Assembly (NCBI RefSeq): GCF_014621775.1
Contig: NZ_CP061204.1
Location: forward strand, 248,001 to 312,000
Direction of reading: 5' to 3'
Origin: Stenotrophomonas sp. 169
Lineage (GTDB): Bacteria > Pseudomonadota > Gammaproteobacteria > Xanthomonadales > Xanthomonadaceae
Length of the DNA stretch: 64,000 bases
Within the stretch, counting starts at the first letter, position 1, and each line of letters starts with the position of its first letter. Positions 1 through 64,000 of the stretch are shown piece after piece. The position numbers and the translations under genes are program-made. The notes below the pieces were generated by a model that worked only from the letters and a program-made list of their open reading frames with translations, ran no database searches and was not told where the DNA came from.

Positions 1-7
1 TGGATCG

Positions 8-100
8 GTAGAGCCGACTGAAGTCGGCTGCCTTTCAAGGCCCAGCCGACTGAAGTCGGCTCTACCTGTAATGCGGCAGCCGACTGAAGTCGGCTCTACC
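8..100. repeat. SMAG-type REP cluster (3 copies)
   Basis: Three copies of a palindrome with core GCCGACTGAAGTCGGC lie at 8-31, 43-66 and 76-100. The first has the GTAG tag at its left end. The other two are inverted, with CTAC at the right end. This GTAG-headed REP type is known from Stenotrophomonas. The cluster lies just past the 3' end of the DUF2059 gene and may stabilise or terminate its transcript (inference). Confidence 0.9.
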
Positions 101-119
101 GGTCACACACCGTGCGGGG

Positions 120-641
120 TTATTTCTTTGCCGGCACCGGCTCGTTGACGATCGTTTCCAGGTCTTTCTGCAGGTCGACGAACAGCGGCTGCATGCGGGT
201 CTGGATCGCCACCATCACGTTCTGCATCAGCGCTGGGGTCTTGTCCAGCAGACTCTGTCCCGCGGAGCTTTCATAGAATTCCGCCATGGCCAGCACGTCT
301 TCCTTGCTGAAGGTCTGCTTGTACAGGTCCACGTACATCGGCCGCAGCTGCTGCCAGGACAGGGCCTGCTTCAACGTCTGCCCGGTGCGTACCTGGATGC
401 GCTGCAGCTGTTCCTGCTGCTGCGGGCTCAGCTGGCGCTGCTGGGTGATCTGGTCGAACTGCTGGCGCTGCATCGCTTCGATCTGCGGCAGCATGGAATC
501 AAGCATGGCCTGCGCGCGCGAGGCTGAAAGCAGGCGGTTGATGTCGCCATCGGACGGCGGCGCGGCCAGCGCAGGCAGGGACGCAAGCGCGAGGGCCAGC
601 AACAGGGCGGCGCGTGGCAGGTGGCGGGAGAAGCGGATCAT
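120..641 (-). CDS. DUF2059 domain secreted protein
   Basis: This encodes a 173-residue protein with an N-terminal signal peptide: basic residues, then a leucine/alanine-rich stretch ending near ALAAP at about residue 27. It is therefore probably periplasmic. The C-terminal half has the pattern of DUF2059 (YVDLYKQTF...MAEFYESSAGQSLL), a family of small exported proteins of unknown function common in proteobacteria. The middle is rich in glutamine and probably helical. I chose the ATG at 641 because the reading frame upstream (to 674) adds eleven residues that would spoil the signal peptide. It is transcribed away from arfB, and REP palindromes follow its stop. Biochemical function is unknown. 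Confidence 0.8.
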   Translation of the reverse strand: MIRFSRHLPRAALLLALALASLPALAAPPSDGDINRLLSASRAQAMLDSMLPQIEAMQRQQFDQITQQRQLSPQQQEQLQRIQVRTGQTLKQALSWQQLRPMYVDLYKQTFSKEDVLAMAEFYESSAGQSLLDKTPALMQNVMVAIQTRMQPLFVDLQKDLETIVNEPVPAKK

Positions 642-764
642 GCGGACGTCCTGGATGGATGATCTGGCCAGCATACCCGGCTATCTGGCGAAGGCGGCGT
701 GTTGAGCCCCTGATCGCGGTGGAACGGCCCGCGATGCCGACAGCCAACCGTCACCGCCAGCCGC

Positions 765-776
765 TACAATGGGCAC
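765..776 (+). promoter_or_regulatory. -10 box of arfB, leaderless-type
   Basis: TACAAT at 765-770 is followed by exactly six bases and then the ATG at 777. No convincing -35 or Shine-Dalgarno sequence is visible. Transcription from this box would start at or next to the start codon. Confidence 0.5.
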
Positions 777-1208
777 ATGGGTAATGGACCAGTCGTCATC
801 TCCGCGCAGCTCGTGATCCCCGACGATGAACTCGTCGAGCGGTTCGTGCGTGCCAGTGGCGCAGGAGGCCAAAACGTCAACAAGGTATCGACCGCGGTGG
901 AGCTGCGGTTCGACCTGGCCGGCTCGCCGTCGCTGCCGGAACCGTTGCGTGCGCGCTTGCTGGTGCGCCGCGACCGACGCGTGACCGGCGAAGGCGTGCT
1001 GGTCATCGATGCGCAGCGTTTCCGTACCCAGGACCGCAACCGCGAGGATGCGCGCGAGCGGTTGGCCGAGTTCATCCGCGCCGGACTCAGCGTACCCAAG
1101 CCGCGTAAAGCCACCAAACCTACCTACGGGTCGACCCTGCGTCGCCTGGACGCCAAGAAAGGCCGCGCGCAGGTCAAGCGCGGCCGCACAACCCGCAACT
1201 GGGAGTAA
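777..1208 (+). CDS. arfB: Peptidyl-tRNA hydrolase ArfB (YaeJ), ribosome rescue
   Basis: This 143-residue protein has the release-factor GGQ motif at about residues 30-32 (ASGAGGQNVNKV), without the codon-recognition domains of RF1 and RF2. It ends in a basic tail rich in lysine and arginine (PKPRKATKPT...KKGRAQVKRGRTTR), the part that enters the empty mRNA channel in the ArfB family. ArfB hydrolyses peptidyl-tRNA on ribosomes stalled at mRNA ends. Length matches the family (about 140). The ATG at 777 lies six bases after a TACAAT box and lacks a Shine-Dalgarno sequence, so the mRNA may be leaderless. The next gene starts three bases after the stop codon, so the two are probably co-transcribed. 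Confidence 0.93.
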   Translation: MGNGPVVISAQLVIPDDELVERFVRASGAGGQNVNKVSTAVELRFDLAGSPSLPEPLRARLLVRRDRRVTGEGVLVIDAQRFRTQDRNREDARERLAEFIRAGLSVPKPRKATKPTYGSTLRRLDAKKGRAQVKRGRTTRNWE

Positions 1209-1211
1209 GCC

Positions 1212-1814
1212 TTGAACCACCCCTCACCGCTGCTGCCACCCGTTCCGCCGAACATGCCGCAGGTAAAGCCGAATGCCTTCATCCGCTGGATCGCCCGCAG
1301 TGCGCTGCGCCTGCGCGGCTGGAGGGTGGTCGGCACGCTGCCCGACGTGCCCAAGGTGGTGATGATCATCGCCCCGCACTCGTCCAACTGGGACGGGTAT
1401 TGGGGCATGGCGGTGAAGCTCGCGTTGGGCCTGGACGTGCGCGTGCTGGGCAAAGCCTCACTGTTCTGGTGGCCGCTGGGCCCGTTGCTGCGCAAGCTGG
1501 GCGTGATCCCGCTCGATCGCAGTTCGCCGCAGGGCACGGTGGAACAGGCCGTGGCGGTGATCCGTCGCTCGGAAAAGATGTGGTACGCCATCACCCCGGA
1601 AGGCACCCGCAAGAAGGTGACGAACTGGAAGGCCGGCTTCCTGAAGATCGCGCGGATGGCGGACGTGCCGATCCTGGCGGCGTATTTCCACTACCCGGAC
1701 AAGATCATCGGATTTGGGCCGTTGTTCCGCGCCACCGGTAATGACGCGGCTGACATGGCCAGCATCCGCGAGTGGTACCGGCCGTGGGTGGGCAAGACCC
1801 GCGGCACCGTCTGA
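1212..1814 (+). CDS. Lysophospholipid acyltransferase-like protein (PlsC superfamily)
   Basis: The 200-residue product belongs to the glycerol-3-phosphate/lysophospholipid acyltransferase superfamily. The catalytic HX4D motif is read as HSSNWD at about residue 56. A downstream PEGTR block corresponds to the acceptor-binding motif, and LGVIPLDRSS lies between them. No transmembrane anchor is obvious. The start is inferred to be TTG at 1212, with GGGAG six bases upstream; an internal ATG at 1254 is the alternative. It overlaps no gene but follows arfB by only three bases. Substrate (phospholipid, ornithine lipid or other) cannot be told from sequence. Confidence 0.8.
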   Translation: MNHPSPLLPPVPPNMPQVKPNAFIRWIARSALRLRGWRVVGTLPDVPKVVMIIAPHSSNWDGYWGMAVKLALGLDVRVLGKASLFWWPLGPLLRKLGVIPLDRSSPQGTVEQAVAVIRRSEKMWYAITPEGTRKKVTNWKAGFLKIARMADVPILAAYFHYPDKIIGFGPLFRATGNDAADMASIREWYRPWVGKTRGTV

Positions 1815-1928
1815 GTGGCCACGCCCCGGCAGCGCACGCGCCACGTCCGGCACATGCTGGCGCGACGGCGTGGGAGTAGGCTGGAAGGCTGGCGGTCGGT
1901 CCTGATCGCCCCTCTAGGAGCCTTTTGC

Positions 1929-4100
1929 ATGTCGCGTACCGTCATCCTGGCCGCCGCCATCAGCCTGGCGCTGGCCGCCTGTTCCGGCAAGGAGTCCACC
2001 CCCGTGTCCGAAGCCCAGAATGCCCCGGCCCAGCAGCCGGCCGATGCCTCCACCAACCCGCTGCTGAGCGCCAGCACGCTGCCCTTCCAGGCACCGCCGT
2101 TCGACAAGATCCAGGACAGCGACTACCTGCCCGCCTTCGAAGAGGGCATGCGCCAGCATCTGGCTGAAGTGCGCGCCATCGCCGACAAGAGCGAACCGGC
2201 GACCTTCGACAACACCATCGTGGCGATGGAGCGCAGCGGCGAAACGCTGACCCGCGTCTCGCGCATCTTCTTCGGCTTGGTACAGGCCGATACCAACGAA
2301 GCGCGCCAGAAGATCCAGGAAGAAGTGGCGCCCAAGCTGGCTGCCCACCAGGATGAAATCAACCTGGATCCGAAGCTGTTCGCGCGGGTGAAGTCGCTGT
2401 ACGACCAGCGCGCCACGCTGGGCCTGGATCCGGTGCAGACGCGTCTGGTCGAGCACTACTACGATGGCCTGGTGCGGTCCGGTGCGCAGCTCAACGACGC
2501 CGACAAGGCCAGCCTGCGCAAGCTCAACGTGGAAGAAACCACGCTGTCCACGCAGTTCCACACCCGCCTGGTGGCGGCGACCGCCGCCGCAGCCGTGGTG
2601 GTGGATGACAAGGCCAAGCTGGCCGGGCTGAGCGAAGATGCGATCGCCACCGCCGCCGCCGATGCCACCGCGCGCAAGCTGGACGGCAAGTTCCTGCTGC
2701 CGTTGCAGAACACCACCCAGCAGCCGGTGCTGGGCTCGCTGAGTGATCGCGAGCAGCGCGCGGCCGTGCTGAAGGCATCGGAAACCCGTGCCCTGCGCGG
2801 TGATGCCAACGACACCCAGCAGACCGTGCAGCGTCTCGCCCAGCTGCGTGCGCAGAAGGCCAAGCTGCTCGGCTTCGCCACGTATGCCGATTACAACCTG
2901 GGCGACCAGATGGCCAAGACGCCGGCTGCTGCCTTGAAGCTGCTGACCGACACCGTGCCGGCGGCTACCGCCAAGGCGCGCGTTGAGGCCGCCGACATCC
3001 AGAAGGTGATCGACGAACAGAGCGCTGCATCGAAGACCGCCAGCTTCAAGCTGGCCGCATCGGACTGGGACTTCTACGCCGAGCAGGTGCGCAAGGCGAA
3101 GTACGACCTGGACGAATCACAGATCAAGCCGTACTTCGAACTGGACAACGTGCTGCAGAACGGCGTCTTCTATGCCGCCACCCAGCTGTATGGCATCACC
3201 TTCAAGCCGCGCACCGACATCCCGACCTACCACGCGGACATGAAGGTGTACGAAGTGTTCGACAAGGACGGCACCTCGCTGGCGCTGTTCTACACCGACT
3301 ACTTCAAGCGTGACAGCAAGTCCGGTGGCGCATGGATGGATGTGTTCGTCGAACAGGATGGCCTGACCGGCACCAAGCCGGTGGTGTACAACGTGGCCAA
3401 CTTCACCAAGCCAGCGGCCGGCCAGCCCGCGCTGCTGAGCTTCGACGACGTCACCACGCTGTTCCATGAGTTCGGCCACGCGCTGCACGGCATGTTCTCC
3501 AACGTGAAGTACCCGTCCATCGCCGGTACCGCCACCTCGCGCGATTTCGTCGAGTTCCCGTCGCAGTTCAACGAGCATTGGGCGCTGGACCCGAAGGTCT
3601 TCGCCCACTATGCGAAGAACTACAAGACCGGCGAGCCGATGCCGCAGGAACTGGTCGACAAGATCCTCAAGGCACGCAGCTTCAACCAGGGCTACGCGAC
3701 GACCGAGTATCTGTCGGCCGCGCTGCTTGACCTGGCCTGGCACACGCAGAAGGCCGACGCCCCGCTGCAGGATGTGCCGGCCTTTGAAGCTGCCGCCTTG
3801 AAGAAGTTCAACGTCGATCTGGCGCAGGTGCCGCCGCGTTACCGCACCACCTACTTCGACCACATCTGGGGCGGTGGCTACTCGGCCGGTTACTACGCCT
3901 ACTTCTGGGCCGAAGTGCTGGACCACGATGCCTTCGCCTGGTTCACCGAGCACGGTGGCCTCACCGCCGAAAACGGCCAGGTGTTCCGTGACAAGGTGCT
4001 GTCGCGCGGCAACAGCGTCGAGCTGAGCCAGCTCTACCGCGACTTCCGCGGCAAGGACCCGTCGGTGGAACCGCTGCTTGAGTTCCGCGGGCTGAAGTAA
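1929..4100 (+). CDS. M3 family zinc peptidase lipoprotein (Dcp/oligopeptidase-like)
   Basis: This 723-residue peptidase carries the HEXXH zinc site as HEFGHALHG, with the second-sphere glutamate block downstream, as in thimet oligopeptidase and peptidyl-dipeptidase Dcp. The N-terminus (MSRTVILAAAISLALAAC) is a lipoprotein signal with the lipobox LAAC, so the enzyme is probably anchored in the envelope and degrades oligopeptides in the periplasm. The ATG at 1929 is preceded by AGGAG at 1916-1920. The open frame upstream to 1815 lacks these signals. A strong hairpin follows the stop. Length is typical of M3 enzymes (about 680-720). Confidence 0.93.
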   Translation: MSRTVILAAAISLALAACSGKESTPVSEAQNAPAQQPADASTNPLLSASTLPFQAPPFDKIQDSDYLPAFEEGMRQHLAEVRAIADKSEPATFDNTIVAMERSGETLTRVSRIFFGLVQADTNEARQKIQEEVAPKLAAHQDEINLDPKLFARVKSLYDQRATLGLDPVQTRLVEHYYDGLVRSGAQLNDADKASLRKLNVEETTLSTQFHTRLVAATAAAAVVVDDKAKLAGLSEDAIATAAADATARKLDGKFLLPLQNTTQQPVLGSLSDREQRAAVLKASETRALRGDANDTQQTVQRLAQLRAQKAKLLGFATYADYNLGDQMAKTPAAALKLLTDTVPAATAKARVEAADIQKVIDEQSAASKTASFKLAASDWDFYAEQVRKAKYDLDESQIKPYFELDNVLQNGVFYAATQLYGITFKPRTDIPTYHADMKVYEVFDKDGTSLALFYTDYFKRDSKSGGAWMDVFVEQDGLTGTKPVVYNVANFTKPAAGQPALLSFDDVTTLFHEFGHALHGMFSNVKYPSIAGTATSRDFVEFPSQFNEHWALDPKVFAHYAKNYKTGEPMPQELVDKILKARSFNQGYATTEYLSAALLDLAWHTQKADAPLQDVPAFEAAALKKFNVDLAQVPPRYRTTYFDHIWGGGYSAGYYAYFWAEVLDHDAFAWFTEHGGLTAENGQVFRDKVLSRGNSVELSQLYRDFRGKDPSVEPLLEFRGLK

Positions 4101-4108
4101 GGTGAACG

Positions 4109-4138
4109 AACGGCGGGGGAAACCCCGCCGTTCTGCTG
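4109..4138 (+). terminator. Hairpin terminator after the M3 peptidase
   Basis: A perfect 10-bp stem (4109-4118 with 4123-4132) is closed by a GAAA tetraloop and followed by a short T-containing stretch. It begins eight bases after the stop codon. Confidence 0.75.
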
Positions 4139-4166
4139 TTGCGCCCCCTTCCGCGTGCCGGCTTTG

Positions 4167-4262
4167 GTAGCGCCGAGCCGTGCTCGGCGGCTCTTCGTTC
4201 CGGCACTACGATGCCTGACACAGGCCGCGCGCTGCGCTCGCCGAGCGTGGCTCGGCGCTACC
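4167..4262. repeat. REP pair, second family (core GCCGAGC..GCTCGGC)
   Basis: GTAGCGCCGAGC..GCTCGGCGG at 4167-4190 and an inverted partner ending in GGCGCTACC at 4241-4262 form a facing pair. The GTAG tag is the same as in the other REP family here, but the stem sequence differs. The pair separates two converging genes. Confidence 0.85.
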
Positions 4263-4277
4263 CGGTTTCCGCTCGGC

Positions 4278-4724
4278 TCACGTGCCGACGTGCACGCGTT
4301 CGGCCTGCTCAGCCAATCCCAGGTGGTCCAGCGCGATGTCCAGCGCCAGCACGTAACTCTGCGCACCGTAGCCTGCGGCGATCCCCAGCCGCTGCCCCAT
4401 GCCCGCCGGCAACCAGGGCTCGGCGACCGCCCCATCGTCATGCACTTCCACGTAGGCGTTATGCAGGTGCGGGAGCAACTGCTGCAGACGCATGCTGTCC
4501 GCGCAGGAACCCGGATCCAGCAGCGTCACCTCGCCACGCGCGTGGTCGGCCACACGTAACGCATCCAACAGTTCCTGCTCCGAGCCGCACGCCCGGATCG
4601 CCACGCTGGTGCCGGCATCCACGGCGCGGTGTACCAGCGTTTTCAGTACCAGCCCCGGCAGCGGCTCGGCGGTACGGATCAGCGCACCCGCAGTTTCTGG
4701 CCCCCGGATGATGAAGATCGACAT
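4278..4724 (-). CDS. Degenerate type II 3-dehydroquinate dehydratase (AroQ-like paralog)
   Basis: The 148-residue product has the length and layout of type II dehydroquinase. It opens with an IRGP block (family: NGPN). A strand and helix resemble the family's RQSDSEAQLLDWI region. LLDPG (family: NPG), VEVH and a C-terminal GYGAQSYVLALD (family: GLGAQGYRLALD) follow in the right order. The VEVH histidine remains. The N-terminal asparagine and arginine, the catalytic tyrosine loop and the later arginine are not recognisable, and NPG has become DPG. It is therefore probably not an active dehydratase. I chose the ATG at 4724 because it gives the family's length; the frame upstream to 4808 is unlikely. 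It is monocistronic between REP clusters. Confidence 0.6.
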   Translation of the reverse strand: MSIFIIRGPETAGALIRTAEPLPGLVLKTLVHRAVDAGTSVAIRACGSEQELLDALRVADHARGEVTLLDPGSCADSMRLQQLLPHLHNAYVEVHDDGAVAEPWLPAGMGQRLGIAAGYGAQSYVLALDIALDHLGLAEQAERVHVGT

Positions 4725-4850
4725 GACGCAACTCTTGTTCGCAAGTGCGCCTGCGGCGCGGTAGACACACAATGCGCGCACCGCCCGTAACGCCTCCATG
4801 GCACGCACCGCGCAGCAGCGTAAATTCTGCGTAGCGTTCGTAGTGTCCCG

Positions 4851-4966
4851 GTAGAGCCGACTTCAGTCGGCTGCTTTCAGCTTGCCTGGGGCTTGCCTTG
4901 GTAGAGCCGACTTCAGTCGGCTGCTTCCAGCGCACGCAAGGGCAGCCGACTGAAGTCGGCTCTACC
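4851..4966. repeat. SMAG-type REP cluster (3 copies)
   Basis: Copies at 4851-4874 and 4901-4924 read GTAGAGCCGACTTCAGTCGGC. A third, inverted copy at 4942-4966 ends in GGCTCTACC. They fill most of the gap between the AroQ-like gene and the signal peptidase gene. Confidence 0.9.
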
Positions 4967-5051
4967 TGTCGGCTCTACCCGTCGGCGCTACCCGCCAGGG
5001 AACCCAACCGCCTTTCCGCGGTCTTACCCCCACACCCACCCGAGCCTCGCC

Positions 5052-5678
5052 ATGGACGCCACTGCCCGCCTCCCCGTTACCCGACGCGCCCTGCACTGGC
5101 TGAAGAAGGAGGCCCTGCCACTGGTGGTGATGCTCGGTCTGCTCGCTGCCGCCCGTGACACGTTGGCCAACCACTACGTAGTGCCCAGCGGTTCCATGCA
5201 GCCTACGTTGGAGCCCGGTGACCGCGTGGTGGTGGACATGCGCGCCTATGGCCTGCGGCTGCCCTTCACCGCGCACGGGCTGGTGAGCACCGGCACCCCG
5301 CAGCGTGGCGAAGTGGCGGTATTCGATTCGCCCGCCGATGGCACCCGGCTGATCAAGCGCGTGGTCGCCGTGGCCGGTGACAGGGTGGATGTACACGACG
5401 GCCATCTGAGCATCAACGGGGTGCCGCTGCGGCTCGGCAACACGGCGGCCGCCGAGCAGTTCGGCACGCGCACCGCGCAACTCGACCTGGACATGGGCGG
5501 CGGCCCGGATGTCGCTGACGTGGTGGTGCCGGCCGGCAAGCTGCTGGTCATGGGTGACCACCGCGGCAACAGTTTCGACGGGCGCTTCTTCGGTTTCGTC
5601 GACGCCGACAAGGTGTATGGGCGTGCGGTCGCGGTGTATTACCGGCGCGGCGAAGGGGTGGAGTGGTTGCGTCTTTGA
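5052..5678 (+). CDS. Signal peptidase I (S26 family), probably a second copy
   Basis: The 208-residue protein has one N-terminal transmembrane helix (about residues 22-38). The catalytic serine block PSGSMQPTL follows, then the lysine block RLIKRVVAVAGD, and the C-terminal GDHRGNSFDGRFFG motif. All are hallmarks of type I signal peptidase, which cuts signal peptides at the outer face of the inner membrane. The main lepB usually lies between lepA and rnc and is longer, with two helices. This copy stands alone between REP clusters, so it is likely an accessory enzyme. The start is the ATG at 5052; the RBS is weak. Confidence 0.88.
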   Translation: MDATARLPVTRRALHWLKKEALPLVVMLGLLAAARDTLANHYVVPSGSMQPTLEPGDRVVVDMRAYGLRLPFTAHGLVSTGTPQRGEVAVFDSPADGTRLIKRVVAVAGDRVDVHDGHLSINGVPLRLGNTAAAEQFGTRTAQLDLDMGGGPDVADVVVPAGKLLVMGDHRGNSFDGRFFGFVDADKVYGRAVAVYYRRGEGVEWLRL

Positions 5679-6006
5679 CCACCAACCCGCGCCGAGTGCC
5701 GGATGCCGATGTCTGATGCCCGATGCCGATGCCGATGCCGATGTCGGGTGCCGGGGAACGGCGAACGGCGAACGGGGAACGGCGAACGGTAGAGCCGACT
5801 TCAGTCGGCTGCTCTTTGACCGGGGATCCGGACCATCGCGTCCAGGGCAGCCGACTGAAGTCGGCTCTACCCCAGCCTACCCGTGCCGCCACTAACCAAG
5901 ACGTAATACATATCAATCCGTACCGATCAGGTTATGGATCGACTCGTGATCGGGGTCTAGCCTAGTCATCTCCCCACCCCGGCCACTTCTGTGGCCTCTC
6001 GATCCC
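5679..6006. other. Intergenic region with simple repeats and a REP pair
   Basis: This gap holds tandem GATGCC hexamers (about 5700-5745), then degenerate GAACGGC heptamers (about 5755-5788), then a facing REP pair (5789-5871). About 135 bases remain before the MFS gene and should contain its promoter, but I cannot pick a convincing -10/-35 pair. Confidence 0.7.
5789..5871. repeat. SMAG-type REP facing pair
   Basis: GTAGAGCCGACTTCAGTCGGC at 5789-5812 faces an inverted copy at 5847-5871 across about 35 bases. The whole unit could fold into one long imperfect hairpin. Confidence 0.9.
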
Positions 6007-7260
6007 ATGAACGGTGACACCGCGGCAGCCATCGCGCACCGCACGTCCCACACGGACACCACTTCAGCGACGGCCACCCACATCGAGCAGGGCACCCCGG
6101 CGTTCCGGCGCACCGCGGTCGCGCTGTTCCTGGCTGGCTTCTCGACCTTCGGGTTGCTCTACACGGTGCAGCCGCTGCTGCCGGAGTTCAGCCGCCACTT
6201 CGGTGTATCCGCCGCCAACAGTGCGTTGGCGCTTTCGCTCAGTACCGGCCTGCTGGCGGTGATGATGTTGATCGCCGGCCTTGTCTCCGACCGCATCGGC
6301 CGCCGCAACGTCATGATCACCGCGCTGCTGGCCTCCACCGTGCTGTCGGCGGCCAGTGCGATGGTGGACGACTGGACCACCCTGTTGATCCTGCGCGCGC
6401 TGTTGGGCGTCGCCCTGAGCGGCGTGCCTGCCGTGGCCATGACCTATCTGGTCGAAGAGATGGACAGCCGCGCGATGGGCTTGGCGATGGGGCTGTACAT
6501 CGGCGGCAACGCGGTTGGCGGCATGAGCGGCCGGTTGATCGCCGGCATCATCGCCGACCACTGGGGCTGGCGCTGGGGCATCGGGGTGGTATCGATCATC
6601 GCCGTCGCCAGTACGTTGCTGCTGTGGATGCAACTGCCGCCGTCGCGGCACTTCCAGAGCCGACGCGGCGGGCTGCGCCAGTTGCCATCGCGCTGGCGGC
6701 AGCTGTTCGCGGACCCTGGGCTGCCGTGGCTGTTCGCTACCGCGTTCCTGCTGATGGGCGTGTTCGTCACCACCTACAACTATCTCGGCTACCACCTGCT
6801 TGCCCCGCCGTATGCATTGAGCCAGACCGTCGTCGGCCTGATCTTCAGCGTGTATCTGGTCGGCACCTTCAGCTCGGCGTGGATGGGCCAGCAGGCGATA
6901 CGCCATGGCCGCGGTCGTGTGCTTTCCATCAGCTATGCATTGATCATTGCGGGCATCGTGTTGCTGGTGATGCCGTGGCTGTGGACCATGGCGCTCGGCA
7001 TCGCACTGGTGACGTTCGGTTTCTTCGGTGGCCACTCGGTAGCCAGCAGTTGGGTCGGCAGCCGCGCCGGATCGATCCGCGCCGAAGCGTCTGCGTTGTA
7101 TCTGTTTTCGTACTACCTCGGGTCCAGCGTGCTGGGCGCCGTGGGCGGGCTGGCGTACACAGCGTGGGACTGGGTGGGCGTATGCGCCTTCACCGGTGCG
7201 CTCACGCTGATCGGGGCCGGCATTGCCTGGCGCCTGTGGCGCTGCCCCGCGATGGCCTGA
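6007..7260 (+). CDS. MFS transporter, YnfM-like
   Basis: The 417-residue polytopic membrane protein has about twelve hydrophobic helices after a roughly 35-residue polar N-terminus. The MFS motif between helices 2 and 3 is seen as GLVSDRIGRRNV at about residue 90. The order of conserved stretches (FSTFGLLYTVQPLLPEFS near the start) resembles the E. coli YnfM branch of inner-membrane drug/H+ antiporters. In E. coli ynfM is divergent from a LysR gene (ynfL). Here the neighbouring LysR gene is convergent, separated by a REP pair, so a regulatory link is possible but not shown. Substrate unknown. Confidence 0.85.
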   Translation: MNGDTAAAIAHRTSHTDTTSATATHIEQGTPAFRRTAVALFLAGFSTFGLLYTVQPLLPEFSRHFGVSAANSALALSLSTGLLAVMMLIAGLVSDRIGRRNVMITALLASTVLSAASAMVDDWTTLLILRALLGVALSGVPAVAMTYLVEEMDSRAMGLAMGLYIGGNAVGGMSGRLIAGIIADHWGWRWGIGVVSIIAVASTLLLWMQLPPSRHFQSRRGGLRQLPSRWRQLFADPGLPWLFATAFLLMGVFVTTYNYLGYHLLAPPYALSQTVVGLIFSVYLVGTFSSAWMGQQAIRHGRGRVLSISYALIIAGIVLLVMPWLWTMALGIALVTFGFFGGHSVASSWVGSRAGSIRAEASALYLFSYYLGSSVLGAVGGLAYTAWDWVGVCAFTGALTLIGAGIAWRLWRCPAMA

Positions 7261-7282
7261 GCGGCGCCCCTCATTGCATTTG

Positions 7283-7354
7283 GTAGAGCCGACTTCAGTC
7301 GGCTGCCCTTGGGTGATCGCGCGATGTTGCAAGCCGACTGAAGTCGGCTCTACC
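7283..7354. repeat. SMAG-type REP facing pair between converging genes
   Basis: A GTAG-headed copy at 7283-7306 faces an inverted copy at 7331-7354. The pair lies between the 3' ends of the MFS and LysR genes, so it could act as a bidirectional terminator (inference). Confidence 0.9.
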
Positions 7355-7362
7355 GGCCGTCG

Positions 7363-8277
7363 TCAACCGGACTTACCAAACTCCGCCTGCAGCAGTGCGG
7401 TGAAATTGCGGATCAACGGGGTGATGCCTTCGCGCCGCCACACCAACTGTACTTCCGAATGGGCACCGCGGTCGCCGAGGGCCACGAAACATGCGCCTTC
7501 AATCTGTATGTGGTCGCACGACGAAGGCAGGATCGCCGCGCCCAGTCCGGCGGCGGCCAGGCTGATCAGTGTTGATGCTTCACCGGCCTCCTGCACGATG
7601 CGCGGGGTGAACCCGGCTGCCGCACACAAGGCAATCATCTGATCGTGGATGCCGGCACCTACACTGCGGTGGAAACCTACGAAGGGCTCGTGCGCGAACT
7701 GCTTCAGCGGCAGCACGGTCGTCGCGGGGTCACGTCCACGCAGGGCAGGGTGGTCGCGATGCAGCACCAGCGCCAGTGGGTCGGTGAACAGGCTGCGCGC
7801 CACCAGTTCCGCCGGCAGCACGCGCTTGCGGATGATGCCCACGTCCAGTCGATTCTCCAGCAACGCGTCGATCTGCTGCAGGGTATTCATTTCGCGAAGC
7901 TGCAAGCGCACCTGCGGGAAGCGCTCCCGGTAACCGAAGATCGCGCGGGGGATCTGCGGCACCAAGGGGGTGGCGCGGGTCAGGCCGATGTGCAGTTCGC
8001 CTTGTTCGCCGCGCTGTACGCGCTGCACCTCGTCGACTGCGACGTCCACCTGCTGCAGGATGGCTCGCGCCTTTGCCTGAAGCAGTGCGCCGGCTTCGGT
8101 CAGTTGTACGCGCCGATGGCTGCGCACGAACAACGGCGCACCGAGCAGGTGTTCCAGCTGGCGGATCTGCTGGCTGAGCGGCGGCTGAGACATACCGAGC
8201 CGCTCGGCGGCCTGACCGAAGTGCAGCGTGTCGGCCACGGCGAGGAAATAGCGGAGATGGCGCAGTTCGATGGACAT
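7363..8277 (-). CDS. LysR family transcriptional regulator
   Basis: The 304-residue protein has an N-terminal winged helix-turn-helix (about residues 3-62; LRYFLAVADTLHFGQAAERL, then SQPPLSQQIRQLE). A periplasmic-binding-protein-like effector domain follows (about 90-295). It resembles the LysR branch that controls aromatic or small-acid catabolism and efflux genes (YnfL, CatM, BenM type). It converges on the MFS gene. A TACAAT box sits exactly six bases before the ATG, with no Shine-Dalgarno, so translation may be leaderless. The effector is unknown. Confidence 0.88.
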   Translation of the reverse strand: MSIELRHLRYFLAVADTLHFGQAAERLGMSQPPLSQQIRQLEHLLGAPLFVRSHRRVQLTEAGALLQAKARAILQQVDVAVDEVQRVQRGEQGELHIGLTRATPLVPQIPRAIFGYRERFPQVRLQLREMNTLQQIDALLENRLDVGIIRKRVLPAELVARSLFTDPLALVLHRDHPALRGRDPATTVLPLKQFAHEPFVGFHRSVGAGIHDQMIALCAAAGFTPRIVQEAGEASTLISLAAAGLGAAILPSSCDHIQIEGACFVALGDRGAHSEVQLVWRREGITPLIRNFTALLQAEFGKSG

Positions 8278-8289
8278 GGGGGCATTGTA
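8278..8289 (-). promoter_or_regulatory. -10 box, leaderless-type, of the LysR gene
   Basis: On the minus strand TACAAT (8284-8289) is separated from the ATG at 8277 by six bases. The spacing predicts a transcript beginning at the start codon. Confidence 0.45.
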
Positions 8290-8321
8290 GGTAACCGTAG
8301 ACCCGTCAGGCGATGCCGAGG

Positions 8322-8417
8322 GTAGAGCGGACTTCAGTCGGCTGGCGGGGAGCAGCCGATGGGAGAGCCGACCTCAGTCGGCTGACCGGAAAGCAGCCGA
8401 CTGAAGTCGGCTCTACC
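8322..8417. repeat. SMAG-type REP cluster, partly decayed (3 copies)
   Basis: Copies at 8322-8346 (one mismatch in the stem), 8363-8384 (GTAG replaced by GAGA, one stem change) and an intact inverted copy at 8392-8417. The two altered copies suggest older insertions. Confidence 0.85.
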
Positions 8418-8519
8418 AAGTGCGGAGCAGCGCAGCGCCAGCACCAAGTGCAGAGCAGCGCAGCGCCATCACCGAGCGCGGGGTAGCGCAGCGCCAGCAC
8501 CAAGCGCAGCGCCAGTACC
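8418..8519. repeat. 28-bp tandem repeat, 3.6 units
   Basis: Units begin at 8418, 8446, 8474 and 8502 (the last shortened). Each contains the phrase GCAGCGCAGCGCCAGCACC with a few changes. The array directly abuts the REP cluster and ends near the 3' end of the next LysR gene. No function is visible. Confidence 0.75.
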
Positions 8520-8553
8520 TCGCGCAGCGGCACCAGCGCCGCCGTCGTCGCTA

Positions 8554-9519
8554 TCAGCGCTCGGAATGCCCACTCTGGTCGTACTCGCGCGGTGAGAACA
8601 GCTCCGGCTGGATCATCTCCACGAACGCGCGCGCCTGCGCCGACAATGCCTTGCCACGCCGCACGATGACGCCATAACTGCGCTCGGGGAACCACTCGCG
8701 CATCGAACGCGCCACCAGCTTGTGGGGGTCGGCATCATTCAGGCACAGCGACGGGACGATGGAAATGCCCATCCCCATCGCCACGTACTGCTTGATCACT
8801 TCCCAGCCGCCGACTTCCAGCGCCACGGTATAAGGCAGGCGGTGGCGCTGGAACACCTGGTCCACCAGCCGGTAGGTGATCTGGCGCTTCGGTGGCAGTA
8901 CCAGCGGGTGTTGGGAGATCGCCTCCAGGCTCAGCTTGCCGCGCGCCAGCGGGTGGTCGTGCGGGGTGATCAGCATCTGCTCGAAGCGGTAGGCGGGGGC
9001 GTAGGTCAGGTCGGCCGGCACGTCGGTCATCGAGCCCACGGCCAGATCCACGGCATCGTCGCGCAGCAGGTCGGTGCCGTCGGCGCTGATGGCGTTGTGC
9101 AGGGTCAGGCGCACGTCCGGGTGCAGCTGGCGGAAGCGTTCGATGATGCGCGGCAGCAGGTACAGGATGGTGGAGCTGTTGGCCGCGATGTTCAGCTCGC
9201 CGGCGTCCATGCCGCTGACCTTGTCGCGGAACCGCGCCTCCAGTCCGTCCAGGTCTTCCACCAGCGGCTGGGCCATCTCGAACAGCAACTGGCCTTCGCG
9301 GCTGGGAACCAGACGCCGCCCACTGCGCTCGAACAGCACCACGCCCAGCTCGCGCTCCAGCGCCTGCAACTGCTGGCTGATCGCCGGCTGGCTGACGAAA
9401 AGCGCCTCCGCGGCGCGTGACACCGACCCGAGTCGCACCGTCTGGCAGAACGCCCGCAGCGGTTTCAACCGGTCGGATTTGTAGGAAAAACGAGGACTTG
9501 GCGGTGGTCGCGTGGACAT
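8554..9519 (-). CDS. LysR family regulator divergent from aceBA (CysB-like branch)
   Basis: The 321-residue protein has a LysR helix-turn-helix (KPLRAFCQTVRLGSVSRAAEA, then SQPAISQQLQALERELG) and an effector-binding domain ending near residue 300. It faces away from aceB-aceA across 109 bases that contain an ATAAG-N5-CTTAT dyad with T-N11-A spacing. It is thus the likely regulator of the glyoxylate shunt (inference from position). I chose the ATG at 9519; the frame extends to 9555. A TATACT box lies nine bases before this ATG, implying a very short leader. A sulfur or oxidative-stress role is also possible. Confidence 0.85.
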   Translation of the reverse strand: MSTRPPPSPRFSYKSDRLKPLRAFCQTVRLGSVSRAAEALFVSQPAISQQLQALERELGVVLFERSGRRLVPSREGQLLFEMAQPLVEDLDGLEARFRDKVSGMDAGELNIAANSSTILYLLPRIIERFRQLHPDVRLTLHNAISADGTDLLRDDAVDLAVGSMTDVPADLTYAPAYRFEQMLITPHDHPLARGKLSLEAISQHPLVLPPKRQITYRLVDQVFQRHRLPYTVALEVGGWEVIKQYVAMGMGISIVPSLCLNDADPHKLVARSMREWFPERSYGVIVRRGKALSAQARAFVEMIQPELFSPREYDQSGHSER

Positions 9520-9531
9520 CGTGTCATGAGT

Positions 9532-9546
9532 ATAAGCGCAACTTAT
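9532..9546. promoter_or_regulatory. LysR-type operator in the aceB intergenic region
   Basis: ATAAG at 9532-9536 and CTTAT at 9542-9546 form a perfect inverted repeat around five bases. It contains the T-N11-A arrangement typical of LysR binding sites. It overlaps the region upstream of the candidate aceB -35 and the -10 of the regulator. Confidence 0.5.
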
Positions 9547-9554
9547 CCAACGCA

Positions 9555-9582
9555 TTGCAATATCTGCTTTGTCAAATACATT
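9555..9582 (+). promoter_or_regulatory. Candidate aceB promoter
   Basis: TTGCAA (9555-9560), 16 bases, then TACATT (9577-9582). It lies just downstream of the LysR-type dyad, compatible with activation by the divergent regulator. Confidence 0.35.
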
Positions 9583-9628
9583 GCCGGCACGTCACGGTAG
9601 GGGCGTCCCTCGATCCAGGAGTGTCCCG

Positions 9629-11266
9629 ATGCCTGCCGTTGCTACTGCTCTTCCATCGCCGCCCGCCAAGCCGACGCCCGGGATCTCGCTGACCACCCAG
9701 GTGGCCGGCCAGGCCGCCCTGCTGCCTGCCCCGCTGCTGGCGCTGCTGGTGTCGTTGCACCGCGCCGTCGAGCCGGGTCGCCAGGCCCGCTTGGCCGCCC
9801 GCGTGCAGCGTCAGGCGTTCTTCGACCAAGGCGGTCTGCCGGACTTCCGCGCCGATACCGCGCCGATCCGTGCGGAGGATTGGAAGGTGGCACCGCTGCC
9901 GACGGCGCTGCTGGACCGCCGCGTGGAGATCACCGGGCCGACCGACCCGAAGATGGTCATCAACGCGCTGAACTCCGGGGCCAAGGTGTTCATGGCCGAC
10001 TTCGAGGACGCCACGGCACCGACCTGGCGCAACCTGCTGGCTGGCCAGCAGTCGCTGATCGGCGCGGTGCGCGGCGACCTGCAGTTCACCGCCCCGGCGA
10101 GCGGCAGCAAGCCGGCCAAGCACTACACGCTGCGTCCTTATGAAGAGCGCGCGGTGCTGATCGTGCGCCCGCGCGGCTGGCACCTGGACGAAAAACACGT
10201 GCTCGTGGATGGCCAGCGGCTGGCCGGTGGGCTGTTCGATGCGGCGGTGTTCGCCTACCACAACGCCCGCACGCTGATGGCCAACGACCGCGGCCCGTAC
10301 TTTTACCTGCCCAAGCTGCAGAGCATGGAAGAAGCCGCGCTGTGGGAAACCGCGCTCTCGCACATCGAAGGCATGCTGGGCCTGCCGCAGGGGCAGATCA
10401 AGGTCACCGTGCTGATCGAAACGCTGCCGGCGGTGTTCGAAATGGACGAGATCCTGCACGCCCTGCGCGAGCGCATCGTCGGCCTGAACTGCGGCCGCTG
10501 GGATTACATTTTCTCGTACCTGAAGACGTTCCGCCGGCATGCCGACAAGGTGCTGCCGGATCGTGGCCAGGTGACCATGACCCAGCCGTTCCTGAAGGCC
10601 TATTCGGAGTTGCTGATCCAGACCTGCCACCGGCGCGGTGCACATGCGATGGGCGGCATGGCTGCGCAGATCCCGATCGGCAACGATGCGGCCGCCAACG
10701 AACAGGCGATGGCCCGCGTGCGGGCAGACAAGCTGCGCGAGGTCACGGCCGGCCACGACGGCACCTGGGTGGCGCACCCGGCGTTGATCCCGGTGGCGAT
10801 GGCCATCTTCGATGACCACATGCCCGGCGCGAACCAGCAGCAGGTGCTGCGCCAGGACGTGCGCGTGGACCGCGACCAGTTGATCGCGCGTCCGCCGGGC
10901 ACCATCACGCGTGCCGGCTTCGATGGCAACGTGGAAGTGTGCGTGCGCTACCTGGCGGCCTGGCTGGATGGGAACGGCTGCGTGCCGATCCACAACCTGA
11001 TGGAAGACGCCGCCACCGCCGAGATCAGCCGCAGCCAGCTGTGGCAGTGGCTGCACACGCCCGGGCAGCAACTGGACGACGGCACGGCCATCGACCCGCC
11101 GCTGCTGGACAGCGCGTTGGCGCAGCTGCCGGCCCGCCTGGGTGACCGCGCGGCACTGCCCGGTGGCGGCCGCGTGGACGAAGCCATCGCGCTGCTGTCC
11201 GAGCTGAGCCGCGCCGATGAACTCAACGATTTCCTGACCCTGCCGGCCTACGCACGCATCGACTGA
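9629..11266 (+). CDS. aceB: Malate synthase A
   Basis: The 545-residue protein is a malate synthase of the A type (about 530-550 residues). It carries the block GAKVFMADFEDATAPTW, an arginine-rich RPRGWHLDEKHV region, KVTVLIETLPAVFEMDEIL, and the catalytic-loop region near NHMGLNCGRWD-type sequence (here GLNCGRWDY). It condenses glyoxylate with acetyl-CoA to malate in the glyoxylate shunt. The ATG at 9629 has AGGAG seven bases upstream; the frame extends further upstream without an RBS. aceA follows 57 bases later on the same strand, so the two form the shunt operon, next to a divergent LysR gene. Confidence 0.96.
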   Translation: MPAVATALPSPPAKPTPGISLTTQVAGQAALLPAPLLALLVSLHRAVEPGRQARLAARVQRQAFFDQGGLPDFRADTAPIRAEDWKVAPLPTALLDRRVEITGPTDPKMVINALNSGAKVFMADFEDATAPTWRNLLAGQQSLIGAVRGDLQFTAPASGSKPAKHYTLRPYEERAVLIVRPRGWHLDEKHVLVDGQRLAGGLFDAAVFAYHNARTLMANDRGPYFYLPKLQSMEEAALWETALSHIEGMLGLPQGQIKVTVLIETLPAVFEMDEILHALRERIVGLNCGRWDYIFSYLKTFRRHADKVLPDRGQVTMTQPFLKAYSELLIQTCHRRGAHAMGGMAAQIPIGNDAAANEQAMARVRADKLREVTAGHDGTWVAHPALIPVAMAIFDDHMPGANQQQVLRQDVRVDRDQLIARPPGTITRAGFDGNVEVCVRYLAAWLDGNGCVPIHNLMEDAATAEISRSQLWQWLHTPGQQLDDGTAIDPPLLDSALAQLPARLGDRAALPGGGRVDEAIALLSELSRADELNDFLTLPAYARID

Positions 11267-11323
11267 TGCCTGCGCCCGCCCGCTTTTTCTTCCTGCTGTA
11301 GCACCGACGAACTGGAGATAGAC

Positions 11324-12616
11324 ATGAGCACGCTGCCCACTGCCGAACAGATCCAGCACGACTGGGACACCCACCCCCGCTGGCAGGGGATTGAACGCAA
11401 CTACACCGCCGCCGACGTGGTGCGCCTGCGCGGCACCGTCCACGTGGAGCATTCGCTGGCGCGGTTGGGGGCGGAGAAGCTGTGGACGTACCTGCAGGAA
11501 AAAGAGTTCGTCAACGCGCTGGGTGCGCTGACGGGTAACCAGGCGATGCAGCAGGTGAAGGCCGGTTTGAACGCCATCTACCTGTCCGGCTGGCAGGTCG
11601 CCGCCGACGCCAACCTCGCTGGCCAGATGTACCCGGACCAGTCGCTGTACCCGGCCGATTCGGTGCCGGCGGTGGTCAAGCGAATCAACAACACGCTGCT
11701 GCGCGCCGACCAGCTGCACCATGCAGAAGGCAAGGATGACATCGACTTCCTGCAGCCCATCGTAGCGGACGCCGAGGCCGGCTTCGGCGGCGTCCTCAAC
11801 GCCTTCGAGCTGATGAAAGCAATGATCGAAGCCGGTGCTGCCGGGGTGCATTTCGAAGACCAGCTGGCCTCGGTGAAGAAGTGCGGCCACATGGGCGGCA
11901 AGGTGCTGGTGCCGACCCGGGAAGCCATTGAAAAACTGAACGCGGCTCGGCTGGCGGCCGATGTGCTGGGCGTGCCGACCCTGCTGGTGGCCCGCACCGA
12001 TGCCGAGGCAGCCGACCTGCTGACCAGCGACATCGACCCCAATGACCAGCCCTTCGCCACCGGCGAGCGCACCACCGAAGGCTTCTACAAGACCCGCAAC
12101 GGCCTGGATCAGGCCATCAGCCGCGGCTTGGCCTACGCGCCCTATGCCGACCTGGTGTGGTGCGAGACCGGCAAGCCGGACCTGGAGTTCGCCCGCCAGT
12201 TCGCCGAAGCCATCCATGCCAGGTTCCCGGGCAAGCTGCTGGCCTACAACTGCTCACCCAGTTTCAACTGGAAGAAGAACCTGGACGACGCCACCATCGC
12301 GAAGTTCCAGACCGAGATTGCCAAGTACGGGTACAAGTTCCAGTTCATCACCCTGGCCGGCTTCCACGCGCTCAACTACTCGATGTTCAACCTGGCCCAC
12401 GGCTACGCCCGCCGCCAGATGAGCGCCTTCGTGGAGCTGCAGGAGGCCGAGTTCGCCGCCGCCGACCGTGGCTTCACAGCGGTCAAGCACCAGCGCGAGG
12501 TGGGCACTGGCTATTTCGATGCGGTCACCCAAGCGATCCAGCAGGGCCAGTCCTCGACCACCGCGCTGACCGGATCCACCGAAGAAGAACAGTTCAGCGC
12601 CGGCCGCGCCGCCTGA
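11324..12616 (+). CDS. aceA: Isocitrate lyase
   Basis: The 430-residue enzyme cleaves isocitrate to glyoxylate and succinate, the first step of the glyoxylate shunt. The catalytic-cysteine motif [13 protein letters not shown] is present at about residue 190. [25 protein letters not shown] and [10 protein letters not shown] blocks are intact, and length matches bacterial enzymes. GGAGAT precedes the ATG at 11324. It lies downstream of aceB in the same operon and allows growth on acetate, fatty acids or leucine-derived acetyl-CoA, which fits the liu genes nearby. A large hairpin follows. Confidence 0.97.
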
Positions 12617-12642
12617 CGATCAGGATAGTGACGGCTGCTGGC

Positions 12643-12690
12643 CGTCAGCCCTGCCCGGCATGCCCCGGGCAGGGCCGCTGACGCCTTCTT
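12643..12690 (+). terminator. Hairpin terminator after aceA
   Basis: A long GC-rich inverted repeat (GTCAGCCCTGCCCGG against CCGGGCAGGGCCGCTGAC, one bulge) ends about 65 bases past aceA and is followed by a TTCTTTC tract. Confidence 0.65.
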
Positions 12691-12803
12691 TCAACTAGCT
12701 GAAATCATTGGGCCCGGCCCTCTAAACTGAGACGCAGCGCACGGTTGAAAGCGGTGCTATGCTCCGCTCCTCAGAATGGGCAGTCTGATCACTGGGGCAG
12801 GGA

Positions 12804-13847
12804 ATGAGCGGCAGGGGTGCGGTCGCAGACGCGTGTGCACGGACAGGCATTGCCACCACGGCGATGGCTGAGATCGTGCACGCCGTCCTGAGTCCCGAAG
12901 AGTTCGCCCTGTTTGCCAGCTTCGCCAACCAGCGCAGCCTGCGTGATGGCGATTGCCTGTTCCGCCGAGGTCATCGTGGCAGCAGCATGTTCGTCATCGC
13001 AGAAGGCGCCATCGAGCTCGACTTCGGCGAAGACCTGGTGATGAAGCGGCTGGGCCCGAACGAGTTCTTCGGGGAGCTGGGCCTGCTGATCGGCGATCAC
13101 CTGCGCAGTGCTGATGCGCGCGCGACCTGCGATACCGAAGTCCTTGAACTCGGTCATGTCGACTTTCATCGGCTGGTGGAAAGCGAGCCGGGGCTGGTAG
13201 CTTATTTCCTGCGCCGTACCATCATGCGCGTGGTGGGCAACGAGCAGGCACTGATCAGCCAGCTGCGCCGCCGCAACCATGACCTCGAAACAGCGCTGGA
13301 CAACCTGTACGTCACCACCCACCAGCTCAGCCACACCCGCGAGCTGGTGCGTACCGACGAGCTGACCGGCCTGCACAACCGGCGTGGACTGGCGCTGTAC
13401 CTGCAGGAATGCCGCGGACACGAAGAGGGACCCGCGCAGGGACTGCTGCTGATCGACTGCGACCACTTCAAGCAGATCAACGACCAGTTCGGCCATCAGG
13501 CGGGCGACCGCGTGCTGCAGAGCGTGGCCAACATCCTGCGCTCGATGGCCGGTGCCGACGATCTGGCCTGCCGCCTGGGCGGTGATGAGTTCTGCCTGCT
13601 GCTGCGCCGGGCCAATGCGCAGATCGTGCAGCACGCCGCCGAGTTCGTGCTCAGCGCGGTGCACGGCCTGCTGGAACGCAGCCATGGTACGCCGCATGTG
13701 TGCCATCTCAGCATCGGCGCCAGCCTGGTCGATGCCACCGCCGACTGGAGTGAGTGGTATGCCAATGCCGATCGCGCGTTGTACCAGGCCAAGCGCGATG
13801 GTGGTGATCGGCTGCGATGGGTGCATGATGTGACGGACAGCGACTAG
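12804..13847 (+). CDS. cNMP-binding diguanylate cyclase (cyclic-nucleotide domain + GGDEF)
   Basis: The 347-residue protein has an N-terminal Crp-type cyclic-nucleotide-binding domain (about residues 28-140, with phosphate-cassette-like FFGELGLL...RSADARA). A helical linker follows (about 145-180), then a GGDEF domain with intact GGDEF at about 259-263. The RXXD inhibitory site expected upstream of it reads GADD, so product inhibition is probably absent. It should make c-di-GMP in response to cAMP or cGMP. The architecture and the adjacent nucleotidyl cyclase, seven bases downstream, match the XC_0249/XC_0250 (GuaX) cGMP to c-di-GMP pair of Xanthomonas campestris (from memory). A GGGGCAGGG stretch precedes the ATG at 12804; M21 is an alternative start. 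Confidence 0.88.
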   Translation: MSGRGAVADACARTGIATTAMAEIVHAVLSPEEFALFASFANQRSLRDGDCLFRRGHRGSSMFVIAEGAIELDFGEDLVMKRLGPNEFFGELGLLIGDHLRSADARATCDTEVLELGHVDFHRLVESEPGLVAYFLRRTIMRVVGNEQALISQLRRRNHDLETALDNLYVTTHQLSHTRELVRTDELTGLHNRRGLALYLQECRGHEEGPAQGLLLIDCDHFKQINDQFGHQAGDRVLQSVANILRSMAGADDLACRLGGDEFCLLLRRANAQIVQHAAEFVLSAVHGLLERSHGTPHVCHLSIGASLVDATADWSEWYANADRALYQAKRDGGDRLRWVHDVTDSD

Positions 13848-13854
13848 GGCGGAA

Positions 13855-16350
13855 ATGACCATGCGCGGCGACAAGGAACCGTCCCCCCACGTCCCGCAAC
13901 TGCGGGCGTTGTTGTTCACCGATCTGGTGGACTCCACATCGCTGGTGGAGCGCATTGGCGACACTGCCGCTGCAGAGTTGTTCCAGCAGCACGATCGCCT
14001 GGTGCTGGCCATGCAGCAGCGCTGGCGCGGCCAGCAGATCGATCGCTCCGATGGCCTGTTCCTGCTGTTCGAACGCCCGGTGGATGCGCTGGGATTCGCG
14101 CTGGACTACCAGCAGGGGCTGCGCCAGCTCGGCCAGGCCAACCACGTGCCGCTGTTCGCGCGGGCCGGCCTGCACGTGGGCGAGGTGATCCTGTGGGACA
14201 ACAGCGCCGAGGCCATCGCCTTGGGTTCCAAGCCGGTGGAAGTGGAAGGCCTGGCCAAGCCGATGGCCGCACGCCTGATGCAGCTGGCGCGGCCGGGGCA
14301 GGTGCTGCTGTCGGCCACCGCCGAGTCGATGGTGCGGCGCGCGACCGATCGCTTGGGTGACGTCGGCAAGGGGCTGAAGTGGAAGTCGTACGGCCGGTGG
14401 CGTTTCAAGGGCGTGGCGCAGCCCATGGATGTCCATGGCGTGGCGACGCCCGAGTTGCCGTCGGTGGGCCGACCGCGGCCGACGCCGAAGGCCATGCGCG
14501 ATATCCCGTTCTGGCGCCGGCCGATGGCGATGGCGGCGGAGGCCACGTTTGCGATGGTGCTGCTGGTGGGAGGATGGTTCCTGCTGCGCCCACAACCCGC
14601 GATTGCGTTTGTCGAGCGCGACTGGGTGGTGTTGGGCGATGTAAACAACCGGACCACCACCGCGCTGCTGGGTGATGGCCTTCAGCAGGCGCTCTACATG
14701 AGCCTGGGCCAGTCGCGTTTCGTCAACGTCCTGAGCGAGCTCAAAGTCCGCGAAACACTGCAGCTCATGCAGAAGCCTGTGCGCCAGCCTCTCGACAGGG
14801 ATCTTGCCGTGCAGGTGGCGATCCGCGAGGGGGCGCGGGCCGTACTTCTCCCCAGCGTCTTCGAAGTAAACAACAAGGTGCGTATCAGCGTCGAGGTGCT
14901 TGATCCGCGGACGGGAAAGACGGTGTACACACGGTTCGCAGATGGCCATGGCCTGGAGTCAGTGCTCGCCTCGACAGACAAGGTCGTCGCATCGTTGCGC
15001 GATGATCTGGGCGAAGCCATGCGCGATGTGTCGACCGATCACAAGCCGCTACCGACCGTGGCGACCGCTGATCTCGATGCGCTGCACGCCTATGCCAAGG
15101 GAGTGGAGGCGCTTGCAGAGGCACGTTACAGCGATGCGGTGATGTTCTTCGAGCAAGCGACCCGTCTGGATCCTGAGTTCGCGTTTGCGTACGTAGGCCA
15201 GATGCGCATCAAGTATGCGATGGGAAATCTTGCAGAAGCCGCCGCACTTTACGAGACGGTCAGAACCAGGCGCGCTCGGCTGACTGCACGAGATCAGCTG
15301 TATCTGGATGCGTGGGCGTTGGAGTTCACGGGTGAGCAGGCAGCAAAGACAGCCGAAAAGTGGCGGCTCCTTACTGAGCTCTATCCGGACGACAGTGCCG
15401 GCTGGATGAATTACTCGAAAGCACTGTTTGCCTACGGTTCCTACGATCTCGCACTGGACGCGGCAACGCCGCTGCTGGGTCGACAGCAGCCGTATCGTGC
15501 CCAGGTTCTTGTCTGGATTGCACGCGTGCACCTTGCCAATGGCAATACGGCCGCAGCGAGAAGTCTACTCAACGAGGCGGCGCGGCAGCCGGGATGGCGG
15601 GGTGATGGACTGGAGGCCGCGCTTCTTGCTCTTGAAGGGAATTTTGACTCTGCGAACAGCCGATTCAGTGCCATGACGTCTCCTTCGCTGGGCACGCGTC
15701 TGGAGCATGCTGCGGTTCTTGGCCTTCAGGGAAAGCCTGGAAGCGCCGCAGCGATGGCGGAAGAGGCCGTTACTCAGTGCCGGACCGTTGCAGAGATGTG
15801 CAGCGTAAGTCGGGCGCAGGCCGCCGCTTGGGAAGATCAGCAGGGGCACCCCACCGCTGCAGTCCAGTACCGGAAACTGCTCGACGCAGCAGTGGCGGAA
15901 GCGGATGTTCCCCGGACCGCGTCAAGCCGGCACCTTACGTTGGTAGCACTTGGCATTGCCTATCAGGCCGTGCGTGCTGGGCACGGTTCTGCCATTCCCA
16001 AGCAGCTGGCAAGACTTCAGGTGCTGGCGGGACAGCAGGACGACGATCCGCGTGTGCATGAGCTCAGTGCGATGCTGGGCGCACGGATGGCGCTGGACGA
16101 GGGCGACCTGGAAAGAGCGACGGCCCAGATGTCCCTGGTTCCAGCGGGGACGCTGTACCAGTGGCGAGTACTGGCGCACGACGTTGCGGCGGCGAGGGGT
16201 AATGAGCCCGAGTCTGCCAATCAGGCGAGGTGGTTGCAAGGTCATCGCGGACTCGCATTCGCGGAGGATGCGGGCGGCTATGTGCTGCTGGCGCTCAATA
16301 TTGGCGACATGCGCAGGCTGGCTGCCAAGGCAGTCCAGCCCGCGACGTGA
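13855..16350 (+). CDS. Class III nucleotidyl cyclase with TM helix and TPR region (peptide-modification-system cyclase type)
   Basis: The 831-residue protein has a cytoplasmic class III cyclase domain (about residues 15-200), one transmembrane helix (about 224-244), and a long C-terminal region with TPR-like helical repeats (about 400-820), probably periplasmic. Metal-binding aspartates are seen as FTDLVDS (D23) and RSDG (D66), and AARL keeps the catalytic arginine (R140). The asparagine before it (usual pattern VNLAARL) reads KPMAARL, and the usual lysine is not evident, so activity or specificity may be unusual. It shares an operon with the cNMP-binding diguanylate cyclase. Next to it are an NHLP-like peptide gene and a SagB-like gene. 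I recall NCBIfam naming such proteins putative peptide modification system cyclase. The second half (from about 14640) is visibly less GC-rich than the first. Confidence 0.82.
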   Translation: MTMRGDKEPSPHVPQLRALLFTDLVDSTSLVERIGDTAAAELFQQHDRLVLAMQQRWRGQQIDRSDGLFLLFERPVDALGFALDYQQGLRQLGQANHVPLFARAGLHVGEVILWDNSAEAIALGSKPVEVEGLAKPMAARLMQLARPGQVLLSATAESMVRRATDRLGDVGKGLKWKSYGRWRFKGVAQPMDVHGVATPELPSVGRPRPTPKAMRDIPFWRRPMAMAAEATFAMVLLVGGWFLLRPQPAIAFVERDWVVLGDVNNRTTTALLGDGLQQALYMSLGQSRFVNVLSELKVRETLQLMQKPVRQPLDRDLAVQVAIREGARAVLLPSVFEVNNKVRISVEVLDPRTGKTVYTRFADGHGLESVLASTDKVVASLRDDLGEAMRDVSTDHKPLPTVATADLDALHAYAKGVEALAEARYSDAVMFFEQATRLDPEFAFAYVGQMRIKYAMGNLAEAAALYETVRTRRARLTARDQLYLDAWALEFTGEQAAKTAEKWRLLTELYPDDSAGWMNYSKALFAYGSYDLALDAATPLLGRQQPYRAQVLVWIARVHLANGNTAAARSLLNEAARQPGWRGDGLEAALLALEGNFDSANSRFSAMTSPSLGTRLEHAAVLGLQGKPGSAAAMAEEAVTQCRTVAEMCSVSRAQAAAWEDQQGHPTAAVQYRKLLDAAVAEADVPRTASSRHLTLVALGIAYQAVRAGHGSAIPKQLARLQVLAGQQDDDPRVHELSAMLGARMALDEGDLERATAQMSLVPAGTLYQWRVLAHDVAAARGNEPESANQARWLQGHRGLAFAEDAGGYVLLALNIGDMRRLAAKAVQPAT

Positions 16351-16365
16351 AACATCGTCGGTGTT

Positions 16366-16653
16366 TCAGCCGTTCAGGCCAGGCAGCCCGCTCAGGAACA
16401 GGAAGGGCACGTTGAACGGACCTTGTACTTCAAGGCGCTCAGCCAATTGCAGCTCCGCCTGAGCGAACTCGTCCTTGGTTCCCAACGAAGGAAGTGGATC
16501 GCAGCAGAGCACACCGAACGACGCATCGGCGCCCAGCCCGACCAACGCATCGCCGGGATTGGAGGCGAACGAGCTGCGGAAGAGATCGTCGGAGGACAGC
16601 AGTTGAAGGAGCTGCTGGACAAGAGCGGGGGGTAGGGTCGGCGAAGCGGTCAT
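16366..16653 (-). CDS. NHLP-leader-like RiPP precursor peptide
   Basis: The 95-residue product starts with a helical leader resembling nitrile-hydratase/Nif11-like leader peptides: LLQLLSSDDLFRSSFASNPGDALVGLGAD, split here as SSDDLFRSSF (20-29) and NPGDALVGLGAD (32-43). A Cys-Cys pair follows at 50-51, and the tail is hydrophobic and rich in proline and glycine (GPFNVPFLFLSGLPGLNG). No signal peptide and no GG cleavage site is obvious. Its 3' end lies 15 bases from the converging cyclase gene, and it diverges from the SagB-like dehydrogenase across 161 bases. I infer a ribosomally made, modified peptide; from memory it fits the NHLP-related RiPP peptide family that co-occurs with these two neighbours. 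The modification and the mature product are unknown. Confidence 0.72.
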   Translation of the reverse strand: MTASPTLPPALVQQLLQLLSSDDLFRSSFASNPGDALVGLGADASFGVLCCDPLPSLGTKDEFAQAELQLAERLEVQGPFNVPFLFLSGLPGLNG

Positions 16654-16677
16654 GTCGGACTCTGCAGGTGGGAGAAA

Positions 16678-16705
16678 CCTATATAGCGGCCAAGCCTGCT
16701 GACAA
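16678..16705 (-). promoter_or_regulatory. Promoter of the RiPP-like precursor gene
   Basis: On the minus strand TTGTCA (16700-16705) is followed after 16 bases by TATAGG (16678-16683), which overlaps TATATA. This is the best sigma-70-like match around the cassette and would give a leader of about 20 bases. Confidence 0.45.
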
Positions 16706-16814
16706 TTGATGGATGACTCCTGCAGATTCTCCCGATCGATTTCGTCTGCGGCGTGACCACGTCTGTCACCGGCTCGGCTACCCTATCCGCGTCAATCGCC
16801 ATCGAGCTTTTTGA

Positions 16815-18002
16815 ATGCGCTTTCGTCGCTGCGCGGCACTGGTTGTCGAGACCGTTGAGTCACACGTGTTCGATCTTGCGGGGGTTCTTGCTGGCACAAC
16901 GGGTGTAACCGCGGAGCAGTCGTTGCAGGTGCGGGCTGCCCACTTGGACGACCCATGCGTGGTTGATCGTGATGACTGTGCGCTCCTGCTGATGCTGAGC
17001 CCGACGATCTGGCAATCCGTTCCAGAAGAGGAATCGTCTCGACGTCAGGTGTTGGGTCTGCTCGATCGCGGGCTGTTGGTAAGCGATGATCCGGCTCATG
17101 CAGATCATCACGCCTCCGATGGACGCGTGCGCAGTGCACACTGGTGGCCACTTTCAGCGATCCATTACCGGCATTCGCGCTGGAGCGCAACGGATAGTGT
17201 TGCGGAAATGGAGGATCGGCAGATGGTGACCGCGCAGGACCTGGTCAGGCAGCTCGGACCGCCGCCGCCTGCATGGCCACCTCGTGCGGCAGGGGCCATT
17301 TCTCTGCCGCTTCGGCCTGCAGCGCCGCCTGACATCCTGCTTCAGGAACGCGCTACCTGCCGGAATTACGACGCTGCCCGCAGTCTGCCCCTGCAGACCG
17401 TATCTGACGTGCTCCAGCAGGTCCTGATGGCACAGGCCACCGTGGAGACAGAACCCGGCGTCCACTTCCTGAAGAAAAACGTGCCTTCCGCGGGGAGCAT
17501 GCACCCGCTCGAGGCATTCATCGTCGCGCGGGGCATAGAAGGGCTGGAGGATGGCCTGTACCACTATCACGCGATGGCGCATGAGCTGGCGAGGCTTCCC
17601 GAGCAGCCTGCCGATCTGGCCGCCTTTTCGACCAAGCTTCTCTCAGGACAGCACTGGTTTGCCAACGCGCATGTGCAGGTTGTGCTTGTCTGCCGCTTCC
17701 AGCGAAATTTCTGGAAATACCGTAACCACGCAAAGGCCTACAGGGCCGTGATCCTCGACGCCGGGCATATATCCCAAGCGTTCTACACGGCAGCGACACG
17801 GCAGGGTCTGGGGGCTTTCGTCACGGCGGCGATCAATGAGGCTGAGATCGAAACCCTGCTGGGGCTGGATCCCATGGCGGATGGCGCGCTGGCGGTCTGC
17901 GGCTTTGGTTGGCGCTCGGGTGAACAGGCCACCGCAGAACTGGATCCTGCTGGACACGTGTGGACGAACGGATCGCTGAGCATCAAGCAGACAGGCGGCT
18001 GA
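16815..18002 (+). CDS. SagB-like FMN dehydrogenase (peptide maturation)
   Basis: The 395-residue protein has an N-terminal region of about 170 residues (winged-helix-like, RQVLGLLDRGLLVSDD) and a C-terminal nitroreductase-fold domain (about 175-385). Flavin and fold motifs are ERATCRNYD (178-186), SAGSMHPLEAFIV (225-237) and LDAGHISQAFYTAATRQGLGAF. SagB-family enzymes oxidise azolines to azoles in thiazole/oxazole-modified peptides. No SagC/SagD (YcaO) partner is seen here, so the reaction may differ. It diverges from the precursor gene. From memory this matches the putative peptide maturation dehydrogenase family. The ATG at 16815 has a weak RBS; a later start is possible. Confidence 0.8.
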   Translation: MRFRRCAALVVETVESHVFDLAGVLAGTTGVTAEQSLQVRAAHLDDPCVVDRDDCALLLMLSPTIWQSVPEEESSRRQVLGLLDRGLLVSDDPAHADHHASDGRVRSAHWWPLSAIHYRHSRWSATDSVAEMEDRQMVTAQDLVRQLGPPPPAWPPRAAGAISLPLRPAAPPDILLQERATCRNYDAARSLPLQTVSDVLQQVLMAQATVETEPGVHFLKKNVPSAGSMHPLEAFIVARGIEGLEDGLYHYHAMAHELARLPEQPADLAAFSTKLLSGQHWFANAHVQVVLVCRFQRNFWKYRNHAKAYRAVILDAGHISQAFYTAATRQGLGAFVTAAINEAEIETLLGLDPMADGALAVCGFGWRSGEQATAELDPAGHVWTNGSLSIKQTGG

Positions 18003-18063
18003 GCCGTCTGCTGCAGCCGCCTCCACTCGGATCAACGCGACAGGTTCTTCGGAGCAGCTTGCA

Positions 18064-20064
<2,001 letters not shown>

Positions 20065-20072
20065 GGCGCAGG

Positions 20073-21683
20073 TCACATGCGGAACACGCCGAAGCGTGTC
20101 TCGCGGGCCGGGGCGTTGAGGCTGGCCGACAGGGCCAGGGCAAGCACGCGGCGGGTGTCGGCCGGATCGATGATGCCGTCGTCCCACAGGCGCGCGCTGG
20201 CGTAATAGGGATGACCCTGGCGCTCGAACTGGTCGCGGATCGGTGCCTTGAAGGCGTCCTCTTCCTCGGCGGCCCACGCGCCTCCCTTGGCTTCGATGCC
20301 GTCGCGCTTGACCGTGGCCAGCACGCTGGCTGCCTGCTCGCCGCCCATCACGCCGATGCGTGCGTTGGGCCACATCCACAGGAAGTTGGGCGAATACGCG
20401 CGCCCGCACATGCCGTAGTTGCCGGCACCGAACGAGCCGCCGATGACCACGGTGAACTTCGGCACCTTGGCGCAAGCGACGGCCATCACCAGCTTGGCGC
20501 CATCCTTGGCGATGCCGCCTTGTTCGTACTTGCGTCCGACCATGAAGCCGGTGATGTTCTGCAGGAACACCAGCGGGATGTTGCGCTGGGTGCACAGCTC
20601 GATGAAGTGCGCCCCTTTCAGGGCGGACTCTGAAAACAGGATGCCGTTGTTGGCGATGATGCCCACCGGATAGCCGTGCAGATGAGCAAACCCGGTGACC
20701 AGGGTGCTGCCATAGCGTGGCTTGAACTCATCGAAGCGCGAGCCATCGACCAGGCGCGCAATCACCTCGCGCACGTCGAACGGCTTGCGCGTGTCGGCCG
20801 GGATCACCCCGTACAGCTCGTGTGCCGGGAACAGCGGTTCCTGCGGCGGTTGCAACGCCATGGCCGGCTCGGGCTTGCGCCAGTTGAGCTGGGCAATGAT
20901 CGCCCGCACCCGCGCCAGGGCCTGCAGGTCGTTGTCGGCCATGTGGTCGGCCACGCCGGACAGGCGGGTATGCACATCCGCACCGCCCAGGTCTTCGGCG
21001 CTCACCACTTCGCCGGTGGCGGCCTTCACCAGCGGCGGGCCGCCGAGGAAGATGGTGCCCTGCTCGCGTACGATCACCGTTTCATCGCTCATCGCCGGCA
21101 CATAGGCGCCGCCGGCGGTGCAACTGCCCATCACGCAGGCGATCTGCGGAATGCCCTGTGCGGACAGGTTGGCCTGGTTGTAGAAGATGCGGCCGAAATG
21201 ATCGCGATCCGGGAAAACCTCATCCTGCAGTGGCAAAAAGGCGCCACCGGAGTCCACCAGGTAGATGCAGGGCAGGCGGTTCTGCTCGGCAATCTCCTGC
21301 GCGCGCAGGTGCTTCTTTACCGTCATCGGGTAATAGGTGCCGCCCTTGACCGTGGCATCGTTGGCCACGATCACGCATTCCACGCCGCTCACCCGGCCGA
21401 TGCCGGCCACCACGCCAGCACAGGGCACCGCATCGTCATACATGCCGTGCGCGGCCAGCGGGGCGATTTCCAGGAAGGCACTGCCCGGGTCGAGCAGGGC
21501 ATCGATGCGATCGCGGACCAACAGCTTGCCGCGTGCGGTGTGCTTGTTGCGGGCCGCTTCGCTGCCGCCCAGCGCGGTGCGCGCCAGGGTGGCGTGCAGG
21601 TCATCGACCACCGCCTGCATGGCGCTGCGGTTGCCTTCGAAGGTATCGCTGCCTGCCTGCAGCTGGGTGCTCAGTATGCTCAT
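20073..21683 (-). CDS. liuB: 3-methylcrotonyl-CoA carboxylase, carboxyltransferase beta subunit
   Basis: The 536-residue protein is an acyl-CoA carboxyltransferase with the paired crotonase-like halves. Blocks such as [43 protein letters not shown], and [11 protein letters not shown] with [15 protein letters not shown] are typical of MccB. It transfers CO2 from carboxybiotin on LiuD to 3-methylcrotonyl-CoA. It lies between liuA (nine bases upstream) and liuD in one operon. Length fits the family (about 535). No liuC (methylglutaconyl-CoA hydratase) or liuE is present in the operon. Confidence 0.94.
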
Positions 21684-21692
21684 GGGAGGCCC

Positions 21693-22856
21693 TTACAGCG
21701 TGCGCTGGAACAGTTCGCGACCGATCAGCATGCGGCGGATTTCCGAGGTGCCCGCGCCGATCTCATACAGCTTGGCGTCGCGCCACAAGCGTCCGGTCGG
21801 GTATTCGTTGATGTAGCCGTTGCCGCCCAGGATCTGGATCGCCTGGCCGGTCAGCCAGGTGGCCTTCTCGGCGGCATACAGGATCGCGCCGGCCGAATCC
21901 TGGCGCGTGGTGCGGCCCTGGTCGCACGCGCGTGCCACCGCATAGACGTAGGCGCGACAAGCGCCCAGGCCGACATACATATCGGCGATCTTGGCCTGGA
22001 TCAGCTGGAAGCTGCCGATGGCTTCGCCGAACTGGTGGCGCTCGTGTACGTAGGGCATCACCACGTCCATCGCCGCGGCCATCAGGCCCAGTGGACCGCC
22101 GGACAGCACCACGCGTTCGTAATCCAGCCCGGACATCAGCACGCGCACGCCACTGCCTTCCTGGCCGAGCACGTTCTCCACCGGTACCTCACAGTCCTGG
22201 AACACCAGCTCGCTGGTCGGCGAGGAGCGCATGCCGAGCTTGTCCAGCTTCTGCGCGGTGGTAAAGCCCTTCATGCCCTTTTCCACCAGGAAGGCGGTGA
22301 TGCCCTTCGCGCCGGCATTCATGTCGGTCTTCGCGTAGACCACCAGCACGTCGGCATCCGGGCCGTTGGTGATCCACATCTTGTTGCCGTTGAGCACGTA
22401 GTGGTCGCCGCGCTTTTCCGCACGCAGCTTCATCGACACCACGTCCGACCCGGCACCCGGCTCGCTCATGGCCAGCGCACCGACCAGTTCGCCGCTGCAC
22501 AGGCCCGGCAGGAAGCGCTGCTTCTGCGCTTCGGTGCCGTTCTTGCGCAGCTGGTTGACGCACAGGTTGGAGTGCGCGCCGTAGGACAGGCCGATGCCGC
22601 CGGAGGCGCGCGAGACTTCTTCCATCGCCACCACGTGGGCCAGGTAGCCCATGCCGGTGCCGCCGTATTCCTCTTCCACGGTCATGCCGAGCAGGCCCTG
22701 CTCGCCGAGCTTGCGCCACAGGGCCAGCGGGAACTGGTTGGTTTCATCGGCGTGCGCGGCCAACGGGGCGATCTCGGCGGCGGCGAACTGGGCCACGCTC
22801 TCGCGCAGCAGGTCGATGTCTTCGCCAAGGTCGAAGTTGAGGGAAGGAACGTGCAT
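21693..22856 (-). CDS. liuA: Isovaleryl-CoA dehydrogenase
   Basis: The 387-residue FAD enzyme of the acyl-CoA dehydrogenase family oxidises isovaleryl-CoA to 3-methylcrotonyl-CoA, the substrate of the next two gene products. It has the substrate-loop blocks [13 protein letters not shown] and [40 protein letters not shown], and the C-terminal [16 protein letters not shown]. The glutamate position and the YGAHSNL block fit isovaleryl-CoA specificity. It is the first gene of the operon, divergent from a TetR gene across 143 bases that carry a dyad operator. Confidence 0.94.
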
Positions 22857-22962
22857 GCGGGCGACTCCACGACAACGGTTGGAAAGGGGGCGCGCCGGCG
22901 GGGGAGCAGGCAGGTGGCCCGCACAGGCGATGGATCCAGCCTACGCCCGATCGGCTAAAAAG

Positions 22963-22986
22963 TGAACACAAGTTCAAAAATTGAAT
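22963..22986. promoter_or_regulatory. TetR-type operator between liuA and the regulator gene
   Basis: TGAAC-N4-GTTCA (22963-22976) is a perfect inverted repeat. It overlaps a second dyad, TTCA-N5-TGAA (22974-22986). The tandem dyads lie in the only A/T-rich part of the intergenic region, close to the regulator's -10 box. Confidence 0.55.
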
Positions 22987-22987
22987 C

Positions 22988-22999
22988 TACAATCATCCC
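22988..22999 (+). promoter_or_regulatory. -10 box, leaderless-type, of the TetR gene
   Basis: TACAAT at 22988-22993 and six bases to the ATG at 23000. The overlapping operator dyads directly upstream suggest autorepression. Confidence 0.5.
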
Positions 23000-23638
23000 A
23001 TGGCCTACAAACGCTCCCCGCTGATGGAAGAACGGATGGCGGGAGCGCGCGAGCGGATCCTGCTGGCAGCCCGCGAACTGGTGGCGGCCGGCGGCTACCG
23101 CAATGCGCCGGTGACCGCCGTTGCGACCCAGGCGGGGGTGTCGACGGGGCTGATCTACCGGCACTTTCCGTCCAAGGCCGAACTGTTCGTGGAAGTGCTC
23201 AGCGCGGCGGTGGAGCATGAGGTCCAGATCCTGGAAGGCATCGCGGCGGGCACTGAGCCGGCCCCGCAGCGGCTGCGGCTGGCGATTACCGCCTTCGTGC
23301 GTCGCGCGCTGGCCGGACCTGGGCTGGCGCACGCCTTCATCGTGGAACCGGTTGACCCGGAGGTCGAAGCCGAGCGCATGCGCGGGCGGCGGCGCTTCGG
23401 TGACGTATTCCGTCGGCTGGTGCAGGACGGCATGGCCACCGGGGCTTTCCCTGCGCAGGACGTGGACGTCACCGCCGCCTGTATCGTCGGCGCGTTCACC
23501 GAGGCCCTGGTCGGCCCCACCGCCCCCAGCCGCCAGACGCCGCGCGACGAACACGCCCTGGCCGATTCGATCAGCGCCTTCTGCCTGCGCGCGGCCGGTG
23601 CCCCCGCCCCTGACGGTAACGCGCCTGCCCCCCGGTAG
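23000..23638 (+). CDS. TetR family regulator of the liu operon
   Basis: The 212-residue protein has a TetR helix-turn-helix (about residues 15-62: ARERILLAARELVAAGGYRNAPV, then STGLIYRHFPSKAELF). A helical ligand domain follows. The divergent position and dyad operator make it the probable local repressor of liuA-liuB-liuD, responding to an acyl-CoA (inference). Many bacteria use MerR-type LiuR for this job, so this is a different solution. The start codon is six bases after TACAAT without a Shine-Dalgarno. Its TAG stop codon is supplied by the GTAG of the first REP element downstream. Confidence 0.87.
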   Translation: MAYKRSPLMEERMAGARERILLAARELVAAGGYRNAPVTAVATQAGVSTGLIYRHFPSKAELFVEVLSAAVEHEVQILEGIAAGTEPAPQRLRLAITAFVRRALAGPGLAHAFIVEPVDPEVEAERMRGRRRFGDVFRRLVQDGMATGAFPAQDVDVTAACIVGAFTEALVGPTAPSRQTPRDEHALADSISAFCLRAAGAPAPDGNAPAPR

Positions 23639-23762
23639 CGCCGAGCCATGCTCGGCGAGCGCAGCGGCGCTGCTCCCCCACCGCAGCCGGTAGCGCCGAG
23701 CCATGCTCGGCGAGCGCAGCGGCGCCGTTCCGCCTGGTGCAGCCGACTGAAGTCGGCTCTAC
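23634..23762. repeat. Mixed REP cluster (two families, 3 copies)
   Basis: Two copies of GTAGCGCCGAGCCATGCTCGGCG begin at 23635 and 23690 within a 55-base direct repeat. An inverted copy of the GCCGACTGAAGTCGGC family lies at 23738-23762. The first overlaps the stop codon of the TetR gene. Confidence 0.88.
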
Positions 23763-23813
23763 CTCGCGCCCGTACCCGCGACCCCACCTGCGACGCTTTG
23801 CTGCACTGCGCTG

Positions 23814-23841
23814 TTGTTGCCGATGAACAGCGTTCTATACT
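23814..23841 (+). promoter_or_regulatory. Promoter of the cytochrome c gene
   Basis: TTGTTG (23814-23819), 16 bases, TATACT (23836-23841). It lies about 60 bases before the GTG start. Confidence 0.5.
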
Positions 23842-23902
23842 CGGCCGGCAGGCTCATTCGCTCAGCCATGGTCCACCGACTATCAGCCAGGGGTAACGAA
23901 GA

Positions 23903-24421
23903 GTGCGGAATCATGATCTTGAGTTCCTGAAACGCTTTTCCATGATCATCGGCCTGTTGGTCATGATCACCCTGGGGTTGATCCTGCTGGCCGCGTGGTT
24001 GCATACCCGGATCCCAGCGGAGGTATCGCCCACGGCGGCCAAACGCACCGAGCAACGCATCGCCCCGGCGGGCGCGGTGTATGCGGGCAGCACCGGCGCG
24101 GCAGCCCAGGCATCCGCGCAGGCAGCCGCTGTGGCCAAGGCGGCTTCGCAGGTCGCGTATGGCGGCACCACCGACGGCAAAGTGATCTACGACAACCTGT
24201 GCACGGCCTGCCACACCACCGGTGTCGGCCTGGCCCCCACGCTGGATCATTCGCACTGGGATGCGCGCATCGCGCAGGGCAAGGAAACCCTCTACAAGCA
24301 TGCCATCGAGGGCTACACCGGCCCGGATGGCGGCATCATGCCGCCGAAGGGCGGAAACCCGGCGCTGACCGAAGCCCAGATGCATGCCACGGTCGACTGG
24401 ATGATCGGCAACCTGAAATAG
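23903..24421 (+). CDS. Membrane-anchored c5-type cytochrome c
   Basis: The 172-residue protein has an N-terminal transmembrane anchor (about residues 12-32), an alanine-rich linker, and one haem-binding CTACH motif at about residues 98-102. A distal MPPKGG block supplies the axial methionine, as in cytochrome c5/CycB proteins. It should carry electrons at the periplasmic face of the inner membrane. The start is GTG at 23903 (AACGAAGA upstream). It is alone, between REPs and a nuclease gene. Partner oxidase or reductase is not encoded here. Confidence 0.87.
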   Translation: MRNHDLEFLKRFSMIIGLLVMITLGLILLAAWLHTRIPAEVSPTAAKRTEQRIAPAGAVYAGSTGAAAQASAQAAAVAKAASQVAYGGTTDGKVIYDNLCTACHTTGVGLAPTLDHSHWDARIAQGKETLYKHAIEGYTGPDGGIMPPKGGNPALTEAQMHATVDWMIGNLK

Positions 24422-24538
24422 GGCCGACCATGCCGCCTGTGGCCGCTGGTCCCATGACGCATCAGGCTTTCATGTTTTGTGGTTACAGTGGCGGCCTACC
24501 CCTTCCGTTGCCGCTGTAACTGTCTGGAGCCGTTGTCG

Positions 24539-26002
24539 ATGCGTCGTTGCCTGCTTGCCCTTGCCGTGGCTTTGTCCGTTTCTCCCGCGTTTGCCCAGCC
24601 GCAGCAGACGGCGCAGCCGCAGCCCGTGCCGCAGGCGATGCCCGGCCAGTTGGCGAGCGCGGACGGCGCGACGATCACCCTTGCCCGTGCCCCCAGCGAC
24701 TGGCGCGCACTGGACGGCAAGTACGTGCGCATCGCTGCCCCCCTGACCTTGGCGGGCACCGACGGTCTGGAACGTTTCGGCCAGCTCACCGTGGCCTTCG
24801 AAGGTCGTCTCTGGCAGCCCACGGAAGTGGCCGCGCCGGGCACGGCGGGCTACAGCCAGGTGGTGGCGGACAACCAGCGTCGCCGCCTGCTGCTTGATGA
24901 CGGCAGCGATGCCCGTGACCCGCAGCAGGTGCCCTATCTGGCCACCGACGCCGTGCTGCGCACCGGCATGTCGCTGCGCGGCGTGGAAGGTCGGGTACGC
25001 GTGGATGCACAGGGTCGCCCCAGCCTCCAGTTGGGGCGTGCCTTGGCGCTGCCGCCGCTGCAGCGTCCGGCCGCACCGGCGGTGGACGGCGCCTTGAAGG
25101 TGGCTGCGTTCAACCTGGAAAACTTCTTCAATGGTGACGGGGAAGGGGGTGGCTTCCCGACGCTGCGCGGCGCGCGCACGCTGGAAGAACACCAGGCCCA
25201 GCTCAAGAAGCTCATCGCCACGATCGGCCCGCTGGATGCCGACGTCGCCGCGTTGATGGAACTGGAAAACGATGGCTACGGACCACGCTCGGCCATCTCC
25301 ACACTGGTGGAGGCGCTCAATGCGGCGTCGGGCAGTCCGGGTGACTGGCGCTTCGTCGATGCGGGCAAGGGGCCGGGTGACAATCCGATCCGGGTGGGCA
25401 TCATCTACCGCGCCGGGCGCGTGACGCCGGTGGGCAAGCCGGCCACCCTGGAAGGCGGGCCCTTCGCCGAGCACAGCCGGGCGCCGCTGGCGCAGGCCTT
25501 CCGGGCAACAGCGGGCGGGGCTCCCTTCATGGTGGTCGCCAACCACTTCAAGTCGAAGGGTTGCCGGGACGCGGTGGCACCGGATGCCGACCGCGATGAT
25601 GGCCAGGGCTGCTGGAACGCCACGCGGGTGATGTCGGCGCAGAAGCTGGATGCGTGGATGAAGGGCGACCCGACCGGCACCGGCACGCGCGATGCCGTCC
25701 TGCTGGGCGACTTCAACGCCTATGCGATGGAAGACCCGATCCGCACGCTGCGCAGCGCCGGTTGGCAGGATGCCTTCTCCGTGGCGCGGGTGGAGCGCCC
25801 TTACAGTTATGTGTACAACGGCTTCAGCGGGCGCCTGGATCACGCGTTGTTGAATGCCGGCATGGCCAAGCGGCTGAAAGGTGCGGCGGAATGGCACATC
25901 AATGCCGATGAGATGGATGCCAGTGGGTACCAGAAGCGCAACGTGGAGGGTGCCTGGCGCAGCTCGGATCACGATCCCCTGCTGTTGGGCTTCGACGGCT
26001 GA
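24539..26002 (+). CDS. Secreted endonuclease/exonuclease/phosphatase family nuclease (ExeM/NucH-like)
   Basis: The 487-residue protein has a signal peptide (about residues 1-20, ending SPAFAQP). An N-terminal OB-like region follows (about 45-175), then an EEP catalytic domain (about 190-487). EEP motifs are seen as AAFNLENFF, ALMELENDG, VANHFKSKG, LLGDFNAYAMED and SSDHDPLLL. This layout matches extracellular DNases ExeM of Shewanella and NucH-type nucleases, which degrade extracellular DNA for biofilm release and nutrient use. The ATG at 24539 gives a good signal peptide. The frame upstream to 24479 does not. Confidence 0.88.
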   Translation: MRRCLLALAVALSVSPAFAQPQQTAQPQPVPQAMPGQLASADGATITLARAPSDWRALDGKYVRIAAPLTLAGTDGLERFGQLTVAFEGRLWQPTEVAAPGTAGYSQVVADNQRRRLLLDDGSDARDPQQVPYLATDAVLRTGMSLRGVEGRVRVDAQGRPSLQLGRALALPPLQRPAAPAVDGALKVAAFNLENFFNGDGEGGGFPTLRGARTLEEHQAQLKKLIATIGPLDADVAALMELENDGYGPRSAISTLVEALNAASGSPGDWRFVDAGKGPGDNPIRVGIIYRAGRVTPVGKPATLEGGPFAEHSRAPLAQAFRATAGGAPFMVVANHFKSKGCRDAVAPDADRDDGQGCWNATRVMSAQKLDAWMKGDPTGTGTRDAVLLGDFNAYAMEDPIRTLRSAGWQDAFSVARVERPYSYVYNGFSGRLDHALLNAGMAKRLKGAAEWHINADEMDASGYQKRNVEGAWRSSDHDPLLLGFDG

Positions 26003-26019
26003 CTCCTCGCACAACGCCC

Positions 26020-26043
26020 GGTAGCGCCGAGTCACGCTCGGCG
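26020..26043. repeat. Single REP element, GCCGAG family
   Basis: One GTAGCGCCGAG..CTCGGCG copy lies between the converging nuclease and transporter genes. Confidence 0.8.
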
Positions 26044-26101
26044 CCCCCGGCGATCGCATGGTGCGCGTGCCCTGCGTGCCCGTGCCGTGTCGCGCGGTAC
26101 C

Positions 26102-26956
26102 TCAGCCCAGCGCGATCATCGCAATCGCCACCACCGCCAGTGCCAACCCTGCGCGGTTCCAGCCGCTGGTGCGCTCGCCGAACACGAACACACCGACCAG
26201 CGCGCCCAGCACCACCACGCCGATGTTCATGCCAGCGAATACCGTGGCCGGGCTGTCCGACAGATGTTGATGCGCGCGGACATAGAACAGGATGTTGCCG
26301 AAGTTCAGCAGGCCCAGCAGGGCGCCGCCGGCAAGATTGCGCCATGCCATCCGGCTGCGGCCCGTGACATGGCGCCACGACTGCACCGCCAGCATCAGCG
26401 CGAACGCGAGGCTGAAACACACCAGCAGGGCTGCCATCGAGGGCGTGCCGGACAGCGCGACCTTCTTCAACAGAATGTCCACCAGCGCGAAGCCGACCCA
26501 CACCCCCAACAACCAGCGCCAGCTGCCAGCTGACTGCCGGTCGGCGCTGCCGCTGCGCGCGGTGATCGCCGCGATGGCCAGCAGGCCGATGGCCAGGCCC
26601 CCCAGCCGTAACGGGCCGGCCTGTTCACCGAAGAAGACGAATGCGGCCGCCAATGACAGCAGCAGTGACAGGCGCTGCGCCACGTCACTGCGCACGATGC
26701 CGGCCTGCGCCACGGCGCGGCCCAGCACGAGGAAGATCGTCGGCAGGATCACCGCCAAGGCCAGCAGAGCGCCCCACGGCGCATGACCGTGGGTCAGCGA
26801 GTCCAGCGAGGGTCGCAGCAGCAGGGCGCTCAGGCTGGCAGCGACGAGATAGTTCCAGGTCACCATCTGGCTGATATCCAGCTGCCGGCGGCGTGCGAGT
26901 TTCAGCACCACCGACACCAGAACGCTGCAGATCACCGCAAACACGAGGAAGAGCAT
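26102..26956 (-). CDS. DMT superfamily (EamA-like) transporter
   Basis: The 284-residue protein has about ten hydrophobic helices in two repeats, with EamA-like signatures (TVFAGMNIGVVVLGALVGVFVFGERTSGW, in two pieces, near the C-terminus). Family members export or import small metabolites. The substrate is not predictable. I chose the ATG at 26956 (MLFLVFAV), which starts directly with helix 1; MIAS at 26995 is possible. It is divergent from the alpha/beta hydrolase gene, 45 bases apart. Confidence 0.8.
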   Translation of the reverse strand: MLFLVFAVICSVLVSVVLKLARRRQLDISQMVTWNYLVAASLSALLLRPSLDSLTHGHAPWGALLALAVILPTIFLVLGRAVAQAGIVRSDVAQRLSLLLSLAAAFVFFGEQAGPLRLGGLAIGLLAIAAITARSGSADRQSAGSWRWLLGVWVGFALVDILLKKVALSGTPSMAALLVCFSLAFALMLAVQSWRHVTGRSRMAWRNLAGGALLGLLNFGNILFYVRAHQHLSDSPATVFAGMNIGVVVLGALVGVFVFGERTSGWNRAGLALAVVAIAMIALG

Positions 26957-26989
26957 GGGGGTCGGGCGCAGGGGACGGGTGGGGGACGC

Positions 26990-27001
26990 TATCATGTTGC
27001 C
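26990..27001 (+). promoter_or_regulatory. -10 box, leaderless-type, of the hydrolase-zapE operon
   Basis: TATCAT at 26990-26995 is six bases from the ATG at 27002. No Shine-Dalgarno is present. Confidence 0.45.
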
Positions 27002-27676
27002 ATGCGCAATCCCTCTTTCCCCACGCAATCAGACACCCTTGTCCTTGCCGGCCCAGTGGGTCCGCTGGACGTAGCGGTCGATCTGCCCAAGCCGGAGGTG
27101 CCGGTCCAGCCGGTGACCGCCATTGTCTGCCATCCGCTGTCCACCGAGGGCGGCACGATGCACAACAAGGTGGTCACCATGGCCGCCAACACGCTGCGCG
27201 ATCTTGGTGTCACCACCGTGCGCTTCAACTTCCGCAGCGTTGGCGAATCGGCCGGCAGCTTTGACCACGGCGATGGCGAACAGGACGACCTGAAAGCCGT
27301 CGTGGCCTGGGTGCGCGAGCAGCGCCCGGATGACCAGCTGTGGCTGGTGGGCTTCAGCTTCGGCGCCTTCGTTTCGTTGAAAGCAACCGCCGACGTGCAG
27401 CCGCAGGCGCTGGTCTCCATCGCGCCGCCGGCCGGACGCTGGGATTTCAGCGGCATCCAGCCGCCTGCCCAGTGGCTGGTGATCCAGGGCGAGCAGGACG
27501 AAATCGTCGACCCGCAGGCCGTGTATGACTGGCTGGAGACCGTGGACGCACCGCACGAGCTGGTGCGCATGCCGGACACCAGCCACTTCTTCCACCGCAA
27601 GCTGATCGACCTGCGCGGTGCGATCACCCATGGGGTGAAGCGCTGGCTGCCGGTACAAGCGGATCCGGCGGCATGA
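27002..27676 (+). CDS. Alpha/beta hydrolase, dienelactone-hydrolase-like
   Basis: The 224-residue protein has the alpha/beta hydrolase fold: CHPLSTEGGTMHNK early, nucleophile elbow GFSFGAF at about residues 117-123, an acid in GEQDEIV at about 165, and the histidine in DTSHFFHRKL near 192. It resembles a small cytosolic hydrolase family often found next to zapE in gammaproteobacteria. Substrate unknown. Its stop overlaps the start of zapE by four bases (ATGA), so the two are translationally coupled. The start is preceded by a TATCAT box at leaderless spacing. Confidence 0.82.
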   Translation: MRNPSFPTQSDTLVLAGPVGPLDVAVDLPKPEVPVQPVTAIVCHPLSTEGGTMHNKVVTMAANTLRDLGVTTVRFNFRSVGESAGSFDHGDGEQDDLKAVVAWVREQRPDDQLWLVGFSFGAFVSLKATADVQPQALVSIAPPAGRWDFSGIQPPAQWLVIQGEQDEIVDPQAVYDWLETVDAPHELVRMPDTSHFFHRKLIDLRGAITHGVKRWLPVQADPAA

Positions 27677-28773
27677 GCGAGGCGGTGATGACGCCGTCGC
27701 TGCGGTACGCCGACGGCGTGGCGCGCGGTGAGTGGCAGGACGATGTGGCCCAGCACGCAGCGCTGGCCGAGCTGGATCGCATCCACCTGGCGCTGCTGGA
27801 AGATGCCGACGACGGCTGGCTGGACCGGCTGTCCTCCTTCTTCAAGAAGCCCGAGGCGGTCAAAGGCCTGTACTTCTGGGGTGGGGTAGGGCGCGGCAAG
27901 ACCTTCCTGGTCGACCTGTTCTACGACGGGCTGCCGATCCAGCAGAAGTACCGCACGCACTTCCACCGTTTCATGCGCGGCATCCACGAGCGCCTGCGCG
28001 AGCATCAGGGGCAGAGCGACCCGCTGGCGAAGATCGCGCAGGAATGGCGCAGCAAGCTGCGCGTGCTGGTGCTGGACGAGTTCTTCGTCACCGACATCGG
28101 CGATGCCATGCTGCTGGCCCGGCTGCTGGAGCGTATGTTCGCCGAGGGCGTAACCCTGGTGACCACGTCCAATACCGCAGTGGAAAACCTGTACCTCAAT
28201 GGCCTGCAGCGGGACAGCTTCCTGCCGGCCATCGGGCTGCTGCAGCGCTATTGCGTGGAGCTGTACGCTGAAGGCACCGAGGACTACCGCATGCGCGCGC
28301 TGACCCGGTCGCCGGTATACCGCGCGCCGCTGGCGTCTGACAGCGACGACTGGCTGGGCACGCGCTGGGCTGACCTCAGCGGGGGCCAGCCGGCAAAGGC
28401 CGGCAACATCGAGATCGAAGGCCGCAAGATCCCGGTACGGGGCCGTGGCAAGAGCATCGCCTGGTTCGATTTCACGGCGCTGTGCGAAGGGCCGCGCGGG
28501 CCGTCGGATTACATCGAGATCGCCCAGGAGTTCAACACCCTTCTGCTCGGCGGCATCCCGGCGTTCGACCGCAACAACGAAGACGCCGCACGCCGCTTCG
28601 TCAATCTGATCGATGAACTGTACGACCGCCACGTCAACCTGGTCTGCACCGCCACCACCTCACCGATCGAGCTGTACACCGGCACCCGCCTGCAGGGCGC
28701 CTTCGAGCGCACCGCCTCGCGCCTGATCGAAATGCAGAGCGCCGAGTACCTCGGCACCCCGCACAAAGCCTGA
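27673..28773 (+). CDS. zapE: Cell division ATPase ZapE (AFG1/YhcM family)
   Basis: The 366-residue AAA-like ATPase has Walker A GGVGRGKTF at about residues 73-81 and Walker B VLVLDEFFVTDI near 133-144. The family block LYFWGGVGRGKTFLVDLFYD leads into HFHRFM. ZapE binds FtsZ and modulates the division ring under stress; its mitochondrial homologue is AFG1. Length fits (about 370). It overlaps the hydrolase gene by four bases. Its TGA is fused to the left arm of a 36-bp perfect inverted repeat. Confidence 0.94.
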   Translation: MSEAVMTPSLRYADGVARGEWQDDVAQHAALAELDRIHLALLEDADDGWLDRLSSFFKKPEAVKGLYFWGGVGRGKTFLVDLFYDGLPIQQKYRTHFHRFMRGIHERLREHQGQSDPLAKIAQEWRSKLRVLVLDEFFVTDIGDAMLLARLLERMFAEGVTLVTTSNTAVENLYLNGLQRDSFLPAIGLLQRYCVELYAEGTEDYRMRALTRSPVYRAPLASDSDDWLGTRWADLSGGQPAKAGNIEIEGRKIPVRGRGKSIAWFDFTALCEGPRGPSDYIEIAQEFNTLLLGGIPAFDRNNEDAARRFVNLIDELYDRHVNLVCTATTSPIELYTGTRLQGAFERTASRLIEMQSAEYLGTPHKA

Positions 28774-28851
28774 AAAAGGGGACGGAGGGGATTAAGTCGC
28801 AAACGGCCGCCTTCTGGCCGTTTGCGACTTAATCCCCTCCGTCCCCTTTTT
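28773..28851. repeat. Perfect 36-bp inverted repeat, 7-base loop
   Basis: The left arm 28773-28808 (starting AAAAAGGGGACGGAGGGG) and right arm 28816-28851 are exact reverse complements around GCCTTCT. It begins at the last base of the zapE stop codon and ends in a T5 run, so it works as an intrinsic terminator. Its length and perfection are more like a small mobile palindrome than an ordinary terminator. Confidence 0.85.
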
Positions 28852-29045
28852 GGTTGCACAGCCAGCTTTGTGCACGTGGCGTGAGGGCGGATTGTTGCGT
28901 TGGTTGGACCCCGCTGTCGCGTCAAAAAGACGACTTCCGGCCTTGACTGCGCAGCCGATTCTGGCGGGGTCCCCGCCGCGCCGGGGGGTCGGAATGGAGC
29001 GGTCCTTGCGCTGCAAGGGATTGGGTCAATTCCCTACATTTGGCG
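28852..29045. other. Non-coding stretch upstream of nrdA
   Basis: About 190 bases between the inverted repeat and the nrdA promoter. I see a GC-rich dyad near 28970-28990 but no gene, RNA or clear regulatory element. Confidence 0.5.
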
Positions 29046-29074
29046 TTGACGCACCCCTTGGACCCCACTATCTT
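29046..29074 (+). promoter_or_regulatory. nrdA promoter
   Basis: TTGACG (29046-29051), a 17-base spacer and TATCTT (29069-29074) place the transcript start near 29080, just at the beginning of the riboswitch. The -10 lies in a dyad, CCACTATCTTGTGG, that resembles an NrdR box but is two bases shorter than the usual one. Confidence 0.6.
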
Positions 29075-29076
29075 GT

Positions 29077-29230
29077 GGCCGTCGGTTCCGGTGACCCCAA
29101 GTCACCGGTGCAGACGGGACGCCCGGAACCCCTGTCATCAGAGGTCCCGGCACTGCCCCGCAACGGTACCTACGGGAGCACTTCCGTTTTACCGACAGCC
29201 GCTCATGCACATGTGCGGCGCTGGCTGCGT
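29077..29230 (+). promoter_or_regulatory. Cobalamin riboswitch upstream of nrdA
   Basis: Conserved riboswitch core is visible in order: GGTTCC, a long stem (GGTGAC with GTCACC), ACGGGAcgCCCGG, and CACTGCCCCGCAACGGTA at 29150-29167, the hallmark of the cobalamin element. A CACTTCC segment and AGCC followed by a GCCGC/GTGCGGC stem close it. The B12-box part is less canonical than in the metE element of this window. B12 binding would be expected to lower expression of this B12-independent reductase. Confidence 0.72.
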
Positions 29231-29393
29231 GATCTCTGATCGTGTGACGGGTTTTGCAGGGAGCGGTGCGCGGTCATTTCCGTCACTGTCGCGCCTGTTG
29301 CGACACCCTCACCCCATTCTGTCGGATCCGCACCGGAACGTGCCTGCCCAGGCGCGCCGTGCATCCCATCTCACGCTCAGAGGACCACCCGCC

Positions 29394-31790
29394 GTGACCA
29401 GCGAAACCAGTGCCACCATCGACAAGGAAAGCGAGTTCCTGCTTACGTCGCCGCCGACTTCGAACACCATGAGTGTGACCAAGCGCAATGGCACGACCGA
29501 GCTGGTGGATCTGAACAAGATCGTGCGCGCGGTGCAGCGTTCTTCCGAGGGCCTGCATTCGGTGGACCCGATGCGCGTGGCCACCCGCACCATTTCCGGC
29601 CTGTACAACGGCGCGACCACCCAGGAACTGGACGAGCTGTCCATCCGCACCGCAGCGCTGCTGATCGGCGAAGAGCCGGAGTACGGCCGCTTGGCCGCGC
29701 GCCTGCTGGCCAACTACATCGCCAAGGAAGTGTCCGGCCAGGAAATCCACGCGTTCTCGCAGTCGGTCGGCCGTGGCCACGAAGTGGGCCTGATCAACGA
29801 TCGCCTGCTGGGCTTCGTGCAGACCAACGCACGCAAGCTCAACGATGCCATTGATCCGACGCTCGACCTGCACTTCGATTACTTCGGCCTGCGCACCCTG
29901 TACGACCGGTACCTGCTGCGCCACCCGCATACCCGCAAGGTGATCGAGACCCCGCAGCAGTTCTTCCTGCGCATCGCCAGCGCGCTGAGCGAAGACGTGC
30001 TGGAAACCCTGGCGCTGTACAAGCGCATGGGCAACCTGGATTACCTGCCGTCCAGCCCGACGCTGTTCAACTCCGGCACCACCCACGAGCAGCTGTCCTC
30101 GTGCTTCCTGCTGGACTCGCCGCAGGATTCGCTGGAGTCCATCTATTCCAAGTACGGCGACATCGCCCAGCTGTCAAAGTTCAGCGGCGGCATCGGCGTC
30201 AGCTACACCCGCGTGCGTTCGCGTGGCTCGCTGATCAAGTCCACCAACGGCCACTCCAACGGTATCGTGCCGTGGCTGAAGACCATGGATTCGTCGGTCG
30301 CGGCCGTGAACCAGGGCGGCAAGCGCAAGGGCGCGGCCTGTGTGTACCTGGAAAGCTGGCACGCCGACATCGAGGATTTCCTCGAACTGCGTGACAACAC
30401 GGGTGACGAGTCGCGCCGTGCGCACAATCTGAACCTGGCCAACTGGATCCCGGACCTGTTCATGAAGCGTGTCGAGGCCGACCAGGAATGGTCGCTGTTC
30501 GATCCGCGCGTCGTGCCGGAGTTCACCGATCTGTTCGGCGAAGCCTTCGAAGCCGCCTATGTGCAGGCCGAAGCGCAGGGCAAGGCCAACCGCACCATCT
30601 CCGCGCGCAAGCTGTACTCGCGGATGATGCGCACCCTGGCCGAGACCGGCAACGGCTGGATGACCTTCAAGGACAAGTGCAACCGCGCCAGCAACCAGAC
30701 CCTGCGTGCGGGCAACGTGATCCACCTGTCCAACCTGTGCACCGAAATCCTGGAAGTCACCTCGGCCGAAGAGACCGCGGTGTGCAACCTGGGCTCGATC
30801 AACCTGGGCAACCATTTCGACAGCCACGGCGAGTTCGACTTCGACAAGCTGGCCGACACCGTGCGCCTGGCCATCCGCCAGTTGGATCGCGTGATCGACC
30901 TGAACTTCTACCCGATCGAATCGGCACGCCGCGGCAACCTGCGCTGGCGTCCGGTCGGCCTGGGCTGCATGGGCCTGCAGGACGTGTTCTTCCGCAAGCG
31001 CCTGGCGTTCGACAGTGTCGAAGCCCGCGCGCTGTCGAAGAAGATCGCCGAAAGCATCTACTTCCATGCCCTGGAAACCTCGTGCGAGCTGGCGCAGGAG
31101 CGCGGCAAGCATCCGTCCTTCGCCGACACCCGTGCGGCCAGCGGCGAGCTGCAGTTCGATGCATGGAACGTGGTGCCGGAAGACACCGCACGCTGGGATG
31201 CCCTGCGTGAGCGCATCAAGGAGCACGGCCTGCGCAACTCGCTGATGATCGCGATCGCACCGACCGCCACCATCGCCTCGATCGCCGGTTGCTACGAGTG
31301 CGTCGAGCCGCAGGTGTCCAACCTGTTCAAGCGCGAAACGCTGTCCGGCGACTTCCTGCAGATCAACCGTTACCTGGTGACCGAGCTGAAGAAGCTGGGC
31401 CACTGGACGCCGGAAATGCGCGATGCGATCAAGCTGGCCGAAGGCTCCATCCAGGGCATCATGCAGATCCCGGAAACGCTGCGCCACGTCTACCGCACCG
31501 CGTGGGAACTGCCGATGCGTTCGCTGATCGACATGGCTGCCGAGCGCGGTGCCTTCATCGACCAGTCCGCCTCGCTCAACCTGTTCATGGAAAGCCCGAA
31601 CATCGGCGCGATGTCCTCCATGTACATGTACGCCTGGAAGCAGGGCATCAAGACCACCTACTACCTGCGTTCGCGTCCGGCCACCAAGATCGCCAAGACC
31701 ACGGTCAGCACGCACGTCGCGGCCGTCGATCCGGTCGATGCCGTGGCCTGCTCGCTGGAGAATCCGGAAAGCTGCGAGGCGTGCCAGTAA
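29394..31790 (+). CDS. nrdA: Class Ia ribonucleotide reductase, alpha subunit
   Basis: The 798-residue protein reduces ribonucleoside diphosphates. It has an N-terminal ATP-cone (about residues 27-115; VTKRNGTTELVDLNKIVRAV), a substrate-site cysteine in SSCFLLDSPQ, the radical cysteine in SNLCTEI with its Asn and Glu, a partner cysteine in AVCNLGS, and a C-terminal redox pair ESCEACQ. The ATP-cone implies dATP feedback control. The start is inferred as GTG at 29394 with AGAGGA upstream; ATG at 29469 is an alternative. nrdB follows after 65 bases that hold a hairpin. A cobalamin riboswitch sits in the roughly 310-base leader. Confidence 0.95.
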   Translation: MTSETSATIDKESEFLLTSPPTSNTMSVTKRNGTTELVDLNKIVRAVQRSSEGLHSVDPMRVATRTISGLYNGATTQELDELSIRTAALLIGEEPEYGRLAARLLANYIAKEVSGQEIHAFSQSVGRGHEVGLINDRLLGFVQTNARKLNDAIDPTLDLHFDYFGLRTLYDRYLLRHPHTRKVIETPQQFFLRIASALSEDVLETLALYKRMGNLDYLPSSPTLFNSGTTHEQLSSCFLLDSPQDSLESIYSKYGDIAQLSKFSGGIGVSYTRVRSRGSLIKSTNGHSNGIVPWLKTMDSSVAAVNQGGKRKGAACVYLESWHADIEDFLELRDNTGDESRRAHNLNLANWIPDLFMKRVEADQEWSLFDPRVVPEFTDLFGEAFEAAYVQAEAQGKANRTISARKLYSRMMRTLAETGNGWMTFKDKCNRASNQTLRAGNVIHLSNLCTEILEVTSAEETAVCNLGSINLGNHFDSHGEFDFDKLADTVRLAIRQLDRVIDLNFYPIESARRGNLRWRPVGLGCMGLQDVFFRKRLAFDSVEARALSKKIAESIYFHALETSCELAQERGKHPSFADTRAASGELQFDAWNVVPEDTARWDALRERIKEHGLRNSLMIAIAPTATIASIAGCYECVEPQVSNLFKRETLSGDFLQINRYLVTELKKLGHWTPEMRDAIKLAEGSIQGIMQIPETLRHVYRTAWELPMRSLIDMAAERGAFIDQSASLNLFMESPNIGAMSSMYMYAWKQGIKTTYYLRSRPATKIAKTTVSTHVAAVDPVDAVACSLENPESCEACQ

Positions 31791-31804
31791 TACGCAGCAC
31801 CGAT

Positions 31805-31832
31805 GTAACGCCGAGCCCTGCTCGGCGTTTTT
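31805..31832 (+). terminator. REP-like hairpin with T5 tract between nrdA and nrdB
   Basis: AACGCCGAGC and GCTCGGCGTT (31807-31829) form a stem followed by T5. The stem is that of the GCCGAGC REP family with its GTAG tag changed to GTAA. It sits inside the operon and could act as a partial terminator or RNA stabiliser that sets the nrdA:nrdB ratio. Confidence 0.65.
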
Positions 31833-31855
31833 ACCCGTAAACCCAGGAAACACCC

Positions 31856-32875
31856 ATGGCCGATAAACCCACCCAGATGCTGCTCGACCCAGGTTTCGAA
31901 CTGACCCTGCGTCCGATGCGCTACTCGCAGTTCTATGAGATGTACCGGAACGCGATCAAGAACACCTGGACGGTGGAAGAGATCAACTTCCAGATCGACA
32001 TCAGCGACCTGCACAGCAAGATGTCGCCGGCCGACCGCCACCTGATCCACCGCCTGGTCGCGTTCTTCGCCACCGGCGATTCGATCGTGTCCAACAATCT
32101 GGTGCTGAACCTGTACCAGCATCTCAATGCGCCCGAAGCGCGCATGTACCTGTCGCGCCAGCTGTATGAAGAAGCGCTGCACGTGCAGTTCTACCTGACC
32201 CTGCTCGACAACTACCTGCCGGATCCGGACGAGCGCGTCAAAGCCTTCGCCGCGGTGGAGAACATCGACTCGATCAAGAAGAAGGCCGACTTCTGCTTCA
32301 AGTGGATCGACTCGATCCAGGACCTGCGCCGCATTGAAACGCGCGACCAGCGTCGTCAGTTCCTGCTCAACCAGATCTGCTTCGCCGCCTGCATCGAAGG
32401 TCTGTTCTTCTTTGCTGCGTTCGCCTACGTGTACTACTTCCGTTCGCGCGGCCTGCTCAACGGCCTGGCGTCGGGTACGAACTGGGTGTTCCGCGATGAA
32501 AGCGCGCACATGGAGTTCGCCTTCGAGTGCGTGGACGTCATCCGCGAAGAAGAGCCGGATCTGTTCGACGATGCGATGAAGCAGCAGGTGTACGACATGC
32601 TGGCCGAAGCGATCGAATGTGAAGTGCAGTTCGCCGAAGACGTGCTGTCCGGCGGCGTGGCGGGCATTTCCACCCGCGACATGCGCCAGTACCTGCAGCA
32701 CTGCGCCGACAACCATTTCCATCGCCTGGGCATGGACAAGAAGTACAACGTGCGCAACCCGCTGTCCTTCATGGAACTGCAGGACGTGCAGGAGCTGACC
32801 AACTTCTTCGAGCGCCGTTCTTCGGCGTACCAGGTCGGCGTGAAGGGCGAAGTCGCCTTCGACATGAACTTCTGA
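31856..32875 (+). CDS. nrdB: Class Ia ribonucleotide reductase, beta subunit
   Basis: The 339-residue ferritin-like protein holds the di-iron/tyrosyl radical cofactor. Ligand blocks are seen as EEALH with the radical tyrosine four residues after the histidine (HVQFY), a second helix with ACIEGLFFF, and RDESAHMEF. It supplies the radical to NrdA. Length is typical (about 340). It is co-directional with nrdA, 65 bases downstream, and is followed by a strong hairpin terminator. The C-terminus (EVAFDMNF) is the short peptide that docks onto NrdA in the family. Confidence 0.95.
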   Translation: MADKPTQMLLDPGFELTLRPMRYSQFYEMYRNAIKNTWTVEEINFQIDISDLHSKMSPADRHLIHRLVAFFATGDSIVSNNLVLNLYQHLNAPEARMYLSRQLYEEALHVQFYLTLLDNYLPDPDERVKAFAAVENIDSIKKKADFCFKWIDSIQDLRRIETRDQRRQFLLNQICFAACIEGLFFFAAFAYVYYFRSRGLLNGLASGTNWVFRDESAHMEFAFECVDVIREEEPDLFDDAMKQQVYDMLAEAIECEVQFAEDVLSGGVAGISTRDMRQYLQHCADNHFHRLGMDKKYNVRNPLSFMELQDVQELTNFFERRSSAYQVGVKGEVAFDMNF

Positions 32876-32897
32876 CCTGATCGTTTCTGCGTGATTT

Positions 32898-32930
32898 CAA
32901 GGCCCCGGCACCAGACCGGGGCCTTGTGCG
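32898..32930 (+). terminator. Terminator after nrdB
   Basis: A perfect 11-bp stem (32898-32908 with 32916-32926), loop CACCAGA, 22 bases past the stop codon. The T-run is poor. Confidence 0.7.
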
Positions 32931-32959
32931 TCCAGGCTTCACCATTCGGCTCGATGGGT

Positions 32960-34174
32960 TCATGCACATCGCATGCCTTCGGTAACGGCTTGCAGCTCGC
33001 GCACGATATCTTCTGCTCCGGTCCGGTCCGGGGTGTCATCTGCATTATTGAAGCCGCCTGTCTCCGCGACGTTCTGCACGAGTATCCCGTCACGACGTGG
33101 CATGACCAGAAAGCGGCCGGAACGCAGCGCATAGCGTACGGCGGGCTGTACCGATAGACGCACGGTTTGCCCTCTGACGGGAATGACGGACTCATCCCCG
33201 ACCAATGCTCTGGCGCCGTAGCCTGTGGCATTGATGACCACGTTCTCAGGCAGAGCCGCCAGCTCGCCCAGAGAGCGGAATTCACGGATCTCGATGCGCC
33301 CCCCACGCGCCAGGAACTCATCCATCAATGCCTGCGCGTAAAGAGGGAGATTGAACATCATCCCCGTGAAGCAGCGTGCATGAGGCAATGGAAAAGGATG
33401 GCTGCCGGGAGGCAGTTCAACCGATGGGGGGAGAAAGTTGCTGGCGAACTTCGCGTAACGCGGTTCGTCCATTGCGTACGGTAGCGCCTCGAAGGAACGG
33501 TCGTCGTCGCGCAATGAGTTGTGCGACAGCCTGTAGCCATTGAACCATTCCACTGACATGCCCGGCTGTGCGATCGCTTGGGAATGTTCCTGGAATGAGA
33601 AGTTCGCCATGTCATTCCAAGCGCGGGTCCAGTCATCACCGTAGTCCGAAGCACAGAAGCGGGAGTCAGGCGACCACAGGCCGGTGGCACCCAAGGAAGC
33701 GATGGTGGGGGGCAATGCCTTGGCGTAGATGCGGACGGAGATACCCGCACGCTGTGCCAGCAACGCAGCACTGAGCCCCAACGGTCCGCATCCGGCAACT
33801 GCCATGGAATCGACGTTGCCCGAGGATGCTGCCTGCGCCAGGCCCAGCGCCTGTCGGCTGGACCCCCAGCACAGTGACCAGCCGCTTCCGCCATGACCAT
33901 AGTTGTGGATGATCAGCTTTTCACCGATCTTTTCTGCTTCGATCCGCGGTCCAGCATGACGGAACGGACGCCTGCAGGTATTTACCCGGGTTATCAGGTC
34001 AACATGCGCCTGTAGGGCGGCGACCAGACTGCAGTCGTGCGGGCATTGCGGAGGTAAGGTCGCATTCCGGTGACGATGAGCGGGCTGTGCCTGTACCGCC
34101 CGGGGAAGAAGAGAGGACGGCACGCTGGTGATCAACGCAGCCGCAGTGCCGGCAAGTAGCGCACGTCGCTTCAT
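32960..34174 (-). CDS. Tat-exported FAD oxidoreductase, circularly permuted D-amino-acid-oxidase type
   Basis: The 404-residue protein opens with MKRRALLAGTAAALIT, a twin-arginine-like export signal of about 30 residues. At about 69-105 it has RPFRHAGPRIE and HNYGHGGSGWSLCWGS, motifs that close ordinary D-amino-acid oxidases at their C-terminus. The FAD-binding block AVAGCGPLGLSAALLAQRAG follows only at about 125-144, and INATGYGARALVGD and RFLVMPRRDG come later. The order is thus circularly permuted. It probably oxidises an amino or imino compound in the periplasm. Base composition is somewhat less GC-rich than its neighbours, compatible with transfer. Substrate unknown. Confidence 0.75.
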   Translation of the reverse strand: MKRRALLAGTAAALITSVPSSLLPRAVQAQPAHRHRNATLPPQCPHDCSLVAALQAHVDLITRVNTCRRPFRHAGPRIEAEKIGEKLIIHNYGHGGSGWSLCWGSSRQALGLAQAASSGNVDSMAVAGCGPLGLSAALLAQRAGISVRIYAKALPPTIASLGATGLWSPDSRFCASDYGDDWTRAWNDMANFSFQEHSQAIAQPGMSVEWFNGYRLSHNSLRDDDRSFEALPYAMDEPRYAKFASNFLPPSVELPPGSHPFPLPHARCFTGMMFNLPLYAQALMDEFLARGGRIEIREFRSLGELAALPENVVINATGYGARALVGDESVIPVRGQTVRLSVQPAVRYALRSGRFLVMPRRDGILVQNVAETGGFNNADDTPDRTGAEDIVRELQAVTEGMRCA

Positions 34175-34281
34175 GTTTCGCCCTCCTCGTCCAGGGGTCC
34201 GAGTTTCTGCACGGATCGGCTGGTTCTCAAGAGAAGGGGCTCACGCATTGCAGTATCATTGAAAAAATCACTCATTCGCCG

Positions 34282-34707
34282 ATGGTTGCCGCTATGACGT
34301 CACTTCCTGCTGAGCTGCCGCCCATTGAAGTGCGCATGGCCGAGATCGTGTTTCCCAACCACACCAACCACATGGGCACGCTGTTCGGTGGCCAGGCGCT
34401 GGCATGGATGGATAAGGCCGCCTTTCTCGCCGCAGCACGCTATTCGCGCCGCACCGTGGTCACCGCGCGCAGCGACCAGGTCGATTTCAAGCTGCCGATC
34501 CGCATCGGACAGATGGTGGAAACGATTGGCCGCATCGTCGAGGTGGGCCGCAGCTCGATGAAGGTGCAGGTGGAACTCATCGCCGAAGACCTGCACAACG
34601 GCGAGCGCCAGCTGTGCACGCGCGGCCACTTCGTGATGATCGCGCTGGACGACGAAGGCCATCCCACGGCGGTGCCGGCCCTGCCGGATATCTCCCCGAT
34701 CGTCTGA
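34282..34707 (+). CDS. Acyl-CoA thioesterase, YciA/hotdog family
   Basis: The 141-residue protein is a single hotdog domain with the YciA-like block NHMGTLFGGQALAWMDKAAF at about residues 28-47 (the catalytic acid in the helix) and VDFKLPIRIGQMVE. It hydrolyses acyl-CoA esters in the cytosol. The first ATG is at 34282, and a second at 34294 (MTSLP) could equally serve. It stands alone upstream of the sirtuin gene (44 bases), possibly co-transcribed. Confidence 0.85.
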   Translation: MVAAMTSLPAELPPIEVRMAEIVFPNHTNHMGTLFGGQALAWMDKAAFLAAARYSRRTVVTARSDQVDFKLPIRIGQMVETIGRIVEVGRSSMKVQVELIAEDLHNGERQLCTRGHFVMIALDDEGHPTAVPALPDISPIV

Positions 34708-34751
34708 TCCGACGCTTGCGCGGGGGCGCCGCTGCCCCCATTTGATTGCGT

Positions 34752-35573
34752 ATGAGCCAGCCGCTTACCGATTTCATCACGCGCGCCCGCCGCCTGTTCG
34801 TCCTGACCGGCGCCGGCTGCAGCACCGCGTCGGGCATTCCGGATTACCGGGATGCCGATGGCCAGTGGAAGCGAACCCCGCCGGTGACGTATCAAGCCTT
34901 CATGGCCGAACCGGCCACGCGCCAGCGCTATTGGGCGCGCAGCCTGGTCGGTTGGCCGCGCTTTGGCCACGCCGTGCCCAATGGCACCCACCATGCGCTG
35001 GCGGCGCTGGAGGCCACCGGCAAGCTGCAAGTGCTGCTGACCCAGAATGTGGACGTGCTGCACCAGCGCGCCGGCAGCCGCAACGTCATCGATCTGCATG
35101 GCAGGCTGGATCAGGTGCGCTGCATGGGCTGCGAACAACGCACTGGGCGCGAAGACCTGCAGGATCGCCTGCTGCAGGCCAACCCTGGCTGGGATGCGTT
35201 GGACGCCGGCATCGCGCCCGATGGCGATGCGGATCTGGAAACCGATTTCTCTGCGTTCAACGTGCCTGACTGCCTGCAATGCGGTGGTCTGTTGAAGCCC
35301 GACGTGGTGTTCTTCGGTGAAAACGTTCCACGCGATCGTGTCGCTGCCGTGCACGATCATCTGCAGCGCGCCGATGCGGTGCTGGTGGTGGGCTCGTCGC
35401 TGATGGTCTATTCGGGCTTCCGGTTCGTGCAGGCGGCGGCGAACGCCGGCCTGCCGGTGGCCGCGCTGAATCGCGGCCGCACCCGCGCGGACGGGTTGCT
35501 GGCGTTCAAGGACGAACGTGACTGTGCCGAGGCATTGGCACCGTGGCTGGCAGGATGCTCTCCCGCCGCGTGA
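34752..35573 (+). CDS. NAD-dependent protein deacylase, sirtuin (SIRT4-like class)
   Basis: The 273-residue protein has the sirtuin NAD site GAGCSTASGIPDYR at about residues 19-32, TQNVDVLHQRAGS, the catalytic histidine in IDLHG, and a zinc site of two CXXC pairs (CMGC and CLQC). KPDVVFFGENVP and VVGSSLMVYSG follow. It removes acyl groups from lysines, using NAD, or acts as an ADP-ribosyl-type enzyme in this class. The ATG at 34752 is preferred to the TTG two codons upstream. Its neighbour is an acyl-CoA thioesterase, a plausible acylation-control pairing (inference). Confidence 0.9.
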   Translation: MSQPLTDFITRARRLFVLTGAGCSTASGIPDYRDADGQWKRTPPVTYQAFMAEPATRQRYWARSLVGWPRFGHAVPNGTHHALAALEATGKLQVLLTQNVDVLHQRAGSRNVIDLHGRLDQVRCMGCEQRTGREDLQDRLLQANPGWDALDAGIAPDGDADLETDFSAFNVPDCLQCGGLLKPDVVFFGENVPRDRVAAVHDHLQRADAVLVVGSSLMVYSGFRFVQAAANAGLPVAALNRGRTRADGLLAFKDERDCAEALAPWLAGCSPAA

Positions 35574-35600
35574 GGCCAGACGCAGGCCGCGCTTCGCGCT

Positions 35601-35664
35601 CGCCGAGCACGGCTCCGCACTACCGGACTGCCCGCAGCGTGGTAGCGCCGAGCCACGCTCGGCG
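35601..35664. repeat. REP pair, GCCGAGC family, one decayed
   Basis: An inverted copy at 35601-35624 has lost part of its right arm (CTCCGCACTACC). An intact GTAG copy lies at 35642-35664. They occupy the gap before the old yellow enzyme gene. Confidence 0.8.
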
Positions 35665-35803
35665 GATTGTTTCCGGCATCGAGGGGCCTGACGCAGGCCA
35701 CGCCACCCCCCGCGCAATCCTGTGATCCAACACAGCGCTTGATCTGAAACCCCATCGGCGCTGCAATAGACCCCTGTCTTTTTCCCCCTGCGAATCCCCC
35801 CAC

Positions 35804-36904
35804 GTGAGCCAGCTGCTGTCGCCCGTCACTCTCGGGCCCCTGACCCTGCCCAACCGCATCGTGATCGCGCCGATGTGCCAGTACTCCGCCGAAAACGGCC
35901 AGGCCACGGATTGGCACACCATCCACCTCGGCAACCTCTCGCAGTCCGGCGCCGGCCTGCTGATTCTGGAAGCCACCGCCGTAGAGCCGCGCGGCCGCAT
36001 CAGCCATGCCGATCTGGGCCTGTGGGACGACGCCACCGAGGCGGCGCTGGGCACGGTGCTGGAATCGGTGCGGCGCTGGTCGCCGATGCCGATCGGCATC
36101 CAGCTCGGCCACGCCGGTCGCAAGGCATCGGTGTCGCGGCCTTGGGAAGGCGGCAAGCAGATTCCCGCCGATGATGACAATGGCTGGACCCCGGTTGCAC
36201 CGTCGCCGCGTCCGTTCCACGCCGGCAACCCGGCCCCGCATGAACTGACCGAAGCCGAGATCGCCGGGATCGTTGAAGCGTTCGCTGAAAGTGCGCGTCG
36301 CGCCGAGCGTCTGGGCATCCAGCTGATCGAACTGCACGCAGCGCACGGCTACCTGCTGCACCAGTTCCTGTCGCCGCTGAGCAACCAGCGCACCGACGGC
36401 TACGGTGGCGCGTTGCCCAACCGCATGCGGCTGCTGATCGAGGTGTACGACGCGGTGCGTGAGGCGGTGTCGCCGAAGATCGCGGTTGGCGTGCGCATCT
36501 CCGCCACCGACTGGGTACCGGGCGGCTGGGACATCACCCAGACCGAGACCGTGGCGATGATCCTGGAATCGCGCGGCTGCAACTTCCTGCACGTTTCCAG
36601 CGGCGGACTGGACGAGCGCCAGAAGATCGAGATCGGCCCGGGCTACCAGGTGCCTTTCGCTGCGGCGATCAAGGCCAAGGGCCGCATGCCGGTGATCGCC
36701 GTGGGCCTGATCACCGAGCCGGACCAGGCCGAGTCGATCCTGCGCCACAACCATGCCGACGCCATCGCCTTGGCCCGCGGCATCCTGTACGACCCGCGCT
36801 GGCCGTGGCATGCCGCCGCCGCTTTGGGAGACAGCGTGGCCCCCGCGCCGCAGTACCTGCGCTGCGAACCGCGCGAAGCCCGCGGCGTGTTCGAGACGCG
36901 CTGA
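35804..36904 (+). CDS. NADH:flavin oxidoreductase, old yellow enzyme (YqjM/XenA-like)
   Basis: The 366-residue TIM-barrel FMN enzyme has the YqjM-class cysteine block APMCQYSAENG at about residue 25, QLGHAGRK, the ELHAAHGYLLHQFLSPLSN catalytic histidine region, and a C-terminal ARGILYDPRWPWHAA. The family reduces activated C=C bonds of enones and nitro compounds. The start is GTG at 35804, the only one giving the canonical MSQLLSPVTLG start; the RBS is poor. It stands alone between REP elements, with a hairpin just past the stop. Confidence 0.9.
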   Translation: MSQLLSPVTLGPLTLPNRIVIAPMCQYSAENGQATDWHTIHLGNLSQSGAGLLILEATAVEPRGRISHADLGLWDDATEAALGTVLESVRRWSPMPIGIQLGHAGRKASVSRPWEGGKQIPADDDNGWTPVAPSPRPFHAGNPAPHELTEAEIAGIVEAFAESARRAERLGIQLIELHAAHGYLLHQFLSPLSNQRTDGYGGALPNRMRLLIEVYDAVREAVSPKIAVGVRISATDWVPGGWDITQTETVAMILESRGCNFLHVSSGGLDERQKIEIGPGYQVPFAAAIKAKGRMPVIAVGLITEPDQAESILRHNHADAIALARGILYDPRWPWHAAAALGDSVAPAPQYLRCEPREARGVFETR

Positions 36905-36917
36905 TCCGAGAACCGTC

Positions 36918-36940
36918 GGTGCGTGGGATGCCCACGCACC
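36918..36940 (+). terminator. Hairpin after the old yellow enzyme gene
   Basis: A perfect 10-bp stem (GGTGCGTGGG with CCCACGCACC) and a 3-base loop start 14 bases past the stop. A T-run is absent. Confidence 0.6.
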
Positions 36941-36946
36941 GCTTAG

Positions 36947-37026
36947 GTAGAGCCGACTTCAGTCGGCTGCTCTCCCGAACGCAACCGGATTCCCGTGCAG
37001 AGCAGCCGACTGAAGTCGGCTCTACC
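36947..37026. repeat. SMAG-type REP facing pair
   Basis: A GTAG copy at 36947-36970 and an inverted copy at 37002-37026 lie between two converging genes. Confidence 0.9.
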
Positions 37027-37051
37027 CCGTCGGTTCTACCGCGTCGCGGCG

Positions 37052-37972
37052 TCAGCTCGCCTGCACCTGCCATGCCGTCGGCAACCCCGCCTGCAGATGC
37101 TCGAACAACACCCGGATGCGGGCAGTGAAGTCGCGGCGGTCGCTCAGGCAGAAGAACATCTCCATCGGTTCCGGCATCCAGCGCGGGTCGTCGGCCAGCA
37201 CGGTCTGCAGGCGTCCGTCGCGCAGGTAGGGTTCGGCAACGAAGGCGGCCAGCCGGGTGATGCCGCCGCCTGCGGCTGCCAGTTCAGCCAATGCGTCGAT
37301 GTCATCGCAGATCATGCCGGTCTGCATCGTGGCTTCCACGCGTCCCTGTTCCCCCAGCATCCCCCAGCGCAGCGGCCGGCCATCAGCGGGGAAGCGGAAC
37401 AACAGCGCGCGGTGAGCGGCCAACTGCTCTGGTGACGTGGGCGTGCCGGCCTGTTCCAGATAGGAGGGCGCCGCGCAGAACACGAACGGGATGCGCGCCA
37501 GGGGCCGTGCCACCAATCCGTCCTGCAGTTGGGCGCCGATGCGGATGCTGACATCCACCGACTCTTCGGCATGCCGCACGGCGCGGTCGGACAGCCGCAG
37601 TTCCACCTGCAGTTGCGGGTGGCGCCGCTGCAGCGCTGGCAGCATGGGGGCCAATACGTGCCGGCCGAACGCACGGCTGCAGGCAATCCGCAGGGGTCCC
37701 ACCGGCTCGATGTCGCCGCTGCTCACGGCGGCCTGCGCGCCGGCCAGGTCGGCCTCGATGTGCTGCACTTTGGCCAGGTACAGCGCGCCGGCCTCGCTGA
37801 GCGACAGCGAGCGGGTGCTGCGGTTGAACAAGCGCACGCCCAGGTGCGCCTCCAGCCGTGCGATGTTCTGGCCGACGGCGGTGGCGCTGATGCCCAGGGC
37901 ACGGGCTGCGCCGGCAATGCTGCCGGCCTCGGCGGTACGGGTGAAAGTGCGGATGAGCTGGAGCAGGTTCAT
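37052..37972 (-). CDS. LysR family transcriptional regulator
   Basis: The 306-residue protein has a LysR helix-turn-helix (about residues 2-60; LLQLIRTFTRTAEAGSIAGA, then ATAVGQNIARLEAHLG) and an effector domain similar to the CrgA/DmlR branch. I chose the ATG at 37972, which begins exactly at the HTH; the upstream frame to 38149 is spurious. It diverges from the DUF2798 gene across 121 bases. LysR/DUF2798 pairs facing each other are common, so this is likely its regulator (inference). Confidence 0.87.
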   Translation of the reverse strand: MNLLQLIRTFTRTAEAGSIAGAARALGISATAVGQNIARLEAHLGVRLFNRSTRSLSLSEAGALYLAKVQHIEADLAGAQAAVSSGDIEPVGPLRIACSRAFGRHVLAPMLPALQRRHPQLQVELRLSDRAVRHAEESVDVSIRIGAQLQDGLVARPLARIPFVFCAAPSYLEQAGTPTSPEQLAAHRALLFRFPADGRPLRWGMLGEQGRVEATMQTGMICDDIDALAELAAAGGGITRLAAFVAEPYLRDGRLQTVLADDPRWMPEPMEMFFCLSDRRDFTARIRVLFEHLQAGLPTAWQVQAS

Positions 37973-38093
37973 GACCGCACAGCGTGCCACGGTCGCCCCC
38001 AAAGATCTGCTTCGGTCTGTCCCAAGCAGCGGACGGCTGTGCCGGCCGGCCGTCTCGGGCATGCTGGCCCGCTGTTCCCGCAGCGCCCGTCTG

Positions 38094-38360
38094 ATGACCG
38101 ATTCCACCGCCTCTGCCCGCCGCGGCCTGAAACTGAGCCACCGCACCACGCCCTACGTGTTTGCCTTCTTCATGGCCGGCATCATGGCGATGCTGATGTG
38201 CATGGTCATCACAGCGGCGCATGCCGGCGTGGACGGGGCTTACCTGGCGCGCGTGCTGCAGGCCTATGCCCTCGCCATGCCGGTCGCGTTCTGCTGCGTG
38301 CTGGTGGTCCGTCCCCTGGTGCTGCGGCTGGTGGCCTTGACCGTGCACCCGCCCGGCTGA
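38094..38360 (+). CDS. DUF2798 small membrane protein
   Basis: The 88-residue protein has two transmembrane helices (about residues 20-42 and 55-78) and the DUF2798 pattern (PYVFAFFMAGIMAMLMCMVIT, in part). Function is unknown. The start is the ATG at 38094, within a longer frame that has no support further upstream. It is divergent from the LysR gene. Confidence 0.75.
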   Translation: MTDSTASARRGLKLSHRTTPYVFAFFMAGIMAMLMCMVITAAHAGVDGAYLARVLQAYALAMPVAFCCVLVVRPLVLRLVALTVHPPG

Positions 38361-38431
38361 CGCGGCAGGCGCTGGCTCCGCGCATCGCTTCGTGGCAGGC
38401 TCAAGGCGTTCAATCTGGAAAGGAATTCCCG

Positions 38432-39328
38432 ATGCACTCGATGACACGCGCCCTGCTGCTGTCCCTGCTGCTGTCTTCCTCGGTGGCGGCGGCTGCGCCT
38501 TTGGATCCGGCGACGGGCCTGGCGGAACGGCTGCAAGCGCTCGACGAAGGCAGCGGAGTGCAGCCGATCGCGCAGCGCATCCAGCATCTGCGCGCGGTCT
38601 ATGTATCCGACGCACGCGTTGCAGCGCTGGACACGCAGCCATCCGACCTGTGCGATACCGTCGCCGCCAGCGACCTGGACGAGCTCTTCGCAGGGACGTG
38701 GCGACTCAACTTCTACGCGCGCGAACCAGCCCTGCTGCAGCGGATGACCTGCCTGTTCCAGCGCATGAAGCAATCCGGGACTGCCAGCGCACAGGCGGCG
38801 CGGGACCTGTACGGCGCACTGGTCGCACAGCGTCGGTTCGTGGCCGCCAACGCGCTGCGTCAGAGCGAAGCGTTGAAGGTGGACGAACTGCCTGTGGTCA
38901 GTGGTGAACGCACGACCGGTCTGCAGGTGCTGCAACTGCAGGATGCGCTGCATGCCCGCCTGGCTGAGTTGCCACGCGATGGCACCCGGGTGATCGCACT
39001 GGTGCATCCGTACTGTGGTTTTTCGATGGACGCGCTGGCCGCGATTGCCGACGACCCCACGCTGGCCTGGCTGCGGCCACAGCTGCAGGTCGTAGTGCCC
39101 AGCGACAATAACTGGCCGGTCACCCGGATGCTCGAGTGGAATGCCGCACATCCGGATCTGCCGATGCAGCCGATGCAACCCGGCACTGCATGGGCTCCGT
39201 TGTTGACCGGCTCGACCCCGACGTTCCACGTGCTGCGTGACGGCGAGCTGCGGGCCAGCGCCAGCGGGTGGGCAGACGATGGCGCCGCACTGCGCAAGCT
39301 GCGGCCCGTGATCGGGGAGGGACGCTGA
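38432..39328 (+). CDS. Periplasmic thioredoxin-like protein with CGFS motif
   Basis: The 298-residue protein has a signal peptide (about residues 1-21, ending VAAAAP). A helical N-terminal half contains isolated cysteines. A C-terminal thioredoxin-like domain is suggested by ALVHPYCGFSMDAL (CXXS at about residues 194-197) and a cis-proline-like loop GSTPTFHVLRDGEL near residue 268. The CGFS signature is otherwise typical of monothiol glutaredoxins in the cytosol. A disulfide-isomerase or thiol-binding role in the periplasm is possible but unproven. GGAAAGGAA precedes the ATG at 38432. I do not recognise a named family. Confidence 0.65.
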   Translation: MHSMTRALLLSLLLSSSVAAAAPLDPATGLAERLQALDEGSGVQPIAQRIQHLRAVYVSDARVAALDTQPSDLCDTVAASDLDELFAGTWRLNFYAREPALLQRMTCLFQRMKQSGTASAQAARDLYGALVAQRRFVAANALRQSEALKVDELPVVSGERTTGLQVLQLQDALHARLAELPRDGTRVIALVHPYCGFSMDALAAIADDPTLAWLRPQLQVVVPSDNNWPVTRMLEWNAAHPDLPMQPMQPGTAWAPLLTGSTPTFHVLRDGELRASASGWADDGAALRKLRPVIGEGR

Positions 39329-39373
39329 CAGTTGCATCTGACAGCATCCATTCCGCAGCGCAGCATGGTGGCC

Positions 39374-39386
39374 TAGACTTGGCCGG
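39374..39386 (+). promoter_or_regulatory. -10 box, near-leaderless, of purU
   Basis: TAGACT at 39374-39379 lies seven bases before the purU ATG. No Shine-Dalgarno is visible. Confidence 0.35.
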
Positions 39387-40238
39387 ATGCGACCCGACTC
39401 CATCCTTACCCTGTCCTGCCCTGACCGTACCGGCATTGTGTACCGCGTGTCCGGACTGCTGTACGAGCATGGCTGCAACATCCTCGACGCTCAGCAGTTC
39501 GGCGATGAGGAGAGTGGCCGATTCTTCCTGCGCGTGCATTTCGACCGCGATGCCGGCTTGCCGCTGGAGACGGTGCACACGGCGATGACCGCGCTGGGCG
39601 AAGGCTTCGGCATGGACTGGCAACTGCATGACGGCCGTCGCCGGGCGCGCCTGCTGGTGCTGGTCAGCAAGCAGGGCCACTGCCTCAACGATCTGTTGTT
39701 CCGTGCCCATAGCGGCCAGTTGAAGGTGGATATCGCGGCGGTGGCCTCCAACCACGCCGACTTCGCACCGTTGGCGGCCTCGTATGGCATTCCGTTCCAT
39801 CACCTGCCGGTCAACGCGGATACGCGCGACGTGCAGGAACGGCAGCTGATCGATTTGGTCGAGCGTGAGCAGATTGATCTGGTGGTGCTGGCGCGCTACA
39901 TGCAGATTCTTTCGCCGACGCTGTGCCGCGCGTTTGCCGGGCGGGCGATCAACATCCATCACAGCTTCCTGCCCAGCTTCAAGGGTGCGCAGCCGTACCA
40001 CCAGGCGCACGCGCGCGGGGTCAAGATCATCGGGGCCACCGCGCACTACGTGACCGAAGACCTCGATGAAGGGCCGATCATCGAACAGGATGTGGCGCGT
40101 GTTGACCATGCGATGACCCCACGCGACCTGGTGCGGCTGGGCAGCGATACCGAATCCCAGGTGCTGGCCCGCGCGGTACGCCGGCATGTAGAGCACCGCA
40201 TCCTGCTCAACGGGCATCGGACCGTGGTGTTCCGCTGA
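39387..40238 (+). CDS. purU: Formyltetrahydrofolate deformylase
   Basis: The 283-residue protein has an N-terminal ACT-like regulatory domain (about residues 5-85; LSCPDRTGIVYRVSGLLYEHGC) and a C-terminal formyl-transferase domain. The latter has SNHADFAPLAASYGIPFHHLPV, the catalytic Asn-His block NIHHSFLPSFKGAQPYHQAH, and an aspartate in HYVTEDLDEGPII. PurU hydrolyses 10-formyl-THF to formate and THF, feeding purine synthesis and balancing one-carbon pools. Length matches (about 280). It stands alone, followed by a REP cluster. Confidence 0.95.
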   Translation: MRPDSILTLSCPDRTGIVYRVSGLLYEHGCNILDAQQFGDEESGRFFLRVHFDRDAGLPLETVHTAMTALGEGFGMDWQLHDGRRRARLLVLVSKQGHCLNDLLFRAHSGQLKVDIAAVASNHADFAPLAASYGIPFHHLPVNADTRDVQERQLIDLVEREQIDLVVLARYMQILSPTLCRAFAGRAINIHHSFLPSFKGAQPYHQAHARGVKIIGATAHYVTEDLDEGPIIEQDVARVDHAMTPRDLVRLGSDTESQVLARAVRRHVEHRILLNGHRTVVFR

Positions 40239-40250
40239 GGCCGAGCCCGG

Positions 40251-40460
40251 GTAGCGCCGAGCCACGCTCGGCGAGCGCGAAGCGCGGCCTGCGTCAGGGA
40301 TCACGATGTCGGATGGAATCCGCCGAGCACGGCTCGGCGCTACCATGCGTAGCGCTCCCATTCCGGGTAGCGCCGAGCCACGCTCGGCGAGCGCGCAGCG
40401 CGGTCTGCGTCAGGCATCATGAAGCCGGATGGAATTCGCCGAGCATGGCTCGGCGCTACA
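40251..40460. repeat. REP cluster, GCCGAGC family (4 copies)
   Basis: Alternating direct and inverted copies at 40251-40274, 40321-40344, 40367-40390 and 40437-40460 form two facing pairs about 115 bases apart. The intervening GCGAAGCGCGGCCTGCGTCAGG-like spacer (split here) is also repeated, so the whole unit was duplicated. They fill the 280-base gap between purU and pncA. Confidence 0.88.
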
Positions 40461-40518
40461 GCGCGCGGCGCGGCCTGCGTCGGGCATCGCGTTGCGCGTT
40501 CCCGCGCGGGGCCTCAGG

Positions 40519-41145
40519 TCACAGCAGCGCGATACCCGCGGTCGCCAACGCCTGTCGGGTGGCATCGTCGTTGTCGGCACTGACCGGTCGGGTCAGGTCC
40601 CAGTGGAAGCCCACGGCGAAGCCGGCACTGACGGCGTCCTGTGCGGTCCACAGCACGCAGTAGTCACGCGCCAGCCCACACACATGCACCTCGCTGATGC
40701 CGCGCTCGCGCAGCCAGCCGGCCAGACCGGTTGGCGGACGGTTGCCGTCCGGACCGTGGTTCTCGCGGAACGCGCTGTACGAATCCACCTGCGGGTTGCT
40801 GCCCTTGCGCAGCACCATGTCGGCTGCATTCCAATCAACGCCCGTATGCAGCGCGGCGCCTGCCGAGCCTTGGATGCAGTGATCCGGCCACAACGTCTGC
40901 GCATGTCCGTGCAGCGGGATCTGGGCGAACGGCTGCCCGCCAGGGTAGTGACTGGCGAAGGACGCGTGGTTGGCCGGGTGCCAGTCCTGGGTGGCCACCA
41001 CCGTGCGATACCGCTTCTGCGCCAACAGTGCGGCAATGGGCGCGACCAGCGCATCACCCTCAAGACAAGCCAGGGCGCCACCGGGCATGAAGTCCGGTTG
41101 CAGGTCGACGACGATCAGGGCCACGTGGGCGGGCAGGGTGTTCAT
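40519..41145 (-). CDS. pncA: Nicotinamidase/pyrazinamidase
   Basis: The 208-residue isochorismatase-fold protein has the catalytic triad Asp (VVDLQPDF), Lys (VLRKGSNP) and Cys (GLARDYCV), and the metal-site block TQDWHPANHASF with WPDHC. It converts nicotinamide to nicotinate in NAD salvage. Sirtuins release nicotinamide, and a sirtuin gene lies 5 kb away, but no operon links them. A weak TACCCT box lies six bases before the ATG. Confidence 0.94.
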   Translation of the reverse strand: MNTLPAHVALIVVDLQPDFMPGGALACLEGDALVAPIAALLAQKRYRTVVATQDWHPANHASFASHYPGGQPFAQIPLHGHAQTLWPDHCIQGSAGAALHTGVDWNAADMVLRKGSNPQVDSYSAFRENHGPDGNRPPTGLAGWLRERGISEVHVCGLARDYCVLWTAQDAVSAGFAVGFHWDLTRPVSADNDDATRQALATAGIALL

Positions 41146-41177
41146 GGCATCAGGGTAACGGCAGGGCCGTCAGCGGG

Positions 41178-41280
41178 GTAGAGCCGGAAGGGTAGAGCCG
41201 ACCAGGTAGAGCCGACTTCAGTCGGCTGCCTCCCGCATCGCGCATCGTGCTGATGGCAGCCGACTGAAGTCGGCTCTACC
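41178..41280. repeat. SMAG-type REP pair preceded by two broken copies
   Basis: Two truncated heads (GTAGAGCCGGAAG at 41178 and GTAGAGCCGACCAG at 41192) precede a full copy at 41206-41230 and an inverted copy at 41256-41280. The 14-base stepwise heads look like slippage or failed copies. Confidence 0.85.
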
Positions 41281-41357
41281 TTGGTCGCCCCCCACGTCCG
41301 ACCCGCAGGTCTGACCGACAACCGGGCCCACAGGTGGACCCAACCGTCCTCTCCCGG

Positions 41358-43661
41358 TCAGGCCACGCTGGACTCCGCATGCTCGGCACGCAGTTCTGCT
41401 GCAGCGGCCACCAGCGCTTCCAGCGCGGCGCGGGTTTCCGGCCAGCCGCGGGTCTTCAGGCCGCAGTCCGGATTCACCCACAACTGCTCCGGCTTCAGCA
41501 CCGACAGGGCCTTGCGCAGCAGGTCCACCATCTCCGCCTTGTCCGGCACGCGCGGGGAATGGATGTCATACACGCCCGGGCCGATCTCATTGGGATAGTT
41601 GAAGCGCACGAAGGCATCCAGCAACTCCATCCGCGAACGCGAGGTCTCGATCGAGATCACATCCGCATCCATCGCCGCAACGGAGTGGATGATGTCGTTG
41701 AACTCCGAATAGCACATGTGCGTGTGGATCTGCGTAGCGTCGCGTACCCCACTGGTGCTGATGCGGAACGATTCCACTGCCCAGTCCAGGTAGCCGCGCC
41801 ACTGTGCGCGACGCAGCGGCAGTCCTTCGCGGATGGCCGGCTCGTCGACCTGGATCACGCCGATGCCGGCCGCCTCCAGGTCATTCACTTCATCGCGCAG
41901 GGCCAGCGCGATCTGCCGGCAGGTGACATCGCGTTCCTGGTCATCGCGCACGAACGACCACTGCAGCACCGTCACCGGTCCGGTCAGCATGCCCTTCATC
42001 GGCTTGCGGGTGAGGGACTGCGCATAGCGAGACCAGCGCACCGTCATCGGCTGCGGCCGGCTGACATCGCCGAAGATCACCGGCGGCTTCACGCAGCGCG
42101 AGCCGTAGCTCTGCACCCAGCCGTTGCCGGTGAAGGCGAACCCTTCGAGCTGCTCACCGAAGTACTCCACCATGTCGTTGCGCTCGAACTCGCCATGCAC
42201 CAGCACGTCCAGTCCCAGTTCCTCCTGCACGCGCACACAGTCAGCGGTCTGTTGCTCGAGGAACGCCTCGTAGTCGGCCAGCGAAAGTCTGCCGGACTTG
42301 TGCCGGGCGCGGGCGTCGCGCACGTCCAGCGTCTGCGGGAACGAACCGATCGTGGTCGTCGGCAGCAGCGGAAGTCGCAGCGCGGCATGCTGGGCCAACC
42401 GTCGCTGCGGATAGGTCCCATGGCGCTGTGCGTCGGCCTTGCCCAAGCCGGCCAGACGCGCGGCCACGGTGGGGTTGTGCACGCGGGGCGAGCGACGGCG
42501 CGCATCCAGTGCATCGCGGTTGGCGGCCAGCCCGGCGTCCGCAGACGGCTGGCCATCAAGTGCGTCGGCCAGCACGCGCAGTTCCTGCAGCTTCTGCCGC
42601 GAGAACGCCAACCAACTGCGCAGGTCATCGTCCAGCTTCTTTTCCAGCGACAGATCCACCGGGGTGTGCAGCAGCGAGCACGACGGTGCCAGCCACAGCA
42701 GATCAGGACCGCGATCGGTCTGTGCATAGCGCGCCAGGATCAGCGCATTGTCCAGTTGGGTACGCCAGATGTTGCGCCCGTTGACCAGGCCGGCCGACAG
42801 CACGCGGTCGGCCGGCAAGGCGTTCAGCACGGCATCCAGCTGCTCGGGCGCGCGCACCAGGTCCACGTGCAGGCCCTCCACCGGCAGCGACGTGGCCAGG
42901 GCCAGGTTGTCGTCCAGCGCCCCGAAGTAGGTAGCCAGCAGGAGCTTGGGTCGCGCTGCCGCGTTCGCACCCAGCACCGCATACGCGCGCTCGAACGCCC
43001 CCTGTGCCGCCGCATCCAGGTCCTGCACCAGCAGCGGTTCGTCCAGCTGCACCCAATCGGCACCCGCTGCCTTCAGGTGCGCCAGCAGGTCCACATAGGC
43101 CGGCAGCAGTGCGTCCAGCAGGTCCAGCGCGGAAGACCCATCGGTCGTCTTGGCCAGTAGCAGGAAACTCACCGGCCCCAGCACGACCGGGCGGGTGTGG
43201 ATGCCCAGTGCCTTGGCCTCGCGGAATTCGCTCAGCGGCTTGTCACCGCGCAGGGCGAACGCCTGCCCGGCCTGCAGTTCCGGTACCAGGTAGTGGTAGT
43301 TGGTGTCGAACCACTTGGTCATCTCCAGCGCGTGCAGGTCGATGCCATCGCGCTGCAGGCCGCGGGCCATCGCGAAATACGCGGCCAGCGGCTCACGTTC
43401 GGCAAGTGCGCGGTAGCGCGTGGGAATGGCGTCGAACAGGAAGGCGGTATCCAGCACCTGGTCGTACAGGCTGAAGTCATTGCTCGGCGGCACGTCGACA
43501 CCTGCGTCGACCTGCAGTTGCCAGTGGCGTGCGCGCAGTGTGGCGGCGCTGGCCTGCAGGGTGGCGGTGTCATCCTCGCCACTCCAGTGGCGTTCGAGAG
43601 CCCGCTTCAATTCGCGCTTGGCGCCGATGCGGGGAAAACCCAGGTTGGTAACGATAGTCAT
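41358..43661 (-). CDS. metE: Cobalamin-independent methionine synthase
   Basis: The 767-residue enzyme transfers the methyl group of 5-methyl-THF-polyglutamate to homocysteine. It has two related barrels: the N-terminal [19 protein letters not shown] block, and a C-terminal half with the zinc ligands in THMCYSEF and [11 protein letters not shown] and the METE block [20 protein letters not shown]. Length is typical (about 760). A roughly 440-base leader containing a cobalamin riboswitch precedes it, implying repression when B12 is available and a B12-dependent MetH elsewhere. GAGGA lies upstream of the ATG. Confidence 0.97.
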
Positions 43662-43889
43662 TGCAGCGTGTCCTCATTGCATGTCGGCATTGAGGAACGA
43701 AGGAACCGCAGGACGTCGCGCGCCGTTGCCGGCCTACGCCCATCCTGCCAGCGACCTTCGCCCCCGCGGGCGAACCGGATGCCGTGGACAGGTGCACGTG
43801 CCGACGCATCCCGCAGGCGGCGGGACGGCATGGGCCCGGGCAACCTCCCCGCGGAGATTCCAGGTCAGATCGGGGGACGGTCGTGTCCC

Positions 43890-44095
43890 CCGGCCGGGGC
43901 CGGTATTCGGGCTGTTGGACACGGGCGTTACCGCCCACCTAGTGTCCGCCGCTTCCCAGGCGTTGGCCCAGTGCTGTTGGCGGAGGTCGTTTCCATTCAC
44001 CGCTGCGGGGCAGCTCCGGAATGCGTGCACAGGGCACGGTCACCGGATTCCCGTTTAAATCCATCCCTTCATCCGAATGAAGCGATGGATACCTT
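43890..44095 (-). promoter_or_regulatory. Cobalamin riboswitch upstream of metE
   Basis: Reading the minus strand from about 44090, the canonical elements appear in order: GGTATCC with its P2 stem, AAACGGGAATCCGGTG, GCTGCCCCGCAGCGGTGA, GCACTGG, GGGAAGC, ACACTAGGTGGGCGG and the B12 box AGCCCGAATACCGGCC at about 43898-43913. A stem GGGGGAC/GTCCCCC (43872-43891) follows immediately and may be the expression platform. About 210 bases separate it from the metE start codon. Confidence 0.92.
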
Positions 44096-44105
44096 CGGCG
44101 ACCAC

Positions 44106-44134
44106 ACGTTAGGCCGAAGCGGCTGCGCGGTCAA
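44106..44134 (-). promoter_or_regulatory. metE promoter
   Basis: On the minus strand TTGACC (44129-44134), a 17-base spacer and TAACGT (44106-44111) put the transcript start at about 44099, right at the 5' end of the riboswitch. Confidence 0.6.
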
Positions 44135-44210
44135 GCGCCGTTTCGGTCACCCTGCATCCAAAGTGCCGCCTGCGCCGTATATGCCCATGAGCCCCCTGCG
44201 GACCCACGCC

Positions 44211-44984
44211 ATGCGCGCCTCTTTCGCCCCGTTCCTGTTGCTGACCGCCTTCATGCCCCTTGCCGCGGGTGCGGCCCTGACCCGCGTGGAGGGCGTAGCG
44301 GTGTCGCCCAAAGAGGGGCGTCCGCTCTACCGCGAGACCCACTACCTGCAGGACGTGGACGGGCGGCAGGCGCGATTGGTGCTGTATCGCTGCACCGACG
44401 GGCGGGCCTTCGCGCGCAAATGGATGCCGCCCGCCACCGATGCGCAGGCGCCGGATTTCGACTTCGTCGACGGGCGCGACGGACGCCGCGAGTCGGTGCA
44501 GCGGCAAGGGAGCAAGCGGGTAGTCAGCATCCGCTCCGCTACCGCCGCGGCCGAACAGGGCAAGGCGCTTGAGATGCCGGCCGGGGGGGTGATTGATGCC
44601 GGATTCGACGCCGCCGTGCGTGCGCACTGGTCAACGCTGCTGAAGGGCGACACCGTGTCCTTGCCGTTCCTGCTCACCAGCCGCCAGCGCTGGGTGCCGG
44701 TCACGCTGCGCCGCGTCGCCGCCATCGACTGGCAGGGGCAACCGGCCGAAAAGCTGCAGATGCAGCTCGATGCCTGGTTCGGCTTTGCGGTGCCCGCCGT
44801 GAGCCTTGTCTATGCCCGTGAGGGTCGCCGCCTGCTGGAGTTCGAAGGCACCGGCAACGTGCGCGATGCCAACGGGGCGTGGCCGCAGGTCCGCGTACGC
44901 TTCAAGGATCCGCCGCAGGCCACCGATGACAACGCGCTTGCACAGGCGCGCGCGCAGCCCCTGGTGGCCTCATGCACGGGCTGA
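44211..44984 (+). CDS. Secreted protein of unknown function
   Basis: The 257-residue protein has a signal peptide (about residues 1-22, ending LAAGAALT). The remainder is mostly beta-strand in character, with two cysteines (RCTDG and a C-terminal SCTG) that could form a disulfide. No family is recognised with confidence. Possible starts are 44181, 44187 and 44211; I chose 44211 because it gives the most normal signal peptide. It is divergent from metE and ends 67 bases before the ECF sigma gene, so it might be linked to that operon. Confidence 0.7.
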   Translation: MRASFAPFLLLTAFMPLAAGAALTRVEGVAVSPKEGRPLYRETHYLQDVDGRQARLVLYRCTDGRAFARKWMPPATDAQAPDFDFVDGRDGRRESVQRQGSKRVVSIRSATAAAEQGKALEMPAGGVIDAGFDAAVRAHWSTLLKGDTVSLPFLLTSRQRWVPVTLRRVAAIDWQGQPAEKLQMQLDAWFGFAVPAVSLVYAREGRRLLEFEGTGNVRDANGAWPQVRVRFKDPPQATDDNALAQARAQPLVASCTG

Positions 44985-45051
44985 CGGGCTTGCGATATGC
45001 GTCACGAGCAACGAGGATGCAGGTCTATCCCAGTGTGATGCGGAGCCTGCG

Positions 45052-45621
45052 ATGCCCCAGCTGGACGCCCACGACGGTGCCGACGCGCGCCGCCTCGACG
45101 CCCTGCTCGAACAGGTGGCGGCGCAGGATCGGCCGGCCTTCGATGCGCTGTACCAGCAGTCTGCGGGCCGTCTGTTCGCTATCTGCCTGCGCCTGTTGCG
45201 CGACCGCGGTGAAGCCGAGGACGTGCTGCAGGAGGTCTTCGTGACCGTCTGGCACAAGGCCCCGCGCTTCGACCGCAGCAAGGCATCGGCGATGACCTGG
45301 CTGTCCATGCTGGCGCGCAACCGGGCCATCGACCGCCTGCGTGCAGCGCCCCCGCGCGCGCTGGACGATGTGTCCATCGCCGAGGAACTGCCGGACGGTG
45401 ATCTGCAACCGGCGCAGTTGGCCGAGCACAACGATGAAAGTGCACGGCTGACGGCCTGCCTGCAGGCGCTGGAACCGCGGCGGCGCAGTCTGATACGCGC
45501 TGCTTTCCTGGATGGCGCCAGCCACGATGAACTGGCGCGCCGTCTTGCCACACCCCTGGGCACGGTCAAGAGCTGGATCCGCCGTGGCCTGTCCCAGTTG
45601 CGGGTATGCCTGGAACCATGA
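45052..45621 (+). CDS. ECF family RNA polymerase sigma factor (SigK-like)
   Basis: The 189-residue protein has sigma region 2 (about residues 30-95; LLRDRGEAEDVLQEVFVTVW, then FDRSKASAMTWLSMLARNRAIDRLR in parts) and region 4 (about 130-185; LDGASHDELARRLATPLGTVKSWIRRG). The group that pairs with RskA-type anti-sigma factors includes SigK. The ATG at 45052 has GCGGAG upstream; longer starts are unsupported. The stop overlaps the anti-sigma start by four bases. It probably drives the downstream lipid operon in response to an envelope or oxidative signal (inference). Confidence 0.9.
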   Translation: MPQLDAHDGADARRLDALLEQVAAQDRPAFDALYQQSAGRLFAICLRLLRDRGEAEDVLQEVFVTVWHKAPRFDRSKASAMTWLSMLARNRAIDRLRAAPPRALDDVSIAEELPDGDLQPAQLAEHNDESARLTACLQALEPRRRSLIRAAFLDGASHDELARRLATPLGTVKSWIRRGLSQLRVCLEP

Positions 45622-46391
45622 ACATCCGAGACCTCCAACAGGAAGACGAACAGCCACCCAGCGCCGATCAGTTGGCCGGTGAGTACGTGCTGGGCGTGCT
45701 GGAAGCCGGGCAGCGTGCCGACGCCGAGCAGCGGATCAGCGCCGATGCAGGCTTCGCGCGACTGGTGAGTCAGTGGGAAGTGCGGCTGGCGCCCTTGCTC
45801 GAGGAAGTCGGCAGCGCGCCGGTGCCTGCGCATGTCTGGCTGCGCGTCCGCCGCGAACTGGGCTGGGCGGCCTTCGATGCGGCGCCCGCTCCCCGTCCGT
45901 GGAAACGTACCGGCTTCTGGCAGGGCGCGACGGCGCTGGCGGCGGCGTTGGCGTTGGTCGCGGTGTTCACCCGCCCGGCACCCGAGCAGCCGTTGCCGAC
46001 TCCGGTCGCCACGACGCCGACGCCGGTACCGGCCAGCGAGCCGGAGCAGGCCACCCGCCCGGTTACCCCGCTGCTGCATGACGATGGGCGAGCCGGCTGG
46101 CTGGCCTCCGTGGATGCCGCACTGGGCAAGGTGCTGATGGTGCCGGTGCCCAGTGCAGCCGACGCGCAGGGCCGTGCACCAGAGCTGTGGGTGATCCCGG
46201 CCGGCGGCGCGCCGATATCGCTGGGCCTGGTGTCCAATGACCGCGCCCACACGGTGGACGTGCCGACCGAACTGCGCGCTGCGCTGGTCAACGGCTCGGT
46301 GCTGGCCATCACCCTGGAGCCCACCGCAGGCGCACCGCATGCCGCGCCGACCGGGCCGGTGGTCGCCAAGGGAGATATCGCCAACCTGTAG
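45618..46391 (+). CDS. RskA-type membrane anti-sigma factor
   Basis: The 257-residue protein has an N-terminal sigma-binding region with LAGEYVLGVLEAGQRADAE (about residues 20-38), one transmembrane helix (about 104-120, ATALAAALALVAVF), a proline-rich stalk, and a periplasmic RskA domain. It should hold the ECF sigma factor at the membrane until a signal is sensed. There is no zinc-binding HXXXCXXC, so it is not a ChrR/ZAS-type anti-sigma. The ATG overlaps the sigma stop (ATGA), showing translational coupling. Confidence 0.88.
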   Translation: MNIRDLQQEDEQPPSADQLAGEYVLGVLEAGQRADAEQRISADAGFARLVSQWEVRLAPLLEEVGSAPVPAHVWLRVRRELGWAAFDAAPAPRPWKRTGFWQGATALAAALALVAVFTRPAPEQPLPTPVATTPTPVPASEPEQATRPVTPLLHDDGRAGWLASVDAALGKVLMVPVPSAADAQGRAPELWVIPAGGAPISLGLVSNDRAHTVDVPTELRAALVNGSVLAITLEPTAGAPHAAPTGPVVAKGDIANL

Positions 46392-46393
46392 GG

Positions 46394-46415
46394 GTCCGGA
46401 ATTTATTTTCCGGAC
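46394..46415 (+). terminator. Short hairpin between anti-sigma and desaturase genes
   Basis: GTCCGGAA (46394-46401) and TTCCGGAC (46408-46415) form an 8-bp stem around TTTATT, three bases past the anti-sigma stop. It may reduce read-through into the lipid genes, which then need their own promoter. Confidence 0.5.
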
Positions 46416-46476
46416 ACTGCATCCACACGGCCGTTGTCATCGTATCTCCTGTCAGTAGCTCCAGGAGGGATGCACG

Positions 46477-47439
46477 ATGTCGGCCACACCTGCTTCACCC
46501 CCGCGCCGCCCGCGGCGCTGGTCCACCCTGCTGCGCTGGTTCGACACCGATGCGCGGTCGCCTGCGGCTGCAGAATCGGCCGACCCGGACGGTCATCGCA
46601 TCGACTGGCTGCGGGCAATTCCGTTCGTGGGCCTGCATCTGGCCTGCGTGGCCGTGATCTGGGTAGGGGTGTCCTGGGTAGCCGTGGCCGTGGCCGTCCT
46701 GCTTTACGCGGTGCGCATGTTCGCCATCACCGCGTTCTACCATCGTTACTTCTCCCACCGCACCTTCCATACCTCGCGTGTCGTGCAGTTCCTGTTCGCC
46801 CTGATCGGGGCGTCCAGCGTGCAGCGTGGCCCGTTGTGGTGGGCTGCCCACCATCGCAACCACCACCGCCACGCCGACCAGCCGCTGGATCCGCATTCGC
46901 CGCGCGAGCAGGGCTTCTGGTGGAGCCACATGGGCTGGTTCCTGACCCGTGAGGGCTTCCGCACCGACTGGTCGCGCATCCCCGACCTGGCCAAATACCC
47001 GGAACTGCGCTGGCTGGACCGGTTCGACACCCTCGTACCGGTCGCCTTGGCCGCCGCGCTGTTTGGCCTGGGCGCGCTGTTGCAGCACGTTGCGCCGTCG
47101 CTGGGCACTACGGGGCCGCAGATGCTGGTGTGGGGCTTCTTCGTGTCCACCGTGGTGCTGTTCCATGCCACGGTGACGATCAACTCACTCGCCCATCGCT
47201 TCGGCAAGCAGCGCTACGACACCGGCGATGACAGCCGCAACAACCTGTGGTTGGCCCTGCTGACCTTTGGCGAGGGCTGGCACAACAACCATCACTTCTT
47301 CCCCGGCACGGCCCGCCAAGGCTTCCGCTGGTACGAAGTGGACATCACCTGGTACGGGCTCCGGCTGATGCAGGCGCTGCGCCTGGTGAACGGCCTGAAG
47401 CCGGTTCCCGCCTGGGTGCTGGCCAAGGCGAGGAGCTGA
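46477..47439 (+). CDS. Membrane acyl-CoA/fatty acid desaturase
   Basis: The 320-residue membrane protein has the three histidine boxes of the delta-9-type desaturases: HRYFSH, HRNHHRH and HNNHH, plus about four transmembrane helices. It introduces a double bond with O2 and a di-iron centre. CCAGGAGG precedes the ATG at 46477. It starts a run of nine co-directional genes and is one base away from the next gene, so it is part of the operon. Unsaturated acyl chains are the substrates needed by the two cyclopropane-synthase-like enzymes downstream. Confidence 0.92.
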   Translation: MSATPASPPRRPRRWSTLLRWFDTDARSPAAAESADPDGHRIDWLRAIPFVGLHLACVAVIWVGVSWVAVAVAVLLYAVRMFAITAFYHRYFSHRTFHTSRVVQFLFALIGASSVQRGPLWWAAHHRNHHRHADQPLDPHSPREQGFWWSHMGWFLTREGFRTDWSRIPDLAKYPELRWLDRFDTLVPVALAAALFGLGALLQHVAPSLGTTGPQMLVWGFFVSTVVLFHATVTINSLAHRFGKQRYDTGDDSRNNLWLALLTFGEGWHNNHHFFPGTARQGFRWYEVDITWYGLRLMQALRLVNGLKPVPAWVLAKARS

Positions 47440-47440
47440 C

Positions 47441-48721
47441 ATGCGCATCGCCGTGATCGGGTCGGGCATCGCAGGATTGGCGAGCGCCTGGTGGCTGGAC
47501 CGCCAGCATGAGGTCACCCTCTTCGAAGCAAACGACTATCTGGGTGGCCATACCCACACGCACGCGGTGCAGGTGGATGGCCGCACCGTGGCGGTCGATA
47601 CCGGCTTCATCGTCTTCAATCCCCAGCACTATCCGCTGCTGACCGGCCTGTTCGACGAACTGCAGGTGGCCTCGCAGCCGACCACCATGAGCTTTTCCGC
47701 CCACAGCGAACGCAGCGGTGTCGAGTACAACGCGACCTCGTTGAACACGTTGTTCTGCCAGCGCCGCAACCTGGTGTCGCCGCGTTTCTGGGGGATGCTC
47801 GGCGACCTGCGCCGCTTTTATCGCGAGGCACCGGCATTGCTCGAAGGCGATGAAGCCGGTCCGACGCTGGGCCAGTACCTGCACGATCATCACTATGGCG
47901 AGGCCTTCATAGAGGAACACATGCTGCCGATGGCCTCGGCGCTGTGGTCATCGCCGGCCAGCACGGTGCGCGATTTCCCGGCGCGCTATCTGGTGCAGTT
48001 CATGGCCAATCACCAGATGCTGCAGATCAGCGCGCGCCCGGAATGGCGCGTGGTGCAGGGCGGATCGGCACGGTATGTGGATGCGCTGCGCCGCCGCTGG
48101 CAGGTGCGCGAGCGGCTGGAGTGCCCCGTGCTGGCGGTGGAACGGCTGGCCGATGGCGTACTGATCCACAGTGCGGCCGGTGCCGAAGGCTTCGACCACG
48201 TCGTGATGGCCTGCCACAGCGACCAGGCACTGGCGCTGCTGCAGGATCCTGACGCGGTGGAACGCGGTGTGCTGGGCGCCATCCGCTACCAGCAGAACGA
48301 GGTGGTGTTGCACACCGATGCCAGCCTGCTGCCGCGCAACCGGAAGGCGTGGGCCGCCTGGAACGCCCACGTGCCGCGCGACCCGTCGCAGGCCTGCACG
48401 GTGAGCTACTGCATGAACCTGCTGCAGGGCCTGGATACGCCGACACCCCTGGTGGTGACCCTCAATCGCAGTGAGGCCATTGATCCGTCGAAGGTGCTGC
48501 GCCGCCTGCGGTACGCGCATCCGGTGCACGATCACGCCATGGTGCGCGCACAGCGCCGCTGGCATGAAGTGCAGGGACGCCGCCACACCTGGTTTGCCGG
48601 CGCCTATTGGGGGTGGGGTTTCCACGAGGATGGCATCCGCAGCGCACGCCGCGTGGTGGACGCCCTGCATGCCGTCAGTGCCGAAACGCACTGGCCGCAG
48701 CGCGAGGCAAGCACGGTATGA
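47441..48721 (+). CDS. FAD-dependent oxidoreductase (amine oxidase/desaturase-like)
   Basis: The 426-residue flavoprotein has an N-terminal dinucleotide-binding motif GSGIAGLASAWWL and the following LFEANDYLGGHTHTH block of the amine-oxidase superfamily. Members of this exact type regularly sit beside DUF1365 and cyclopropane-synthase-like genes. In furan-fatty-acid producers a related flavoprotein desaturates a methylated acyl chain, a possible role here. It is one base after the desaturase gene and overlaps DUF1365 by four bases (ATGA). Confidence 0.85.
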   Translation: MRIAVIGSGIAGLASAWWLDRQHEVTLFEANDYLGGHTHTHAVQVDGRTVAVDTGFIVFNPQHYPLLTGLFDELQVASQPTTMSFSAHSERSGVEYNATSLNTLFCQRRNLVSPRFWGMLGDLRRFYREAPALLEGDEAGPTLGQYLHDHHYGEAFIEEHMLPMASALWSSPASTVRDFPARYLVQFMANHQMLQISARPEWRVVQGGSARYVDALRRRWQVRERLECPVLAVERLADGVLIHSAAGAEGFDHVVMACHSDQALALLQDPDAVERGVLGAIRYQQNEVVLHTDASLLPRNRKAWAAWNAHVPRDPSQACTVSYCMNLLQGLDTPTPLVVTLNRSEAIDPSKVLRRLRYAHPVHDHAMVRAQRRWHEVQGRRHTWFAGAYWGWGFHEDGIRSARRVVDALHAVSAETHWPQREASTV

Positions 48722-49485
48722 GCAACAGCGCGATCTACCGCGGACACGTCGTGCACCGTCGGCACCTGCCGCATGCGCATGCGTTCCGCTACCCGATCGC
48801 GCAGCTTCTGCTGGATCTGGATGAAGTGGACACCGTATTCGACCGACGCTGGTTGTGGTCGGTGGGTCGCCGCAACCTGGCCGAGTTCCGTCGCAGTGAC
48901 TACCTGGGCGACCCGGATCAGCCACTGGCCGAGGCGGTGCGTGACCGCGCTGAAGCGGTGCTGGGCCATCGTCCGGTCGGCCCGGTACGCCTGCTTGCCC
49001 ACCTGCGGCATGCCGGCCATGTGTTCAACCCCGTGAGTTTCTATTACTGCCACGCCGCCGATGGCGAGACCCTGGACTGCATCGTCGCCGAAATCACCAA
49101 TACGCCCTGGAAAGAGCGCCATGCCTATGTGCTGCCGGTAGCCGATGCGGAGACGCGTGGCCGTGCGCTGCGCTGGCGCTTCGACAAGCAGTTCCATGTC
49201 TCGCCCTTCATGCAGATGGACTGTCGCTACGACTGGCGCTTCACCGTACCCGGCGACGACCTGCGCGTGCACATGCAGGTGTGGCGCGAAGGGCAGCGGC
49301 AGTTCGATGCAACGCAATCGATGCAGCGGCGTGCGCTGGACGGCCCCGGTTTGGCGAGCGTGCTGGCCCGACATCCGCTGATGACCCTGCAGGTGGTGGG
49401 CGCGATCCACTGGCAGGCAGTGCGGCTCTGGCTCAAACGCAATCCCGTACATGACCACCCTTCGCTTGCAGGCAAAAACCAATGA
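48718..49485 (+). CDS. DUF1365 family protein
   Basis: The 255-residue protein matches DUF1365: IYRGHVVHRRHLPHAHAFRY at the N-terminus, then RLLAHLRHAGHVFNPVSFYY and NTPWKERHAY. The function is unknown, but the family is strongly associated with flavin oxidoreductases and cyclopropane synthases in stress-regulated lipid operons. It overlaps both neighbours by four bases, so synthesis of the three proteins is coupled. Confidence 0.9.
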   Translation: MSNSAIYRGHVVHRRHLPHAHAFRYPIAQLLLDLDEVDTVFDRRWLWSVGRRNLAEFRRSDYLGDPDQPLAEAVRDRAEAVLGHRPVGPVRLLAHLRHAGHVFNPVSFYYCHAADGETLDCIVAEITNTPWKERHAYVLPVADAETRGRALRWRFDKQFHVSPFMQMDCRYDWRFTVPGDDLRVHMQVWREGQRQFDATQSMQRRALDGPGLASVLARHPLMTLQVVGAIHWQAVRLWLKRNPVHDHPSLAGKNQ

Positions 49486-50735
49486 ACGACATGAGCCACC
49501 GCATCGCCCTGCCCCAACCCGGTCGCTTGGACGCATTCCTGCGCCGGCAGCTGCTGGCCAAGCTGGCACCGCTGCAGGGCGGCTGCCTGCAGGTGCGTGA
49601 CGCGCTGGGCGAAGTGCAGCTCGGCGTGGCGGGCAGCGGGCCCATCGTGACCGTGACGGTCGACGATCCTGCGTTCTATCGCGCCGTGGCGACGCAGGGC
49701 AGCGTCGGCGCCGGCGACAGTTACATCCGCGGCCAGTGGCGCTGCAACGACTTGGTCGCGCTGGTGCAGTTGCTGGTTCGCAACCGCGACCTGCTCGACG
49801 GGGTGGAGCGCGGTCCGGCGCGGATGGGGGGTTGGATGCTGAAAGCCTGGGCGTACCTGCGCCGCAATACGCGCGAGGGCAGCCGACGCAACATCGCGGC
49901 GCATTACGACCTGGGTAACCCGTTCTTTTCGTTGTTCCTGTCCGACGACCTGATGTACTCCTCGGCGCTGTATGAAGACGGCGATACCCTGGAGCAGGCC
50001 TCGCAACGCAAGCTGGCCCGCATCTGCGAGCAGCTGCAGTTGAAGCCGACCGACCGCGTGGTGGAGATCGGCACCGGCTGGGGTGGCTTCGCGCTGTATG
50101 CCGCACGCCATATCGGCTGCCATGTCACCACCACCACCATATCGGTGGAACAGCACGCACTGGCCAGCCAGAGGATCGAAGCGGCCGGGCTCAGTGATCG
50201 CGTGACGCTGCTGCTGAAGGACTACCGCGACCTGGAGGGGCAGTACGACAAGCTGGTGTCCATCGAGATGATCGAGGCGATCGGCGCGCAGTACCTGCCG
50301 ACCTACTTCGCTACGCTGACCCGCCTGCTGAAACCAGAGGGCCTGGCCCTGCTGCAGGCGATCACCATCGAAGACGAGCGCTACCAGCAGGCACGACGCA
50401 GCGTGGACTACATCAAGCGCTTCGTGTTTCCCGGCAGCTTCATCCCGTCCATCAACGCCATCCTGGCGGCGAAGACGCACAGCAGCGACCTGCAGCTGAT
50501 CGGCCAGCACGACTTCGGCTATTCCTATGCACTGACGTTGCGCACATGGCGCACGCGCTTCATGGCGCAGTTGCCGGCAGTGCGTGCGCAGGGGTTCGAC
50601 GAGAACTTCATCCGCATGTGGGAGTTCTACCTGGCGTATTGCGAAGGCGGTTTCCTGGAGCGGTCGATCGGCGTGTCGCATCTTCTGATGGCACGCCCGG
50701 GCTACCGTCCCGTTGCGCTGAGCGGAACGCGCTGA
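49482..50735 (+). CDS. Cyclopropane-fatty-acyl-phospholipid synthase-like methyltransferase (first copy)
   Basis: The 417-residue protein has the full CFA synthase layout: an N-terminal domain of about 120 residues, AHYDLGNPFFSLFLSDDLMYSS, the SAM site VEIGTGWGGFALYAA, TTTISVEQHALA, and SIEMIEAIGAQYLPTYF. It methylates unsaturated acyl chains of membrane phospholipids using SAM, giving cyclopropane or methylated chains. It overlaps DUF1365 by four bases and is followed by DUF2878 after one base. Confidence 0.9.
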   Translation: MNDMSHRIALPQPGRLDAFLRRQLLAKLAPLQGGCLQVRDALGEVQLGVAGSGPIVTVTVDDPAFYRAVATQGSVGAGDSYIRGQWRCNDLVALVQLLVRNRDLLDGVERGPARMGGWMLKAWAYLRRNTREGSRRNIAAHYDLGNPFFSLFLSDDLMYSSALYEDGDTLEQASQRKLARICEQLQLKPTDRVVEIGTGWGGFALYAARHIGCHVTTTTISVEQHALASQRIEAAGLSDRVTLLLKDYRDLEGQYDKLVSIEMIEAIGAQYLPTYFATLTRLLKPEGLALLQAITIEDERYQQARRSVDYIKRFVFPGSFIPSINAILAAKTHSSDLQLIGQHDFGYSYALTLRTWRTRFMAQLPAVRAQGFDENFIRMWEFYLAYCEGGFLERSIGVSHLLMARPGYRPVALSGTR

Positions 50736-50736
50736 C

Positions 50737-51291
50737 ATGCATTTCTGGGGCAACGTGATCGGCAACCAGCTGGTCTGGTTCTGCGCGGTGGCCGGGGCCG
50801 GCCGCGGCCAGTACTGGCCGGCCGTGCTGGCCGCCACGGCCTACATCGTCAGCCAGTTGCTGCTGTCGGCACATCCGAGCATCGAGCTGAAGCTGATGGC
50901 GGTGGCGATCATCTGCGGGCTGCTAGTCGACGGTGTGGCCGGTGCCAGCGGGCTGGTGGTGTACGCCGCCTTAACCCCGGCCGTGTGGCTCGCCCCTGTG
51001 TGGATTCTCGCGTTGTGGGCATCGTTCGCGATGACCTTGACGGTCTCTTTCGCTGCCCTGCAGCGACAGTGGAGGCTGGCCGCCTTGGTCGGCCTGCTGC
51101 TGGCCCCGCTGGCGTATCTGTCTGCTGCGCGGGGATTTTCTTCAGTGGCCTTCGCCGCGCCGGCATGGCGGGGCATCGCCGTGCTCGGCATTGGCTGGTC
51201 GCTGGCACTGCCTGCCCTGGCCGCCTGTGCGCGGCGATGGCAGCCGCCGTATCAACGCAGCGCCCGGCTGCAATCAGGAGAGGGTCGATGA
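50737..51291 (+). CDS. DUF2878 membrane protein
   Basis: The 184-residue protein has about five transmembrane helices and the DUF2878 start (GNVIGNQLVWFCAVAGAGRG). Function is unknown. The family appears in the same lipid operons as DUF1295 and CFA synthase. It starts one base after the first CFA-synthase gene and overlaps the DUF1295 gene by four bases. Confidence 0.85.
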   Translation: MHFWGNVIGNQLVWFCAVAGAGRGQYWPAVLAATAYIVSQLLLSAHPSIELKLMAVAIICGLLVDGVAGASGLVVYAALTPAVWLAPVWILALWASFAMTLTVSFAALQRQWRLAALVGLLLAPLAYLSAARGFSSVAFAAPAWRGIAVLGIGWSLALPALAACARRWQPPYQRSARLQSGEGR

Positions 51292-52082
51292 AGCTGTTGT
51301 GGTGGGTATGGTTGTATGCGGCCGTGGTGATGAGCTGGGGTTGGTGGTGGCAACGTCGCAACGAGAATATCGGTGTCGTGGATGTGCTGTGGGCAAAGAG
51401 TGTGGCGGCCGCCGCGCTGCTGCTGGCGCTGCTGGGGGAAGGCGCGCTGCTGCCGCGGATGGCGCTGGGCGTGCTGGGCGGGCTGTGGGGAGCCCGCTTG
51501 GCGCTCCACCTGTGGCAGCGCGTGCGCAGCGAGGATGAAGACGGCCGCTACCGTTACCTGCGCGAGCACTGGAACGGGCACCAGGGCAAAATTTTCGGCT
51601 TCTTCCAGGCGCAGGCGCTGCTGGTGGTGCTGTTCGCGCTGCCCTTCATCGCCGTGGCGCTCAACCCGCGCACTGACGGCGTGGGTTGGGTGATCGCGGC
51701 GGCGGTGGTGTGGTTGGCGAGCGTCGGCGGTGAAGGCCTGGCCGACCGCCAGCTGGCCCGCTTCCGCGCCAAGCCGGAGAACAAGGGCCGTACCTGCCGC
51801 GATGGGCTGTGGCGCTACTCACGGCACCCCAACTACTTCTTCGAGTGGCTGCACTGGTTCACCTACGTGCTGCTCGCGGTGGGTTCGCCGCTCTGGTGGT
51901 TGTCGTGGTCCGGTCCGCTGGTCATGTACGTGTTCCTGCGCTGGTTGAGCGGTGTGCCCTTCACCGAAAAACAGGCGCTGCGCAGCCGCGGTGATGACTA
52001 CCGCGAGTACCAGCGCACCACCTCGATGATCTTCCCGTGGTTTCCCCGCAAATCTGCTGCATCCAAGGAGTTCCGCCCATGA
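51288..52082 (+). CDS. DUF1295 membrane protein (steroid-5-alpha-reductase-like)
   Basis: The 264-residue membrane protein has about six helices and the DUF1295 C-terminal pattern CRDGLWRYSRHPNYFFEWLHW, which resembles the NADPH-binding end of steroid 5-alpha-reductases and isoprenylcysteine methyltransferases. A reductase role in lipid modification is possible but unproven. The start is the ATG at 51288 (TCAGGAGAGG upstream), overlapping DUF2878 by four bases. Its TGA overlaps the next ATG. Confidence 0.9.
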   Translation: MKLLWWVWLYAAVVMSWGWWWQRRNENIGVVDVLWAKSVAAAALLLALLGEGALLPRMALGVLGGLWGARLALHLWQRVRSEDEDGRYRYLREHWNGHQGKIFGFFQAQALLVVLFALPFIAVALNPRTDGVGWVIAAAVVWLASVGGEGLADRQLARFRAKPENKGRTCRDGLWRYSRHPNYFFEWLHWFTYVLLAVGSPLWWLSWSGPLVMYVFLRWLSGVPFTEKQALRSRGDDYREYQRTTSMIFPWFPRKSAASKEFRP

Positions 52083-53152
52083 GCACCGATATCCAGAGTC
52101 TGCCTGCGGCCGACTACGCGCCGGGGCTGACCGGCCTGGCAGAACGTGGCCTGCTGCCTGATGCGCTGCTGCGCCTGGGCATCCGCCAGCAGTGCGCACA
52201 GCGCCTGCGCGAAGAGCAGGAAGGCGGTACCGATGCGCAGTCCGCGCGCTTCTCCGAGCGTATCGCCGAGCTGGCCGGCAGCCCACTGGCACTGCATGTG
52301 GACGCCGCCAACCGCCAGCACTACGAGGTACCCGCCGCGTTCTTCGAGGCCTGCCTGGGCAAGCGCCTGAAATACAGCAGCTGCTATTACCGCACCGGCC
52401 ATGAAACGCTCGACCAGGCCGAGGAGGCCATGCTGGAACTGTATGCCGAGCGTGCGGGTCTGGCAGACGGTCAGGACATCCTGGAGCTGGGCTGCGGCTG
52501 GGGGTCGTTGACGTTGTGGATGGCCGAACGTTATCCGAACGCGCGCATCACCGCCGTGTCCAACTCCAACGGCCAGCGGACGCATATCGAAGCGCAGTGC
52601 AAGGCGCGCCGGTTGGGCAATGTCACGGTGCTGACGCGCGATGTGAACCACTTGGAGCTGCCCGAGCGCGCGTTTGATCGCGCGATCTCCATCGAGATGT
52701 TCGAGCACATGCGCAACTACGACCGCCTGCTGGGCCGCATCGCCGGTTGGCTGCGCAGCGACGGCGCGCTGTTCGTGCATATCTTCGTGCATCGCACGCT
52801 GATGTATCCCTTCGAGACCCAGGGGGATGACAACTGGATGGGGCGGCATTTCTTCACCGGTGGCCTGATGCCCGCCGCCGATACCCTGCTGCATTTCCAG
52901 CACGACCTGCTGCTGCAGCAGCGTTGGCTGCTGGACGGCACGCACTACGAGCGCACCGCCAACCATTGGCTTGCCAACCAGGACAGCCAGCGCGATGCGC
53001 TGATGCCCGTGCTGCGGCAGACCTACGGCGATGCCGCTGCCGCGCTGTGGTTCCAGCGCTGGCGGATGTTCTGGATGGCGTGTGCCGAGCTGTTCGGCTA
53101 TGAAAACGGCCAGCAGTGGCAGGTCGCCCATTATCTGTTCCGTCCCCGCTGA
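52079..53152 (+). CDS. Cyclopropane-synthase-like SAM methyltransferase (second copy)
   Basis: The 357-residue protein is a shorter, diverged member of the family. It has HYEVPAAFFEACLGKRLKYSS and the SAM site LELGCGWGSLTLWMAE, followed by SIEMFEHMRNYDRLL. It lacks the long N-terminal domain of the first copy. The pairing of a full-length and a short form suggests different acyl substrates or successive steps. AAGGAG lies seven to eight bases before the ATG at 52079. The start overlaps the DUF1295 stop by four bases. Confidence 0.88.
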   Translation: MSTDIQSLPAADYAPGLTGLAERGLLPDALLRLGIRQQCAQRLREEQEGGTDAQSARFSERIAELAGSPLALHVDAANRQHYEVPAAFFEACLGKRLKYSSCYYRTGHETLDQAEEAMLELYAERAGLADGQDILELGCGWGSLTLWMAERYPNARITAVSNSNGQRTHIEAQCKARRLGNVTVLTRDVNHLELPERAFDRAISIEMFEHMRNYDRLLGRIAGWLRSDGALFVHIFVHRTLMYPFETQGDDNWMGRHFFTGGLMPAADTLLHFQHDLLLQQRWLLDGTHYERTANHWLANQDSQRDALMPVLRQTYGDAAAALWFQRWRMFWMACAELFGYENGQQWQVAHYLFRPR

Positions 53153-53163
53153 AGGAGAACGCC

Positions 53164-53697
53164 ATGCGTCTGTACAGCCTGCTTCCCGTCGTTGCGATGG
53201 CACTATCGGCCAGTGCCTGTTCGTCCAGCCCCGAGCGGCCGCTGCCGCGTGCACCGCAGGTCGATGTGCCACGTTTCATGGGCGACTGGTACGTCATCGC
53301 GCAGATTCCCACCTTCATCGAGCGCAAGGCCTTTGATTCGGTGGAAACGTACGCACTGCGTCCGGATGGCCGCATCCAGACGACCTTCACCTACCGCAAG
53401 GGCAGTTTCCAGGCCCCGGTGAAGACGATGCACCCTGTCGGTCGGGTGGAGAAAGAAGGCAACGGCGCCGTGTGGGGCATGCAGTTCATCTGGCCGATCC
53501 AGGCCGAGTATGTGATCTCGTGGCTGGACGCGGATTACCAGCAGACCATCGTGGCGCGCAGCAAGCGTGACTACGTGTGGTACATGGCGCGCACCCCGCA
53601 GGTCAGCGACAGCGACTACCAGCAAGCGATCGAGCGCATCGCCGCGATGGGCTACGACACCAGCAAGATCCGCCGCGTCCCGCAATCAAACCGCTGA
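53164..53697 (+). CDS. Lipocalin family lipoprotein (Blc-like)
   Basis: The 177-residue protein has a lipoprotein signal (MRLYSLLPVVAMALSASAC, lipobox SASAC) and the lipocalin motif FMGDWYVIAQIPTFIERKAF, with ISWLDADYQQTIVAR and a C-terminal arginine block. Blc-type lipocalins sit in the outer membrane and bind lysophospholipids or fatty acids. It ends the lipid operon, 11 bases after the second methyltransferase, with GAAGGAG upstream. A role in moving or repairing damaged lipids fits the context. Confidence 0.9.
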   Translation: MRLYSLLPVVAMALSASACSSSPERPLPRAPQVDVPRFMGDWYVIAQIPTFIERKAFDSVETYALRPDGRIQTTFTYRKGSFQAPVKTMHPVGRVEKEGNGAVWGMQFIWPIQAEYVISWLDADYQQTIVARSKRDYVWYMARTPQVSDSDYQQAIERIAAMGYDTSKIRRVPQSNR

Positions 53698-53703
53698 ACG
53701 GCG

Positions 53704-53793
53704 GCAGAGCCGACTTCAGTCGGCTGTCTTCGAAGCCCAGGTAGAGCCGACTTCAGTCGGCTGCCCCGAAGCCGACTGAAGTCGGCTCTGCCA
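53704..53793. repeat. SMAG-type REP cluster (3 copies)
   Basis: Copies at 53704-53726 (GCAG instead of GTAG), 53741-53764 and an inverted copy at 53769-53793 (ending CTGCC). They close the lipid operon. Confidence 0.85.
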
Positions 53794-53931
53794 CCCCATC
53801 CCAACCCGCCCACGGCACACTCCACCCAACCCGCCCACACCCCACCACACCCCACAAACTGCGCCACCCATCTCATGCCGTGAGAGGCACACTTGCCATA
53901 ATCGGAGCCGTATCCAGCAGAGGGTCGGCCC

Positions 53932-55824
53932 ATGGCAGCCAAGTACTGCGATCTGGTCATGAAGGGGGGCATCACCAGCGGGATCGTCTACCCGAACGCG
54001 GTGCTGTCGCTGGCCAAAGCGTATCGGTTCAAGAGCATCGGTGGCACCTCGGCAGGCGCCATTGCCGCGGCCGTAGCGGCGGCTGCCGCGCTCGGTGACC
54101 GCCGCCGCCACGCCGGCGAGGCGATGGACGCGCAGGCAGGTTTCGAGGGGCTGTCCGCCGTATCCGCGCAGCTGTCCACGCGCGGATTCATCTACCGCCT
54201 CTTCCAGCCGGCGCGTGGCGGGCGTGCGGCCTACCGGCTGCTGGTGGTACTGGCCAGCCACGCTGGCTGGCCGCGAAAGATCGTCTGTCTGCTGGCCGCA
54301 GTGTTCACCATCGCGCCAGTGGAGGTGCTGGTATCGCTGACCCTGCTGCTCGGCATCGGCGCGTGGGCCGGCGGCGGCCCTGGCGTGCTGGCCACGCTGC
54401 TGCCCTCGCTGCTGTGCGCTTATGGAGCCGGCGTAGCGGCGGCGTTGCTGCGCGTAGCGCGTGTGGCACGCGGCAATCTGCTGGGGCTGTGCAACGGCCG
54501 CAGCGAGGACCCGCAGCGCCCCGCACTCACAGACTGGCTGCATGCCAGCCTGCAGGCGTTGTCCGGGCGACCGCTGGACCAGCCGCTGACCTTCGCCGAC
54601 CTGCATTCGGCGCCGCGTTACGCGGGCGAGCCGCAGGATGCGCATGCCGTGACCCTGCAGATGATCAGTACCTGCGTCTCGCACAACGAACCGCGCACGC
54701 TGCCCTTCAGCGATGCGACGTTCTGGTTCCTGCGCGAGGAGTTCGATCTCCTGTTTCCGTCCAGCGTGGTGGACTGGCTGGTGCGACACGCCGGGACGCC
54801 CGAGACCTTCGACGGGCGGGACTACCATCGGCTGCCCGCAGGAGATCAACTGCCGGTGCTGGTTGCCACGCGGATGAGCCTGAGCTTCCCGCTGCTGATC
54901 AGCGCGGTGCCCCTGCATGAGCCGGCATGGTCGGCCACGCGGCCTCCGCTGCAACGCGTCGAGCCCGGTCGGGGGGGCAAGAACGTGGCAGACAGCATGG
55001 AAGGGCTGACCCAAGGCGGGCAGGGGGCGCCAACGGCACCCGCTGCAGCGGAGGCGCCGCGCTTCCGGCGCTGCTGGTTTTCCGATGGCGGCATCGGCAG
55101 CAACTTCCCGATCCACCTGTTCGACGCGGCGCTGCCGCGCTGGCCCACCTTCGCCATCAACCTGGTGTATCCGGGCGGTGCCGTGTCAACCGTGGACCCT
55201 GAGGATCCGCAGGGCGCGCTGGAACGTGCCGTGGTATTGCCCGCCGGCAATCGCGAGGGCTGGCAACGCAGCTACCGCGACATCAGTGCGCCGCTCGCCG
55301 CCAACGAAGTGCTGCGGTTCCTTTTCGCGGTGATATCCACCATGCAGAACTGGCGCGACCTGTTGCAGGCGCGGGCACCCGGCTACCGCGACCGCATCGT
55401 CAACGTGGCGCTGGAGGGGGACGAGGGCGGCATGAACCTGGACATGCCACAGGACGTGCTGAGCCGAATCGCGGAGAAAGGCACGCTTGCCGGGGAGCGC
55501 TTCTGTGCGTTCTCTTTTGAAAACCACTACTGGGTGCGTTGGCGCAACCTTGCCTCGGCCTACCAGCGTTACACGCTGGAAGTTTCACGCACCGATGATG
55601 CCAGCCAGCAGGTGGTCGCCTACCGGGCGGTGTATGCCAGCGTGGCGACCGGGCAGCCTCTGCCACCGTCGTATCCACTGGGCTCGCAGGAAAGGCAGCG
55701 CGCGTCGCAGGCGCTGTATGCGCGCATGGTGGAGCAGGGCACCACGTGGGAAGACTGCGGCCCGGACCTCACCGAGGGCGCACCACGCCCCCTGCCGCAG
55801 ATGAAGGTCACGCCGATCTATTGA
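53932..55824 (+). CDS. Large patatin-like phospholipase with membrane segment
   Basis: The 630-residue protein has a patatin catalytic site: the glycine-rich oxyanion loop MKGGITSGIVYP (about residues 10-21), the nucleophile GGTSAGAIAA (about 38-47), and the dyad aspartate in SDGGIGSNFP (about 385). A hydrophobic segment (about 105-180) with probably two to three membrane helices is inserted after the nucleophile. It should hydrolyse acyl esters of membrane lipids. No partner gene for a CBASS-type defence system (nucleotidyltransferase) is adjacent. CAGAGGGTCGG precedes the ATG. It stands alone. Confidence 0.85.
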   Translation: MAAKYCDLVMKGGITSGIVYPNAVLSLAKAYRFKSIGGTSAGAIAAAVAAAAALGDRRRHAGEAMDAQAGFEGLSAVSAQLSTRGFIYRLFQPARGGRAAYRLLVVLASHAGWPRKIVCLLAAVFTIAPVEVLVSLTLLLGIGAWAGGGPGVLATLLPSLLCAYGAGVAAALLRVARVARGNLLGLCNGRSEDPQRPALTDWLHASLQALSGRPLDQPLTFADLHSAPRYAGEPQDAHAVTLQMISTCVSHNEPRTLPFSDATFWFLREEFDLLFPSSVVDWLVRHAGTPETFDGRDYHRLPAGDQLPVLVATRMSLSFPLLISAVPLHEPAWSATRPPLQRVEPGRGGKNVADSMEGLTQGGQGAPTAPAAAEAPRFRRCWFSDGGIGSNFPIHLFDAALPRWPTFAINLVYPGGAVSTVDPEDPQGALERAVVLPAGNREGWQRSYRDISAPLAANEVLRFLFAVISTMQNWRDLLQARAPGYRDRIVNVALEGDEGGMNLDMPQDVLSRIAEKGTLAGERFCAFSFENHYWVRWRNLASAYQRYTLEVSRTDDASQQVVAYRAVYASVATGQPLPPSYPLGSQERQRASQALYARMVEQGTTWEDCGPDLTEGAPRPLPQMKVTPIY

Positions 55825-55837
55825 GCAGACCGTCAGG

Positions 55838-55917
55838 GTAGAGCCGACGGGTATAGCCGACTTCAGTCGGCTGCCTTTGCATCAGGCGAAATGCAGCCGA
55901 CTGAAGTCGGCTCTACC
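55838..55917. repeat. SMAG-type REP pair plus a broken head
   Basis: A truncated GTAGAGCCGACGG at 55838-55850 abuts a copy with GTAT for GTAG (55851-55874). An inverted intact copy lies at 55893-55917. Confidence 0.82.
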
Positions 55918-55928
55918 CCGCCATCCCC

Positions 55929-56010
55929 ACCATTCCCATCATTCCCATCATTCCCATCACCCGCCACCCGCCAGCCACCCGCCCGCCCGCCCGCCACCCG
56001 CCGCCCCCCT
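55929..56010. repeat. Simple tandem repeats
   Basis: About three units of the 9-mer CATTCCCAT (55931-55958) run into CCGCCAC-type heptamers and CCCG repeats up to 56010, just before the stop of the XRE-type regulator. No function is visible. Confidence 0.75.
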
Positions 56011-56013
56011 GCC

Positions 56014-57381
56014 TCAGCGCCCCGGCAGCTGCGCGAACGCGCGCTGCATGCAGTCCTCGCGCGGGCATACCCGGCAGCCGGGTCCTATGGATACCGAGTT
56101 TCCTGGGCTCTGGATATCCAGCCCCCGGGTGTAGACCAGCCGCTCTGCATGCTGCAGATCGCAGCCCAGCGCCACGGCAAAGGTCTTGCGTGGCTGGCCA
56201 TGGCCGACCGGGCCGCTGCTCACCTGCCGGGCCAGCCAGAAATGGCGCCGCCCATCCGGCATGCGGGCGGTCTGGGTGAGGATGCGTCCGGGCTGGTTGA
56301 ACGCCTCGTAGACGATCCACAGCGGGCACGAACCGCCTACCTGCGAAAAGTGGAAGTCGGTGGCCGAGTGGCGTTTGGACACGTTGCCGGCACGGTCCAC
56401 GCGGATGAAGAAGAACGGCAGGCCCGGTGCACTGCGCCGCGCCAGCGTGCTCAGCCGGTGGCAGACCGCTTCGAACCCTACGCCGAACTGGTGCGCCAGC
56501 AGTTCGATGTCGTAGCCGCTGTGCTCGGCTGCGCGCAGGAACGGGCCGTAGGGCATCACCAGCGCGCCGGCAAAGTAGTTGGACAAGCCGATGCGGGCCT
56601 GGGCGATGCGCGCATCATCGCGGAAGTCGGCACGCTCGATCACCGCATCCACGGCCTCGCCGTGCCCGCGCAGGGCCAGCTCGGCGGCCATCTGGAAGGC
56701 CTGCTGGCCCGGTTCCAGGTAATCCGGCAGCCACAGCGTGCGCGCCTTAGCATCCAGCAGGCGCTTCTCGCGGCCAGCCTGCAGCGGTGCCACTTCCACC
56801 ATCACGCCGTGACGGTCGGCCAGCAACTGGCGTAGCCGCGGCGCCATGTGGCCGACGGTCAGCCCCCACTCGGCAAACAACTGCTCGGCCAGCTCATCCA
56901 GCTCCGGGATGTGGTTGTGCATGCGGTTGAAGAAGTCGCGCACCTGGTCGCCCGCGGGCAGGCTCAGTCCGGCGCCGGGCTCGCCCAGCTGGAACTCCAG
57001 CGCTGCTGCATGCTCGCGCAGCGCCAAATGGCGGCGGTGCAGGTCCAGCAAGGCCTGGCTGACCTGCGGCAGGTTGCCGGCCATGGCCCGCAGTTCGGTG
57101 GCACTGACATCGGCCAGGCCGAGGTCACGCAGCGTCTGCCCCAGCGCATCCTGCAGCGCCGCCGGTCCCCCGGCATCGAACAGGTCGCCCAGTTCGCCCA
57201 GCACGGCGCGCAGACGCTGCTGCACCGCCGGGGTCAGCGGCCGCTTGTTGCGCTCGATCTGGTTCAGATAGCTGGCAGAAACGCCCAGCCCCTGCGCCAG
57301 TTGCGCCTGGGTGTAACCGCGCTGCTCCCGCAGCTTGGCCAGGCGCAGACCGAGATGACGCTGGGGCACAAGGTCATTCAC
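56014..57381 (-). CDS. XRE family short-chain fatty-acyl regulator (DUF2083)
   Basis: The 455-residue protein has an XRE helix-turn-helix (about residues 10-62; LRLAKLREQRGYTQAQLAQ, LGVSASYLNQIERN). A middle IrrE/peptidase-like region follows, in which the HEXXH site is degenerate (MAAELAL). The C-terminal DUF2083 domain has four cysteines (GSCPLW, LGCDL, CRVCPREDC). The family (RamB, ScfR-like) senses short-chain acyl-CoA and controls acetate, propionate or branched-chain pathways. It is divergent from mmsA across 113 bases, so it likely controls the valine operon (inference). Confidence 0.87.
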   Translation of the reverse strand: MNDLVPQRHLGLRLAKLREQRGYTQAQLAQGLGVSASYLNQIERNKRPLTPAVQQRLRAVLGELGDLFDAGGPAALQDALGQTLRDLGLADVSATELRAMAGNLPQVSQALLDLHRRHLALREHAAALEFQLGEPGAGLSLPAGDQVRDFFNRMHNHIPELDELAEQLFAEWGLTVGHMAPRLRQLLADRHGVMVEVAPLQAGREKRLLDAKARTLWLPDYLEPGQQAFQMAAELALRGHGEAVDAVIERADFRDDARIAQARIGLSNYFAGALVMPYGPFLRAAEHSGYDIELLAHQFGVGFEAVCHRLSTLARRSAPGLPFFFIRVDRAGNVSKRHSATDFHFSQVGGSCPLWIVYEAFNQPGRILTQTARMPDGRRHFWLARQVSSGPVGHGQPRKTFAVALGCDLQHAERLVYTRGLDIQSPGNSVSIGPGCRVCPREDCMQRAFAQLPGR

Positions 57382-57494
57382 AGGATTAACAATAATCAGC
57401 AGGCCGGTTGGCCAGATTAAGCGCAGACAGCTCAGAAATCGAGCAGTGGCCTGTGAATAATGCCAAGTATCTTCAGCACTCCGATGGAACCGCC
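57382..57494. promoter_or_regulatory. Divergent promoter region of the mms operon
   Basis: The A/T-rich stretch GATTAACAATAATC (about 57384-57397) is an imperfect dyad directly upstream of the regulator's start codon. It is the best operator candidate. The mmsA side has AATAATGCC and AAGTATCTT but no clear -10/-35 pair. Confidence 0.35.
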
Positions 57495-59000
57495 ATGACT
57501 GTTGCAGCGCCCCGTATCCGTCTGTTGATCGATGGCCAGTTCATCGAGTCGTCCACCGCGCAGTGGCAGGACGTCGTCAATCCGGCCACGCAGGACGTGC
57601 TGGCCCAGGTGCCGTTCGCCACCACCAGCGAAGTCGACGATGCCGTCGCTGCCGCCAAGGAAGCTTTCAAGACCTGGCGCAAGACGCCCATCGGCACCCG
57701 TGCGCGCATCTTCCTGAAGTACCAGCAGCTGATCCGCGAGAACATGAGCGAGCTGGCGCATACCCTCAGCGCCGAGCAGGGCAAGACCGTGCCGGACGCC
57801 GAAGGCGATGTGTTCCGCGGCCTGGAAGTGGTCGAGCACGCCGCAGCGATCGGCAACCTGCAGCTGGGCGAGCTGGCCAACAACGTGGCCAATGGCGTGG
57901 ACACCTACACCTTGATGCAGCCCTTGGGTGTGTGCGCGGGCATCACGCCGTTCAACTTCCCGGCGATGATTCCGCTGTGGATGTTCCCGATGGCCATCGC
58001 CACCGGCAACACCTTCGTGCTCAAGCCGTCCGAACAGGATCCGATGGTCACCATGCGCCTGGTCGAACTGGCGCTCGAAGCCGGCATCCCGAAGGGTGTG
58101 CTGAACGTCGTCCACGGCGGCGAAGAAGTGGTCAACGCGATCTGTGACCACCCGGACATCAAGGCGATCTCGTTCGTGGGCTCCACCCGCGTCGGCACCC
58201 ACGTGTACAACCGCGCCTCGCTGGCCGGCAAGCGCGTGCAGTGCATGATGGGCGCGAAGAACCATGCGGTCGTGCTGCCTGATGCCAACAAGGAGCAGAC
58301 CCTCAACGCGATGGTTGGCGCCGCCTTTGGTGCGGCCGGACAGCGCTGCATGGCCGCCTCCACGCTGGTGCTGGTGGGTGATGCACGCGCCTGGGTGCCG
58401 GACCTGGTGGCGAAGGCGAAGACGCTCAAGGTCAGCGCTGGCTCGGTGACGGGCACCGATGTCGGCCCGGTCATTTCCTGCAGTGCCCGCGAACGCGTGG
58501 AAGGCTTGATCGCTTCGGGCGTGGAGCAGGGCGCAACGCTGGACCTGGACGGCCGCAATCCGCAGGTCGATGGCTTCGAGAAGGGCAACTTCGTCGGGCC
58601 GACCATCTTCTCCGGCGTCACCACCGACATGCGCATCTACCAGGAAGAAATCTTCGGGCCGGTGCTGGTGATCCTGGAAGCGGAAACGCTGGAAGACGCC
58701 ATCGCGCTGGTCAACAGCAACCCCAATGGCAACGGCACGGCGGTGTTCACCCAGTCCGGCGCCGCCGCGCGTCGCTTCCAGGAAGACATCGACGTCGGCC
58801 AGGTCGGCATCAACGTGCCGATCCCGGTGCCGGTGCCGCTGTTCTCCTTCACCGGATCGCGCGCATCCAAGCTGGGTGACCTCGGTCCATATGGCAAGCA
58901 GGTGGTGATGTTCTACACGCAGACCAAGACCATCACGGCACGTTGGTTCGATGACGAGACGCTGAGCCACGGCGTCAACACCACCATCAGCCTGAAGTAA
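57495..59000 (+). CDS. mmsA: Methylmalonate-semialdehyde dehydrogenase (CoA-acylating)
   Basis: The 501-residue aldehyde dehydrogenase has the MmsA-type catalytic region: [20 protein letters not shown], then [11 protein letters not shown] with the nucleophilic cysteine, and EEIFGPVL. Family-typical are [21 protein letters not shown] in pieces and the C-terminal FYTQTKTIT. It converts methylmalonate semialdehyde to propionyl-CoA, the last step of valine breakdown. The ATG at 57495 is preceded by GATGGAA. It heads a five-gene operon that lists the valine pathway. Confidence 0.95.
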
Positions 59001-59016
59001 CCACGGAGTTGCAGAC

Positions 59017-60183
59017 ATGAGTAACTCGATGACGACGGAACTCGACGAAGCGCAGCAAGCCTATCGAGAGGCAGCGCGTGACTTCGCCCAGGCAGAATTG
59101 GCGCCACACGCAGCGCGGTGGGATGCGGAGGGCATCTTCCCGCGCGAGGCAATCGCCAAGGCAGGGGAACTCGGTTTCTGTGGCTTGTACATGGATCCCG
59201 AGGTCGGTGGCAGCGGCTTGAGCCGTCTGGACGCCGCCGTCGTCATCGAGGAACTCGCCAACGTGGATCCCTCCACGGCGGCCTATGTCAGCATCCACAA
59301 CATGGCCTCGTGGATGGTCTCCACCTGGGGCCAGGAAAGCCTGCGCGCCGCGTGGGGCGCGGATCTGTCGGCCGGCACCAAGCTGGCCTCCTACTGCCTG
59401 ACCGAACCGGGAGCGGGCTCGGATGCGGCATCGTTGAAGACCACGGCCGTGCGCGATGGCGACGACTATGTGCTCAATGGCGCGAAGGCCTTCATTTCCG
59501 GCGCTGGCGCGACCGAGCTGCTGGTGGTGATGGCACGCACCGGCGGCCCCGGCGCGAAAGGCGTAAGCGCCATCGCGGTGCCGGCCGACCTGCCGGGCAT
59601 CAGCTACGGCCGCAAGGAAGAGAAGATGGGCTGGAACAGCCAGCCGACCCGTGGCATCACCTTCGACAACGTACGCGTGCCGGTCAGCCACCTGCTGGGC
59701 GAAGAGGGCGGCGGCTTCAAGCTGGCCATGAAAGGCCTGGACGGCGGGCGCATCAACATCGCCGCCTGTTCGCTGGGCGCCGCGCAGGGTGCGCTGGATG
59801 CGGCACGACGCTACATGGGCGAGCGGCGCCAGTTCGGCAAGGCGCTGGCCGAGTTCCAGGCGCTGCAGTTCAAGCTGGCCGACATGGCCATCGAGCTGGT
59901 CGCCGCACGGCAGATGGTGCACACCGCGGCCCGCAAGCTCGATGCGGGTGCCAGCGATGCCAACGTGTGGTGTGCGATGGCCAAGCGCTTCGCTACCGAT
60001 GCGGGCTTCACCGTGTGCAACGAAGCGCTGCAGATCCACGGCGGTTACGGTTATATCCGCGAGTACCCGATCGAGCGCCTGCTGCGTGACTGCCGTGTGC
60101 ACCAGATCCTGGAGGGCACCAACGAGATCATGCGGGTGATCGTTGCCCGTCACCTGCTCAATACCGAAGAGGAACTGCGATGA
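59017..60183 (+). CDS. Acyl-CoA dehydrogenase, probably isobutyryl-CoA dehydrogenase
   Basis: The 388-residue FAD enzyme has the ACAD blocks ASYCLTEPGAGSDAASLKT, NGAKAFISGAGATELLVVMAR, RRQFGKALAEFQALQFKLADM and the C-terminal LQIHGGYGYIREYPIERLLRD, LEGTNEIMR. Its place between mmsA and the crotonase genes points to isobutyryl-CoA to methacrylyl-CoA in valine catabolism. It starts 16 bases after mmsA and overlaps the next gene by four bases. Confidence 0.93.
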   Translation: MSNSMTTELDEAQQAYREAARDFAQAELAPHAARWDAEGIFPREAIAKAGELGFCGLYMDPEVGGSGLSRLDAAVVIEELANVDPSTAAYVSIHNMASWMVSTWGQESLRAAWGADLSAGTKLASYCLTEPGAGSDAASLKTTAVRDGDDYVLNGAKAFISGAGATELLVVMARTGGPGAKGVSAIAVPADLPGISYGRKEEKMGWNSQPTRGITFDNVRVPVSHLLGEEGGGFKLAMKGLDGGRINIAACSLGAAQGALDAARRYMGERRQFGKALAEFQALQFKLADMAIELVAARQMVHTAARKLDAGASDANVWCAMAKRFATDAGFTVCNEALQIHGGYGYIREYPIERLLRDCRVHQILEGTNEIMRVIVARHLLNTEEELR

Positions 60184-60977
60184 ACGATTGGCGCATCCAT
60201 GAACATGCCGGCCTGAAGGTCGAGGCCGATGGCCACGTTGCGGTCATCACCCTGCACAATCCGCCCGCGCATACCTGGACCGTGCACAGCCTGTCGGCCC
60301 TGCGCGACCTGGTGGGTGCGTTGAACGCGGACCGTGATGTCTATGCACTGGTGATCAGTGGCGAGGGCGAGAAGTTCTTCTCCGCCGGCGCCGACCTCAA
60401 CCAGTTTGCGTCCGGCGACAAAGCCGCTGCGCGGGAAGCCGCGCGCCGCTTCGGTGAGGCATTCGAGGCGCTCTCCGCGTTCCGCGGCGTGTCCATCGCG
60501 GCCATCAACGGCTATGCCATGGGCGGCGGCCTGGAATGTGCGTTGGCGTGCGACCTGCGCATCATCGAAGAACACGCCCAGGTGGCGCTGCCGGAGGCCA
60601 CCGTCGGCCTGTTGCCGTGCGCTGGCGGCACGCAGAACCTGCCGCGCCTGGTCGGCGAAGGCTGGGCCAAGCGGATGATCCTTCTCGGTGAGCGCATCGA
60701 CGCAGATACCGCCGTGCGGATCGGTCTGGCCGAGCAGAAAGCCGGCAAGGGCGAAGGTAAAGCGCTGGCGCTGGAGTGGGCGAAGAAGGCCGGCAAACAG
60801 AGCCCGACCAGCATCGCCGCCTGCAAGACGCTGGTGCAGTCCACCCGCACCGGTACGCATGCATCGGCGCTGGTCGCAGAGCGCGAAGCGTTCGTGGACC
60901 TGTTCGATACCGCCGACCAGGTAGAGGGCGTCAGCGCCTTCCTGGAAAAGCGCAGCGCGCAGTGGAAGAACGCATGA
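60180..60977 (+). CDS. Enoyl-CoA hydratase (methacrylyl-CoA hydratase role)
   Basis: The 265-residue crotonase has the oxyanion-hole blocks SGEGEKFFSAGADLNQF and INGYAMGGGLECALACDLRI, with catalytic glutamates in ALPEATVGLLPCAGGTQNL. In this operon it most likely hydrates methacrylyl-CoA to 3-hydroxyisobutyryl-CoA. It overlaps both the dehydrogenase upstream and the hydrolase downstream by four bases (ATGA), showing tight coupling. Confidence 0.92.
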   Translation: MNDWRIHEHAGLKVEADGHVAVITLHNPPAHTWTVHSLSALRDLVGALNADRDVYALVISGEGEKFFSAGADLNQFASGDKAAAREAARRFGEAFEALSAFRGVSIAAINGYAMGGGLECALACDLRIIEEHAQVALPEATVGLLPCAGGTQNLPRLVGEGWAKRMILLGERIDADTAVRIGLAEQKAGKGEGKALALEWAKKAGKQSPTSIAACKTLVQSTRTGTHASALVAEREAFVDLFDTADQVEGVSAFLEKRSAQWKNA

Positions 60978-62155
60978 GCCGGGAAACCGACATCGTGGTT
61001 GATGAAGCGCCGGTGCTGTTTGAAGAACGCACCGCGGCCAACGGCACGCGCATCGGTATCGCCACGCTCAACGCACCGCGCACGTTGAATGGCTTCTCGC
61101 TGCCGATGGCCCACCTGCTGTTGGAAAAGCTGCGTGCGTGGGCAGACGATGACGGCGTGGCCATGGTCGTGCTGCAGGGCGCTGGCGAGAAAGCATTCTG
61201 CGCCGGCGGCGACCTGCACAGCCTGTACCAGAGCATGCAGGCCTACCGCGCGGCAGGGCAGGTGGACATCCGCCAGAACACGCATGCCGCCGAGTTCTTC
61301 GATGTCGAATACCGCGTAGATTTCCTGATCCATACCTACCCCAAGCCGATCCTGTGCTGGGGCCACGGCATCGTCATGGGCGGCGGCATCGGCCTGATGT
61401 CCGGCGCCAGCCATCGCGTGGTCAGCGAGCGCTCGAAACTGGCGTTCCCGGAGATCACCGTCGGCCTGTTCCCGGACGTCGGCGGCAGCTGGCTGCTGCA
61501 GCGCGTGCCGGGCAAGGGCGGACTGTTCCTGGCGCTGACCGGCGCGCTGCTTGGCCCGGGTGATGCGATCCATGCCGATCTGGCAGATCTGCACATCGCC
61601 GAATCGCAGCGCGCCGAAGTCTTCGACGCGTTGCTGCAGGCGGACTGGGGCCGCGACAGCGAGGGCAACCACGGCCGCTTGGACACGCTGCTGCAAGCCT
61701 TCGCCAGCGACGCACCCACGGGGCCGCTGCAGGCCCATGCGGACCTGCTGGTAACGCTGTGCGCCGGCGATGAACTGCCGGCGATCATCGAACGCATCCG
61801 CGCCCTGCAGACCGACGACGCGTGGCTGCAGAACGCACAGAAGACGCTTGCCGCCGGTGCACCCGGTTCGGCGCGGCTGGCGTTTGAACTGCAGCGCCGC
61901 ACCGCCGGCGCGGACCTGGCGACGGTGTACCGGCTGGAGTACGTGACGGCCCTGCATTGCGCCGCGCACGGTGACTTCGCCGAGGGCATCCGCGCGCTGT
62001 TGGTGGACAAGGACCGCACCCCGCACTGGAGCCCGGCTTCGCTGGCGGACGCCAGCGCGGCGTGGGCCGAAGACTTCTTCATTTCCCCGTGGCCGGCCGA
62101 CCAGCACCCGCTGGCCGACCTTGGCGCCACCGCTGCTGAAAGGACCGTCGCATGA
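60974..62155 (+). CDS. 3-hydroxyisobutyryl-CoA hydrolase
   Basis: The 393-residue crotonase-fold protein has GEKAFCAGGDLHSLY, KPILCWGHGIVMGGGIGLM and FPEITVGLFPDVGGSWLLQR, with the long C-terminal extension that separates 3-hydroxyisobutyryl-CoA hydrolases from hydratases. It releases free 3-hydroxyisobutyrate, avoiding build-up of toxic methacrylyl-CoA. The start overlaps the hydratase stop; mmsB overlaps its end by four bases. Confidence 0.93.
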   Translation: MSRETDIVVDEAPVLFEERTAANGTRIGIATLNAPRTLNGFSLPMAHLLLEKLRAWADDDGVAMVVLQGAGEKAFCAGGDLHSLYQSMQAYRAAGQVDIRQNTHAAEFFDVEYRVDFLIHTYPKPILCWGHGIVMGGGIGLMSGASHRVVSERSKLAFPEITVGLFPDVGGSWLLQRVPGKGGLFLALTGALLGPGDAIHADLADLHIAESQRAEVFDALLQADWGRDSEGNHGRLDTLLQAFASDAPTGPLQAHADLLVTLCAGDELPAIIERIRALQTDDAWLQNAQKTLAAGAPGSARLAFELQRRTAGADLATVYRLEYVTALHCAAHGDFAEGIRALLVDKDRTPHWSPASLADASAAWAEDFFISPWPADQHPLADLGATAAERTVA

Positions 62156-63042
62156 GTCGCATTGCATTCATCGGGCTGGGCAACATGGGCGGTCCGATGG
62201 CCGCCAACCTGGCCAAAGCGGGCCACGCCGTGCGCGTGTTCGACCTCGTGCCCGCCGCCGTGCAGGCGGCCGTGGATGCCGGCGCAACGGCTGCCACCTC
62301 CGCATTGGATACGTTGACCGATGCCGAGGTGGTGATCTCGATGCTGCCGGCCAGCCGCCACGTCGAAGGCGTCTATCTGGGCGATGACGGCCTGCTGGCC
62401 GACATCCCGGGCGGTGCGCTGGTGATCGACTGCAGCACCATCGCACCGGCCACCGCGCGCAAGGTTGCCGAAGCCGCCGCGGCGCGTGGCCTGCAGATGC
62501 TGGACGCGCCGGTATCGGGGGGCACCGCCGGGGCCACCGCCGGCACGCTGACCTTCATCGTCGGTGGCGAAGAGGACGCATTGGAACGTGCACGCCCCTA
62601 CCTGCAGGCGATGGGCAAGAACATCTTCCATGTGGGGGCCAGCGGCGCCGGCCAGGTCGCCAAGCTGTGCAACAACATGGCGCTGGGCGTGATCATGGCG
62701 GTGACCGGTGAATCCATCGCGCTGGGTGTGGCACACGGGCTGGACCCGAAGGTGCTGTCGCAGATGATGGCGGTCAGTACCGGCCGCAGCTGGGCGACCG
62801 AAGTGTGCAATCCGTGGCCGGGGGTGCTGGACAACGCGCCGGCCTCGCGCGGCTACAGCGGTGGCTTCGGCAGCGACCTGATGCTCAAGGACATGGGCCT
62901 GGCGGTGGAAGCGGCGATGAGCGTGGGCGCCTCCATCCCGCTCGGCGAGCTGGCGCGCAACCTGTATTCGATGAATCACCAGGCAGGCCGCGGCAAGCTG
63001 GACTTCTCCAGCGTGGTGCAGCTGGTGAGCAACGAGAAGTAA
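62152..63042 (+). CDS. mmsB: 3-hydroxyisobutyrate dehydrogenase
   Basis: The 296-residue dehydrogenase has the N-terminal NAD site FIGLGNMGGPMAANLAKAGH, the substrate block DAPVSGGTAGATAGTLTFIVGG, and the catalytic lysine in GAGQVAKLCNNM. FGSDLMLKDMGLA follows. It oxidises 3-hydroxyisobutyrate to methylmalonate semialdehyde, the substrate of MmsA, closing the pathway. It is the last gene of the operon and is followed by a hairpin. Confidence 0.95.
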   Translation: MSRIAFIGLGNMGGPMAANLAKAGHAVRVFDLVPAAVQAAVDAGATAATSALDTLTDAEVVISMLPASRHVEGVYLGDDGLLADIPGGALVIDCSTIAPATARKVAEAAAARGLQMLDAPVSGGTAGATAGTLTFIVGGEEDALERARPYLQAMGKNIFHVGASGAGQVAKLCNNMALGVIMAVTGESIALGVAHGLDPKVLSQMMAVSTGRSWATEVCNPWPGVLDNAPASRGYSGGFGSDLMLKDMGLAVEAAMSVGASIPLGELARNLYSMNHQAGRGKLDFSSVVQLVSNEK

Positions 63043-63057
63043 CCGCGAGCTGGGTCG

Positions 63058-63084
63058 GATCGCTTTCGCCGAGCGAAAGCGATC
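63058..63084 (+). terminator. Hairpin after the mms operon
   Basis: A perfect 12-bp stem (63058-63069 with 63073-63084) with a CGA loop starts 15 bases past mmsB. No T-run follows, so termination may be incomplete. Confidence 0.6.
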
Positions 63085-63472
63085 AGGCGCTTGGTGTTTT
63101 GCTGCTGTCGCGTGTCCCTTCATCCATGAAGCGGATCGACGAGCGCCCCCCGATCCCGTTGCCATGGCTGAGCAGATCCCCGCGCAGGTCGTCACGATCT
63201 GCGGTGGAGGGCAGACCCTTTGCCGTGGCGTAGGCCTGTGCCTGGTGATCACCGCATCCACGTAGGTCTTTTCGCCCGCCTGCGTTGGGCGACTTTCGAT
63301 GGAACCCACCGGCCACGTGCCGAGCTGGCCGAAGTCCACCTGGATCGCGCCCAGGCTGTATCCGCTGCTCTGCGCAACGCTGCTGACGGTTCCCCAGTCG
63401 GGCTCGCGCATGCCGCGCGTGATCCCCGCGATGGACAGGTGGCACGACGCTGGCCCACCCTCGGTCAGCCGC
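63083..63472 (-). pseudogene. Frameshifted remnant of a larger protein gene
   Basis: Two overlapping minus-strand frames complement each other. The frame entering near 63472 and continuing through MREPDWGTVSS (63411) reads SSGYSLGAIQVDFGQLGTW and PTQAGEKTYVDAVI. It then loses sense, and another frame continues as QAQAYATAKGLPSTADRDDL, LLSHGNGIGGRSSIRFMDEG to a stop at 63083. The join lies near 63235-63245, indicating a frameshift. The 5' part of the gene is missing; it abuts the stop of the LprI-like gene. Similar sequences occur, to my memory, in lysozyme-like or secreted effector proteins of xanthomonads, but I cannot name the family. It covers most of the otherwise empty 430-base gap. Confidence 0.5.
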
Positions 63473-63907
63473 TTACTCCAGCAGGTCCAGATACTGCTGC
63501 AGCTGGTCGGCGCGCGCGCTCAGGCGGCGCATCTGCGCATCGCTGCCCTGCAGGTTGCCGGCCTGGGTGCTGTCCTGCACGTATGTCTCCAGCTCGGCAT
63601 CGCGGTCACGCGATTGCAGCCACGCACGCTGGGCTGCGGTGAGGGCCGCCTTTCCGCTTGCGTCCAGCTTTGCCTGCAGCGCTCTGTAGACGCGGTTGAG
63701 GCGCTGGTCCTGGCGGGTGGTTTCTGCGGAAATGCACGCAGCCTGCACGATGGCGCCCTGGGCGCGCTGCTGGCAGGTCGTGAAAGTGGGGCTGATGCCC
63801 TTCGCCGGGGTGGCCGGAACAGGCGACAAGGCGAGCGCGGCGCTGCTGGCCAGCAAGGCGCTGAGCAGCGTGATCGAACGACAGAACGGCTTCTGCAACA
63901 GCTGCAT
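63473..63907 (-). CDS. LprI-like (DUF1311) secreted protein
   Basis: The 144-residue protein has a signal peptide (about residues 1-27, ending SAALALSP). The mature part fits the lysozyme-inhibitor LprI/DUF1311 pattern: two cysteines (TCQQRAQG and QAACISAE), LNRVYRALQAKLD and LTAAQRAWLQSRD. Such proteins are periplasmic; LprI of mycobacteria inhibits lysozyme. A TATACT box about 30 bases upstream may be its promoter. It is followed directly by the pseudogene remnant. Confidence 0.82.
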   Translation of the reverse strand: MQLLQKPFCRSITLLSALLASSAALALSPVPATPAKGISPTFTTCQQRAQGAIVQAACISAETTRQDQRLNRVYRALQAKLDASGKAALTAAQRAWLQSRDRDAELETYVQDSTQAGNLQGSDAQMRRLSARADQLQQYLDLLE

Positions 63908-64000
63908 GCGCTACTCCACGATCATGGGGCGTGGAGTATACGAAGCGGTTGCTGACAGGCGCGTTAGACCCGACCCGGACACCCGTGCACACGGCCGGGC

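What the first reader, a model, noticed from the sequence alone, without database searches (positions are those of the whole stretch)
13855..18002. RiPP-like cassette: NHLP-leader peptide, SagB-like dehydrogenase and a nucleotidyl cyclase
Directly seen: a 95-residue peptide with an NHLP/Nif11-like leader, a Cys-Cys pair and a hydrophobic Pro/Gly tail; a divergent flavin dehydrogenase of the SagB type; and a converging class III cyclase with TPR repeats. No YcaO, LanM, radical-SAM or dedicated exporter is nearby. Three-gene sets like this are, from memory, modelled in NCBIfam as a putative peptide modification system (peptide, cyclase, dehydrogenase) without a known product. The chemistry, export and role of the peptide are open.
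Basis: partly seen in the sequence, partly recalled or inferred. Interest (0 to 1): 0.88.

Follow-up and report, generated by a model that had tools for sequence, protein, structure and literature searches.

The report
Swappable peptide–receptor cassette driving cGMP
A small modified-peptide gene and its enzyme sit beside a membrane cyclase known in a relative to make the messenger cGMP, and peptide tail and cyclase sensor change together between close strains, as a chemical signal and its receptor would.

Summary
The trio is real: peptide, cyclase and dehydrogenase match TIGR04509, TIGR04510 and TIGR04511 above cut-off. 185 of 297 family genomes surveyed carry the peptide, all 185 with a dehydrogenase match. 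First, a fourth gene: a cNMP-binding diguanylate cyclase upstream in 74 of 78 loci. It and the cyclase are orthologues of Xanthomonas campestris XC_0249 and XC_0250, a proven cGMP-to-c-di-GMP pathway (PMC3770947). Second, most of the cyclase's sensor half, the peptide and part or all of the dehydrogenase form an allelic island: X. campestris alleles have 100% identical catalytic parts and 38% identical sensors, and among close relatives the peptide tail tracks the sensor rather than the enzyme. I propose that the oxidised peptide is an exported signal read by the cyclase's periplasmic TPR domain, as in agr or comQXPA pherotypes. General azole chemistry is unlikely: 55 of 62 peptide-positive genomes checked lack YcaO, though the window's genome has one. 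Modification, export and binding are unproven; no linked exporter was found, and physical linkage could explain part of the covariation.

The parts
   Evidence: Pfam cNMP_binding and GGDEF; the five cGMP-contact residues of XC_0249 (F73 E90 H98 N145 E146, PMC3770947) correspond to F74 E91 H99 N146 E147 here, conserved in 112, 113, 113, 100 and 113 of 113; upstream of the cyclase on the same strand in 74 of 78 loci
13855..16350 (+). single-pass membrane guanylyl cyclase with C-terminal TPR half, orthologue of XC_0250
   Evidence: TIGR04510; X. campestris orthologue P0308 is 886 aa with D41 D71 L73 A150 L157 A161 as published; 50% identical to the window protein over 574 residues
13888..14454 (+). 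catalytic part of the cyclase (about residues 12-200)
   Evidence: aligns with Ma1120 and LipJ class III cyclases; D23 and D66 in 116 of 116, R140 in at least 95% of 116
14530..14586 (+). transmembrane segment (residues 226-244)
   Evidence: hydropathy peak; exactly one such segment in 110 of 116 homologues
14602..16347 (+). periplasmic (inferred) sensor half with TPRs (residues 250-831); residues 401-831 track the peptide tail type
   Evidence: TPR hits; parsimony 2-3 changes against 13-15 on the trees of the diguanylate cyclase and catalytic part
15210..15210 (.). edge of DNA similarity with the nearest relative by diguanylate cyclase (G145 = L096), about cyclase codon 452
   Evidence: BLASTN 86.7% identical over window 8554-15210; no further match over 150 bases up to window 24000
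16366..16653 (-). NHLP-type precursor peptide, 95 aa
   Evidence: TIGR04509 63.9 bits
16426..16653 (-). leader part (residues 1-76), helical
   Evidence: conserved columns; model helices 9-21, 23-31, 33-39, 44-48, 60-76 (low confidence)
16369..16425 (-). proposed core (residues 77-95, QGPFNVPFLFLSGLPGLNG)
   Evidence: variable across the family; pLDDT under 50 at 78-92
16654..16814 (.). divergent promoter region between peptide and dehydrogenase (inferred from layout only)
   Evidence: sequence
16815..18002 (+). SagB-type flavin dehydrogenase
   Evidence: TIGR04511 and TIGR03605, Pfam nitroreductase
17325..17948 (+). nitroreductase catalytic half of the dehydrogenase (residues 171-378) with K301-Y302 at 17715-17720
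   Evidence: profile match to CyaGox, BmdC and McbC; K301 and Y302 in 117 of 118

Best explanation
The locus is a peptide-signalling unit. The precursor's long helical leader presents a variable tail of about 20 residues to the SagB-type dehydrogenase, which oxidises it (most likely a 2-electron dehydrogenation of the core, not azole formation). The processed tail leaves the cytoplasm and binds the periplasmic TPR half of the adjacent single-pass guanylyl cyclase, changing cGMP output. cGMP then binds the neighbouring cNMP-GGDEF protein and raises c-di-GMP, which controls biofilm and related behaviour. Tail and TPR half exist in matched allelic versions exchanged as one cassette, so only same-type cells would answer (pherotypes). 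Shown elsewhere for XC_0250 and XC_0249: cGMP synthesis, cGMP-stimulated c-di-GMP synthesis, biofilm effect. Shown here by computation: four-gene conservation, intact sites, allelic island, tail-sensor covariation. Inferred: modification, export, binding, direction of the effect.
For: Co-conservation: 185 of 297 genomes with the peptide, all 185 with a dehydrogenase match; fixed layout with the diguanylate cyclase upstream in 74 of 78 loci, peptide convergent in 76 of 78, dehydrogenase on the cyclase strand in 75 of 78. Orthology to a proven cGMP pathway. Island: flanks 86-95% identical in DNA, then no or only short poor matches across most of the sensor, the peptide and the 5' part or all of the dehydrogenase in several pairs, while two control pairs are contiguous. 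Within three named species the catalytic part is 99-100% and the sensor 37-41% identical. 38 pairs with catalytic part and diguanylate cyclase above 90%: tail~sensor given dehydrogenase 0.83, tail~dehydrogenase given sensor -0.23; one pair per cluster (the least alike in sensor), n=13: 0.79 and -0.39. Tail types on trees: TPR half 2-3 changes, dehydrogenase 4-6, diguanylate cyclase 13, catalytic part 15, shuffled about 22; same order with unsupervised tail clusters.
Against: No leader protease, Gly-Gly site or linked exporter is evident: GG at the leader-tail junction in 6 of 134 peptides; no exporter among the recurring neighbours that could be named; the genome's two C39 peptidase domains are far away. 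Peptide, sensor and dehydrogenase are physically adjacent, so co-inheritance alone could make much of the covariation. The global label-free partial correlation does not favour sensor over dehydrogenase for the tail (0.23 against 0.29), and with automatic tail clusters the sensor's lead over the dehydrogenase is small. One genome (G054) keeps both cyclases without peptide or dehydrogenase, and four loci have the trio without the diguanylate cyclase. In PMC3770947 the catalytic domain alone restored biofilm, so the sensor is not needed for output. Peptide model confidence is low (mean pLDDT 61.5).
Confidence: 0.55

Rival explanations
1. Linkage only: an allelic island selected for another reason (for example a sensor for environmental or host cues) carries peptide and dehydrogenase along; the peptide is not the cyclase's ligand.
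For: The genes are adjacent; divergence rises gradually towards the 3' end of the cyclase; global partial correlations of the tail with sensor and dehydrogenase are alike.
Against: Cyclase residues 401-550 track the tail type better (2 changes) than dehydrogenase residues 1-130, which lie nearer the peptide gene (5 changes); in L160/L185 dehydrogenase (0.91) and leader (0.84) stayed while sensor (0.57) and tail (0.32) changed.
Confidence: 0.17
2. The peptide is a small cytoplasmic regulatory protein of the cyclase or dehydrogenase and is never exported.
For: No GG site in most peptides, no exporter seen beside the locus; helices predicted between residues 9 and 76.
Against: The part that varies with the tail is C-terminal to a single transmembrane segment, hence outside if the catalytic part is inside; the tail is disordered in the model and variable, as in a core.
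Confidence: 0.14
3. An antimicrobial RiPP whose diversity comes from toxin-immunity competition, with the cyclase only regulating it.
For: Allelic replacement is also typical of such loci (general knowledge).
Against: In 120 loci only the four genes recur in more than 84; the other recurring neighbours that could be named are metabolic or housekeeping genes; the peptide is present in 185 of 297 family genomes.
Confidence: 0.08
4. A thiazole/oxazole (TOMM) pathway with YcaO supplied from elsewhere in the genome.
For: The dehydrogenase is SagB-type with the conserved Lys-Tyr; the window's genome has one distant YcaO (59.8 bits, below the NCBIfam TOMM cut-off on the matched part); all 7 YcaO-positive genomes of the 99 searched carry the peptide, against none of the 37 peptide-negative ones.
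Against: 55 of the 62 peptide-positive genomes among the 99 have no YcaO; tail C/S/T content 0.16 against 0.14 in the leader, 41 of 134 tails with Cys, window tail 1 of 19 C/S/T.
Confidence: 0.03
5. A Pycsar-like anti-phage cyclase-effector pair.
For: PADLOC gives weak hits of the diguanylate cyclase's cNMP domain to Pycsar proteins.
Against: The cyclase has no PADLOC hit at E up to 0.01; the effector carries an intact GGDEF and its orthologue regulates biofilm in X. campestris.
Confidence: 0.03

Closest known systems
NCBIfam putative peptide modification trio TIGR04509/TIGR04510/TIGR04511
   Same: All three window proteins match far above cut-off, in the same arrangement.
   Different: The family names imply a modification system; here the cyclase is tied to a published guanylate cyclase and a fourth gene is added.
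XC_0249/XC_0250 cGMP pathway of Xanthomonas campestris (PMC3770947)
   Same: Orthologous diguanylate cyclase and guanylate cyclase with the named key residues.
   Different: That paper's text does not mention the adjacent peptide and dehydrogenase (no word beginning with either term); I saw no input signal named in the parts read.
agr and comQXPA pherotype systems (recalled)
   Same: Conserved output part, hypervariable contiguous region spanning receptor, signal precursor and part of the modifying enzyme.
   Different: Receptor is a guanylyl cyclase, not a histidine kinase; precursor has an NHLP leader; enzyme is SagB-type; no proof of a secreted signal.
SagB/McbC/CyaGox azoline dehydrogenases
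   Same: Nitroreductase fold, Lys-Tyr motif.
   Different: No YcaO partner in 55 of 62 peptide-positive genomes; about the first 160 residues match no solved structure at E up to 0.001.
Animal receptor guanylyl cyclases such as the natriuretic peptide receptor (recalled)
   Same: Proposed logic: outside peptide, single membrane span, inside guanylyl cyclase.
   Different: Analogy only; TPR sensor, no homology claimed.

Membership tests
TIGR04509/10/11 trio | All three profiles over cut-off and adjacent | tested here: met
XC_0249/XC_0250 cGMP pathway | Key residues of XC_0250 conserved | tested here: met
   D36, D66, L68, A145, L152, A156 in the window at the six published positions; among 116 homologues the same letter in 114, 116, 94, 116, 95 and 110
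XC_0249/XC_0250 cGMP pathway | cGMP-contact residues and GGDEF of XC_0249 conserved | tested here: met
   5 of 5 contacts; G259 G260 D261 E262 F263
XC_0249/XC_0250 cGMP pathway | cGMP synthesis and cGMP-stimulated diguanylate cyclase in this organism | not testable with these tools
   published for X. campestris only, as far as I saw
NHLP precursor family (PMC2887384, passages seen) | Nitrile-hydratase-related leader | tested here: met
   of 18 members, 16 hit an NHLP-clan model, 2 TIGR03793, 1 TIGR01323
NHLP precursor family (PMC2887384, passages seen) | Gly-Gly cleavage motif at the end of the leader | tested here: not met
   GG in 6 of 134 at the junction; none in the window peptide
NHLP precursor family (PMC2887384, passages seen) | Core rich in heterocyclizable residues; linked ABC transporter | tested here: not met
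   tail C/S/T 0.16; no transporter among named recurring neighbours
TOMM (azole) pathways | YcaO cyclodehydratase clustered with the dehydrogenase | tested here: not met
   no YcaO at all in 55 of 62 peptide-positive genomes; the window genome's only one lies far outside the window
TOMM (azole) pathways | SagB-type dehydrogenase with Lys-Tyr | tested here: met
Pherotype signal-receptor systems | Hypervariable contiguous island between conserved flanks, differing among close relatives | tested here: met
Pherotype signal-receptor systems | Signal variant matches receptor variant | tested here: met
   covariation only, linkage not excluded; weaker
Pherotype signal-receptor systems | Secreted signal that activates only its own receptor type | not testable with these tools
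   needs experiment
RiPP | Post-translational modification of the precursor | not testable with these tools
   needs mass spectrometry

The most novel reading that the evidence does not exclude
A bacterial receptor guanylyl cyclase gated by a ribosomal modified peptide: strain-specific pheromone types decide who may raise cGMP, and through it c-di-GMP, across the Xanthomonadaceae, giving the XC_0250 pathway its missing ligand and a form of kin recognition.
Probability: 0.5. Interest if true: 0.93.

Novelty: new variant of a known kind. Interest (0 to 1): 0.82.

Why it matters
Two separate records, an orphan RiPP trio in NCBIfam and a cGMP pathway of a model plant pathogen whose input I found named nowhere, turn out to be one locus. 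If the peptide is the signal, it makes testable what cGMP signalling senses in these bacteria. It would be a ribosomal peptide signal read by a cyclase rather than a kinase, and a marker of social types in Xanthomonas, Lysobacter and Stenotrophomonas. It would also define a YcaO-independent reaction of SagB-type dehydrogenases.

Tried and rejected
Azole chemistry as the general reaction: set aside because of YcaO absence and tail composition. Cys pair as the modified site: a Cys aligns near window 49-54 in 119 of 134 peptides but lies before the last leader helix and is missing in 15. Dedicated exporter or further enzyme: 17 frame families recur in 12 or more of 120 loci; four are the cassette's own genes, two lie at malate synthase, one short family (in 14 loci) overlaps the peptide gene's place and was not scanned, and of the ten others scanned five match metabolic, housekeeping or nuclease/phosphatase families and five match nothing in Pfam, probably antisense frames in high-GC DNA. 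Anti-phage role: only weak cNMP-domain hits. Plasmid records, searched with the Streptomyces dehydrogenase P0100: 21 records, all under 60% identical. Structure of the dehydrogenase (does its N-terminal part bind the leader?) could not be run: the server was busy at every attempt; only a sequence profile against solved structures was run instead. The second structure job stayed unused and no fold search was made. First peptide profile had wrong-strand seeds and was redone; the script stopped with an error after its first table and was redone. Sets dropped before counts: pairwise statistics use 83 of 91 loci with one peptide and all four genes (duplicates removed by sequence ends; a few very close pairs such as L202/L203 remain); L117 and L140 had no cyclase on the fetched piece; conservation counts use homologues over a length limit (116 cyclases, 118 dehydrogenases, 113 diguanylate cyclases, window included); peptides under 60 bits left out; 27 loci with unassigned tails left out of the three-type parsimony (four-label counts that include them are). 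In the S. maltophilia group the catalytic part is also diverged (0.64-0.77 with diguanylate cyclase 0.91-0.98), so the left edge of the island varies; those pairs are not in the 38- or 46-pair sets.
Full report
WHAT IS THERE. The three genes lie as described and match the recalled NCBIfam models far above their cut-offs: peptide TIGR04509 63.9 bits, cyclase TIGR04510 941.8, dehydrogenase TIGR04511 499.3. The peptide has no Pfam hit, but 16 of 18 diverse relatives also hit an NHLP-clan model.

HOW WIDESPREAD. In 297 genomes of the family the dehydrogenase is found in 189 (182 over cut-off), the peptide in 185, the cyclase over cut-off in 184. Comparing the lists by eye, all 185 peptide-positive genomes have a dehydrogenase match, and 184 of the 185 a strong cyclase match (E below 1e-80; the exception is G175). 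Among 369 genomes drawn from the class 5 have the peptide: the window's own, three others of its family and one of another family of the same order. I took 80 regions from the family genomes. Of 78 with a cyclase, 74 have the diguanylate cyclase upstream on the same strand, 76 a peptide gene running against the cyclase, 75 a dehydrogenase on the cyclase strand. In 43 named loci, found by their dehydrogenase, the peptide is present in 43, the cyclase in 42, the diguanylate cyclase in 39; three of the four without the last are cut by contig ends. So the usual unit has four genes.

LINK TO A KNOWN PATHWAY. An et al. 2013 (PMC3770947; I read parts 1 and 2 of 4 of the text and searched the whole for six terms) showed that XC_0250 (886 aa, cyclase domain plus TPRs) makes cGMP, and that XC_0249 (cNMP plus GGDEF) binds cGMP and then makes more c-di-GMP; loss of either reduces biofilm and virulence. 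The X. campestris protein P0308, named 'putative peptide modification system cyclase' by NCBI, has 886 residues and D41, D71, L73, A150, L157, A161 at the published positions. Two further Xanthomonas cyclases in four-gene loci, and the cyclase frame left in the broken X. phaseoli locus, show the same six. The window cyclase carries the six as well (D36, D66, L68, A145, L152, A156), and the window diguanylate cyclase carries all five cGMP contacts. No word of that paper begins with 'peptide' or 'dehydrogenase', nor do the tags XC_0248, XC_0251 or XC_0252 occur. Searches for the three model accessions and product names, for XC_0249/XC_0250, for XC_0251/XC_0252, and for combinations with cyclic GMP, pheromone, pherotype, peptide signal and NHLP gave listings (titles and starts of abstracts seen) in which I saw no paper joining the two records. 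Only open-licence papers were searchable. Of PMC8939145 and PMC2887384 I saw passages only.

THE PEPTIDE. In 134 unique peptides the leader and an (L)ASKEEI..AR motif are conserved, the last 20 or so residues vary. A model of the window peptide has helices up to residue 76 and nothing ordered at 78-92, with low overall confidence. Tails fall into recurring kinds such as ..VIFCFEAGK..TTPQLDAG..MQPIQLN; the window's is FNVPFLFLSGLPGLNG. Cys is not a fixed part of the tail (41 of 134).

THE ENZYME. The C-terminal half is a SagB-type nitroreductase with Lys301-Tyr302 (117 of 118). YcaO was found in 7 of 99 genomes (the window's among them); 62 of these 99 have the peptide and 55 of the 62 lack YcaO, though all 7 YcaO-positive genomes are peptide-positive. 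So the enzyme cannot in general be an azoline oxidase fed by YcaO. Desaturation of the tail is my guess, by analogy with the nitroreductase-family albonoursin oxidase (recalled).

NEIGHBOURS. In the window the unit lies between malate synthase and isocitrate lyase genes on one side and biotin-dependent carboxylase genes on the other. Among 120 loci, the recurring neighbours that Pfam could name are of that kind or spermidine synthase, arginine decarboxylase, magnesium-chelatase-like and endonuclease/phosphatase families; half of the ten scanned had no hit. No exporter was among them.

THE ISLAND. The nearest relative by diguanylate cyclase (L096) is 88% identical there and in the cyclase catalytic part, but 41% in the sensor, 42% in the dehydrogenase and 40-43% in the peptide; S. 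maltophilia IAM 12423 (L210), more distant by diguanylate cyclase (76%), is 57%, 64% and 52-55%. DNA comparison shows flanks 86-95% identical up to about cyclase codon 290-450, past the membrane span; then no, or one short 67-68%, match across the rest of the sensor, the peptide and the 5' part or all of the dehydrogenase; then 87-95% again (L098/L099, L109/L110, L128/L196, L094/L201, L095/L201, L129/L196); two control pairs, L101/L202 and L129/L130, run through. L110/L111 is less clean on the right (pieces at 66-82%), and L096/window has no right-hand match. Within named species: X. campestris 100% catalytic against 38% sensor, X. euroxanthea 99/41, X. arboricola 99/37 (names are those of 90% protein clusters). 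14 of 17 diguanylate-cyclase clusters with two or more loci hold more than one sensor type.

WHAT TRACKS WHAT. Among 38 pairs with catalytic part and diguanylate cyclase above 90%, sensor identity correlates with dehydrogenase (0.88), leader (0.92) and tail (0.93) but not with the catalytic part (0.04). Given the dehydrogenase, tail~sensor is 0.83; given the sensor, tail~dehydrogenase is -0.23. Pairs share loci, so I also took one pair per cluster, the one least alike in sensor (n=13): 0.79 and -0.39. Across all 83 loci the partial correlations are weaker and alike for sensor and dehydrogenase (0.23 and 0.29), which is against a strong claim. Mapping three tail types (56 loci, my own text patterns) needs 2-3 changes on trees of cyclase residues 401-831, 10 for residues 250-400, 4-6 for the dehydrogenase, 13 and 15 for the diguanylate cyclase and catalytic part, about 22 when shuffled. 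With automatic tail clusters the order is the same but the lead over the dehydrogenase is smaller (5-10 against 7-13).

READING. A conserved output part, a hypervariable receptor-signal-enzyme block, and tail-receptor matching resemble pherotype systems (agr, comQXPA; recalled). The single membrane span (110 of 116) puts the TPR half outside if the catalytic part is inside. I therefore commit to: modified peptide tail = signal for the guanylyl cyclase. The weak points are export, physical linkage, and lack of any experiment. Interest is high because the hypothesis joins two known but separate records and is cheap to test.

Noticed in passing
L217 (Xanthomonas phaseoli pv. phaseoli ATCC 49119): The cassette looks broken: cyclase frame of 365 aa and only 217 dehydrogenase residues matched.
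   Followed up: no
L171 (genome G054): Diguanylate cyclase and cyclase present, no peptide or dehydrogenase found in the genome: a possible receptor-only state.
   Followed up: no
L135, L136, L151 (genomes G022, G067, G040): Loci without the diguanylate cyclase but with many peptide genes (up to ten hits, two of them weak) and, in two, more than one dehydrogenase.
   Followed up: no
P0099, P0100, P0108, P0109, P0116, P0119: Dehydrogenases 46-48% identical to the window's in Streptomyces, Kitasatospora and Kribbella; their neighbours were not seen.
   Followed up: partly
window genome, contig 1: 1064434-1065399 (L173, L221): A lone YcaO gene between a SpoU-type RNA methyltransferase and a sodium:alanine symporter gene.
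   Followed up: partly
window 13855-14454: Alignment with Ma1120 and LipJ puts the canonical FTD Asp at window D23 (XC_0250 D28, 116 of 116) and keeps the AAR Arg (R140), which differs from the residue assignment in PMC3770947.
   Followed up: partly
L160 and L185: Diguanylate cyclase 0.95, catalytic part 0.99, dehydrogenase 0.91 and leader 0.84 alike, but sensor 0.57 and tail 0.32: sensor and tail changed without the enzyme.
   Followed up: partly
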